A stretch of DNA of 40,098 bases from Magnetococcales bacterium WMHbinv6 (lineage in GTDB: Bacteria > Pseudomonadota > Magnetococcia > Magnetococcales > Magnetaquicoccaceae). Position numbers and translations under genes: made by a program. The stretch spans positions 1 to 40,098 of the forward strand of contig PDZV01000037.1 in the NCBI GenBank assembly GCA_002753135.1, read 5' to 3'. Below, in pieces: positions 1 through 40,098 of the stretch (within the stretch, counting starts at the first letter, position 1; every line of letters starts with the position of its first letter). A model generated the notes under the pieces. It did not search any database. It was not told the DNA's origin and worked only from the letters and a program-made list of their open reading frames with translations.

Positions 1-796
1 CCTCTGCGACAGTTTCAGCCTCTTCTGAAGCCGGTGTCTCTACGCCGGTTTCGACCACCTCTGGTTCGGAACTCGCTGCGCCGGTTGCACTCTCTTCGGT
101 TGCAGGAGTCTCCTCGACCTTTTCCATTTCTACTGGTGGCGGTGTCTCTGCGTCGGTTTCGACCACTTCCAATTCGTCGGGACTCTCTTCGACACTGTCC
201 GACTCTTGCAGAGCCGGTCTCTTTTCGCCGGTGGCAACGACATCCGCTGCGGGAGTCTCTGCGACCGTTTTGTTTTCTTCGCTTGCGGGCGTCTCTTTGA
301 TGCTATTGCTCTCTTCCGCAGCGGTCGCCCTCTCTTCGCTGGTTGCACGATTTGCTGACGGGTTGCTGGCGGTCGCAGCGCTTGCAGCAGGCGGTTCGGC
401 AGCGATGGGTTTGAACTCAAAACCGCTCAAATCAATGATTTCTTCATCTTCTGAAAAATCGTTGTCGCCATAGGCTGGTTCTTCCAGCGAGGCCAGCAGC
501 TCTTTTTCCAGGCTGGCTTCATCGGCAAAACCTTGCAGGGTATTGGCGGGTGTTGGGGCGGCGGTGATGGCAGGCGAGGGGTTACTGTTGCTAGGGGTGA
601 AACCGAGTTGTTGTTCTGCTTCACTGTCCAGCAGTCCCTCCAGGGAGGCCAAAATTTCCTCCATGCTGGGGGCACCGGTCAGGGTTTCCCGTTCGCTGCT
701 GCGCGGGCGGGTGGCCAGCAGTTCAGCTTCACTGCGGGTCAGAGAACCGACAACCTCCTCATCCCAACGGGGCTCTTTGCTTTTTTTATTCGCCAT
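1..796 (-). CDS. PopZ-like acidic, low-complexity protein (partial, C-terminus outside window)
   Basis: About 265 codons are open from an ATG at 796 to the left edge; an AAGGAG-like Shine-Dalgarno sits upstream. Residues 44-54 read SMEEILASLEG, close to the N-terminal motif of PopZ/DUF2497 proteins (alphaproteobacterial polar organising proteins that self-assemble and recruit partners). A second, weaker copy (LEKELLASLEE) follows about 50 residues later. After that the protein is Glu/Pro/Ala/Thr-rich, with degenerate repeats of a VVETxxETP/EETPA type, so it is probably disordered. The C-terminal helical oligomerisation domain that would confirm PopZ lies beyond the window. It is the last visible gene of the leftward cluster after the murein genes. 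It could instead be an unrelated acidic scaffold protein; the motif is the only specific evidence. Confidence 0.55.
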   Translation of the reverse strand, partial: MANKKSKEPRWDEEVVGSLTRSEAELLATRPRSSERETLTGAPSMEEILASLEGLLDSEAEQQLGFTPSNSNPSPAITAAPTPANTLQGFADEASLEKELLASLEEPAYGDNDFSEDEEIIDLSGFEFKPIAAEPPAASAATASNPSANRATSEERATAAEESNSIKETPASEENKTVAETPAADVVATGEKRPALQESDSVEESPDELEVVETDAETPPPVEMEKVEETPATEESATGAASSEPEVVETGVETPASEEAETVAE

Positions 797-841
797 TTTG
801 ACTCCTTCCCACGGCAAAAGCGCCGCTATAACCTTCGAGCC

Positions 842-871
842 TGTGAACCACTCTGCCGGGCAGTGTTCACA
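842..871 (-). terminator. Candidate hairpin after the carboxypeptidase gene
   Basis: TGTGAAC...GTTCACA arms extend by ACT/AGT with one bulged base around a short loop, 50 bp after the carboxypeptidase stop. There is no T-run, so termination is uncertain; it may only be an mRNA-stabilising hairpin. Confidence 0.3.
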
Positions 872-920
872 AACCGTCCGTTTGGCAGCGGGGCAACGAT
901 CGCCTGCGCAGAACAGGGCG

Positions 921-2183
921 CTACCACCCCAAATACATACGAATGGTATCGATCAAGACGCGGAAAAAGCCTCCGGAGGGTATGGCAGTGGCGGCAACGA
1001 CTGGGCGATTGACAATCTCTTTTCCGGCCAGTTTGACCACCACATGACCAACCTGGGCCCCTTCGAGCAACGGGGCAACCAGAGGTTCATCATAAACCAG
1101 CCCCACCTCCATGCTGCTGCGTTCTTTGCGTGGTACGGTGACGTGCAGCGACTCGGTGACAATTCCGTCCACCCGTTCCTGTTGCCCTTTCCAGACGCGC
1201 AAGTTGCGCACGACAGCTTTGGCCTCAAAAATACGCACCGTTTCAAACAGCCGGTTACCGTAACGCAACAGGCGCAACGCTTCATCCTCGCGGACCCGGC
1301 TGCTCTTGGCACCCATGATCACGGCGGCCAGGCGTTGTCCATCCTTGTCGTTGGTGGCGATCAGGCAATAACCCGCATCTTTGGTATGGCCGGTTTTCAG
1401 ACCGGTGATGGAGGAATCCCGCCAGAGCAGACGGTTGCGGTTATACTGGCGGATACCGTTGAAAGAATACTGCTTTTCTTGTGAATAATGGGCGTATTGC
1501 GGAAAATCCCGTTTGATGGCCCGGGCCAGCAAAAACATATCCCGTGCCGTGGTCATGTGGTTGGGGCTGGGCATGCCGGAAGCGTTATCAAAATGGCTGT
1601 GTGCCATGCCCAATTGTTTGGCTTTACGGTTCATCAGTTCGGCAAAGGCCTCTTCTGAACCGGCCAAGTGTTCCGCCACCACGATGCAGGCATCGTTGCC
1701 GCTCTGTACGGCAATGCCCAGAATCAGATCTTCCACTTTGACCTGATCGCCGACCTGGACGAAGGTTTTGGAACCGCTCATGCGCCAGGCTTTTTCGCTG
1801 ACCTGGAGTTTTTGCTCCAGCTTCAGATCTCCTCTGGCCAGGGCATCGTAGACCAGGTAGAGGGTCATCACTTTGGTCAGCGAGGCGGGGTGCATGGGGG
1901 TTTGGTCTTCCTGGGCATAGAGAATCGACCCGGAGTCGATATCACCCAGAATGGCGGCAGGGGCGTTGATCTGGAACGGTCCTTTATCCAGGTCGGCCAG
2001 TTTGCTGGCATCGACCTTGCCGAGTGGATCGCCACCGGCACGTGCCTGATCGTTTGCTTTGGCGCTCTCGCTGCTTTTTGCCCCTTTGGCCGTTTTGCCG
2101 CCATCGACGGCGGCTGCCGGACAGGCGGCTGTCAGCAGATACAGGGGCACCATCAATCCGATGAATAAATTTCGCGCTATCAC
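921..2183 (-). CDS. D-alanyl-D-alanine carboxypeptidase, PBP5 family (serine-type)
   Basis: This periplasmic enzyme would trim the terminal D-Ala from peptidoglycan pentapeptides. All three penicillin-binding signatures are visible, counting from the chosen start: SLTK at 101-104 (catalytic Ser), SGN at 161-163 and KTG at 263-265. They are followed by a beta-rich PBP5-type C-terminal domain and a final hydrophobic/amphipathic stretch that may anchor it to the membrane. The N-terminus is a signal peptide ending near PAAA. I chose the GTG at 2183 because GAGG lies 9 bases upstream; an ATG at 2216 with no clear Shine-Dalgarno would add 11 residues. Residues 26-70 form a polar linker rich in Lys, Ser and Ala. 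It follows rlpA in a three-gene wall-remodelling operon. The family is certain; the paralogue (DacA, DacC or DacF) is not. Confidence 0.9.
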   Translation of the reverse strand: MIARNLFIGLMVPLYLLTAACPAAAVDGGKTAKGAKSSESAKANDQARAGGDPLGKVDASKLADLDKGPFQINAPAAILGDIDSGSILYAQEDQTPMHPASLTKVMTLYLVYDALARGDLKLEQKLQVSEKAWRMSGSKTFVQVGDQVKVEDLILGIAVQSGNDACIVVAEHLAGSEEAFAELMNRKAKQLGMAHSHFDNASGMPSPNHMTTARDMFLLARAIKRDFPQYAHYSQEKQYSFNGIRQYNRNRLLWRDSSITGLKTGHTKDAGYCLIATNDKDGQRLAAVIMGAKSSRVREDEALRLLRYGNRLFETVRIFEAKAVVRNLRVWKGQQERVDGIVTESLHVTVPRKERSSMEVGLVYDEPLVAPLLEGAQVGHVVVKLAGKEIVNRPVVAATAIPSGGFFRVLIDTIRMYLGW

Positions 2184-2295
2184 GGGTTTCAACCTCAATC
2201 CGCTTGTCGGTCCCATCGATGCAGGGCATCGAAAAGAGTGTTTACGAGGTGCCGACCAGCGATTGTTCACTGGTTGGCAGGCTTTTCGGATCTGC

Positions 2296-2883
2296 TCAAT
2301 CCCTGGTGGTACGTTTGCTGCCGCTGCGATCACGTACGACCGTATGGGCATCCAGGGACAATTCAACGGCAGAGAGATCCTCCACCCGAACCAGGGTGGT
2401 TCCCTGATCCAGAAAATCCAGTTCACTTGCGGCGGCCTTGGAAAGATCCAGCATCCGCTTTTTCACGAACGGTCCACGATCGTTGACCCGAACGATCAGC
2501 CAGCGATCATTGTTGAGGTTGGTCACCCGCACGTGTATCGGCATCGGCAGCGTGGTGTGGGCAGCCGAAACGGTGTTCATGTCAAATTTTTCCCCATTGG
2601 CCGTGTTGCTGCCATGAAACTGTTTGCCATACCAGGAGGCGGTCCCTTCCACGACGAAACCTTCGCTGATCTCCTTGGGATAATAGGTCACACCGGAGAC
2701 GGTGTAGGGAGTGCCGATTTTGGCGATGCCGGGAGGAGCGGGATGGGTGATTTCTGGAATGGGCAGTGCCGATTTATCCCGCACCGGCGCACAGGCAGAG
2801 AGCAGACTAACCGCCAGTAACAGCGCCGCAAACGACGGCGACTGGATCGCAGACAAACTGCTCAGTCGGAGTTGTCGAACCAT
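2296..2883 (-). CDS. rlpA: RlpA-type septal-ring lipoprotein / lytic transglycosylase
   Basis: RlpA proteins are outer-membrane lipoproteins with a double-psi beta-barrel domain; characterised members cleave glycan strands lacking stem peptides at the division site. A lipoprotein signal ends at LLSAC (Cys about 31). The domain begins at EGTASWYGKQFHG and includes the family hallmarks TANGEKFD, TTLPMPIHVRVTNL, VRVNDRGPF and RMLDLSKAAA. At 195 residues it has no C-terminal SPOR domain, so it would not bind denuded glycan in the usual way. It starts 3 bp after the mltB stop, implying translational coupling, and precedes the carboxypeptidase gene. Confidence 0.93.
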   Translation of the reverse strand: MVRQLRLSSLSAIQSPSFAALLLAVSLLSACAPVRDKSALPIPEITHPAPPGIAKIGTPYTVSGVTYYPKEISEGFVVEGTASWYGKQFHGSNTANGEKFDMNTVSAAHTTLPMPIHVRVTNLNNDRWLIVRVNDRGPFVKKRMLDLSKAAASELDFLDQGTTLVRVEDLSAVELSLDAHTVVRDRSGSKRTTRD

Positions 2884-2886
2884 TAA

Positions 2887-3957
2887 TCAAGGAGCCTTTC
2901 GCAGTTGATCGGCCAATTCACGCACCACCATGGCAAAACGGCTGGAACGATTCCATTGGGTAATAACCTTAAAATTGCCGAATACCATATAATAGCGGGA
3001 ACCTTGTTCTTCTTCCAGTGCGATTAATGCAGCCGGTTCATTTGCCTCTGGAAATTTTTCTTTGCTGCCGAGATTGATCCCCTCCTGCTGCCACTCCTGC
3101 CAGGGGCGCATGGTGTTGAGAGAGGGGGATTTCAGGGTCGACAAATCGGGATTTATTTTTTCATTCAAAGCGATAGCCATTGGTGCCTCCGGGTTCCACT
3201 GATGCCCGGCCAAAAAGGAGGCGATAGAGGCCAATACATCGGCACTGGAGTTAAAAACATCCCGTTTGCCGTCGCCGCTGAAATCGACGGCATATTTACG
3301 CATCGTACTGGGCATCATCTGCATTTGCCCGATGGCCCCCGCATAGGAACCTTCCAATTCGTTGGGATCCCAATTTTCCTCCAGGCACAAAAGCAAAAAC
3401 TGACGCAACTCTTCCTGAAAGAAGGGTGCGCGGCGCGGATAGTTTGCGGCCAGGGTATAGAGGGTGCGCAATACAGACAAGCTGCCAGAATGTTGACCAT
3501 AATGGCTTTCCACCCCCCAAAGGGCAACGACGACTTCTGGAGGGACGTGGAACTGTTTCTGAATGCGCTGCAGCACAGCCCGATTGCTGCGCATCATGAC
3601 CCGGCCTCGTTGAATGCGCCGTTCGTTGATAAAGTTGCGCCGGTACAGATAATAGGGTTTGGCTTCTGCCTGGCTGTCCATCAGGCGTAACACTTTGCTG
3701 TCGGGAGTCAGGGGGGCCAGCAGTTCGTTGAGCCAATGGGCGTCGAATTCTCCCCGTTTGACCCACTCCGCCAACCATTCATGCTGAGCGGTGGGTTCAA
3801 GCGGTGCCGCCGGAAGCGACAGGGGAAGGTAAAGGGTGAGCAGACAGGCAAAGAACAAGAGAAGGTGCCGACAGGAATCTGTTAAGCGCAGGCTTTTTCT
3901 GCCTTGCTCCACGGGCTGTGAGGGTTCATCCTGAGGCGCTGTGCGGTTGCGGGTCAT
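2887..3957 (-). CDS. mltB: Lytic murein transglycosylase B (MltB family)
   Basis: This would cleave the MurNAc-GlcNAc bond of peptidoglycan with formation of the 1,6-anhydro product. The 356-residue protein has a hydrophobic segment at about 31-50 (signal peptide or anchor). The MltB domain contains ALWGVESHYGQHSG with probable catalytic Glu150, then EGSYAGAIGQMQMMPST and FSGDGKRD, typical of the SLT_2 fold. The ATG at 3957 was chosen because AGGAAG lies 7 bases upstream; an upstream extension to 4029 has no better signal. There is no lipobox, so it resembles soluble or anchored MltB homologues. It is first in an operon with rlpA and a PBP5 enzyme and diverges from the ABC exporter genes. Confidence 0.93.
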   Translation of the reverse strand: MTRNRTAPQDEPSQPVEQGRKSLRLTDSCRHLLLFFACLLTLYLPLSLPAAPLEPTAQHEWLAEWVKRGEFDAHWLNELLAPLTPDSKVLRLMDSQAEAKPYYLYRRNFINERRIQRGRVMMRSNRAVLQRIQKQFHVPPEVVVALWGVESHYGQHSGSLSVLRTLYTLAANYPRRAPFFQEELRQFLLLCLEENWDPNELEGSYAGAIGQMQMMPSTMRKYAVDFSGDGKRDVFNSSADVLASIASFLAGHQWNPEAPMAIALNEKINPDLSTLKSPSLNTMRPWQEWQQEGINLGSKEKFPEANEPAALIALEEEQGSRYYMVFGNFKVITQWNRSSRFAMVVRELADQLRKAP

Positions 3958-4154
3958 GGTGATGCTTCCTGACAAAAAGGAAAAATGGCTGTTGCAGGCC
4001 CGGCGGTATGCCAACCACCTCCTCTGCAACCGGCCACAGGGCGCGATCCGCCCTCATGATACAGGATATACTCCGGAAGCAAAGCGGATTTCGCACGGAG
4101 CCGACAGGAAAATGCTCTTCCACAACCCGATCCCGGTGCCAACCATGAGGTATC

Positions 4155-5942
4155 ATGTCTGAATCCCCCCGTCGTACGCCGCCGTTGCGCTGGCGTTTGC
4201 GACATATTTTACCCTATTACCGGCAGAATCTTTGGGCCTTTGTGCTGGGCTTTCTTTTGCTGGTGGCAACCAGCGCCACCGCCGCACTGATTCCCTATCT
4301 GATGAAGCTGGCCACCGAAGCCTTGACCCATCGGGGAACGAACGACACGCTGCAGGAAACGGTGTTGATCCTGATTCTGGTTGCGCTGCTTAATGCCATA
4401 CTGCGCATTCGTTCCCGAACCCATATTTTTGCCATCGGGCGTCAGGTGGAGTATGCCTTGCGCAAAGCCTATCATGCCAAATTGTTGAGCCTGGATGCGG
4501 CTTTTTTCAATCGATCCAAAACCGGTGATCTGGTCGCCCGTGGCAATACCGATGTCTTGGCGGTACGCATGTTTATCGGTCCGGGCTTTTTGCAGGTGGC
4601 CAATACGGCCATGGTCTATGCGGTCACCCTGCCGGTGATGATTGCCCTGAATCCCACCTTGACCTTTCTGGCCTTGTTGCCCTTTCCGATCATTCTCGGC
4701 TTGACCCGGCTGTTGACCACCCGCCTCTATCGCTTGAGTCGGGCCGTCGCCGATCGCTTCGGACTCTTTTCCGGCTTTGTGCAGGAGGCGGTGGCCGGTA
4801 TGGCGGTCATTCGTGCCCACGCCCGCGAGGAGGATTGGCAACGCCGTTTTGCCGACGAGGTGCAGGAAATCTACAGCGCACAAATGCGCCACACCCGTTT
4901 GCAGAGTCTGTTCGGACCGTTGGTGTTGCTGGCGGGCGGGGCTGGAATCTGGATCATTCTGCTGGTGGGGGGGCAGGAGGTGATGACAGGCCATTTGACC
5001 GTCGGTGATTTTGTCGCTTTTTCCGGTTATTTGGCCATTCTGGTCTGGCCGACGGTCGGTTTTGGTTGGATATTGACCGTGTTGCAACGCGGGCTGGCCG
5101 CCCTGGAGCGGATCAGTCAGGTGCTGGATACCGAACCCTTTGCCTTGTTGCCCGGCGAACAGGGCCACGCGCTGCCCAAGGTGACGCTGGCCCGTGGCGA
5201 GATAAGGGTGCGCGGACTCCATTTTGCCCATAACGAACCGATTTTGCACGGCATCGATCTGCAGTTGCCAGCGGGCAGTTTTGTCGGCTTGGCCGGTCGT
5301 ATCGGTTGTGGCAAAACCACCCTGCTGCACTGTCTGGCCCGTCTCTATGCGGTGCCGGAGGGGACCGTTTGGCTGGATGGTCAGGATTTGCTCTCGGTAC
5401 CGGAAGAGGCGTTGCGGCAAACGGTGGCTTTGGCCCAGCAGGAGAGTTTTCTCTTTTCGACCACCATTCGGGAAAATATGACCCTGGGCTCTCCGAACGC
5501 CAGCGAAGCGGAGATCTGGGAGGCGGCGCGGATGGCCTGTTTTGATGAAGAAATTTGCCGTTTTCCCGATCAGTTGGATACCCTGGTGGGCGAACGGGGC
5601 ATCACCCTCTCCGGGGGGCAGCGGCAGCGCCTGTCGCTGGCCCGGGCCCTGTTGATGGATCCGGCGGTGTTGTTGCTGGATGATATTTTTTCCAGCGTCG
5701 ATGCCCGGACCGAAGCACGCATTCTCGACAATATCCATGCCCTGGCCGACAGTCGCCGCCGTACCATCATTCTGGTCTGCCACCGCACCGCCGCCCTGCA
5801 CCGGGCCGAGGCGATCTATCTGCTGGAAAAGGGCCGCATCGCCGCCCAGGGTACCCATGCCGAACTGATGCGTAACGCACCGCTCTATCAGAGTCTGCAC
5901 CAACAGATGATCCGCCACGAAGCCCTGGAGTCCCTGCAATGA
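4155..5942 (+). CDS. ABC exporter half-transporter, MdlA-like (degenerate ATPase site)
   Basis: A 595-residue fused TMD-NBD half-transporter with about six membrane segments in residues 20-310, then an ABC ATPase. Visible motifs are Walker A GRIGCGKTT, Q-loop VALAQQESFLFS, signature LSGGQRQRL, Walker B VLLLDD and H-loop CHRTA. The catalytic glutamate after Walker B is Asp (residue 510), as in the degenerate subunit of heterodimeric exporters such as MdlA and TM287. The signature motif is intact, so it can complete the partner's active site. GAGGT lies just before the ATG. The stop overlaps the next start (ATGA). The substrate cannot be read from sequence; lipids, peptides and drugs are all known for the family. 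Confidence 0.92.
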   Translation: MSESPRRTPPLRWRLRHILPYYRQNLWAFVLGFLLLVATSATAALIPYLMKLATEALTHRGTNDTLQETVLILILVALLNAILRIRSRTHIFAIGRQVEYALRKAYHAKLLSLDAAFFNRSKTGDLVARGNTDVLAVRMFIGPGFLQVANTAMVYAVTLPVMIALNPTLTFLALLPFPIILGLTRLLTTRLYRLSRAVADRFGLFSGFVQEAVAGMAVIRAHAREEDWQRRFADEVQEIYSAQMRHTRLQSLFGPLVLLAGGAGIWIILLVGGQEVMTGHLTVGDFVAFSGYLAILVWPTVGFGWILTVLQRGLAALERISQVLDTEPFALLPGEQGHALPKVTLARGEIRVRGLHFAHNEPILHGIDLQLPAGSFVGLAGRIGCGKTTLLHCLARLYAVPEGTVWLDGQDLLSVPEEALRQTVALAQQESFLFSTTIRENMTLGSPNASEAEIWEAARMACFDEEICRFPDQLDTLVGERGITLSGGQRQRLSLARALLMDPAVLLLDDIFSSVDARTEARILDNIHALADSRRRTIILVCHRTAALHRAEAIYLLEKGRIAAQGTHAELMRNAPLYQSLHQQMIRHEALESLQ

Positions 5943-7756
5943 TGCCGCCCGTGCTGGCCGAAACGGAAGAGACCCGTGACGGTAACCTGTTCAACATGCA
6001 TCCCTATCGCCTGTTGTGGCGTTTTTTCCGTTATGCCCGTCCCTATCGGGGCTGGGTGGCCACTGCCTTGACGCTGTTGCCGGTTGCCGCCTTGTTGCAA
6101 CTGTGGCAACCGTTGTTGATTCAGCAGGCGGTCGATCATCATCTGCTTCCGGGCCGGGCCGAAGGGTTCGGTGCCATTCTGCTGCTGTTTTTGCTGTTGA
6201 TTCTTGGCCAGTTTGCGGTCGGTTATCTGCAATCGGCGGTCAATACCCTGTTGGGGCAACGACTGGTGCGCGACATGCGCCGCGAACTGTTTGCCCATCT
6301 GCTGCGCATGGATGCCGCCTTTTTTGCCCACAACGCTTCCGGGCGACTGACCAACCGGATCAGTAACGATACCGAGGCAGTCAGCCAGATGATCAGTGCC
6401 GGTATGATCAATCTGCTCGGTGATCTGTTGTTGCTGTTGGGCATTGCCGTCAGCATGGTGCTGTTGTCGCCGCGTCTGTCGCTGGTCACCCTGGTGGCGC
6501 TGCCGATCATCGTGTTGGGCACGCTCTACATCACCCGCCGCATGCGCACCATTCAGCGCAAAGGACGCCTGTTGCAGGCCCGCATGGCCGGTCATCTCAC
6601 CGAAGAGGTGGAAGGGCGGGAGACCATTCGTCTGTTTCACAGCCAAGCAAAAAACCGTGCCACCTACGACGGCATGAACCGGGCCTATCTGGAGACGGCG
6701 CTGCAGGCCAACTTTTTTGAGGCCTTCCAGTTCAGTTTTATCGATGCCACCTCGACGGTGGTGATTGCGCTGCTCTTTTGGTATGGCGGTTTCTTGTATG
6801 GCGATGCCGGTATCAGCATTGGCGTGGTGGTTGCTTTTATCGACTACATCCGCCGTCTTTTTTTTCCGATTCGGGAAATTTCCGGCAAATTTACCACCAT
6901 GCAATCGGCGATTACCGCCCTGGAGCGCATTTTTGCCCTGCTCGACACCGCTCCGGGGATTGTCGATCATGAACCGGTGCAGGTGTTGCGACCGCCGGTC
7001 AAAGGGGCCATCGCCTTCCGGCAGCTCCATTTCCGTTATGGCAGCGAGCCGGTGTTGCAGGGCATCGAGCTGCACATAGCCCCCGGCGAACGCATTGCCG
7101 TGGTCGGTCCCACCGGGGCCGGAAAAAGTTCGCTTATTAAGCTGCTCAACCGTACCTATGAGCCGCAGCAGGGGATGATTGCAATCGATGGGGTGGACAT
7201 TCGCCGTTTGCCCCTGGCGCAGTTGCGTCGTCTGGTCGGCATGGTGCAGCAGGAGACCTTTCTCTTTGCCGGTTCGGTGGCCGAAAACATCCATTTGGGC
7301 GACCCGGAAATTACCCCGGAGCGGGTGCGGCAGGCGGCGGAGGAGACCGGTGCCATGGCCTTCATTGCCAGCCTGCCGCAAGGTTTGGCCACCCCCCTGG
7401 CCGAACGGGGGGTCAATCTTTCCGCCGGGCAGCGGCAGTTGTTGGGCATCACCCGCGTCCTGGCCTTCCAGCCACGTATTCTGGTGATGGACGAAGCCAC
7501 CAGCTCGGTCGACACCTTAAGCGAACGGTTGATTCAGGAGGCGGTGGAGCGCCTGATGGCCGGTCGCACCTCCCTGATCATCGCCCACCGCCTCAGCACC
7601 ATCCTGCACGCCGACCGCATCATCGTCCTCTCCGGCGGTCGCATCGCCGAACAGGGCAGCCACACCAGCTTGCTGGCTCATGATGGTTTGTATGCCCGAC
7701 TGTATGCTTTGCAGTTTGCCGAGGGGAGGGAACAGGCGGTGGATGGGGTGGGGTGA
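5939..7756 (+). CDS. ABC exporter half-transporter, MdlB-like (catalytic subunit)
   Basis: The 605-residue partner of the preceding gene, with which it overlaps by 4 bp. The N-terminal ABC transmembrane domain is followed by a complete ATPase: Walker A GPTGAGKSS, Q-loop MVQQETFLFAG, Walker B ILVMDE with catalytic Glu519, D-loop SSVD and H-loop AHRLS. Its signature reads LSAGQ rather than LSGGQ, which complements the Asp substitution in the partner. One composite site should be consensus and the other degenerate, the arrangement known for asymmetric heterodimers. GGAG lies 8 bases before the ATG. About 500 bp without a clear gene follow, so the two genes form their own unit. Confidence 0.92.
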   Translation: MMPPVLAETEETRDGNLFNMHPYRLLWRFFRYARPYRGWVATALTLLPVAALLQLWQPLLIQQAVDHHLLPGRAEGFGAILLLFLLLILGQFAVGYLQSAVNTLLGQRLVRDMRRELFAHLLRMDAAFFAHNASGRLTNRISNDTEAVSQMISAGMINLLGDLLLLLGIAVSMVLLSPRLSLVTLVALPIIVLGTLYITRRMRTIQRKGRLLQARMAGHLTEEVEGRETIRLFHSQAKNRATYDGMNRAYLETALQANFFEAFQFSFIDATSTVVIALLFWYGGFLYGDAGISIGVVVAFIDYIRRLFFPIREISGKFTTMQSAITALERIFALLDTAPGIVDHEPVQVLRPPVKGAIAFRQLHFRYGSEPVLQGIELHIAPGERIAVVGPTGAGKSSLIKLLNRTYEPQQGMIAIDGVDIRRLPLAQLRRLVGMVQQETFLFAGSVAENIHLGDPEITPERVRQAAEETGAMAFIASLPQGLATPLAERGVNLSAGQRQLLGITRVLAFQPRILVMDEATSSVDTLSERLIQEAVERLMAGRTSLIIAHRLSTILHADRIIVLSGGRIAEQGSHTSLLAHDGLYARLYALQFAEGREQAVDGVG

Positions 7757-7869
7757 AAAAGGTCTGGTGTTTCAGCTCTCTCGCTTCTGAAAATGTGGCT
7801 AAGGGTGGTAATCAGTAGAGAATGGCAAACACAGACCGGCGCACAAGGCACCCCACCGCCACCCTTTTC

Positions 7870-7914
7870 TGCAAAACAATTTTGTTTTACAACATACAAC
7901 AAATTTGTTTTGCA
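7870..7914. promoter_or_regulatory. 45-bp near-perfect dyad built from two 12-bp palindromes
   Basis: The arms TGCAAAACAA (7870-7879) and TTGTTTTGCA (7905-7914) pair perfectly, and pairing continues inward with one T-T mismatch and one T-C mismatch, giving a stem of about 20 positions. Each arm also contains its own near-palindrome: AACAATTTTGTT (7875-7886) and AACAAATTTGTT (7898-7909), centres 23 bp apart, about two helical turns. This could be a twin operator for a dimeric repressor or an RNA hairpin ending the exporter transcript. Which of these is not decidable by eye. Confidence 0.55.
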
Positions 7915-8130
7915 TACAGGCGCAATTGATGGTGTAAGGCATGTGAATGCGACTCCGAGCCTGGATATCACTTGGTTTTGCGCCCGATGGCTCTCTTTGC
8001 GACGGTCTGTCGATTCTGCGCCGTGCATCGTGTAACAGTATAGCCGTCTGTGTTGTTGCAATATTCAACACTGGCCGATGATGTCAGAGAGGATGATTTG
8101 CTAACCATTTGTTAATCAACATAAAATTCT

Positions 8131-8146
8131 TTGGAATGTTTTCTGC
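8131..8146 (+). promoter_or_regulatory. Candidate sigma-54 promoter (-24/-12) before the small unknown gene
   Basis: TTGGAATGTTTTCTGC has GG and GC exactly 10 bases apart, as sigma-54 requires. Its -24 half (TTGGAATG) is identical to that of the flagellin-like gene promoter at 37096. Transcription would begin near 8158, about 97 bases before the ATG at 8255. The -12 half is CTGC rather than TTGC. Confidence 0.5.
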
Positions 8147-8254
8147 GAATTGATCAGTGAAGCTGAACGGTTCACGCAGGCCGAACAGTTGGTTCTGCCG
8201 GGGTGCGTACCGGCAACAGGATCAAGTGGATTGATCGATGAAGGGCAGAAAATC

Positions 8255-8563
8255 ATGCAAGCAGAAACAGCTGTAATGACGGTCATTGACCTGCAGGAAG
8301 CCTCGGAAGAGGGGGTGCAACGGGCTCAGGAGCGTATCCAGGCCAACCGGGGCGATGTGCAATTGCTTAATTTTTATGATTGTGCGGACAATCGCCGTTC
8401 TCTGCACGGTTTGCTGCAGGATGTGGAGCGAGGTTGGCTGGTCGCTGCCGTGCGTCCTGCGGAGGGAGATAATCTCTCTTGGTGGGCCTGGCTGCGCAGC
8501 GAAGCGGGTAAATGGCTGACTTTGTGGAGGTTGGCCAGGCATGCTGTCAGCAAAAGCTGTTGA
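8255..8563 (+). CDS. Small protein of unknown function (102 aa)
   Basis: Not recognised. The ATG at 8255 has GAAGGG about 9 bases upstream, which I prefer to an in-frame start near 8150 with no ribosome site that would lie before the predicted transcription start. The product begins MQAETAVMTVIDLQEASEEG, has an acidic/amphipathic N-terminal half, the central sequence NFYDCADNRRSLHGLLQDVERGWLVAAV, and a Trp-rich C-terminal half with LSWWAWLRSEAGKWLTLWRLARH. The last 30 residues could form an amphipathic helix. No signal peptide or known motif is seen. A sigma-54-type promoter precedes it and a USP-like gene follows about 200 bp later. Coding status is likely but not certain. Confidence 0.45.
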   Translation: MQAETAVMTVIDLQEASEEGVQRAQERIQANRGDVQLLNFYDCADNRRSLHGLLQDVERGWLVAAVRPAEGDNLSWWAWLRSEAGKWLTLWRLARHAVSKSC

Positions 8564-8769
8564 AAAACAGCTGCCCCGTTAGGGTGATGGACAACCTGGC
8601 AGGCAGTGAGCGTCGGCTGGTTGGTAAAAAGCTTGTTTCCCATGGCGTGCTGCTGTAGTGTTGCACGATGCAATGTGGCTTATCGTGTAACAGGGTGTGA
8701 TCGGTCGGACAACGGATCACGCTGTCGTTGCCCCCTTTGATGACAACGAATCGGCATGGAACAACACGC

Positions 8770-9276
8770 ATGCAGCGCTCCGCGCCAAACCGGCGGCGAA
8801 TCTTACTGGTGGTGGAATCGGTCGCCGAATGGGAACGGTTGCTTGACTGGAGCCGTTCGCTGATTCGCTTTGTCGAGGATAAAACTTTATTTGTTATGCT
8901 GTGCGATCACCATGGCGGCTATGAGAGTGATGCCATTCCTTTGCTGACGCATGGTGAATTTTTGCACAAAACCGAACAGGCGTTGCGTGCCCGCCTGGCG
9001 CGGTTGTTACAACAGAAGGGCGTTCCGCCCATGGAATTCCGCTTGCTGGAGGGGGCACCCCATCGGGTGGTGGCCGAATTGTCGCACACCTGGGCGGCGG
9101 ATTGCCTGCTGACCACAGCCCGCACCGCCCGTCGCATGCAGAGCCATGGTGGTCTCCTGGGTTTGCAACCTCCTGAACCAATCGCTTGTCCCATTGCCAT
9201 CCTGCCGACAGAGGAGAACCGATTCTGGCAGGGAGTGCAGGCCTTTCTTACCCGTTTTGGTATCCGATCCTCTTAG
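8770..9276 (+). CDS. Universal stress protein-like (HUP fold) protein
   Basis: A 168-residue protein whose layout suggests the UspA fold: a first beta strand RRRILLVVES, then helix EWERLLDWSRSLI, strand KTLFVMLCDHH, a long central helix, strand MEFRLLEGAPHRVVAELSHTWAADCLLTTART, and a last strand IACPIAILP. The G-2x-G-9x-G ATP-binding loop of canonical UspA is not seen, so it would belong to the non-ATP-binding type if the assignment is right. I chose the ATG at 8770; upstream ATG and TTG codons at 8740 and 8728 have no ribosome site. Its stop overlaps the stop of the convergent response-regulator gene by three bases. Fold assignment is by strand/helix pattern only. Confidence 0.5.
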   Translation: MQRSAPNRRRILLVVESVAEWERLLDWSRSLIRFVEDKTLFVMLCDHHGGYESDAIPLLTHGEFLHKTEQALRARLARLLQQKGVPPMEFRLLEGAPHRVVAELSHTWAADCLLTTARTARRMQSHGGLLGLQPPEPIACPIAILPTEENRFWQGVQAFLTRFGIRSS

Positions 9277-10634
9277 CCGTTTCCCTTGATCCGTTTCAAT
9301 TTTCGCCAGAGCGAGACACGATCAATGCCCAATATTTCTGCGGCCAGGGTTTGATTGTCGTTGCTTTCATTCAATACCCACTGAATATAGTTTTGTTCCA
9401 CCTCTTCCAGGGTGGGTTTGTGCGAAAAAGAGGGCATGAAAGAGGAGAAGTGGGTGTTGCCTGCCAACGACTCGGGCAGATGCTGGAGGGTCAGCGTGTT
9501 GCCGTTGCACAGGGCAACCGCCCGTTCGATAATGTTTTCCAGTTCGCGCACGTTGCCGGGAAAAGAGTGGTTTTGCAAGGCTGTTAAGGCATCAGTTGAC
9601 ACCGAACTGATCGTTTTTTCCATGCGCGTGGTCGATCGGCGCAAAAAATGGTCCACCAGCAGGGGAATATCGCTGCGACGCTGCCGCAACGGCGGAATAG
9701 CCAAGGTGACCACATTGAGCCGGTAATAGAGGTCGGAGCGTAAGCGGCCTTCTGCAAGCGCCTCCTGGATGGGGCGGTTGGTGGCGGCGATAAAACGCAG
9801 ATCAATCGGGATGGGACGTACCCCCCCCACCTTGATAAACTCCCGTTCCTGGACCACCCGCAACAGTTTGACCTGCATGGCCGGGCTCATTTCGCTGATT
9901 TCATCGAGAAACAACACCCCGCCTCTGGCCGCTTCCACCAGGCCGGTTTTGGCCTGCACAGCACCGGTAAAAGCCCCTTTTTCATGGCCAAACAGTTCAT
10001 TGGCCAACAACTCTTCGGTAAATACGCCGCAGTTGACCGCCAGAAAGGGGCTTTCTGGCCGGGTGCCGTGTTGGTGCAGATAGCGGGCAAAGAGTTCCTT
10101 GCCGACTCCGCTCTCTCCGGTGATCAAGACGTTACAACCGCTGGGACCAACCTGGCGGGCGGTTTCCATCAATTTGAGCAGCGCCGGATCGCGACTGATG
10201 ATGCCGCTGGCTTGTTGGTAGCGCTGCAACTGCACCTTCAGGTGGCGATTTTCCCGGCGCAAGCGTACCTTTTCCATCGCTTCGGCCACCACTTTGCGTA
10301 CTTCATCCAGCCGGAACGGTTTGGCGATATAAAAAAAAGCACCCTCGCGCATGGCGATGACCGCCGATTCCAGCGTGGCAAAACCGGTAATCATGATCAC
10401 TTCCGTCTCTGGCCACCGTTCGCGACACAGTTGCAGGATGGCCATGCCGTCCGCACCATCCATGCGCAGATCGGTCAGGACCACATCAAACGATTGACGT
10501 TGCAGCAGGGCGACAGCCTCCGTTCCGTTGTCCATGGCCGTGACTTTGTAGCCAGCTTTGCGCATGACATGCGAAAGGTTGCGTACCGCGATCGGTTCAT
10601 CATCGACGATCAACAGCTGTTGGCTTTCGCTCAT
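9273..10634 (-). CDS. NtrC-family sigma-54-dependent response regulator
   Basis: A 453-residue activator in three parts. The receiver (1-120) has acidic residues DDE near 11-13, phospho-acceptor Asp55 in LTDLRMDG, and Lys in IAKPF. The AAA+ domain (about 143-375) has Walker A GESGVGKE at 173-180, the sigma-54-contacting GAFTGA loop at 220-225 and Walker B GGVLFLDE. A Fis-type HTH ends the protein (about 410-450). The intact GAFTGA means it should activate sigma-54 RNA polymerase when phosphorylated. Its start overlaps the stop of the kinase gene upstream by 4 bp, so the two form a two-component system resembling ZraSR/AtoSC arrangements. Target genes are unknown; a sigma-54-type promoter lies about 1.1 kb away at 8131. 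Confidence 0.93.
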   Translation of the reverse strand: MSESQQLLIVDDEPIAVRNLSHVMRKAGYKVTAMDNGTEAVALLQRQSFDVVLTDLRMDGADGMAILQLCRERWPETEVIMITGFATLESAVIAMREGAFFYIAKPFRLDEVRKVVAEAMEKVRLRRENRHLKVQLQRYQQASGIISRDPALLKLMETARQVGPSGCNVLITGESGVGKELFARYLHQHGTRPESPFLAVNCGVFTEELLANELFGHEKGAFTGAVQAKTGLVEAARGGVLFLDEISEMSPAMQVKLLRVVQEREFIKVGGVRPIPIDLRFIAATNRPIQEALAEGRLRSDLYYRLNVVTLAIPPLRQRRSDIPLLVDHFLRRSTTRMEKTISSVSTDALTALQNHSFPGNVRELENIIERAVALCNGNTLTLQHLPESLAGNTHFSSFMPSFSHKPTLEEVEQNYIQWVLNESNDNQTLAAEILGIDRVSLWRKLKRIKGNG

Positions 10635-12118
10635 GGCAACTCCGCGTGCGGAAGAGAGGTTGGATCAGCCAGGGGGAGCGCCAGACGAAACAGCGTTCCC
10701 TGACCAGGGGTGCTGGTGACGACAATGGCACCTTCATGTTCTTCGACAATTTCAAAAACCACGGCCAGTCCGAGGCCAGAGCCTTTGCCGACCGGTTTGG
10801 TGGTGAAAAATGGATCAAAAATACGGTCGATGTGTTCTGGAGCAATGCCGATACCACTATCTTGCAAGCGGATTTCCAGCCATGGTCGTTCGCGCAGGTT
10901 GCGGCAGGCCGTGTACAGTGGGTCGTCCGTTACGGCGGTCCAATCCGCTGGTGGATGCCGGACCGTCAGCTGGATGCGGCCCCGTTCGTTGATGGCTTGC
11001 ACGGCGTTGTTGAGCAGATTGATAAATAGTTGCTGTAAACGTTGACGATCACCCAGAACCTGCAGTTTAACAGGAATCTGCACCTCGATGGCAATAGGTG
11101 GCGGAATGTTTCCTTTGTTGAAGCGAATCACCTCGTTGATCAAAGCAAACAAGGGGATGGCCTCCTGACGAAACGGGCGGTCGCGGGCACAATCGAGCAG
11201 CGAACGGACAATATTGCGGGCCCGTTGCACTTGCAGATCGATCTGCTCAACCATCTCCTGACAAAGCCGATTCTCTTGCTCCTGCATCTCTTCCTGGAGA
11301 ATTTGGCAGGAGGTGAAAATGTTGGATAACGGATTGTTGAGTTCGTGCGCCACCCCGGAGAGCAGGGTGCCCATGGCCGCCAGCTTTTTTGAGCGCAAGA
11401 GGTGGGTATGGCGCAGTTCCAACTCCTGCAGCATGCGGTTGAAAGCCTCGGTCAACGAACGAATTTCCCTGTCGGAGGAGGGAAGGTGCAGGCTGGTCAG
11501 ATTGCCGTCGGCAATGGCTTGCATGCTCTCTTCCAGTTGTTTGAGCGGGGTGACCACGATGCGTGACAAAATGCTGCCCAACAGCGTGATCACAATGAGT
11601 ACCACAACCAAGGCAATCAACAACAGGGTGCGATGCTGTTCCAGAGAGCTGCGGATGAACAGTCTCTCCCGTTCGCTGATCTCTTCGGTGTTGCTGAGCA
11701 GAGATTTGCCCAAAGCACGCATGCGGTTTTCCACCCCTTCATTGGCCTTGTTGTCTGGCGAAGATTGTATTTCTTGCATGAACAGGGTGGTATAGGCGGT
11801 CAATAACGCTTGGGCCTGTTCGACATGGCGGGAGCCGACCAGCGCGTCAACGGTGGGTGTGTTGAGTCCCTGTTGCAGCAGATCAGCATGCTCGAGAATT
11901 TGGCTGACATCCTCTATTTTTCGGTACAACAACCAATTTTTTTCAAAACGACGCATTTCCAGCACATGGTTCAACAGGCGGCTGATCTGGCTGCCCGCTT
12001 CGACCTGCCTTTCCACCAGACGCAGTTCCACCAGTGTGAACAGGGAGAGGCACAGAGCGATGGCGCTGATGGCATAATAGCCCAGCACGACTTTCATCTG
12101 TAACGAGTTGTGCGACAT
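10631..12118 (-). CDS. Membrane-bound sensor histidine kinase (HAMP, NtrB/ZraS-like)
   Basis: A 495-residue kinase partnered with the NtrC-type regulator that overlaps its end. TM1 is about 9-31 and TM2 about 163-186, enclosing a periplasmic helical sensor region of about 130 residues rich in Leu and Gln. HAMP is about 187-240. The HisKA box GVAHELNNPLSN has His258; the ATPase has N-box NLLNNAVQAI, G1 DSGIGIAPE, F-box FDPFFTTKP and G2 GSGLGLAV. HELNNPL is typical of kinases paired with sigma-54 activators. The ATG at 12118 is preceded by AGG at 7 bases; the open frame extends upstream without a better start. The ligand is unknown; the helical periplasmic region resembles four-helix-bundle sensors. 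Confidence 0.92.
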   Translation of the reverse strand: MSHNSLQMKVVLGYYAISAIALCLSLFTLVELRLVERQVEAGSQISRLLNHVLEMRRFEKNWLLYRKIEDVSQILEHADLLQQGLNTPTVDALVGSRHVEQAQALLTAYTTLFMQEIQSSPDNKANEGVENRMRALGKSLLSNTEEISERERLFIRSSLEQHRTLLLIALVVVLIVITLLGSILSRIVVTPLKQLEESMQAIADGNLTSLHLPSSDREIRSLTEAFNRMLQELELRHTHLLRSKKLAAMGTLLSGVAHELNNPLSNIFTSCQILQEEMQEQENRLCQEMVEQIDLQVQRARNIVRSLLDCARDRPFRQEAIPLFALINEVIRFNKGNIPPPIAIEVQIPVKLQVLGDRQRLQQLFINLLNNAVQAINERGRIQLTVRHPPADWTAVTDDPLYTACRNLRERPWLEIRLQDSGIGIAPEHIDRIFDPFFTTKPVGKGSGLGLAVVFEIVEEHEGAIVVTSTPGQGTLFRLALPLADPTSLPHAELP

Positions 12119-12446
12119 GGGGGAACCTGTGGCAGGTGGAAGGGAAGGATTGCATTCTGCAACAGTTGTGCGCCATGCGGCAATGTTTTTTATAAAGTAT
12201 TGAAAATAAAATATTTTGCCACTTGTCTGCGCGTCATCTCTCTCCTGTAACGGGCAAAATATGGGGCGGTTTACCCGTTTGCGTGTTGCAATTTTCAATG
12301 TTTCGCTGCCTTCCTGTTTATTTTGTTGTCTAATTTATTGTTATTAAATTGAAAAAATGTTGGAACAAAACATGCTGATCTCAGGCAACCATGCTGTCAT
12401 TGATCGGGATGGAGCCAGGCATGAAGCCGTAGAGAAGGAGGCTGTT

Positions 12447-13292
12447 TTGGAAGTTGGTGCGCTGTTTTTTCTGGACAACGGGGTGTATGCCACCCTGTTT
12501 GTGGTGGGGATGATCGCTGGTGTTGCCGGAAGGTTTGTCGGTTCGGATGGTTCCTTGCTGTTGACGCCCATCATGATGGGTCTTGGCCTGCCCGGTTTAC
12601 TGGCGGTGGGGGTCAATATGGGGCAAAGCTTGCCCAAGTTGCTCATCGGTACGTTGCGCCGCCATAAATTGGGGCAGGTGGATTGGTCTTTGGGCTTTGT
12701 GGTCGCCCTGTTGGCCAATCTGGGCTTGTTGGTCGCTGTCTGGGCCCATAAGCAGATTTTGCAGAATTTTGGAGAGTCCGTATCCAATCTGCTGCTCCAT
12801 GCGGTTACCGTCTCGCTGCTCATGCTGTTGGGCGTGGTCATGGTGCGGCGCTGGTGGCTGGCGCTGCGGGAGGAGAGGGAAGCAGCAGAGACCGCCGCGC
12901 CATGGCTGCACCCTTCCCGGGGTTGGTTGCTGCCGGTGGGCTTGTTGGGCGGCATCCTGAGCGCTCTGTTGGGGGTCAGCGGAATTTTTTTGGTGCCGGC
13001 GATGATCTCTCTGCTGGCGGTGCCGCCGTTGCTGGCATCGGGAACAGCGCTGCTCATTGCCTTTTTGACCCACCTGGCCGGGGTGGTGCTTTTTGCGCTG
13101 CAGGGTTGGTTTGATCTGACGATGGCGGCCTCGCTGCTGCTTGGTTCACTAATGGGTATCCAACTGGGTAAAATCGGTAGCACGTCGTTTTCGTTGCCGA
13201 CGGTACGGTTGGTGGTGGGAATGACGATCATGATGGTGTTGTTTTATCGCTTGATCGCCTTGCCTGGTTATTGGGAGTTGGCTGTTCACTGA
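12447..13292 (+). CDS. TauE/SafE family membrane transporter (sulfite/sulfonate exporter type)
   Basis: About eight hydrophobic segments in two halves. Family features are visible: GMIAGVAGRFVGSDGSLLL near the N-terminus and GLLGGILSALLGVSGIFLVP in the second half, the paired glycine-rich repeats of TauE/SafE. Members export sulfite, sulfoacetate or related organic anions, but substrate assignment from sequence is unreliable. The start is a TTG at 12447 preceded at 5 bases by a perfect AAGGAGG. An ATG at 12357 has no ribosome site and would add 30 polar residues. A SulP anion transporter lies downstream on the same strand, about 360 bp away, which makes a sulfur-oxyanion theme possible but unproven. 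Confidence 0.88.
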   Translation: MEVGALFFLDNGVYATLFVVGMIAGVAGRFVGSDGSLLLTPIMMGLGLPGLLAVGVNMGQSLPKLLIGTLRRHKLGQVDWSLGFVVALLANLGLLVAVWAHKQILQNFGESVSNLLLHAVTVSLLMLLGVVMVRRWWLALREEREAAETAAPWLHPSRGWLLPVGLLGGILSALLGVSGIFLVPAMISLLAVPPLLASGTALLIAFLTHLAGVVLFALQGWFDLTMAASLLLGSLMGIQLGKIGSTSFSLPTVRLVVGMTIMMVLFYRLIALPGYWELAVH

Positions 13293-13386
13293 GCGGTTTT
13301 GTCACACCCCCTTGCCAAAAAGGAGAATGACTGTCACAGAAATGTCATTGATGGTTCGTTCATAACATCGATTCAGGTTTGTTTTG

Positions 13387-13542
13387 TTACACAACCACCT
13401 GAAACCCGCGACGGCTTTTCTTGACTATGGCGTAGATCCATGGTAGAGGTAGCCCGTTGTCGAGGTTTGAGGTGAACGGGTTGGTTTTGCCTCGGTTTGC
13501 CGCACACGCAATGGCCAACTGGCCGATGTTTCCCTTGTTCAT
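13387..13542 (-). CDS. Possible small protein, unrecognised (51 aa)
   Basis: In the 360-bp gap between the two transporters the minus strand encodes a 51-residue frame from an ATG at 13542 (the frame stays open upstream to 13710, antisense to the start of the SulP gene). The peptide contains IGQLAIACAANRGKTNPF and ends KKSRRGFQVVV; it is basic and has ordinary composition rather than shadow-ORF composition. There is only a weak AAGG 11 bases before the ATG. It may be a small gene, or the tail of a decayed gene or mobile element. No family is recognised. Confidence 0.25.
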   Translation of the reverse strand: MNKGNIGQLAIACAANRGKTNPFTSNLDNGLPLPWIYAIVKKSRRGFQVVV

Positions 13543-13654
13543 TCCACAGATTGCCTTAGACAGCGCTTTTGTTTGTTCTTTCCTGTCCGACAGAGACCGT
13601 GTTGTTGGCGGACTGTCAACCGTCCTGCTGCCTTGACTCTTTAAAGGATCGTGA

Positions 13655-15769
13655 ATGAATAACGGCAAGTTGATGTCGAAGCTGTTTCCCTTTCTGAATT
13701 GGTTTCCCATTCAATCCGTTGTCCTGCGCGATGATTTGATGGCCGGCATTACGGGTGCGCTGGTATTGGTCCCCAAGGCGATGGCCTATGCGCAATTGTC
13801 CGGGTTGCCCGTCTATTTTGGACTGTATACCGCGTTGGTGCCCGCATTTTTGGGGGCCTTGTGGGGTTCCAGCCGTCAGTTGGCGACCGGTCCGGTCGCG
13901 GTCGTCTCCCTGATGACGGCGGCGGCAATCACCCCGTTGGCGGTGCCGATGACCGACGAATTTGTCGGGTTGGCTTTGCTGTTGGCTCTGCTGGTTGGCA
14001 TCATTCAGTTGCTGCTGGGGGTTGTCAAACTGGGAACCATTGTCAACTTTGTCTCGCATCCGGTCATTCTCGGCTTCATGAATGCGGCAGCGATTATCAT
14101 TGCCTTGTCACAGTTGGATATGCTGCTGGGTATTCCAAAGGGGCGCAGTGACTCGTTTCTGAAAGATATTTGGGAGATGTTCGGTTATCTGCCGCAAACC
14201 CACTGGCCCACCTTGGCCATGTCGTTGTTGGCGGCGGTATTGATGCTGACCTTGAAAAAAATTCCGGCGTTGGCCAAGCCCAGCGTATTGATTGTGGTCG
14301 TCATCACTGTCCTGGTCAGCCATTTTACCGGCTTTGCCAACAAGGAAAAGAGCAGCGCAGAGCAAATTGCCACCGTGTCGGCCCGCAATCTGGTCACCAC
14401 CTTTGCCAACAATGAACAAAAACTCAATGAATGGATGGCCGAGTTTACCAGCCAGTCGACCAGGCTGCGCAGTGCCAGCAAAGAGGGCAACGCTCGCGAG
14501 GTGATCAATCTGAATCATGCCATCAACATGCTTACCCTGGAGATGGACGCCCTGAAAAAGAGCAACGCGCTGAACCAGAAACAGATCAACCGGATGCTGT
14601 TTGCGCGTGGCAAGTCGCTGCAAGAGGGTAAAGCGCTTTTTTATCTGCAGGATGAACTGCCCGCTGGTGTAGAGAGTGATGGTCGGGCATGGCATATCAA
14701 AAAGATCAGCAACCGTGAAATCCAGATGAGCAGTGGCGGTGATGTGGTAGGCAACATTCCGGCGGGTTTGCCCGGTGTGCGTATTCCCCATTTGGATTTG
14801 GATGCGGTTATGGTGTTGCTGACCTCGGCGTTGATCATCTCTCTGGTGGCTTTCATGGAGTCGATCTCCATGGCCAAAGCGATGGCCACCAAGTCCAAGC
14901 AGTTGATCGATCCCAACCAGGAGTTGATCGGCCAGGGTATCGCCAATATCGGTGGGGCCTTTTTTCAGGCTTATCCGGCCTGTGGTTCGTTTACCGGTTC
15001 GGCGATCAATCTGCAGGCGGGGGCCAAAACCGGCTTTGCCATGGTCTTCAACGGTCTGTTTGTCGGGGTAACCCTGATGTTTTTGACCCCCTATCTGTAT
15101 GATTTGCCCAAGGCAGTGTTGGCGGTGATCATTCTGTTTGCTGCCAGCAGCCTGATTACGCCGACGGCAGTCAAGCACACCTGGCAGGCCAGTCGGATCG
15201 ATGGCGTGGTGGTGGTGATCACCTTTGTGGTGACCTTGCTGGCAGCACCCCATTTGGACAAGGGCATCATGGTGGGAACGGTGTTGTCGATCTGTTTGTT
15301 CCTCTTCCATACCATGAAGCCACGGGTGGCCATCTTGGGTCGTTTTGCCGATGGCTCTTTGCGTGATGCCCGTGTCCATAATCTGCCGGTCTCTTCCCTG
15401 GTGACGGCGGTCCGTTTTGATGGTCGCCTCTATTTTGCCAATGTGGCCTATTTTGAGGATGCCATTCTGCGGGCAATTGCCGAAAATCCGGGTGTCTCTT
15501 ACGTCCTGATTGTCGGTGACGGCATCAATGATCTCGATTCGTCCGGGGAAGAGGTGATCCACAGCGTGATGGAACGACTGCAGGAGCAGGGGATCACCAT
15601 GGTCTTTTCCGGGCTGAAAAAACAGGTGTTGGATGTGCTGCGGGCGACCGGATTGTTGAACAAGATTGGTCCTGAGCGGCATTTTGCCACCGCCGATACG
15701 GCGTTGCAGGCGATTTTTGCCCGGAGCGGCGCAGAGGCAAGCGCAGATCCATTATGTCCGCAACGTTGA
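13655..15769 (+). CDS. SulP-family anion transporter with STAS domain and a large insertion
   Basis: SulP proteins are inner-membrane transporters or channels for sulfate, bicarbonate or carboxylates. The 704-residue product begins with the family sequence DDLMAGITGALVLVPKAMAYAQLSGLP split over residues 26-52, then membrane helices, GEIPAGLP-like GNIPAGLPG near 366, FMESISMAKAMA near 400, and QELIGQGIANIGGAFFQAYP. A C-terminal cytoplasmic STAS domain occupies about 570-690. Residues about 227-361 form a hydrophilic, helix-prone insertion (NEQKLNEWMAEF, MLTLEMDALKKSNALNQKQ) between two membrane segments; a usual bacterial SulP has only a short loop there. AGGA precedes the ATG at 7 bases. The substrate is not predictable. 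Confidence 0.93.
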   Translation: MNNGKLMSKLFPFLNWFPIQSVVLRDDLMAGITGALVLVPKAMAYAQLSGLPVYFGLYTALVPAFLGALWGSSRQLATGPVAVVSLMTAAAITPLAVPMTDEFVGLALLLALLVGIIQLLLGVVKLGTIVNFVSHPVILGFMNAAAIIIALSQLDMLLGIPKGRSDSFLKDIWEMFGYLPQTHWPTLAMSLLAAVLMLTLKKIPALAKPSVLIVVVITVLVSHFTGFANKEKSSAEQIATVSARNLVTTFANNEQKLNEWMAEFTSQSTRLRSASKEGNAREVINLNHAINMLTLEMDALKKSNALNQKQINRMLFARGKSLQEGKALFYLQDELPAGVESDGRAWHIKKISNREIQMSSGGDVVGNIPAGLPGVRIPHLDLDAVMVLLTSALIISLVAFMESISMAKAMATKSKQLIDPNQELIGQGIANIGGAFFQAYPACGSFTGSAINLQAGAKTGFAMVFNGLFVGVTLMFLTPYLYDLPKAVLAVIILFAASSLITPTAVKHTWQASRIDGVVVVITFVVTLLAAPHLDKGIMVGTVLSICLFLFHTMKPRVAILGRFADGSLRDARVHNLPVSSLVTAVRFDGRLYFANVAYFEDAILRAIAENPGVSYVLIVGDGINDLDSSGEEVIHSVMERLQEQGITMVFSGLKKQVLDVLRATGLLNKIGPERHFATADTALQAIFARSGAEASADPLCPQR

Positions 15770-15788
15770 GGGATCGTTGCTCTGTTTT

Positions 15789-15908
15789 TTAGGGCCTGCT
15801 CTCATTTGGTCCAAACCCCCTTGATACGGCGTTGCTGGACCGCTCCGCTGCTCGCGGCCCAGCGCCTTGTCTGAAGGGCTTTTGGCCTCGAATGAGAACA
15901 GGCCCTAA
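15789..15908. repeat. 120-bp palindromic element (MITE-like or REP-like)
   Basis: The ends are exact inverted copies, TTAGGGCCTG (15789-15798) and CAGGCCCTAA (15899-15908). Imperfect complementarity continues across almost the whole element: CTCATT/AATGAG, CCAAA/TTTGG, CTTGATAC/GTCTGAAG and GCTGGaCCGC/GCGGcCCAGC around a short loop. The result is one long hairpin about 120 nt in length with no open reading frame. It lies between two convergent genes and could also stop transcription both ways. The right end supplies the stop codon of the hybrid kinase (TAG at 15905-15907). No other copy is seen in this window. Confidence 0.75.
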
Positions 15909-18900
15909 GGGGTGTAGCGTTTGATCAACTCCAGCAGCGATTTTTTCTTGACTGGTTTGGTCAGATGGCTGTCGCAGCCGGCCTCCTGGCTTTGGGCAAT
16001 ATCTTCTGCCATGGCGTAGGCAGTCAAGGCGATGATCGGCAGGCGGGGCCAGCCCTGTTCCTCTTCCAGGCGTCGCCAGGTGCGGGTGGCGGCATAGCCA
16101 TCCATTACCGGCATTTGTACGTCCATGAAAACCATATCGGGGCGGTTGGCTGTCATCAACTGCAGGGCAACCGCCCCGTTTTCTGCCACCAGCAATTCAC
16201 AGGGGAAATGTTTCAAATAGGCCTGTACCAATACCCGGTTATCCTCCGAATCATCGACCAGCAGAATGCGTAGTGGTTGCTGCCGGGTGGCAAGGCCGGT
16301 CCCTGCGAGGATTGTGTTGCTATCGGTCAAGACCTGCTCAATCTGCTGAATCAGATCCAGACGGCGCACCGGCTTGACCATGCTATACTGCACCTGTAAC
16401 TCCTGACAGCGTTGCAAATGCCAATCCTGGTGTTCGGAAGTCAGCAGCAGAATCGGTGTGCCAGGGTGTCCGGCAGCCCGCCAACACGCCAACACCTGAA
16501 AGCCATCCATCCCCGGCATGCGTACATCCAACAGCACCAGATGAAAAGGTTGACCGGCACTGGTGGCCTGTTCCAGGGCAGTCAAAGCGGCCTGGCCATG
16601 GTCAGCTTCCGTGACGCTGGCCTGCAGCTGTTCAAGAATTTCACGAAAAAGTAAACGATTCGCGGCATTATCATCCACAATCAACACCCGAATACCGCTC
16701 AAATTGAGCAGAGAGAGCGGTCGCGGCGGGGTTCCGAAAGCAAACGGAATGGTCAGACAAAACTCTGTTCCCATGCCGGGTTGGCTGGTGACCGCAAGAT
16801 GCCCCTGCATCGCTTCCACCAGGCGTCGGACAATGGCCAACCCCAAGCCGGTGCCACCAAAGCGACGGGTGATCGAACTGTCCACCTGGACGAAATGGTC
16901 AAAAATGGTCTTGATCCGCTCCTCTGGAATGCCGATGCCGCTATCCCGTACCCGAAAAAGAAGTGCCAACTGTGTCGGCGTAGCCGTATCGGGCGGGTCA
17001 ACCCTCTCTGCCGTGAAGTGTATGCTGCCCCGTTCGGTAAATTTGATGGCGTTGCTCAACAGATTGAGAAAAATTTGTCGAAAACGGGTGGGATCCCCCT
17101 GAACCCACTCCGGGACCCCCTCCTGCACCTGGGTCTGCAGCTGCAACCCTTTGGCGTTTGCCCGCATGGCCATGATTTCGCAGACCACGCGCATCTCTTC
17201 GGCAACAGGAAAGGAGATATTTTCCAACTGCAAATGGCCGGCCTCAATTTTGGAAAAATCAAGAATGTCATTGATCACACTTAATAAATTTTCCCCGGCA
17301 GAACGGAAGACCTGAACAAAATTGCGTTGTTCCGTGCTGAGTTGGCTTTCCCAGAGCAGATCGGCCATGCCCAGAATGGCATTCATCGGGGTGCGTATTT
17401 CGTGGCTCATGTTGGCGAGAAAGGCACTTTTTGCGGCAGATGCCGCTTCGGCGTGCAGACGCGCTTCGCGCAGAGCGGTCACTGCTCGTTTGCGCAGGAT
17501 AAATTTTTGTGTTTCATCGGCCACCAGTTGCAGTTGTTTGGCGTCTGACTGGTCATAGGGGATAGGCTTGTTGCCGACACCGAGGATCATGTACACCCTT
17601 TCCCCCTCCATCACCGGGGCACTCATGTGTCGATGGACTGGAAAATGGCCCTCTGGATAGCCCCGTTTGTGTGCCGTATTGGGGTAATCGTTATGGATAA
17701 CCACCGTGCGCTGGCGAAAGGCATCGGCCCAAATGCCTGCCGAAGAGATGGGGTAGTGGCTTTCATGGGCTGCCTGACAGAGTTCCATCGCCTGTTTGTT
17801 CCAGGTGACCAGGCGTATGCTCTCCTGGTCTTCGTTGACGAGGTGCAGATAACCGATGCTGCTGCCTGTCACCTCGACGGCAATATCCAATGCCTGGTTG
17901 CAGAGTTCGCTTTCATTCAGGGCGGGAGCCTCCTGGTTGAGGGCCAACAGGCGATTGAGCCGCAGTTCGTTGCGCTGGCGATACGCCTGATCCCGTTTGC
18001 GGGCGGTAATATCGCGGGCAGCGGCAAAAACGCCCATCACCTCTCCTGCCGTGTTGCGGTAGAGGGAGGCGTTGTAGAGTACATCGGTAATGTGGCCATC
18101 CTGATGGCGGATGGCCAGCGGATAATCGGTGACATACCCCTTGTCAAACACCTCCAGATAACCGGATTCTGCCTTGTCAGGTTCGGTAAAATAGGTGCTG
18201 AAATCGCTGCCGATCAGTTGCGCACGAGAGACCCCCGTTACCTGTTCCGTGGCCGAGTTGACGTCGGTAATTCGCCCAGCGGCGCTGATGGTGACCAACG
18301 GATCCAGGCTGGCATCGATCAAACTGCGCGAATATTGGTTCATCGATTCGGCATATTGGACCGATTTGCTCATCTCCTCTTCTGCCCGTTTGCGGACCGC
18401 AATTTCCCGTTGCAAACGTTGGTTCCAGATTGTCACAACCGCAATGACGATCAAGGCTGCGATGGTGAGGGGTATGGCCCAGATCAACAAAGTCGTCAGA
18501 TCGATGCCAAAGCGCACTTCGACCGCCAGCCAGGTGTTTTCGATGGCAGATTTTTCCTGACTGCTCATGGCCTGCAGGCCTCGGTCAAGCAGTGCGGCCA
18601 ACTCGGGCCAATCTTTGCGCACCGCCATGGACAGCTCAAAGGTGTAGGGCGTTGGGGCGGCAATTTTCACCTGCGCCAAACGCAGACGCCGTATCTCGTA
18701 ACTCATCGCCCCCAGATTGTCGACCATGGCGGCGATATGCCGTTGTTCCAAAGCCTGCAGGCCGTCAGCCAGGCTGTCGAAAGGCTGCAATGACAATTCT
18801 GGATGTTCATTTTGCAACCGTTCGTGGGTGATGTAACCCCGCACCACACCGACCTGCTGCCCTGCCAAACTATCCAGCCCGGAGATGAATCCGCCCTGTT

Positions 18901-19402
18901 GATGCACAGCGATCACGACCGGAAAAGAGATAAAAGGTTCAGTAAAATGCAGAAATTTTTCCCGTTCCGGCGAACGGGCGACGGCTGGCAGCATGTCGAT
19001 TTCGCCCTGCTTGATTTTTTCCAGCGCCTGTACCCAGGTCAGTCCCTGAATCGGCTCAAAGGTGATGCCCAAACGATGCGACAGGGCATGCACATAGCCT
19101 GCACTGATACCGCTGAAATGACCTTTATGGTCGATGAAGACAAACGGTGGCCAAGAAAAATCGTCTCCCAGGCGAATGCGCGGGTTGGCAGCCAGCCAAG
19201 CCTGCTCCTGCTCAGTCAGATGCATGGGGAACTCTTGCGCATCGTGCGGCAGATTGGCAGAGGCATCATGGGTTCCGAATAAAAGCAAAAACAGAGAAAA
19301 CAACAAGATCAGGATCGACTGCCGGAACTGATTCCGTTGCCATGTTCGACAAACACGATTCTGCCAGATGGGGTTTCCGAATGCGGTTATACTGATGACC
19401 AC
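15905..19402 (-). CDS. Hybrid sensor histidine kinase: SBP_bac_3-TM-PAS-GAF-HisKA-HATPase-REC-REC
   Basis: An 1165-residue kinase resembling BvgS/EvgS architecture. After a hydrophobic N-terminus (29-49), a periplasmic solute-binding type-3 domain spans about 60-295. A TM segment (about 302-326) is followed by PAS (355-470), GAF (485-640), HisKA with SHEIRTP and His667, and a HATPase with NLLSNAIKF, DSGIGIP and GGTGLGL. Two receivers follow, with phospho-acceptors Asp959 (LLDVRMPGMDG) and Asp1094 (FMDVQMPVMDG). No HPt domain is visible, so phosphorelay to a separate HPt protein is likely. The start is GTG at 19402 with AAAGGG 6 bases before. The periplasmic domain implies sensing of a small solute, possibly an amino acid. 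The stop codon lies inside the palindromic element. Confidence 0.92.
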   Translation of the reverse strand: MVISITAFGNPIWQNRVCRTWQRNQFRQSILILLFSLFLLLFGTHDASANLPHDAQEFPMHLTEQEQAWLAANPRIRLGDDFSWPPFVFIDHKGHFSGISAGYVHALSHRLGITFEPIQGLTWVQALEKIKQGEIDMLPAVARSPEREKFLHFTEPFISFPVVIAVHQQGGFISGLDSLAGQQVGVVRGYITHERLQNEHPELSLQPFDSLADGLQALEQRHIAAMVDNLGAMSYEIRRLRLAQVKIAAPTPYTFELSMAVRKDWPELAALLDRGLQAMSSQEKSAIENTWLAVEVRFGIDLTTLLIWAIPLTIAALIVIAVVTIWNQRLQREIAVRKRAEEEMSKSVQYAESMNQYSRSLIDASLDPLVTISAAGRITDVNSATEQVTGVSRAQLIGSDFSTYFTEPDKAESGYLEVFDKGYVTDYPLAIRHQDGHITDVLYNASLYRNTAGEVMGVFAAARDITARKRDQAYRQRNELRLNRLLALNQEAPALNESELCNQALDIAVEVTGSSIGYLHLVNEDQESIRLVTWNKQAMELCQAAHESHYPISSAGIWADAFRQRTVVIHNDYPNTAHKRGYPEGHFPVHRHMSAPVMEGERVYMILGVGNKPIPYDQSDAKQLQLVADETQKFILRKRAVTALREARLHAEAASAAKSAFLANMSHEIRTPMNAILGMADLLWESQLSTEQRNFVQVFRSAGENLLSVINDILDFSKIEAGHLQLENISFPVAEEMRVVCEIMAMRANAKGLQLQTQVQEGVPEWVQGDPTRFRQIFLNLLSNAIKFTERGSIHFTAERVDPPDTATPTQLALLFRVRDSGIGIPEERIKTIFDHFVQVDSSITRRFGGTGLGLAIVRRLVEAMQGHLAVTSQPGMGTEFCLTIPFAFGTPPRPLSLLNLSGIRVLIVDDNAANRLLFREILEQLQASVTEADHGQAALTALEQATSAGQPFHLVLLDVRMPGMDGFQVLACWRAAGHPGTPILLLTSEHQDWHLQRCQELQVQYSMVKPVRRLDLIQQIEQVLTDSNTILAGTGLATRQQPLRILLVDDSEDNRVLVQAYLKHFPCELLVAENGAVALQLMTANRPDMVFMDVQMPVMDGYAATRTWRRLEEEQGWPRLPIIALTAYAMAEDIAQSQEAGCDSHLTKPVKKKSLLELIKRYTP

Positions 19403-19541
19403 TGCACGCCCTTTGCCGGTATTTGCTGCGCTTGGTGCCGTTTATTATGTCTGATGGCACTCTGCAAGTGAGCGGATAATTTGTCCGCACCACTCTAGCA
19501 AATTGCTTGACAGGCTACTACTGCAAATCGATTTTTTTTTG

Positions 19542-19557
19542 CAAAATTTAAATTTTG
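19542..19557. promoter_or_regulatory. Perfect 16-bp AT-rich palindrome upstream of the hybrid kinase
   Basis: CAAAATTTAAATTTTG is a perfect palindrome 140 bp upstream of the kinase start. This is compatible with an operator for a dimeric regulator, but the sequence is AT-rich and could occur by chance. Confidence 0.4.
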
Positions 19558-19569
19558 TGCATAGATTTG

Positions 19570-19596
19570 CAGTGTTGGGTTAAATCACCAACACTG
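19570..19596. promoter_or_regulatory. Inverted repeat CAGTGTTGG-N9-CCAACACTG
   Basis: Two perfect 9-bp arms separated by GTTAAATCA, a 9-base spacer that recurs at 19651-19659. The centre is about 180 bp upstream of the hybrid-kinase start. There is no T-run on either side, so an operator is more likely than a terminator. Confidence 0.45.
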
Positions 19597-19900
19597 TGTG
19601 CAAACATGCGGATTGAGGTGTATCATTTGCTGTAAATGAGATAATATAGTGTTAAATCAATAATTTATTCCGGGAATTTCTGTTGCGTTTACTCTGCGGC
19701 AAGCCAAGAACGAAACAAAAAAGCCTGTTGAACGAATTGTGTGACAAAAAAACACGACTGTGTTAGACGCGGTTGGCAATAAACGACCAAAGGGGAGTGG
19801 ACTTTGCAACAGCGTGGTGTCGCCTGTGGGTGGTCAGCGAACGGCTTGCAGAGGGGTTGCATGCAATATTTAAGCATTATTGAGCAGGCAAAAGAAGGGG

Positions 19901-19914
19901 GGGGGTTATCCCCC
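19901..19914 (-). terminator. Weak hairpin over the csrA stop codon
   Basis: On the minus strand GGGGG-ATAA-CCCCC encloses the csrA stop codon and is followed by CCCCTTCTTTT. It is a short GC stem with an imperfect T-rich tail, a possible terminator for the flg-csrA transcript. Confidence 0.35.
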
Positions 19915-20139
19915 GGACAAAATCCGTGAAGCCTGTTCCAGAACGGCATCGGATGTTTTCAGGTTGGCTTTGCGCGTTTCCCGTTTGATTTTGTCGTAGA
20001 TCTCTTCCCGATGCACCTCCACGTCACGCGGTGCATCAATGCCGATACGCACCTGGTTGCCCTTGATACCCAGCAGGGTGATTTTGATCTCTTCCCCGAT
20101 GGTCAAGCTCTCACCGATACGCCGCGTCAAAATTAACAT
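19906..20139 (-). CDS. csrA: Carbon storage regulator / translational regulator CsrA
   Basis: A 77-residue RNA-binding homodimer subunit that binds GGA-containing loops in mRNA leaders. It begins [15 protein letters not shown] and has [20 protein letters not shown] followed by [10 protein letters not shown]; the RNA-contacting N-terminal strand and the Arg in VHREE are conserved. The C-terminal tail is longer than in E. coli CsrA. AGGAG lies 6 bases before the ATG; an in-frame TTG two codons earlier is less likely. It is the last gene of the flagellar cluster, a position also seen in deltaproteobacterial and Firmicute flagellar loci, where CsrA represses flagellin translation. No fliW is next to it. 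It may also have its own promoter (20182-20210). Confidence 0.95.
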
Positions 20140-20181
20140 GCCCAACTCCTGTGCGAAAAATGCCGACGATCTCCGTCAATC

Positions 20182-20210
20182 ACCATATACGACTGTAAAA
20201 TATTCGTCAA
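20182..20210 (-). promoter_or_regulatory. Candidate sigma-70 promoter for csrA
   Basis: On the minus strand TTGACG (-35), 17 bases, TATGGT (-10), about 40 bp before the csrA start. The match is moderate. It would allow csrA expression apart from the flg operon. Confidence 0.4.
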
Positions 20211-20237
20211 CAGTGAAGATCAAAACAAGATTGACTC

Positions 20238-20768
20238 TTACAATTGTCTGGAGAGCAGATTAAAGCGGGGATTCGTTTGCCGGGAACCCAGCCGGTTATA
20301 GGAGGAGGCCCCTCCCACGGGTCCCCCTTGCAGAGCGGAGAGGATGGATTCGGTTGCTGCCAGCACCCCGGTCAAAACCGCCTGGTTTTCCCGATTGATG
20401 CGGTCGGCCTGTTGAATATTTTCCTTCAGCTGCTGGCGCAAAGGTTGTAGCCCGGTTGTGCCGCCCATTGCTTTGTCAATTGCTTCCAGGGTGACTTCCT
20501 CTGCTTTCAAGCCCAGACGTTTACCCATTTGTGAGGTTACCCGTTGCCGCAGTTGATCGATGGCACGAATGCGCGCCAGCTTATCGGCAATCTGTACCGA
20601 CAGGGTATCCAGCGCATCGGTATCCCGCTGACGCAATTTTTCCTGCTCTTGCAGAAAGAGTTCATGCAATTGAGCAAACTGCAACACCAACGGCTCCAAA
20701 ATCTGCCGCAGTTGACGAAGTTCCTCATCCAGAGGATTACGACCGCTTTCGGCCATCACCAGATCCAT
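20238..20768 (-). CDS. flgN: FlgN-like flagellar export chaperone
   Basis: FlgN chaperones the hook-filament junction proteins FlgK and FlgL to the export gate. The 176-residue product is almost wholly alpha-helical, with the family pattern LRQILEPLVLQFAQLHELFLQEQEKLRQRDTDAL split over residues 19-52 (heptad-rich, then a conserved D), and LRQQLKENIQQADRINRENQAVL in the third helix. It ends with a Gly/Ser/Asn-rich tail like that of other FlgN proteins (YNRLGSRQTNPRFN). It directly follows flgM (23 bp), the same pairing as in many flagellar operons. A start at 20756 (MAESGRNPL) is possible, with GGA about 8 bases before it. No flgK or flgL is seen in the window. Confidence 0.85.
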   Translation of the reverse strand: MDLVMAESGRNPLDEELRQLRQILEPLVLQFAQLHELFLQEQEKLRQRDTDALDTLSVQIADKLARIRAIDQLRQRVTSQMGKRLGLKAEEVTLEAIDKAMGGTTGLQPLRQQLKENIQQADRINRENQAVLTGVLAATESILSALQGGPVGGASSYNRLGSRQTNPRFNLLSRQL

Positions 20769-20791
20769 TATGCCACACAGCTAGGGGTTTT

Positions 20792-21103
20792 TCATATCGA
20801 TTTTTTGCGTTCTAGCAGAACTTGCCGCAAAATTTTATCGGCCACATCCAGGCTGGAGACATGGTAGCGGCCAGCCATCAACGCTTCACGGATCGGACCA
20901 ACCAACTCCATACGAATTTCCGGGGCCTGGTTGACGGCTTCGTCAGCCTTGCCGATCATTCGGGCGTCGGAGGAGAAGGCCACATCATCGCTGCGACTGG
21001 CGGAAGAGATGGTCGAACCACTACCCGTGTCGTTACGGGTGGACCGTTGCCGGGCGATGCGGCCCAATTTGCCAACCGTGACGCTCTTAATTCTGGTAAC
21101 CAT
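20792..21103 (-). CDS. flgM: Anti-sigma-28 factor FlgM
   Basis: FlgM holds FliA (sigma-28) inactive until the hook is complete and FlgM is exported. The 103-residue product has the usual disordered N-terminal half rich in Ser, Thr and Arg, then the sigma-binding C-terminal half: VAFSSDARMIGKADEAV, EIRMELVGPIREALMAGRYH and VSSLDVADKILRQVLLE. I chose the ATG at 21103, which has GGAAG 11 bases before; upstream extensions have no ribosome site. It sits between flgJ (106 bp gap) and flgN. Confidence 0.9.
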   Translation of the reverse strand: MVTRIKSVTVGKLGRIARQRSTRNDTGSGSTISSASRSDDVAFSSDARMIGKADEAVNQAPEIRMELVGPIREALMAGRYHVSSLDVADKILRQVLLERKKSI

Positions 21104-21209
21104 ATTGGTACGCGCTTCCTTTGTACGCCGTTGTACTGGTCGTAAACAGGGCTGGCGGATTACCGAAGGCAGGTTTGCGCTCGACTCCTGGAGGCTGCAG
21201 GCAGGTAGG

Positions 21210-21641
21210 TTATTCGCCGCTGCTGCCGGTAATACCGTTGCGCGACGATGCCTGTGCTGCACTATTCAGCATGCTGGATTGCGATTGCAAACGGGCCACA
21301 TCGGCTTTGGGATCCACCCGTGTCCGACCGTTTTGATTGGCCAGATAACGCAACAGCCCCTCCTTCAGACCGAGGCCGTTTTTTCTCTGGCTCATCACTT
21401 TAGCATACTCACCATCCAGCAAGTCACGGAATATTTTTTCGCCTTCACTTTCCCGGATCAAAGCTTCTTGTCCGGGAGGGGTTTTGGGCACCGTTTTGCG
21501 CATGGCACCGAGCATCTGTTTGAGGAACATGGCCTCAAAATCAGCGGCTGCTCCTTGCAGACGACGGGCCTCTTGTGGTGTCAGTTTACCAGGAAGCGGC
21601 AGTTGTCCACCGCTTGCGCCAATACGGGTGGCATCGCTCAC
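21210..21641 (-). CDS. flgJ: FlgJ-type rod-binding protein (short form, no muramidase domain)
   Basis: The 143-residue protein has only the rod-binding domain: EARRLQGAAADFEAMFLKQM, LGAMRKTVPK and a conserved core ending in YAKVMSQRKNGLGLKEGLLRYL. In enterobacteria FlgJ has a second, C-terminal glucosaminidase domain that opens the wall for the rod; it is absent here, as in alphaproteobacteria and others. Another enzyme must do that job, and mltB and rlpA in this window are candidates only by inference. The start overlaps the flgI stop by 4 bp. The C-terminal 35 residues are Ser/Gln-rich and poorly conserved. Confidence 0.92.
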   Translation of the reverse strand: MSDATRIGASGGQLPLPGKLTPQEARRLQGAAADFEAMFLKQMLGAMRKTVPKTPPGQEALIRESEGEKIFRDLLDGEYAKVMSQRKNGLGLKEGLLRYLANQNGRTRVDPKADVARLQSQSSMLNSAAQASSRNGITGSSGE

Positions 21642-22738
21642 AGAATCTCCAATTCAGCTTGCAGTGCGCCGGAAGCTTTGATGGATTGCATGATGGCGAT
21701 CAAATCCCGAGGGGTGACGCCAATCGAGTTGAGACCACGCACCAATTCACCCAAAGTCACACCGGCTTCCATTTCCAAAACTTTGCCATCTTTTTCCTTC
21801 ACGTCGATGTCGGTTTTCGGGGTCACTACCGTGGCCCCCCGACCGCGTGCGTTGGGCTGGCTCACCTGCGGGGATTCGGTGATTTTAATGCTCAGGCCAC
21901 CATGGGCCAGGGCCACCGTGGAGACCCGGACATTTTCGCCCATGACGATGGTGCCGGTCCGTTCATTCAACACCACTTTGGCCATCTGATCGGGATCCAC
22001 CTGCAGATTTTCCAGTCGGGAGATAAAATCCACCACTTTCCCTTGATAGGTGGGCGGAATCGTCAACTGTACTGTACCCGAATCGCGGGCGCTCGCCAAT
22101 GGTTCACCAAACAGATTGTTGATCGATTTTACCACCCGGGTGGCGGTGGTAAAATCGGGATTGCGCAGCGACAGCTGCAATTGAAACTCTTGGTTGAGTT
22201 CAAAAGCGATCTCCCGTTCGATCACCGCACCACCGGCGATACGACCGACAGTGGGATGATTTTTTTGTACCGATTGGGCCGCCCCTTCCACGGCAAAACC
22301 GCCAATGGAAACCGGTCCCTGGGAAACCGCATAAATTTTACCGTCTGCCCCCTTGAGCGGGGTCAGGATCAAGGTTCCCCCCTGCAGGCTTTTGGCATCA
22401 CCCAAGGAGGAGATGGTTACATCCAACTTTCCCCCCTGACGGGCAAAGGGTGGCAAGGTGGCGGTCACCATCACCGAGGCGATGTTTTTTACTTTGACAC
22501 CGGATTGCGGGGTGGAGATGCCCATCCTTTCCAGCATCATGATCAGCGATTGATTGGTAAAGGCGGCGCTGCTGTCGCCGGTACCGTTCAAACCGACCAC
22601 CAGACCGAAACCGGTGATCGGATTGCCGCGCACCCCTTCGATCTCCACCACATCTTTCAGGCGAGCCGCCTGGCTTGCGTTGGCCAGTAACATCAGCAGC
22701 AGGGCTGCTCCGCACAACAGGTATGAAGAGGCTTTCAT
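21638..22738 (-). CDS. flgI: Flagellar P-ring protein FlgI
   Basis: FlgI forms the periplasmic P-ring around the rod, embedded in peptidoglycan. The product is 366 residues, the normal length. It has a Sec signal peptide (about 1-24, ending near ASQA), then the diagnostic RLKDVVEIEGVRGNPITGFG, GLVVGLNGTGDS, FTNQSLIMMLERMGI and the C-terminal TLGELVRGLNSIGVTPRDL. The presence of P- and L-ring genes shows a Gram-negative envelope. It is 20 bp after flgH and translationally coupled to flgJ. Confidence 0.97.
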   Translation of the reverse strand: MKASSYLLCGAALLLMLLANASQAARLKDVVEIEGVRGNPITGFGLVVGLNGTGDSSAAFTNQSLIMMLERMGISTPQSGVKVKNIASVMVTATLPPFARQGGKLDVTISSLGDAKSLQGGTLILTPLKGADGKIYAVSQGPVSIGGFAVEGAAQSVQKNHPTVGRIAGGAVIEREIAFELNQEFQLQLSLRNPDFTTATRVVKSINNLFGEPLASARDSGTVQLTIPPTYQGKVVDFISRLENLQVDPDQMAKVVLNERTGTIVMGENVRVSTVALAHGGLSIKITESPQVSQPNARGRGATVVTPKTDIDVKEKDGKVLEMEAGVTLGELVRGLNSIGVTPRDLIAIMQSIKASGALQAELEIL

Positions 22739-22758
22739 CGCAGTCGCTACTTTATAGG

Positions 22759-23460
22759 TTAGTTCACGGTGGCAAAGATACGGCTCAACCAGGAACCGCG
22801 TTGTTGGTCGTTGACATCGCCTTCACCGCTGTATTCGATGCGGGCATCAGCCATCTGCGAGGAGATCACCGTATTTTGTGGGGTAATATCCTCGGGACGG
22901 ATCACCCCGGAGAGCAGGATGAACTGGTTTTCGTTGTTGACGGTAATATCCTGACGACCGGAAATGCGCAGATTGCCGTTGGCCAAAATTTCCACCACCG
23001 CGCAGGAGACCACCGCTTTCAAGACGCTGTTGCGCTCGGTTTTGCCGTCACCGCTGAACGTGTTGTTGTTGGTGAGGCCACCGGTCAGGGCACCACCAGC
23101 GGCACCGGGCAGTTTGGCACCAAACATGCCAGCCGGGCTCAACACCCCGGTCAGGCCGAAATCGTTGCTGCCAGCGCGGGTAAGATCGGTTTTGGCCTCT
23201 TTTTTGGCGTTGGAGGTCTCCACAATCTGTACGGTGACAATATCGCCGATATTGCGCGCTTTGTTGTCCAGAAAAAGGGTGTTGCGGTCGGAAGTTTGCC
23301 AGATCGATCCTTTGCGGGGGGCAAGATTTTCCGGGGGTACCGGTTGCACCACGGCCATGGGGGCCGGCGGACGGGCCGAAGCACGGGTCATGCTGCAGCC
23401 ACTGGCCGTCACCGTCAGTACCAGCAGCAGAGGAAGAGTCCAAGCCATTTTGCCGTTCAT
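22759..23460 (-). CDS. flgH: Flagellar L-ring lipoprotein FlgH
   Basis: FlgH forms the outer-membrane L-ring bushing. The 233-residue precursor has a lipoprotein signal ending TASGC (Cys about 22). It contains the family sequences GSIWQTSDRNTLFLDNKARNIGD (split over about 52-74), IVTVQIVETSNAKKEA, a Gly-rich middle, and NLRISGRQDITVNNENQFI, GVIRPEDI and AMARIEYSGEGDVND-like ADARIEYSGEGDVNDQQ before RGSWLSRIF. It lies between flgA and flgI on one transcript. Confidence 0.97.
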   Translation of the reverse strand: MNGKMAWTLPLLLVLTVTASGCSMTRASARPPAPMAVVQPVPPENLAPRKGSIWQTSDRNTLFLDNKARNIGDIVTVQIVETSNAKKEAKTDLTRAGSNDFGLTGVLSPAGMFGAKLPGAAGGALTGGLTNNNTFSGDGKTERNSVLKAVVSCAVVEILANGNLRISGRQDITVNNENQFILLSGVIRPEDITPQNTVISSQMADARIEYSGEGDVNDQQRGSWLSRIFATVN

Positions 23461-23501
23461 CGTCGTACGATTCCTTTCCTTGTCAACAGGCTGTCAGGTG
23501 T

Positions 23502-24212
23502 TTACCAGGAGCGAACCTGTGCTTCGCCCGGTGCGGTGATCTGTGCTTCAAAGAGTGTTTTGCTTTGTGCATTGCGAATGGAGATAAAATCTCCGATCCG
23601 TCCGCGCTGCATGGCAATTCCCGTTGTTTCGATGGAGAGAGCGCCTCGGTTCAGGATGACACGTACCCGATCATTGCGTTCCACGGCCACCGGACCTTCC
23701 AACATTTTATCGATCAGCGGCTGATTGGCCTTGATGTCGCGGGTAGCGACCCGACCCACCACATCCGTAATCGTTTGCAGGCGTCCGGGCATCGCTGCGC
23801 TCAAATCGGTCTCCATGATCAGCACATCATCCTTGCCGACCGCTTCACCACGCTTGAAATCGCGCCGCAATACCGGGGTCTGGACCCGTTGTTTCAGTTG
23901 TACGACAATCTGCAGACGTGCCCCAACCGCGCCGTCGACCAACACGGTAACCGGCAAATTATGCCTACCTGCTTCCCAGTTTTCGATACCGGCACCCAGT
24001 GTCCAGGTTGTTTCGCCATCCGGCAACTTTAAATCGGCGGGGGTGGTGAAAGAGACGACATACAATCCCCGCCCATTTGCTTCCAATGCTGCCCGCAAAG
24101 GCATGTCGATGGCACTTTCGACCTCTCTGCGATTGAATACCTGTGCTTCTGCCGGCAGGAGAGAGCCAAAGGCAAGCAAGACAAGAACAACAGAGTGAAA
24201 AAAAGGCCGCAT
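23502..24212 (-). CDS. flgA: Flagellar P-ring assembly chaperone FlgA
   Basis: A periplasmic chaperone needed for polymerisation of FlgI. The 236-residue protein has a signal peptide (about 1-23, PAEA), an N-terminal region with TWTLGAGIENWEAGRHNLPV, and a C-terminal SAF-type domain: RDFKRGEAVGKDDVLI, GRVATRDIKANQPLI, and VILNRGALSIETTGIAMQRG with ISIRNAQSKTLFEAQI. It starts 7 bp after the flgG stop and precedes flgH, the order flgG-flgA-flgH-flgI found in many bacteria with sigma-54 flagellar control, rather than the separate flgA-M-N locus of enterobacteria. Confidence 0.93.
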   Translation of the reverse strand: MRPFFHSVVLVLLAFGSLLPAEAQVFNRREVESAIDMPLRAALEANGRGLYVVSFTTPADLKLPDGETTWTLGAGIENWEAGRHNLPVTVLVDGAVGARLQIVVQLKQRVQTPVLRRDFKRGEAVGKDDVLIMETDLSAAMPGRLQTITDVVGRVATRDIKANQPLIDKMLEGPVAVERNDRVRVILNRGALSIETTGIAMQRGRIGDFISIRNAQSKTLFEAQITAPGEAQVRSW

Positions 24213-24219
24213 GCCGAGA

Positions 24220-25020
24220 CTAACGTTTCAACTGGGCGACCAGGCTCAACATGGAGTCGGCGGTTTGAATCGATTTGGTGCCAATTTCATAAGCCCGTTG
24301 CGTGGCGATCATCTCCACCATTTCACTGACCATGTTGACGTTGGATTGTTCGACCACATGCTGTTTGAGGCTGCCCATGCCGTTTTCGTCTGCGTTGCTC
24401 ACTTGCGGTGTACCGGAGGCCTGGCTTTCGACGAACAGATTGTTGCCGATGGCGGTCAAACCTGCCGGATTGACAAAATTGGCCAATTGCAGCTGACCGA
24501 CCTGGGATTGCAGATTTTTGGAGTCCACCCGTTTAATGATGCCGGAAGATTCGATCATCACGGCAATATCGTTTTGTTGCTTGACGCTGCGGCCACCCAC
24601 CAGTTGCAAACCGTCGGCGGTCACCATGTTGCCATCTTTGTCGATGGTGAAATGGCCGTCACGGGTGTAGGCGATGGTGCCATCCGGACGTTCAATCTGG
24701 AAAAACCCCTGTCCGCTGATGAACAGATCGACGTTGAAAGCATCTTCGCTGGTGGGAATGGCGCTGCCCTGGGTAAACTCTTTGGTGACGGCAACCGGCT
24801 TGACACCGTGGCCCAGTTGGATACCGGCTGGCACATAGGCACCGGTTTGCGCGGTTTCGCTGCCCGCAGGACGCAAGTTGGCGTACAACAGATCCTGGAA
24901 GGAGGCACGGGAATATTTGAAGCCGGAGGTGTTGACGTTGGCCAAGTTGTTGGAAATAACATCAATATTCAACTGTTGAGCCTGCAAACCAGTGGCGGCG
25001 GTCCAAAGTGAACGAATCAT
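24220..25020 (-). CDS. flgG: Flagellar distal rod protein FlgG
   Basis: FlgG builds the distal rod. The 266 residues include the N-terminal rod/hook motif IDVISNNLANVNTSGFKYSR, then ASFQDLLYANLR, PAGIQLGHGVKPVAV, DLFISGQGFFQIERPDGT, YTRDGHFTIDKDGNMVTADG, and the C-terminal EQSNVNMVSEMVEMIATQRAYE typical of FlgG. GGAG precedes the ATG at 8 bases. It lies 78 bp after flgF. Confidence 0.97.
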   Translation of the reverse strand: MIRSLWTAATGLQAQQLNIDVISNNLANVNTSGFKYSRASFQDLLYANLRPAGSETAQTGAYVPAGIQLGHGVKPVAVTKEFTQGSAIPTSEDAFNVDLFISGQGFFQIERPDGTIAYTRDGHFTIDKDGNMVTADGLQLVGGRSVKQQNDIAVMIESSGIIKRVDSKNLQSQVGQLQLANFVNPAGLTAIGNNLFVESQASGTPQVSNADENGMGSLKQHVVEQSNVNMVSEMVEMIATQRAYEIGTKSIQTADSMLSLVAQLKR

Positions 25021-25098
25021 GGCTTCTTCTCCCAGGTGGCGGCCAAGTCAGGGGGCTTGGCGTGGTATCTCGTTTAGTGGCAATATATTTATAAAAAA

Positions 25099-25899
25099 TT
25101 AACTCAGCCGACCGATTTGAATGGCCTGGCTGTCTAATCCGTCCAGGGCGCGAATCATCTGCATGTAGGTTTCAAAGGCCCGGTTGACTTCGATCATCTG
25201 TGACATGCCGCGCACGGCGTTCACATTGGATTGTTCCAAAAATCCTTGCAAAAATCCGCCGGTAGCTGTTTCCAGCTGGGTTTCTTGCGCACCGGACTTA
25301 TAGAGGTTGCCACCGGCTTTTTCCAGGGAAGCGGCAGGCAACGAAACCCGCATCAGACGCCCAACAGCGCTGCGGGCGTTGGCGATGGTGCCGTCGGGGC
25401 TGATTTCCAGTCGTTCCGTACCGACCACCAGCGCGGTGCCACCGGCACCCAACACCGGATAGCCATCTTTGTTGACCAGTTCACCCTGAGAGTTGATGGC
25501 AAAGGCACCATCCCGGGTGTAGCGACGACCTTGCGGGGTATTGAGGACAAAAAATCCTTCGCCTTCAATGGCCACATCCAGCGGATTGCCGGTATTATTG
25601 ATCGCCCCCTGACTGACATTGACACGGGTACCGTCCGCCCGGGGATAGGTCATGCTGTAGGCGTTGGTAGCCGGACTGCTGAAAGGAAAAGGAATATATT
25701 TGGGACCGGTCAGGCCCATGAAGGAGTCGCCGGGCAGAGGAAACTGGGCGGCACCGGGTTTGGTCATGTAGGAGTCGAAGGTGATTTCATCCTCCTTGAA
25801 ACCGGTGGTGCTGCTGTTGGCCAGATTGTTGGCCAGCACATCCAAACGGTTGCTCGCCCGCATCGCACCATTGACCGCTGCATATAATCCGCTATCCAT
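25099..25899 (-). CDS. flgF: Flagellar proximal rod protein FlgF
   Basis: A 266-residue rod protein. The N-terminal motif RLDVLANNLANSSTTGFKED is the rod-family signature; GNPLDVAIEGEGFFVLNTPQ and YTRDGAFAINSQGELVNKDG fall in the FlgF/FlgG core, and EQSNVNAVRGMSQMIEVNRA in the C-terminal D0 helix. The N-terminal MDSGLYAAVNGAM and the shorter core fit FlgF better than FlgG. The ATG at 25899 was chosen for AGGAG 7 bases upstream; a longer frame to 27033 is antisense to mazG and not coding. It is the first gene of the flg-csrA operon, with a sigma-54 promoter 40-55 bp upstream. Confidence 0.94.
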   Translation of the reverse strand: MDSGLYAAVNGAMRASNRLDVLANNLANSSTTGFKEDEITFDSYMTKPGAAQFPLPGDSFMGLTGPKYIPFPFSSPATNAYSMTYPRADGTRVNVSQGAINNTGNPLDVAIEGEGFFVLNTPQGRRYTRDGAFAINSQGELVNKDGYPVLGAGGTALVVGTERLEISPDGTIANARSAVGRLMRVSLPAASLEKAGGNLYKSGAQETQLETATGGFLQGFLEQSNVNAVRGMSQMIEVNRAFETYMQMIRALDGLDSQAIQIGRLS

Positions 25900-25939
25900 A
25901 CCGCATCTCCTGCTGAAGGTCCAAACTCTCCCGTTGAGT

Positions 25940-25955
25940 AGCAACCGCCATGCCA
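25940..25955 (-). promoter_or_regulatory. Sigma-54 promoter of the flgF-flgGAHIJMN-csrA operon
   Basis: On the minus strand TGGCATGGCGGTTGCT matches the sigma-54 consensus (TGGCAY-N5-TTGCW) with GG and GC exactly 10 bases apart. The predicted start is near 25929, leaving a leader of about 30 bases with AGGAG before the flgF ATG. It is the best -24/-12 match in the window. Confidence 0.8.
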
Positions 25956-26283
25956 CAGGCCGAAAATGGTCTGCTGTCGAGGTGAAACGGATGGGGTTTT
26001 GTTTGTTTATTTTGTTGAAATTTAAAGATATTATTATGTTGTTGGCCGCTGTTTGTCCGTGCTGGCAAGAGATGGAAACAGGGGGCTGTGGCCAGTCATG
26101 GGAGCTGTTTGCCGCCCGCTCCCTGCCGGAATGGCACTTTATACCGGGAGAACAGGCCAGAGGACGGCGGCAATTTTTTCCCCATTGAACCAAAGGGAGG
26201 GCTCTGCCACAATGCCGGCCTTTACAGCCCCGTCGGCAGCCCTGCCGGTGGCTTGAGGTTATGGCGCAGGAAGAGGTTTGTTG
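25956..26283. other. Divergent intergenic region between flgF and mazG
   Basis: Holds the upstream region of the flgF sigma-54 promoter, where an activator should bind, and the leader of mazG. An AT-rich stretch lies at 25995-26040. No clear dyad, -35/-10 pair or gene was found. Confidence 0.5.
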
Positions 26284-27147
26284 ATGGAGAGCGAACAACA
26301 CCCGGCAGTCGGCAAGGCCATGCAAGCGTTGGCAGAGGTGATGGCACGCCTGCGTGGCCCGGAGGGGTGCCCGTGGGATAAACAGCAAAGTTGGGCCAGC
26401 CTGGTCCCTTATACCATCGAAGAGGCCTATGAGGTGGCCGAGGCGGTGGAAACCGGTCAGGTGGCCGGTTTGCGCGATGAGTTGGGCGATCTGTTGTTCC
26501 ATGTGGTGTTTTACAGTCGGATAGCCGAAGAGGAGAACCATTTTTCTCTGCAGGAGGTCATCCGCTGGGTGGTTGACAAGATGATACATCGTCATCCGCA
26601 CGTTTTTGCCGTACAAGAGGGGGATCCCCCGTTGGCCGAGGAGGTGCCGGGACGTTGGGAGGAGATCAAGCGCCAGGAGAAGAGTCGCCAGCGCCAGGAG
26701 CGGGGGGAGAGCGGTCCGGCTTCGGTCTTTGATGATCTCAACAGCCGTCTGCCCGCTTTGTTGTGGGCGGCCAAGGTGCAGCGCAAAATGGGGCAGGTGG
26801 GCTTTGACTGGCCGGATGTGCAGGGCGTCCTCGGCAAAGTGCGCGAAGAGTTGGCCGAGTTGGAAGAGGCTTGCAGCAGCGCAGAGAGTGCTGCCATTGA
26901 AGAGGAGCTGGGAGATCTGCTGTTTACCCTGGTCAACGTTGCCCGTCATAGGCACATTAACCCGGAAGTGGCCTTGCGCAGTTCGACCCGCAAATTTCAG
27001 GATCGTTTTCGTTACATGGAGAGTCGCCTGCATCAGGCGGGGCAGGCGGTATCCTCAGCCAGCCTGGAACAGTTGGAGGCGTTGTGGCAGGAGGCCAAAC
27101 AACGACCTTCGCATCGTCAGCAGCATGAAGAAGGAAGATTGGATTGA
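26284..27147 (+). CDS. mazG: Nucleoside triphosphate pyrophosphohydrolase MazG
   Basis: Hydrolyses (d)NTPs to NMP and pyrophosphate, a house-cleaning and stringent-response-modulating enzyme. The 287-residue product carries two MazG domains: the first with CPWDKQQSWASLVPYTIEEAYE and LRDELGDLLFHVVFYS, the second with VREELAELEEA and IEEELGDLLFTLVNVARH. The EExxE/ExxD metal-binding pattern is intact in both. The ATG at 26284 has AGAGG 7 bases before. Its stop overlaps the TTG start of typA (TTGA), so the two are translationally coupled. Confidence 0.96.
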   Translation: MESEQHPAVGKAMQALAEVMARLRGPEGCPWDKQQSWASLVPYTIEEAYEVAEAVETGQVAGLRDELGDLLFHVVFYSRIAEEENHFSLQEVIRWVVDKMIHRHPHVFAVQEGDPPLAEEVPGRWEEIKRQEKSRQRQERGESGPASVFDDLNSRLPALLWAAKVQRKMGQVGFDWPDVQGVLGKVREELAELEEACSSAESAAIEEELGDLLFTLVNVARHRHINPEVALRSSTRKFQDRFRYMESRLHQAGQAVSSASLEQLEALWQEAKQRPSHRQQHEEGRLD

Positions 27148-28961
27148 TTCAACATCTACGCAATATTGCCATCATTGCCCACGTGGATCATGGCAAGACC
27201 ACCCTGGTTGATAAACTGTTGCAGCAGTCGGGCACCCTGTCGCAGCGGGGAGAACTCCGTGAGCGGATCATGGACAGCAACGATCAGGAGCGGGAACGGG
27301 GTATTACCATTCTGGCCAAAAATACTGCCATTCAGTGGGGCAAATACCGGATCAACATTGTCGATACCCCGGGCCATGCCGATTTTGGCGGTGAAGTGGA
27401 GCGGGTTTTGTCGATGGTCGATTCGGTATTGCTGCTGGTGGATGCGGTGGACGGACCCATGCCGCAGACCCGTTTTGTCACCCGCAAAGCGTTCGACATG
27501 GGTTTTCGTCCGATTGTGGTGATCAACAAGGTGGATCGACCGTCGGCCCGACCGTTATGGGTGTTGGATAAAACCTTTGAGTTGTTCGACAAACTGGGTG
27601 CCAGCGATGAACAGCTGGATTTTCCCGTGATCTATGCCTCGGCCCTGGCCGGGTTTGCCTCTTTGGATCCGGAACAGCCAGGGACCGACATGACGCCGTT
27701 GTTTGAAACCATCGTCCGCGAGGTCAATCCGCCGCTGGTTGATCCCGAAGGACCGTTCCAGATGCAGGTTTCGGCCTTGGACTACAACAGTTATGTTGGC
27801 CTGATCGGTATTGGTCGCATCAAGCGGGGCTCGATTCGCAGCAATTCGCCGGTGACGGTGATCGGTGCCGATGATCGGCAGCGGATGGCCCGCGTGTTGC
27901 AGATTTTTGGTTTTCTCGGTCTGGAGCGGGTGGAGGTGTCGGAAGCCTTCGCCGGGGAGATCATCGCCTTTACCGGGGTGGAAAAATTGGGTATTTCCGA
28001 CACTCTGTGCCATCCGGAAGGGGTGGAGGCGCTCCCCTCGCTGGCGGTGGATGAACCGACCATCAGCATGATGTTTCAGGTCAACGACTCCCCCTTTGCC
28101 GGCAAAGAGGGCAAATTTGTCACCAGTCGCCAGTTGCGGGACCGTCTGTTTCGCGAGTTGGAACACAATGTGGCCTTGCGGGTGGAGGAGACCGAACATC
28201 CCGACCGTTTCCGGGTTTCCGGGCGGGGCGAGTTGCATCTGGGGGTGTTGATTGAGACCATGCGCCGTGAAGGGTTTGAGCTGGGGGTGTCGCGCCCGGA
28301 GGTGATCGTCCGCGAACGGGATGGTGTGCAGGAGGAGCCCTACGAAACGCTGGTCATCGATGTGGAAGAGAGTTACCAGGGGGCGGTGATGGAGGCCCTG
28401 GGGCAACGGCGGGCCGCCATGCAGGATATGGCCGCCGACGGTCTGGGGCGGGTCCGTTTGGACTATATCATTCCAGCCCGTGGCCTGATCGGCTTTCAGA
28501 CCGAATTTCGTACCATCACCTCGGGCACCGGGCTGATGTATCATGTTTTTGACCATTATGGTCCTGTCTGTCCTTCCGGTTTGGGGCAGCGCAAAAACGG
28601 GGTGTTGATCGCCCGCGAAGAGGGCAAAGCGACCGCCTACGCCTTGTGGAATCTGCAAGAGCGGGGACGTCATTTTATCGGACCTGGTGCGCCAATTTAC
28701 GAAGGGTTGATCATCGGTCAGCACAATCGCAACAACGATCTGGTGGTCAATCCGCTCAAAGGCAAACAGTTGACCAACATTCGTGCCTCCGGAGCCGACG
28801 AGGCGATCATTCTGACCCCGCCGATCCGTCTTTCGCTGGAACAGGCCCTGGAGTTCATCAATAACGATGAACTGGTGGAGGTGACACCGCACTCCATCCG
28901 CCTGCGCAAAAAACTGCTCAAGGAGCATGAACGGAAACGGTACAGCAAAGAGCAGGAGTAG
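27144..28961 (+). CDS. typA: Ribosome-associated GTPase TypA/BipA
   Basis: A translational GTPase of the EF-G/LepA group needed for ribosome assembly and stress growth. The 605 residues include G1 AHVDHGKTT, switch-I RERGITI, G3 [17 protein letters not shown]4 [10 protein letters not shown], and the TypA-specific C-terminus with [20 protein letters not shown] and [20 protein letters not shown]. Start codon TTG at 27144, supported by AAGGAAG about 7 bases upstream and by the first residues [20 protein letters not shown]. It shares a transcript with mazG. Confidence 0.97.
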
Positions 28962-28984
28962 CCACTGCCTGGAGATTCCCCCGG

Positions 28985-29013
28985 TTGACAATACAGTAAA
29001 TCTTAGGTAGATT
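28985..29013 (+). promoter_or_regulatory. Sigma-70-type promoter for the CheY-like gene
   Basis: TTGACA (28985-28990), 17 bases, TAGATT (29008-29013). The -35 is perfect and the spacing ideal. The predicted start near 29020 gives a leader of about 50 bases before the ATG at 29069. Confidence 0.6.
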
Positions 29014-29068
29014 TTGCAGAGATTGACGGCCTGCTGGGGGAATATTCACCATAAGCGCGGAGTTCAGT

Positions 29069-29473
29069 ATGAAAACATTGATCGCTGACGATGAATTTGC
29101 CAACCGGGAATTGCTCAAGCATATGTTGCGTCCCTATGGGGAGTGTATCATGGCTGAGGATGGCGAGGTGGCAGTGAAACTGTTCAAACAACATTTGGAT
29201 AGTGCTGCCCCCTTTGATCTGGTGTTGCTGGATATCATGATGCCCACCATGGATGGCCAGGAGGCGTTGCGCGAAATGCGCCGACTGGAAAAAGAAAAAT
29301 ACGGTCCCTCCGCCGATGGCAGTCGCTATACTTTTATCGTCATGCAAACCTCACTGGATGATCCCAAGCATCTGGTGGAATCCTACTTCAAGGGTAAATG
29401 CAACGGGTATATTACCAAGCCGATTACCCAGGATCTCCTGCTCGACAAACTGCAGAAACACAATTTGATCTGA
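29069..29473 (+). CDS. Single-domain response regulator (CheY-like receiver)
   Basis: A 134-residue stand-alone receiver with the acidic pair in LIADDEFANRELL, phospho-acceptor Asp about 57 in LVLLDIMMPTMDGQEAL, the Thr/Ser position in FIVMQTSLDD, and the conserved Lys in GYITKPI. It lacks an output domain, so it acts by binding a partner or passing phosphate on. GGAG lies 7 bases before the ATG. It lies ahead of a hybrid kinase with its own sigma-54-type promoter; a functional pairing is plausible but not shown. It need not be the chemotaxis CheY, since no che genes are in the window. Confidence 0.9.
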   Translation: MKTLIADDEFANRELLKHMLRPYGECIMAEDGEVAVKLFKQHLDSAAPFDLVLLDIMMPTMDGQEALREMRRLEKEKYGPSADGSRYTFIVMQTSLDDPKHLVESYFKGKCNGYITKPITQDLLLDKLQKHNLI

Positions 29474-29587
29474 GAGCAGGCGAACAACCCCTCCCGTGCG
29501 TAACCTGCCTGGCAGATTGCTGCACAAACGCTGATACGCTCCTTTTTTCACCGACTCTTTCCGGTCGCCTCTTTTTTTGTGTGCGCG

Positions 29588-29603
29588 TTGGCCTGTTTTT
29601 TGC
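29588..29603 (+). promoter_or_regulatory. Candidate sigma-54 promoter before the hybrid kinase
   Basis: TTGGCCTGTTTTTTGC has GG and GC 10 bases apart, a TTGGC -24 half and a TTGC -12 half. Predicted start near 29615, about 75 bases before the ATG at 29691. Confidence 0.6.
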
Positions 29604-29690
29604 GCGTTGGCCATTGGAACTGTTCACCTTGCGTGGCAGAAGAGGTTGTTTGTTGTCTACGGATAATCGAGTCACGGGAAAGGGTTGCCG

Positions 29691-31862
29691 ATGACCGCTG
29701 TGGATTCCTCGACCGGAGAGATGCCGGATTCGGTGTCGATTTGGCATAAGATGATTGAATTACAGCAAGTTACGTCCTATTTAACGGAGGGGGTGATTTT
29801 GCTGGATCGGGGGGGGTGTCTGCGTTTTCTCAATGCGGCGGCAGAGCGGATGTTGGGTTGGTCGCTAGAGGAGTTGCAGGGGGAGATCGCCCATTACAAG
29901 ATTCACTGTCAAAATTTGGCGCAACAACAGGTGCCGCTGGAAGAGTGCCCGGCCCACAAAGCCATTCAGGATGGTCGGGTTTATCATATTGAAAATGATG
30001 TATTTGTTCATCGGGATGGCCGTTTGATACCGGTATCGTTCACCGTGTCGCCGCTGCGTGAACAGGGGGAAATTGTCGGTGCGGTGACGGTTTTTACCGA
30101 ATTGAGCAGCCAGCTTGAGCTTGCGCGGGAGATCCGTCAGGCACAGGATATTGCCTTGGAAACGGCCCGCCTGAAAGCGGAATTTCTCTCCAATATGAGT
30201 CATGAACTGCGCACGCCGATTCATGGGGTGATCGGTTTGAATGATCTGTTGCTGGACAGCAAACTGGCCAAAGAGCAACGGGAACTGGCGACGGCGGTTC
30301 GCGATTCGGCGCAGGCTCTGTTGACGATTGTCAGCGATATTCTCGATTTTTCCCGCATTGAAGCGGGCAAGCTGGAAATCAAAGCAGAGGAGTTTCGTCC
30401 GGCCAAAGTGGTAGAGGAGGTGGTCGGTTTGTTGATGCCACAGGTACAGGGCAAACCGGTCAATCTGCTGACCCAGATCAGCAACCGGGTTCCTTCCGTC
30501 TTGCAAGGGGATGTGGCGCGGATTCGCCAGGTGTTGCTGAATTTGGCCGGCAATGCGGTCAAGTTTACCAAACGGGGGGAGGTCACCATTCGAGTCCGTT
30601 CGGAAAAAAAGAGCAAAAACCAGGTCGTGTTACGTTTTTTGGTGGCCGACACGGGTATCGGCATTGCCAAGGCCAACCAGCATCGTCTGTTTCGACCCTT
30701 TGTGCAGGTGGATGGCTCCTCGACGCGACCGTATGGCGGTACCGGTTTGGGTCTGTCGATTGCCAGCCGTCTGGTCGAGTTGATGGGGGGGCAGATCGGT
30801 TTTGCCAGCCGCAAGGATCGGGGTTCTCTCTTTTGGTTTGATGTGCCGTTGACCCGTTCCGGGCCGTTGCCGTTAACGCTGCAACCGGAGCTGGATAAGT
30901 CGCGTCTGGTCGGGGTGAAAATATTGCTGGTTGATCCGCAACAGACCAGCCAGACCTTGTTGCTCAATAAAATTTTGCGGTGGAAAATGCGGGCCACCTC
31001 CGTGGAGAGTCTGGAGGAGATTTCCGCCTGTCTGCAACAGGAGGCAGCCACAGGCACGCCGTGTCGGCTGGTGCTGGTTTCGTTGCCGACGGCCAGGGGG
31101 CAACAGGCCAGGGAACGTGCCATGGCGGCGTTGCAGGCGGTGCAGAGCCAGGAGGTCTGGCCGATGGTCTCTTTTATCCTGCTGGGGGGCAGCAACGATA
31201 AAAAATATCTGGAAGATGCCCGCCAGGCAGGATATGCAACGGTTATCGCCAAACCGGTACAGACGCCCCGTTTGTTGGAAGCGTTATTGTCTCTCTTGCC
31301 TGACGAGGGAACAACGCTTGAAGCAGAGAGAATCCACTCGGTAAGCGTTGACAACGATTACACATTGACGGCAACAGGTGGATCAGGCGACACTACACAG
31401 CCCGAGGGCGAAAGCAGGCTGGGGGAAGAGGCCCTGACTTTGCCGGGCGAAAGGAGTCTGTTGCACCGCAGTGCCGGGGGATGGCCGGTGTTGTTGGCCG
31501 AGGATAACCCGGTGATTCAAAAAGCGGTCCAAAGTCAACTGCAAAGTCTGGGGTGTGTGGTGCATACCGTAGCCAACGGCAAAGAGGCATTGGCTTTCAT
31601 GATGCACGCGCACTGTGCATTGGTGTTGATGGATTGCCATATGCCGGTGCTGGATGGCTACTTGTCTTCACAGGCCATTCGTCTGTTGTCTGCCCCACAG
31701 GGAGAGGTGCCCATTATCGGTATGGTGGCTGCCGGGAGCAAAGGCGAGCGGGAACGTTGTCTGGAATATGGCATGAATGATCTGTTGAGCAAGCCGGTGC
31801 AGTGGGAGGCCCTGAAAGAGATGCTGGCGCTCTGGCTGCCGAAGCGGGAGGGCGGGGAGTAG
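29691..31862 (+). CDS. Cytoplasmic hybrid histidine kinase: PAS-HisKA-HATPase-pseudoREC-REC
   Basis: A 723-residue kinase with no membrane segment or signal peptide. A PAS domain spans about 22-140 (EGVILLDRGGCLRFLNAAAE). The HisKA box is SNMSHELRTPIHG with His171; HATPase motifs are LNLAGNAVKF, ADTGIGIAKAN and YGGTGLGLSIASRL. A first receiver-like domain (about 408-535) starts VKILLVDPQQTSQTLLLN but has LVLVSLPTARG where the phospho-Asp should be, so it is probably a pseudo-receiver. The second (about 600-720) is complete, with VLLAEDNPVIQKA and LVLMDCHMPVLDG. GGGAAAGGG lies just before the ATG. The output partner is unknown; neighbours include a CheY-like receiver and a c-di-GMP protein. 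Confidence 0.92.
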   Translation: MTAVDSSTGEMPDSVSIWHKMIELQQVTSYLTEGVILLDRGGCLRFLNAAAERMLGWSLEELQGEIAHYKIHCQNLAQQQVPLEECPAHKAIQDGRVYHIENDVFVHRDGRLIPVSFTVSPLREQGEIVGAVTVFTELSSQLELAREIRQAQDIALETARLKAEFLSNMSHELRTPIHGVIGLNDLLLDSKLAKEQRELATAVRDSAQALLTIVSDILDFSRIEAGKLEIKAEEFRPAKVVEEVVGLLMPQVQGKPVNLLTQISNRVPSVLQGDVARIRQVLLNLAGNAVKFTKRGEVTIRVRSEKKSKNQVVLRFLVADTGIGIAKANQHRLFRPFVQVDGSSTRPYGGTGLGLSIASRLVELMGGQIGFASRKDRGSLFWFDVPLTRSGPLPLTLQPELDKSRLVGVKILLVDPQQTSQTLLLNKILRWKMRATSVESLEEISACLQQEAATGTPCRLVLVSLPTARGQQARERAMAALQAVQSQEVWPMVSFILLGGSNDKKYLEDARQAGYATVIAKPVQTPRLLEALLSLLPDEGTTLEAERIHSVSVDNDYTLTATGGSGDTTQPEGESRLGEEALTLPGERSLLHRSAGGWPVLLAEDNPVIQKAVQSQLQSLGCVVHTVANGKEALAFMMHAHCALVLMDCHMPVLDGYLSSQAIRLLSAPQGEVPIIGMVAAGSKGERERCLEYGMNDLLSKPVQWEALKEMLALWLPKREGGE

Positions 31863-31964
31863 CTGCTGCTTTGCTTGCCGGTTGTGGTGCAAAACAGAAC
31901 CATGGTGGTGTGGCAGAGCGCGGTTGACACAAAATCAGCGTGGATGAGGCAAATGCTAGGGATG

Positions 31965-32378
31965 ATGTCTGAGGAGGAGTCACCGCCCTTGGCGGTGAGT
32001 GACGAAGAGCGATTGATTCGCTGGTTGGCCATTGCTGGCACCCTGCCGCCGGAAGGGTTGGCTGCCTTGCGTGAGGCGGAAGGGGCGGGGTGGCGTGTTG
32101 TCACTGCCAGCGGGGAGGGGTTGGCGCGCAGTGAGCGGATCGCCTGTTTGCGTGCGCCGGAAGATTTACCGTTTTGGGCCTATGCCCTGGCCAAAAGCTA
32201 TCTGGATGATGTGGGCGAATGGCCCCTGTTTGGCATGGCGACGGAGCAGGCCTTGGCTGCCTATGAAGAGCATCGGGATGTTGTTGTGGCCGTGCGGGAA
32301 ATTTTGGCAACCGTCCAGCCGGTGTGGCCGGACGTGCTGGTGGTGGCCATTGAGGAGATGCGTGGCAGACCGCATTGA
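31965..32378 (+). CDS. Protein of unknown function (137 aa)
   Basis: Not recognised. The coding frame is clear from 31989 onward: VSDEERLIRWLAIAGTLPPE, then GLAALREAEGAGWRVVTASG, LPFWAYALAKSYLDDVGEWP and VVVAVREILATVQPVWPDVL. It looks like a soluble, mainly helical protein without signal peptide. Start choice is open: ATG at 31965 with AGGG too close, or TTG at 31989 with a strong GAGGAGGAG 9 bases before. It lies between a hybrid kinase and a GGDEF-EAL protein on the same strand with short gaps, so it is probably co-transcribed with signalling genes. Confidence 0.6.
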   Translation: MSEEESPPLAVSDEERLIRWLAIAGTLPPEGLAALREAEGAGWRVVTASGEGLARSERIACLRAPEDLPFWAYALAKSYLDDVGEWPLFGMATEQALAAYEEHRDVVVAVREILATVQPVWPDVLVVAIEEMRGRPH

Positions 32379-32429
32379 GTCGTTTTGCCGTGCAAGAACG
32401 GGAATGGTGGACAACAGGCTGACAAGTCA

Positions 32430-34169
32430 ATGGACAATCGGGACATGACGCAGGTACAGACAACGCAAGCCGAGCAACAGCGGATGATTGGCGGTGGGGT
32501 TGCCGAATCCGAGTTTTATCCGGTGATGGATCGTTTGCCGACCGGAGTGTTGTTGCATCGGGAAGGAATCATCCTCTATGCCAATCCGGTCATGCTCTTC
32601 ATTTTGGGGCTGGAACGGCAGGCCGATTGTCTGCACAAGCCGTTGTTGAGTTATTTTCAGCCGGAAAGTTGGAAACGGATCGAACAGGCCGTCGAAGCGA
32701 TGGGGGCGGAGGAGGTGGGTGGCATTCCTGGCGAAATTGCGGTGCTGCGCGCCGACGACAAAGAGGCCACCCTGGAGACCATCACCTCCCTGGTGCAACT
32801 GACGGGTGGTGCGGTGTTTTGTACGGTTGCACAGGATATTTCGCAGCGAAAACAGAATGAGGAGCGTATTCGTCACCAGGCCAATTATGACAGTTTGACC
32901 GGACTGCCGAACCGCATGTTGTTCATGGATCGTTTGCAACGGGAGATTGTGCGCGCCACCCGTCAACAGAAACGGGTGGCATTGATGTTTATTGATCTGG
33001 ACCGTTTCAAATGGGTCAATGACACCTTGGGCCATGCAGCGGGTGATGATTTATTGCGCGAGGTTTCCAACCGTTTGCAGAGCAGTTTGCGTAAATCGGA
33101 TACGGTGGCGCGTATGGGTGGTGATGAATTTACCGCCATTTTGCCGGATATGGAGCGTGGACCGCACGCCGAAAGGGTTGCCAGCGGGGTGTTGGGCCAG
33201 TTGGTGACGCCGTTCATCTTGTGCGGGCAGGAGGTGATGATTTCTGGATCAATTGGTATTGCCATTTTTCCGGATGATGCGGCTTCCATGGAGGAGTTGT
33301 TGCGCAATGCCGACATCGCCATGTATCGGGCCAAAAGTGCAGGGCGCAACGGTTATCGCTTTTTCACCCCGGATATGCATGCCGAAGCCCAGCAGCGCAT
33401 GGAACTGGAAAGCGATCTGCATTATGTGCTGGAACGCAAGGAGTTGGTGATTCACTACCAACCCATCGTCGACTTGCAGAGCCGTATGGTGGTGGGGGCT
33501 GAATGTCTGTTGCGGTGGATTCATCCCAAGCGGGGGTTTATCTCCCCGGCTCTGTTCATTCCGATGGCCGAAGAGATCGGCCTGATCAGCCAGATTACCG
33601 AATGGACCATCCGTACCGCTTGTGCCCAGGCGGCACGATGGCGGCAGATGCCCGGCTGTGCAACCTTTTTTGTCTCGGTCAATCTCTCTTGTACCCGCTG
33701 CCGCGATTTGTCGGTGGGGGAAAAGATTGAGGCCATTTTCCAGGATACCGGTTTGCCAGCCAACGGCTTGGTGTTGGAAATTACTGAAAATATTCTCTCG
33801 GAAGATGCCAACCGGGCTTTGCAGATGCTCAATCAGTTGGTGCAGAGAGGGGTTGCCTTATGGTTGGATGATTTTGGCACCGGCCACTCATCGCTCAGTG
33901 TGCTGAAGCGTCTGCCAGTGAGCGGGATCAAGATTGATCGTTCTTTTGTGCCCAGCGCCCTCTCCGACCCGGAAACCATTGTTCTGGTGGAGGCCATTTT
34001 GTCCCTGGCCCGCAGTCTTAACCGGGAGGTGATCGGCGAGGGGATTGAAGCAGAGGCGCAGGCTGAGTTTTTGTTGACGCGCAGCTGTCGTTTTGGTCAG
34101 GGGTATCTCTTTCTTAAGCCGGAACCGGCGGAATTGCTCACCGCCGTGTTGGGCAAGGCACTGCGTTGA
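32430..34169 (+). CDS. PAS-GGDEF-EAL c-di-GMP turnover protein
   Basis: The 579-residue product has a PAS domain (about 28-145), a GGDEF domain with intact GGDEF at 230-234 and an RxxD inhibitory site (Arg221, Asp224) five residues before it, and a full EAL domain. The EAL signature itself reads ECL (358-360). Other catalytic positions look present: NLS near 418, EITEN at 450-454, LDDFG at 479-483, KIDRSF at 501-506 and GEGIEAEAQ near 536. The cyclase is therefore likely active and feedback-inhibited, and the phosphodiesterase possibly active. c-di-GMP would link the nearby kinases to motility or biofilm. Start choice between 32385 (TTG), 32430 (ATG) and 32445 (ATG) is uncertain since none has a strong ribosome site. 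Confidence 0.92.
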   Translation: MDNRDMTQVQTTQAEQQRMIGGGVAESEFYPVMDRLPTGVLLHREGIILYANPVMLFILGLERQADCLHKPLLSYFQPESWKRIEQAVEAMGAEEVGGIPGEIAVLRADDKEATLETITSLVQLTGGAVFCTVAQDISQRKQNEERIRHQANYDSLTGLPNRMLFMDRLQREIVRATRQQKRVALMFIDLDRFKWVNDTLGHAAGDDLLREVSNRLQSSLRKSDTVARMGGDEFTAILPDMERGPHAERVASGVLGQLVTPFILCGQEVMISGSIGIAIFPDDAASMEELLRNADIAMYRAKSAGRNGYRFFTPDMHAEAQQRMELESDLHYVLERKELVIHYQPIVDLQSRMVVGAECLLRWIHPKRGFISPALFIPMAEEIGLISQITEWTIRTACAQAARWRQMPGCATFFVSVNLSCTRCRDLSVGEKIEAIFQDTGLPANGLVLEITENILSEDANRALQMLNQLVQRGVALWLDDFGTGHSSLSVLKRLPVSGIKIDRSFVPSALSDPETIVLVEAILSLARSLNREVIGEGIEAEAQAEFLLTRSCRFGQGYLFLKPEPAELLTAVLGKALR

Positions 34170-34177
34170 CAAGCTCT

Positions 34178-34210
34178 CTGTCGGGACCACCCCCCTCCTG
34201 GTCCCGACAG
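34178..34210. terminator. Bidirectional hairpin between convergent genes
   Basis: A perfect 12-bp stem, CTGTCGGGACCA (34178-34189) with TGGTCCCGACAG (34199-34210), around a 9-base C-rich loop. It starts 8 bp after the GGDEF-EAL stop and ends 12 bp from the stop of the convergent gene. It lacks a T-run. Confidence 0.65.
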
Positions 34211-34222
34211 GGCAGTGTCTGA

Positions 34223-34843
34223 TTACAAATGGATCAAGGTGGGCGCAAACCAGCCGAGCAGGCCAAAAACCACACCCAGAACCCCCAACGCACCCGCACC
34301 CCAGACCAGCATCATCATACCGGTGACCACCGAGGCGGAGGCCATGACGATGGCAATTTGTACGGAAGCGGCACCATATTCAAACATGTGGTGGGCTGCT
34401 GCCGCCCGATCACGAATGTTCTGCGCGGCGATGGCCCGTTCGCGCAGCTCCTTGCGCCCTTCTTTTTTTTCCGGTTCACTTTCGTAGCGTTGCGCCGTCG
34501 TGCGCCAGTCGTTGATCCTTTTTTTCCAGACCGTCTCCTGTTCCGCACTGAGATTGGCCGGTTTGATGGCCTCCATCATTTCGGCGGCGGTTTCCATGGT
34601 GGTTTTGCGAATGGTTTTGGCCTGATAAAAGGCCCACAAATCGGAGGCTTCGATGTTGTGGGCGATCTGCGAAGTTTGTGAAGCATTGACGCCGGTTTCG
34701 ATCAGGGCCAGCAGACAGGCCAAGAGACTGATCATGATGGCGACAAATTTTTTGTTGCCTGCTTCGTGTTCACCATGACTCTCGCCGCCATGATGGCCGT
34801 GCGCCGCTTCATGGATCTGTTCCTGAGTTTCCATCACTTCCAT
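34223..34843 (-). CDS. DUF4337-like membrane protein
   Basis: The 206-residue protein has a His/Glu-rich cytoplasmic N-terminus (EAAHGHHGGESHGEHEAG), a TM segment at about 33-52 (VAIMISLLACLLALIETGV), a region SQTSQIAHNIEASDLWAFYQAKTIRK (split, about 55-80) that I associate with DUF4337 proteins, a charged helical middle, and two C-terminal TM segments around 158-203. Function is unknown. GAGGT lies 7 bases before the ATG. It follows the sigma-54 activator by 80 bp and has its own promoter-like sequence (34889-34917), so co-transcription is uncertain. The His-rich N-terminus could bind metal. Confidence 0.75.
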   Translation of the reverse strand: MEVMETQEQIHEAAHGHHGGESHGEHEAGNKKFVAIMISLLACLLALIETGVNASQTSQIAHNIEASDLWAFYQAKTIRKTTMETAAEMMEAIKPANLSAEQETVWKKRINDWRTTAQRYESEPEKKEGRKELRERAIAAQNIRDRAAAAHHMFEYGAASVQIAIVMASASVVTGMMMLVWGAGALGVLGVVFGLLGWFAPTLIHL

Positions 34844-34888
34844 TGGTGTACCTCATTGCTAAAAAAATTGAATTTTTCCTAAACCGGC

Positions 34889-34917
34889 ATTGAACAGCTG
34901 ACAGTGCGCTTTGTCAA
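34889..34917 (-). promoter_or_regulatory. Candidate sigma-70 promoter for the DUF4337-like gene
   Basis: On the minus strand TTGACA, 17 bases, TTCAAT, about 45 bp before the ATG at 34843. The -10 is a moderate match. Confidence 0.45.
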
Positions 34918-34924
34918 CGGGCCG

Positions 34925-36481
34925 TTATGCCTCAATCCCGTATTGCCGCAGTTTGTTGTGCAGCGATTGCCGGGTAATATCCAGCAGTTGTGCGGCCTGC
35001 AGTTTGTTGCCTTGCGTTTTGGCCAGGGCGACACGGATCAGACGAATTTCCAGCAGTTCCCGTTGTTGCGGCAGGGAGAGGGAGTCAGGCAGGGTTTCCG
35101 GCAGCAAGGCCAACCCATTATTGTTGCCTTTGTTGTTTTCTGTCGGCAGGGAGCAGTATTGTGCCGAGATGGTTTCGTTATCCTGGGTGAGGGCCACCAA
35201 CCGTTCCACTTCATGTTGCAGTTGCCGGACATTGCCGGGCCAGGTGTAGGTTTCAAAGCGGGTGAGAATTTCCGGGGAGTAGCCGAGTACCTTTTTGTTG
35301 AAGCGGCCATTGACCTCGTCGAGAAACATCATGGCCAGGGGCAGAATATCCAGCGGGCGTTCCCGCAGCGGCGGCAAAGTCAAATCGACGGAAAAGAGGC
35401 GGAAAAAGAGATCTTCGCGGAAGCGTCCTTTTTTGACCTCATCCTGCAGATTTTTGGCCGAGGCGCTGATGATGCGAAAATCGTAGCGGTGCAGGCGGTT
35501 GCCACCCAGACGCATGCCCTCCTTTTCCTGAATGGCGCGCAAAAATTTTGGTTGGATGGTCAGGGGCATTTCCGAAATTTCATCCAGGAACAGCGTGCCG
35601 CCGTTTGCCTCTTCAAAACGGCCCATGCGGCTGGAGACAGCCCCGGTGAAGGCCCCTTTTTCGTAGCCAAAAAATTCACTTTCCATCAGATTTTCCGGGA
35701 TGGCCGAACAGTTGACCGCAACGAACGGGCGGGTGCGCCGATCATTGGCCTGTTCGTGGATCATGCGGGCAATGACCTCTTTGCCGGTACCGCTCTCCCC
35801 GGTGATGAAAACATTGACCGGCAGAGAACCGATCTGGCGGACAATCTCCAGGGTTTGCCGCATGGAGGGGCTTTCGGCAATGAAGCTGTGCCGACCGGAG
35901 GCCTTGAAATCGGTGCGGGCCATCTCTTCGTGCATGTTTTTGGAGATGTTGATAATCTCCTCGGTGATAATATTATGCTCGATGGAGAGGGCCAGGTAGC
36001 GGACAACCTGCTGCAGCAAAATTTCGTCCTGTTGGGTGAAACCGTCGCTGTTGCGTTTGTTGAGAACCTGCACAGCTCCGATGCACCGTTTTTCGGCCAG
36101 GCTGAAGATGGGCACGCTGATCAGGTTGCGGGTGATAAAATCGGTTTTTTGATCACTTTGGGCATGAAAACCGCTGTGATGTTCCAGGCCGGAACCAAAG
36201 ATGGTGACGCCGTTGGCGATGGTGCGCCCGACAATGCTCCCCTCTTTGGGGGCAATAATCTCTTTTTCGCGCACACCGGTGCCGAATTTCAGCCAGACGT
36301 TGTCGGATTCGGCGCTATAAATGAAAATGCTGCACCGTTCCGCTTGTACCAGCGGGGGAAAGACCGCCACAAAAAAACGCATGAGATTTTCGTAATCGCG
36401 ATTATTCCAGGCGCGGGTGATACGGTCGAGTTGGGCCTTGAGGGTAATCAGTCGATGGCGAATGTCCGAGGTTTTAAACAT
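34925..36481 (-). CDS. GAF-AAA+-Fis sigma-54-dependent transcriptional activator
   Basis: A 518-residue enhancer-binding protein. Residues about 30-175 form a GAF domain (SIFIYSAESDNVWLKFGTGV, SVPIFSLAEKRCIGAVQVLN). The AAA+ domain (about 200-430) has Walker A GESGTGKE at 228-235, GAFTGA at 276-281, Walker B GGTLFLDE and TWPGNVRQL. A Fis-type HTH ends it (493-513: LQAAQLLDITRQSLHNKLRQ). It has no receiver, so it is controlled by a ligand or partner at GAF, as in NorR- or NifA-type activators. It begins 10 bp after the InsA-like gene and lies opposite a sigma-54-promoted flagellin-like gene, its most likely target. The GAF ligand is unknown. Confidence 0.93.
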   Translation of the reverse strand: MFKTSDIRHRLITLKAQLDRITRAWNNRDYENLMRFFVAVFPPLVQAERCSIFIYSAESDNVWLKFGTGVREKEIIAPKEGSIVGRTIANGVTIFGSGLEHHSGFHAQSDQKTDFITRNLISVPIFSLAEKRCIGAVQVLNKRNSDGFTQQDEILLQQVVRYLALSIEHNIITEEIINISKNMHEEMARTDFKASGRHSFIAESPSMRQTLEIVRQIGSLPVNVFITGESGTGKEVIARMIHEQANDRRTRPFVAVNCSAIPENLMESEFFGYEKGAFTGAVSSRMGRFEEANGGTLFLDEISEMPLTIQPKFLRAIQEKEGMRLGGNRLHRYDFRIISASAKNLQDEVKKGRFREDLFFRLFSVDLTLPPLRERPLDILPLAMMFLDEVNGRFNKKVLGYSPEILTRFETYTWPGNVRQLQHEVERLVALTQDNETISAQYCSLPTENNKGNNNGLALLPETLPDSLSLPQQRELLEIRLIRVALAKTQGNKLQAAQLLDITRQSLHNKLRQYGIEA

Positions 36482-36490
36482 GGAGGCCGT

Positions 36491-36832
36491 TTAACCCGCC
36501 ATCGCCTGGGGACGGACAAGCCGCTTGCTGCTGCGCAATGGTTTGGCGGGTAACGAAAAACGGGAGAGCATCTGAAACACTTCCAACACGGTTTGCTGGG
36601 GCAGGTTGAGAAGGCGGGCCGTCTCTTCCACATTGGCCCCTTCCAGGGCCAGATCGATAATCTGCCGCCGGGCGGCAGCCGAAGAGGCTCTGCTGCGATA
36701 GTTGAGCAGGAAGACGCGCCGTGTGCAGGAGGGATTCTGACAGATGAAGCGTTGGGCACCATTGGGTTGCCGACCATATTTGACCACATTCAAGCTGTCA
36801 CAATCCGGACAGCGCACTTCGACCACAGCCAT
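36491..36832 (-). CDS. Stand-alone IS1 InsA-like zinc-finger/HTH protein
   Basis: A 113-residue protein aligning by eye with IS1 InsA over most of its length: VRCPDCDSLNVVKYGRQPNG, RFICQNPSC, then SRASSAAARRQIIDLALEG and VEETARLLNLPQQTVLEVF. Four cysteines (8, 11, 31, 36) make a probable zinc site; residues about 55-88 form the HTH. InsA binds IS1 ends and represses transposition. Here no insB and no IS inverted repeats are seen, and a basic C-terminal tail of about 20 residues is added, so it is probably a domesticated DNA-binding protein rather than a live element. AAGGAG lies 10 bases before the ATG. Its stop is 10 bp from the sigma-54 activator start, implying one transcript. Confidence 0.75.
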   Translation of the reverse strand: MAVVEVRCPDCDSLNVVKYGRQPNGAQRFICQNPSCTRRVFLLNYRSRASSAAARRQIIDLALEGANVEETARLLNLPQQTVLEVFQMLSRFSLPAKPLRSSKRLVRPQAMAG

Positions 36833-36897
36833 GATAGGGATACTCCTTCCCGCAGACGGAGCCAAGCAGGGAATAAATTGTTGACTCCCCGCACGAA

Positions 36898-36913
36898 TCA
36901 ACTTTTGTGCCAA
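36898..36913 (-). promoter_or_regulatory. Weak sigma-54-like promoter for the InsA-like/activator operon
   Basis: On the minus strand TTGGCACAAAAGTTGA has a perfect -24 half (TTGGCAC) and correct spacing, but the -12 GC is GA. Predicted start about 55 bases before the ATG at 36832. It may be a poor or decayed promoter, or coincidence. Confidence 0.35.
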
Positions 36914-36924
36914 GCAATAGCTGT

Positions 36925-36974
36925 CCGATAATCTTCTTCTGAAACAGTAACTTATCCGATGCCATGCCGGATAA
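36925..36974. promoter_or_regulatory. Candidate enhancer: TTATCCG-N9-CGGATAA dyad plus a third half-site
   Basis: Perfect 7-bp arms at 36952-36958 and 36968-36974; a related half-site CCGATAA lies at 36925-36931. The dyad centre is about 160 bp upstream of the predicted flagellin-like start and about 75 bp upstream of that of the InsA-like gene, usual distances for a sigma-54 activator site. Either the Fis-domain activator or the InsA-like protein could bind it. Confidence 0.5.
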
Positions 36975-37095
36975 TGACCAGCAACGGAGAGGGGTCGAGG
37001 CAAATTCTTCCAAGTCTGGCTTGCAAAAAATGCCTGCACAGGGAACAAGAGCGGGATTTTATGCGCTAATTATATGAATTTTAACAATAAAAAAC

Positions 37096-37111
37096 TTGGA
37101 ATGCAAGTTGC
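37096..37111 (+). promoter_or_regulatory. Sigma-54 promoter of the flagellin-like gene
   Basis: TTGGAATGCAAGTTGC: GG and GC 10 bases apart with a TTGC -12 half. Predicted start near 37123, giving a leader of about 80 bases before the ATG at 37204. Confidence 0.7.
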
Positions 37112-37203
37112 GATAGTGGGCAGTCAGGTGCAAAGCAGCTGTCTGATGTCGGCAAAAACTGTCCGGCAGATCCCTTATGAATGGTCGATTGCAAGGAGCT
37201 TCC

Positions 37204-38040
37204 ATGGCAAACATACTCTCTGCGGTTTCCGGTTTGTCGAACTTGGTCAATGCAGTGGTATTGGATCCTTCGCTGGTGGCGTTGAAGGATAATCTCAACC
37301 AAACCACCGCCGTTGCGGAGGGGTATCGGGTTGATCTGGCGCAGGAAGAGGGGGCAGGCGGGCGGACGGAGGCTTCCCAGCTTTCGTTGGCGGGTCGGCT
37401 GTCGCTGGATCTGCAGGCCTTGAATCAGGCGACCCTGCAGGCCAATGACGGCGTGGCGATGGCGCAGATTGCCGGTGCCTCCCTGAATGATATTCATGCC
37501 GATTTGCAACAGATGCAGAAGCTGGTACAGGCCAGTCGCAACGGCACCTTGAGCGAAGCCGATCGCCAATCGCTGCAGGCGGAAGCGAAAAAGCTGCAGG
37601 AGTCCATCGATCAAAAAATTCATTCGGCACACTATCTGGATATTCCCTTGTTGGCGACGACAAGGGCGATGTTGTTGCAGGCAGGGATCGAGAGCGGCAA
37701 CCAAAACAGCATTGTCTTGAAGGATGTGGCGCAGGCGCTGACACCGGTGGATGTGGGCAATGCCGCCTCTGCCGAAGCGGCAGAGAGTTCGTTGGTCAAA
37801 GATCTGGCCATGGTGGAGGGTCTGCAACGGCAAATGGTTGGCAAACAAGGGGAGTTTGGCAAAGCGATCGATGCCTTGTCGGCCTGGTCGGCAACACGCA
37901 CCGGAGCCCGGCAGATTGACAGCGATCAGGCTGCCAGTGCAGCGGCCAGCCGGATTGCCGGTCTGATTCGTGGCAATGCCGCCATGGCGTTCAATGTGCA
38001 GGCCAATCAGTCGCCGGCGCGGGTGGCTCATTTGGTCTGA
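37204..38040 (+). CDS. Divergent flagellin-like protein
   Basis: The 278-residue product is flagellin-like in two places. Residues about 81-138 (NDGVAMAQIAGASLNDIHAD, then LQQMQKLVQASRNGTLSEAD and RQSLQAEAKKLQESID) match the D1 helix region of flagellins. The last 50 residues (ATRTGARQIDSDQAASAAAS...VQANQSPARVAHLV) resemble the C-terminal D0/D1 helix, which in flagellins ends QANQxPxxVLxLL. The first 45 residues do not show the usual N-terminal D0 sequence, and the middle domain is short, so normal filament assembly is doubtful. AGGAG lies 7 bases before the ATG at 37204; an ATG at 37177 is less likely. A sigma-54 promoter precedes it and a hairpin follows. It may be a minor filament component, an adaptor, or a regulator of export. 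Confidence 0.75.
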   Translation: MANILSAVSGLSNLVNAVVLDPSLVALKDNLNQTTAVAEGYRVDLAQEEGAGGRTEASQLSLAGRLSLDLQALNQATLQANDGVAMAQIAGASLNDIHADLQQMQKLVQASRNGTLSEADRQSLQAEAKKLQESIDQKIHSAHYLDIPLLATTRAMLLQAGIESGNQNSIVLKDVAQALTPVDVGNAASAEAAESSLVKDLAMVEGLQRQMVGKQGEFGKAIDALSAWSATRTGARQIDSDQAASAAASRIAGLIRGNAAMAFNVQANQSPARVAHLV

Positions 38041-38079
38041 TTGGCGTGTCATCTTTGTTCCAGTTCTCCTCATTGGGGT

Positions 38080-38112
38080 AACGGGCTGGCGTGACTGTAC
38101 CGCCAGCCCGTT
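38080..38112 (+). terminator. Terminator hairpin after the flagellin-like gene
   Basis: A perfect 12-bp stem, AACGGGCTGGCG (38080-38091) with CGCCAGCCCGTT (38101-38112), around a 9-base loop and followed by a short TTGCATTG. It isolates the flagellin-like gene from the downstream transporter-like gene. Confidence 0.75.
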
Positions 38113-38130
38113 TGCATTGTACGGCTTGCC

Positions 38131-39429
38131 ATGAATCAACTTTTTTTTGCACTGATCCTGATGGGTTTTTTGGCGACCGGCTGGCAGCAGTGGCAGTGGT
38201 TGCCAGAGGGTAACGCTCTGTCGCCAATGCAGATATTGAGCAAAGGGATGATGGATGCCGCCGCTTCTTCGGTTACGCTGGCTCTTGGTTTGATCGGCAG
38301 CATGGCCCTGTTTTTGGGGGTGATGAAGGTGGCCGAGCGGGGTGGTTTGTTGACCATTCTGGCCCGTTTGATCCGCCCGTTGATGGTTCGCCTCTTTCCT
38401 GAAGTGCCAGCCGAACATCCGGCCATGGGGGCGATGATTCTCAATCTGGCTGCCAATGCCTTGGGGTTGGGCAATGCGGCCACCCCTTTTGGTATTCGTG
38501 CCATGCACGAGTTGAATCGTCTCAATCCGCTGCCAGGGACGGCCAGCAACGCCATGGCCCTGTTTTTGGCGCTCAATACCGCCAGCATTACCCTGGTACC
38601 GAGCAGTGTCATTGCCGTTCGTGCCGCCTTGGGTTCACGAGAGCCGGCAGCCATTCTGGCCACCACCCTGTTTGCCACCCTGTGTGCGACGGTCGCTGCG
38701 GTCGTGGCTGCGCGATTTTTCCAACGTTGGGCCACCCCCCAGCCGGCTGGTGTGGCAGAAAACCGTGGCGATGAACCGGCAGCAGCAGAAGAGGCTAACA
38801 GCCTGTTGCCGGAGATTGCCGCTGGCTATCCTGCCTGGGTCTCTTTTTTGGCGATGGTGCTGTTGCTGGCTTTTGTGCCGTTGACCATTTTTTATGGCAA
38901 AGGGTTTGCGGTATGGGTGTTGCCGGGGTTGGTGGTCACTTTTCTCGGCTTTGGTGTCTGGCGTGGGGTGCGGGTTTATGAAGTGTTTGTCGAAGGGGCG
39001 AGAGAAGGGTTTGAGACGGCGGTGCGGATCATTCCCTATCTGGTGGCCATTCTGGTTGCGGTCGGCATGTTTCGCAGCAGTGGGGCGATGGAGGTGCTGG
39101 TACAGCTGTTGGCACCGCTGACCACCCCTTTGGGCTTGCCTGCCGAAGCGTTGCCGATGGCCTTGCTGCGCCCATTTTCCGGTTCCGGTGCCTATGGCCT
39201 GATGACCGCCATCATGCAGGATCCGGCTATTGGTCCAGACAGTTATGTCGGCATTCTGGTCAGCACCATACAGGGATCCACCGAGACGACCTTTTATGTC
39301 CTGGCGGTCTATTTGGGGGCGGTACAGGTGCAGCGCATGCGTCATACCCTGGCGGCGGCGCTAACCGCTGATCTGGCCGGACTGGCGGCGGCAGTCTGGA
39401 TCTGTACGATGTTGTTCGGAGATCGTTGA
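38131..39429 (+). CDS. SpmA-SpmB fusion membrane protein (nucleoside-recognition/Gate domains)
   Basis: The 432-residue protein has two homologous membrane halves. The first (about 1-195) is SpmA-like, with MILNLAANALGLGNAATPFG, IRAMHELNRLNPLPGTASN and LFLALNTASITLVPSSVIAV. The second (about 235-430) is SpmB-like, with GAREGFETAVRIIPYLVAIL and LPMALLRPFSGSGAYGLM. In Bacillus spmA and spmB act in spore core dehydration; in non-sporulating bacteria this fusion is widespread and its function is unknown, probably transport or gating of a small molecule. A linker rich in Glu and Ala joins the halves. The start (ATG at 38131) lies 18 bp after the hairpin, so it may have a short leader or partly rely on read-through. 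It overlaps the next start by one base. Confidence 0.88.
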   Translation: MNQLFFALILMGFLATGWQQWQWLPEGNALSPMQILSKGMMDAAASSVTLALGLIGSMALFLGVMKVAERGGLLTILARLIRPLMVRLFPEVPAEHPAMGAMILNLAANALGLGNAATPFGIRAMHELNRLNPLPGTASNAMALFLALNTASITLVPSSVIAVRAALGSREPAAILATTLFATLCATVAAVVAARFFQRWATPQPAGVAENRGDEPAAAEEANSLLPEIAAGYPAWVSFLAMVLLLAFVPLTIFYGKGFAVWVLPGLVVTFLGFGVWRGVRVYEVFVEGAREGFETAVRIIPYLVAILVAVGMFRSSGAMEVLVQLLAPLTTPLGLPAEALPMALLRPFSGSGAYGLMTAIMQDPAIGPDSYVGILVSTIQGSTETTFYVLAVYLGAVQVQRMRHTLAAALTADLAGLAAAVWICTMLFGDR

Positions 39430-39986
39430 TGGATGTGCTGGTTGGCGAACCCTGGCCCTCGGCCAGGGCGTTACAGCAGGAGTGGTTGGAAAATTTGGCA
39501 CGGCGCCATGAGGTGCGCCAGGGGGAGTTGTTGTCCCGGCTGGTAGATGAACTGACGGCACCTGTTCCAGAAAGTTATTTTGCCCTGTTCTCCCTGGCAG
39601 CGTGGCAGTGGTGGAAACGTTGGCGAGCCAGCCGCTTTTATGCCTCGTTGCATCTTTTTCTCTGGCAACAAGCACTGGGGCAGGTGCAACCCATCTATGC
39701 TGCCGGTTTGTTGCGTCTGTTGCGTTATCAACTGCTGCAGCACCCGAAGGCAGGGGTGCGACAGGTTGCCCGATTGGAACAACATTTGGCGTTATATGCC
39801 GTACTGACCGACAATGTATCGGAAGCCGGTTATTTGCGCATTGCTCACCATGTCGTACAAAATATTTTTGGTGATTTGCAGCGTAATCCCACCTGTTTAA
39901 TTATCGCCGTGCAATTGGCAGATTATTTGGACCGTTATTACGAACAACAAAGCAATCGGCTGCAACGGTTGGAAATTACGCCATAG
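39429..39986 (+). CDS. Protein of unknown function (185 aa)
   Basis: Not recognised. The ATG at 39429 overlaps the stop of the SpmAB-like gene (TGATG), so the two are translationally coupled. The product is largely helical and rich in aromatic residues and Gln: LFSLAAWQWWKRWRASRFYA, LHLFLWQQALGQVQPIYAAG and LLRLLRYQLLQHPKAG, ending YLDRYYEQQSNRLQRLEI. There is no signal peptide and no long hydrophobic segment. A role with SpmAB is suggested only by coupling. Confidence 0.65.
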   Translation: MDVLVGEPWPSARALQQEWLENLARRHEVRQGELLSRLVDELTAPVPESYFALFSLAAWQWWKRWRASRFYASLHLFLWQQALGQVQPIYAAGLLRLLRYQLLQHPKAGVRQVARLEQHLALYAVLTDNVSEAGYLRIAHHVVQNIFGDLQRNPTCLIIAVQLADYLDRYYEQQSNRLQRLEITP

Positions 39987-40098
39987 TCATTCTTCGTTAC
40001 ACTGTGATATTGTTTGAAAATATTGCCAAATTTCCCTGGTTTGCGCTCCAGGATCCTTGCAATGATACGACAGAAAATTTAGATTGCGCGATTCCGTG

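Follow-up and report, generated by a model that had tools for sequence, protein, structure and literature searches.

A solo flagellin lineage of the Magnetococcales with altered filament-core segments: a possible regulatory paralog, often encoded beside a diguanylate cyclase

It is not settled why many bacteria have several flagellin genes; in other bacteria flagellins are bound by a regulator, FliW. According to a report on Caulobacter crescentus, FljJ cannot build a filament by itself and, until its export, governs how the other flagellins are translated (PMC7591256), and the Vibrio proteins FlaE and FlaF are flagellin homologs of the biofilm matrix (PMC6692518). The cocci MO-1 and MC-1, related to the organism considered here, have sheathed flagellar bundles (PMC7175107). 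The literature we searched held no publication on the flagellin lineage described below, and one may exist.

The window, a stretch of 40,098 nucleotides from Magnetococcales bacterium WMHbinv6, carries at 37204-38040 on the forward strand a real gene for a solo flagellin-family protein of 278 residues plus stop, whose ATG at 37204 is preceded by AAGGAG and whose MAN or MAT start is common to all seven genomes of the window's genus. Pfam Flagellin_N matches residues 53-151 with a score of 44.9 bits against a cut-off of 26.6 (E 1.6e-11), placing the protein in the flagellin family. A search for a full canonical flagellin N-domain thus recovered only positions 37-135 of the 139 in this profile, and its D0 part is left unmatched. 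Flagellin_C is not matched at E<=10, homology to this region emerging only by profile-profile comparison. The PDB sequence search returned flagellins throughout and the NCBIfam matches are likewise flagellins. The earlier note on this DNA had seen a resemblance to flagellin in the D1-like region, and this is borne out by the AlphaFold model, in which D1 (ND1, distal hairpin segment and CD1, residues 56-239, 37369-37920, forward strand) is mostly above pLDDT 85. Compared with known structures the model matches flagellins, with Z ~20 over residues 56-242 and an rmsd of ~2 over 167-187 superposed residues, as expected of a predicted flagellin D1 fold. What the note took for an unusually short central domain is of ordinary length in this order, where canonical flagellins mostly have 270-282 residues, and some 320 to more than 700.

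The same note had the normal N-terminal D0 segment missing, and here its reading holds in part. Residues 1-62, the strongly altered ND0 and spoke segment (37204-37389, forward strand), have no profile match when taken alone (3.5 bits with the profile of the lineage, 3.8 with the canonical profile), and the corresponding part of the congeners L050-L053 reaches 10.8-17.6 bits. These congeners have KLSGG, RLSGG or RLAGG where canonical flagellins carry RLSSG. The window protein has a three-residue insertion at this position and about seven extra residues in the spoke loop that follows, no RLSSG or INTN motif is recognisable in it, and it keeps 5 of 12 near-invariant residues in ND0 and 3 of 9 in the spoke, where the N and D residues of a recognisable canonical segment would be expected. 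By hhalign the genus profile pairs columns 1-276 with 1-275 of canonical flagellins (probability 99.9, E 2.7e-31), a coverage partly imposed by the global mode of alignment. Because the congener motifs bridge the gap and the alignment runs end to end at this E value, the D0 segment is taken to be present though strongly altered; divergent yet homologous, it makes 'lacks D0' too strong a description. Indeed, D0 is only moderately altered in several other lineage members, e.g. RLSAGLRINSAADDAAG in L064. Structure prediction with superposition, which the note had proposed, modelled residues 1-62 poorly (pLDDT below 50, and 30-43 over residues 1-60), with a proline and a broken helix in ND0 and the C-terminal helix interrupted at 235-240, whereas in a canonical flagellin from this genome, modelled at matched depth (28 sequences for each protein), the ND0 helix (2-33) and the C-terminal helix (179-271) both run without a break. 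In the two models D1 is predicted with confidence; for monomers, the confidence given to D0 carries little weight.

Among the 100 relatives searched, all genomes of the genus have an ortholog at 43-73% identity, full length save for one cut by a contig end and one matching from residue 19, and elsewhere in the Magnetococcales relatives are found at 24-36% identity; a contig search with the window protein alone returned a single relative, from the uncultivated Magnetococcales bacterium YD0425bin7. In trees the solo flagellins form one group separate from canonical flagellins (support 96/92 in the careful tree), within which the window's genus sits on a long branch, in a set of 17 supported at 100/98; by the AU test, placing the genus alongside the canonical flagellins is not rejected (p 0.25). 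Region profiles separate the lineage more clearly than the trees. The distal D1 segment (residues 153-183, 37660-37752, forward strand), with the conserved signature LQtG...Q...L.D.s.a.tpvD, reaches 30-48 bits against the profile of the lineage in all seven genus proteins, where the canonical profile gives no more than 8.6 (30.2 against 8.5 in the window protein, the segment being taken to canonical position 190), and the CD0-like tail (residues 240-278, 37921-38037, forward strand) scores 26.4 against 9.0 bits. At the level of sequence these comparisons assign the window protein to a separate solo flagellin lineage that spans the order. Relative to the identity among canonical flagellins of the order, that within the lineage is 0.45 in ND0, 0.46 in the spoke and 0.48 in CD0, rising through 54% in CD1, 67% in upper ND1 and 87% in lower ND1 to 103% in distal D1. 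By this measure the filament-core parts are relaxed most, and D1 at its exposed end is as well conserved as in canonical flagellins.

Motif loss and a long branch would also fit a decaying, non-functional flagellin copy. Throughout the order, and in each of the seven genomes of the genus, the gene is retained with an intact reading frame, its promoter site is conserved, and dN/dS is low throughout at 0.12-0.18, the N-terminal part included, with synonymous sites near saturation. These ratios establish purifying selection on the coding sequence, a pseudogene is disfavoured by the intact frames and this selection, and decay is left a very remote prospect. Equally improbable is a hook-filament junction, cap or linker protein akin to FlgL, the cap or link role raised in the earlier note. 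Flagellin_N is a family shared with FlgL, but the FlgL models do not match the window protein, its NCBIfam and structural matches are to flagellins, its C-terminal 40 residues match the solo lineage, and FlgK, the FlgL candidate and FliD are encoded on another contig, C68. The window genome has nine Flagellin_N matches, the window protein included, of which two are on C55, three on C68 (one being the FlgL candidate) and one each on C24, C2 and C31; the window gene stands outside the flagellin clusters.

Other flagellar genes were noticed in passing. The order on C68 (L078:4029-13839) is FlgK, FlgL, FliW, flagellin, FliW, flagellin, then FliD, each FliW gene immediately preceding one for a flagellin (of 667 and 322 residues), which suggests, from gene order, that these are paired regulators. 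The match on C31 (L081:7060-7884) begins at Flagellin_N profile position 54, keeps Flagellin_C and falls outside the solo lineage. In several Magnetococcales, G027 among them, each flagellin array (L087:2972-3820, the L086 and L084 arrays, and L085:6679-7494) contains one extremely divergent flagellin; with end branches of 1.0-1.8 these group together, perhaps through long-branch attraction.

Outside the window's genus, a co-directional gene for a diguanylate cyclase lies downstream of the solo flagellin gene, within 3.5 kb. Its product of ~340 residues has a GGDEF domain with intact GGDEF motif and RxxD inhibition site, and is ~50-60% identical over its length between families. The pair occurs in 20 genomes of seven families (G008, G013, G018, G021, G027, G028, G029, G032 to G040, G042, G044, G046 and G047), which are related and so not independent. 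It is inverted in G019, is interrupted by a gene for an EAL domain in G027 and for a GGDEF-EAL protein in G034, and has its two members present yet apart in G001, G002, G022, G024, G025 and G030. Since other neighbours of the solo gene are common almost only within families, the pairing is not mere general synteny. Of 47 other Magnetococcales, 40 have the cyclase, almost always in single copy, and at E<=1e-55 none of the remaining genomes in a phylum sample of 398 does; several sister-genus genomes carry it with no solo flagellin detectable beside it. In the window's genus, G000 and G003-G006 have no such cyclase and in G001 and G002 it is unlinked, and the adjacent orthologous cyclase typical outside the genus is absent from the window genome, where a c-di-GMP link therefore cannot hold in paired form. 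In the lineage as a whole such a link is suggested by gene order.

The ~170 N-terminal residues of the cyclase family (L061, L066, L074, L082 and others) match no Pfam family and contain a conserved Cys/His motif of the CSCHGPHRQ type, and may sense metal, heme or redox state. In G008 and G013 (L074, L083) the solo flagellin gene is flanked by the cyclase on one side and a gene for a hybrid histidine kinase on the other, and in sister genomes the hybrid kinase is directly 5' of the cyclase with no flagellin, a natural with/without comparison. SBP_bac_3 hybrid kinases beside the gene in G002/G003 and G027 were rejected as a conserved partner because they align only in their kinase parts.

As c-di-GMP enzymes commonly control biofilm matrix, the pairing would also fit a flagellin homolog that is secreted, stays unassembled and has an extracellular role, in the manner of Vibrio FlaE/FlaF or Campylobacter FlaC, which retain D1 yet do not assemble (PMC6692518, PMC4863622). 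FlaC has been recorded only in species with unsheathed flagella (PMC4863622), in contrast to the sheathed MO-1 and MC-1 (PMC7175107), and we regard this explanation as rather unlikely.

Within the genus the gene has another setting. A sigma-54-type -24/-12 promoter site, TTGGAATGCAAGTTGC (37096-37111, forward strand), the only such match in the window, lies 93-108 bases ahead of the ATG. Across the seven genomes the site is placed 98-119 bases ahead of the start, and 12 of its 16 columns are invariant, compared with 4 of 120 in the flanks. As the match in single sequences is modestly unusual (shuffle fraction ~0.01-0.1), it is this seven-genome footprint that carries the assignment. RpoN is encoded in the window genome, and the gene appears, from these sequence features, to be expressed under sigma-54 in the genus. 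A GAF-AAA-Fis sigma-54-dependent activator identified by Pfam (34925-36481, reverse strand) is a neighbour in all seven genomes at 79-91% identity and may act on this promoter. Between the activator and the solo gene is a divergent, conserved neighbour, a small zinc-ribbon/HTH protein with IS1 InsA-like domains (36491-36832, reverse strand), 66-79% identical within the genus, always beside the activator and perhaps a domesticated transposase regulator. Downstream, in part of the genus, is a Gate-domain (nucleoside recognition) membrane protein (38131-39429, forward strand) to which we assign no role. A GGDEF-EAL protein 3 kb upstream (32385-34169), present likewise in L048, differs in family from the paired cyclase. 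Matches to an E. coli-type sigma-28 site (12-13 of 16) occur in six lineage members from beyond the genus, but the canonical flagellins scanned in G000 and G027 score at most 11, and we therefore make no claim of sigma-28 control over the whole lineage.

Expression of this kind is compatible with a minor structural flagellin, exported and placed in the filament at a low level or at a special site, e.g. adjacent to the hook, where a divergent D0 is tolerated. Sigma-54-driven early flagellins and a hook-proximal FljJ are known from the Caulobacter report (PMC7591256), profile alignment gives a full-length, colinear flagellin, and all 14 MO-1 flagellins, which may include a solo ortholog, have been reported in filaments (PMC7175107). 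However, conservation is lost chiefly in the parts that build the filament core, RLSSG and INTN cannot be recognised, the ND0 helix is broken, with a proline, and the gene context in relatives is one of signalling. We consider a minor structural role a real but improbable alternative.

The protein is altered, conserved across the order and usually beside a predicted c-di-GMP enzyme, and an accessory or regulatory part is thus likelier for it than that of a normal building block. That the solo flagellin is an accessory and most likely regulatory paralog, and not a main filament subunit, seems to us about evenly poised between right and wrong. The suggestion in the earlier note that it may not form ordinary filaments and might regulate gains indirect support from the selective loss of D0 and spoke conservation, the collapse of AlphaFold confidence there relative to the control, the position outside the flagellin clusters and the relatives beside c-di-GMP enzymes. 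We infer its regulatory role, export, partners and direction of signalling as follows. The protein retains a flagellin D1 body and a flagellin-type tail, but the conserved D0 core, by which ordinary filaments are packed, has been lost. Made during flagellum building, it would engage the flagellar export and chaperone system, FliW (present twice in the window genome) and FliS being obvious candidates, and would report the state of assembly or secretion to regulation, much as FljJ secretion is coupled to translation control; FljJ is the closest precedent, followed by the secreted homologs of Vibrio and Campylobacter. For most of the order c-di-GMP would serve as readout; in the window's genus, with the cyclase lost or unlinked, expression would lie under sigma-54. 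More speculatively, and in our view doubtful as a whole, a flagellin would have become a dedicated signalling protein throughout the Magnetococcales, a non-filament flagellin which with its cognate diguanylate cyclase (and a phosphodiesterase in some) would tie assembly or export state to c-di-GMP, the window's genus having been rewired to sigma-54. The lineage of its own, the distal signature, the decayed filament-core parts and the conserved c-di-GMP gene partner make a non-structural role directly testable, and such a role might provide a physical link between flagellum building and c-di-GMP.

Compared with canonical FliC, e.g. L077:7411-8226 of the same genome, the solo protein is alike in length, colinear domains and D1 fold, and differs in its lost or altered D0 and spoke motifs, its distal D1 signature, its separate lineage, its place outside any flagellin cluster and its sigma-54-type promoter site. 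With Vibrio FlaE/FlaF and Campylobacter FlaC it would share the condition of a flagellin homolog not needed for the filament (PMC6692518, PMC4863622), and like FlaC it is without most of D2/D3 (PMC4863622). Unlike these it represents an order-wide lineage of aquatic bacteria in a signalling gene context, with secretion putative. The FljJ/FlbT system as such was rejected, since FlbT, the partner of FljJ, was not found in the window genome at E<=1. Like FljJ, the solo flagellin is a single divergent paralog, its expression probably separate from that of the main flagellins. With 49% identity to its sister flagellins, FljJ has diverged far less than the solo protein, and the excerpted text describes no cyclase link for it (PMC7591256). 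If our reading is correct, the solo flagellins would join FljJ as regulatory flagellins of a second kind.
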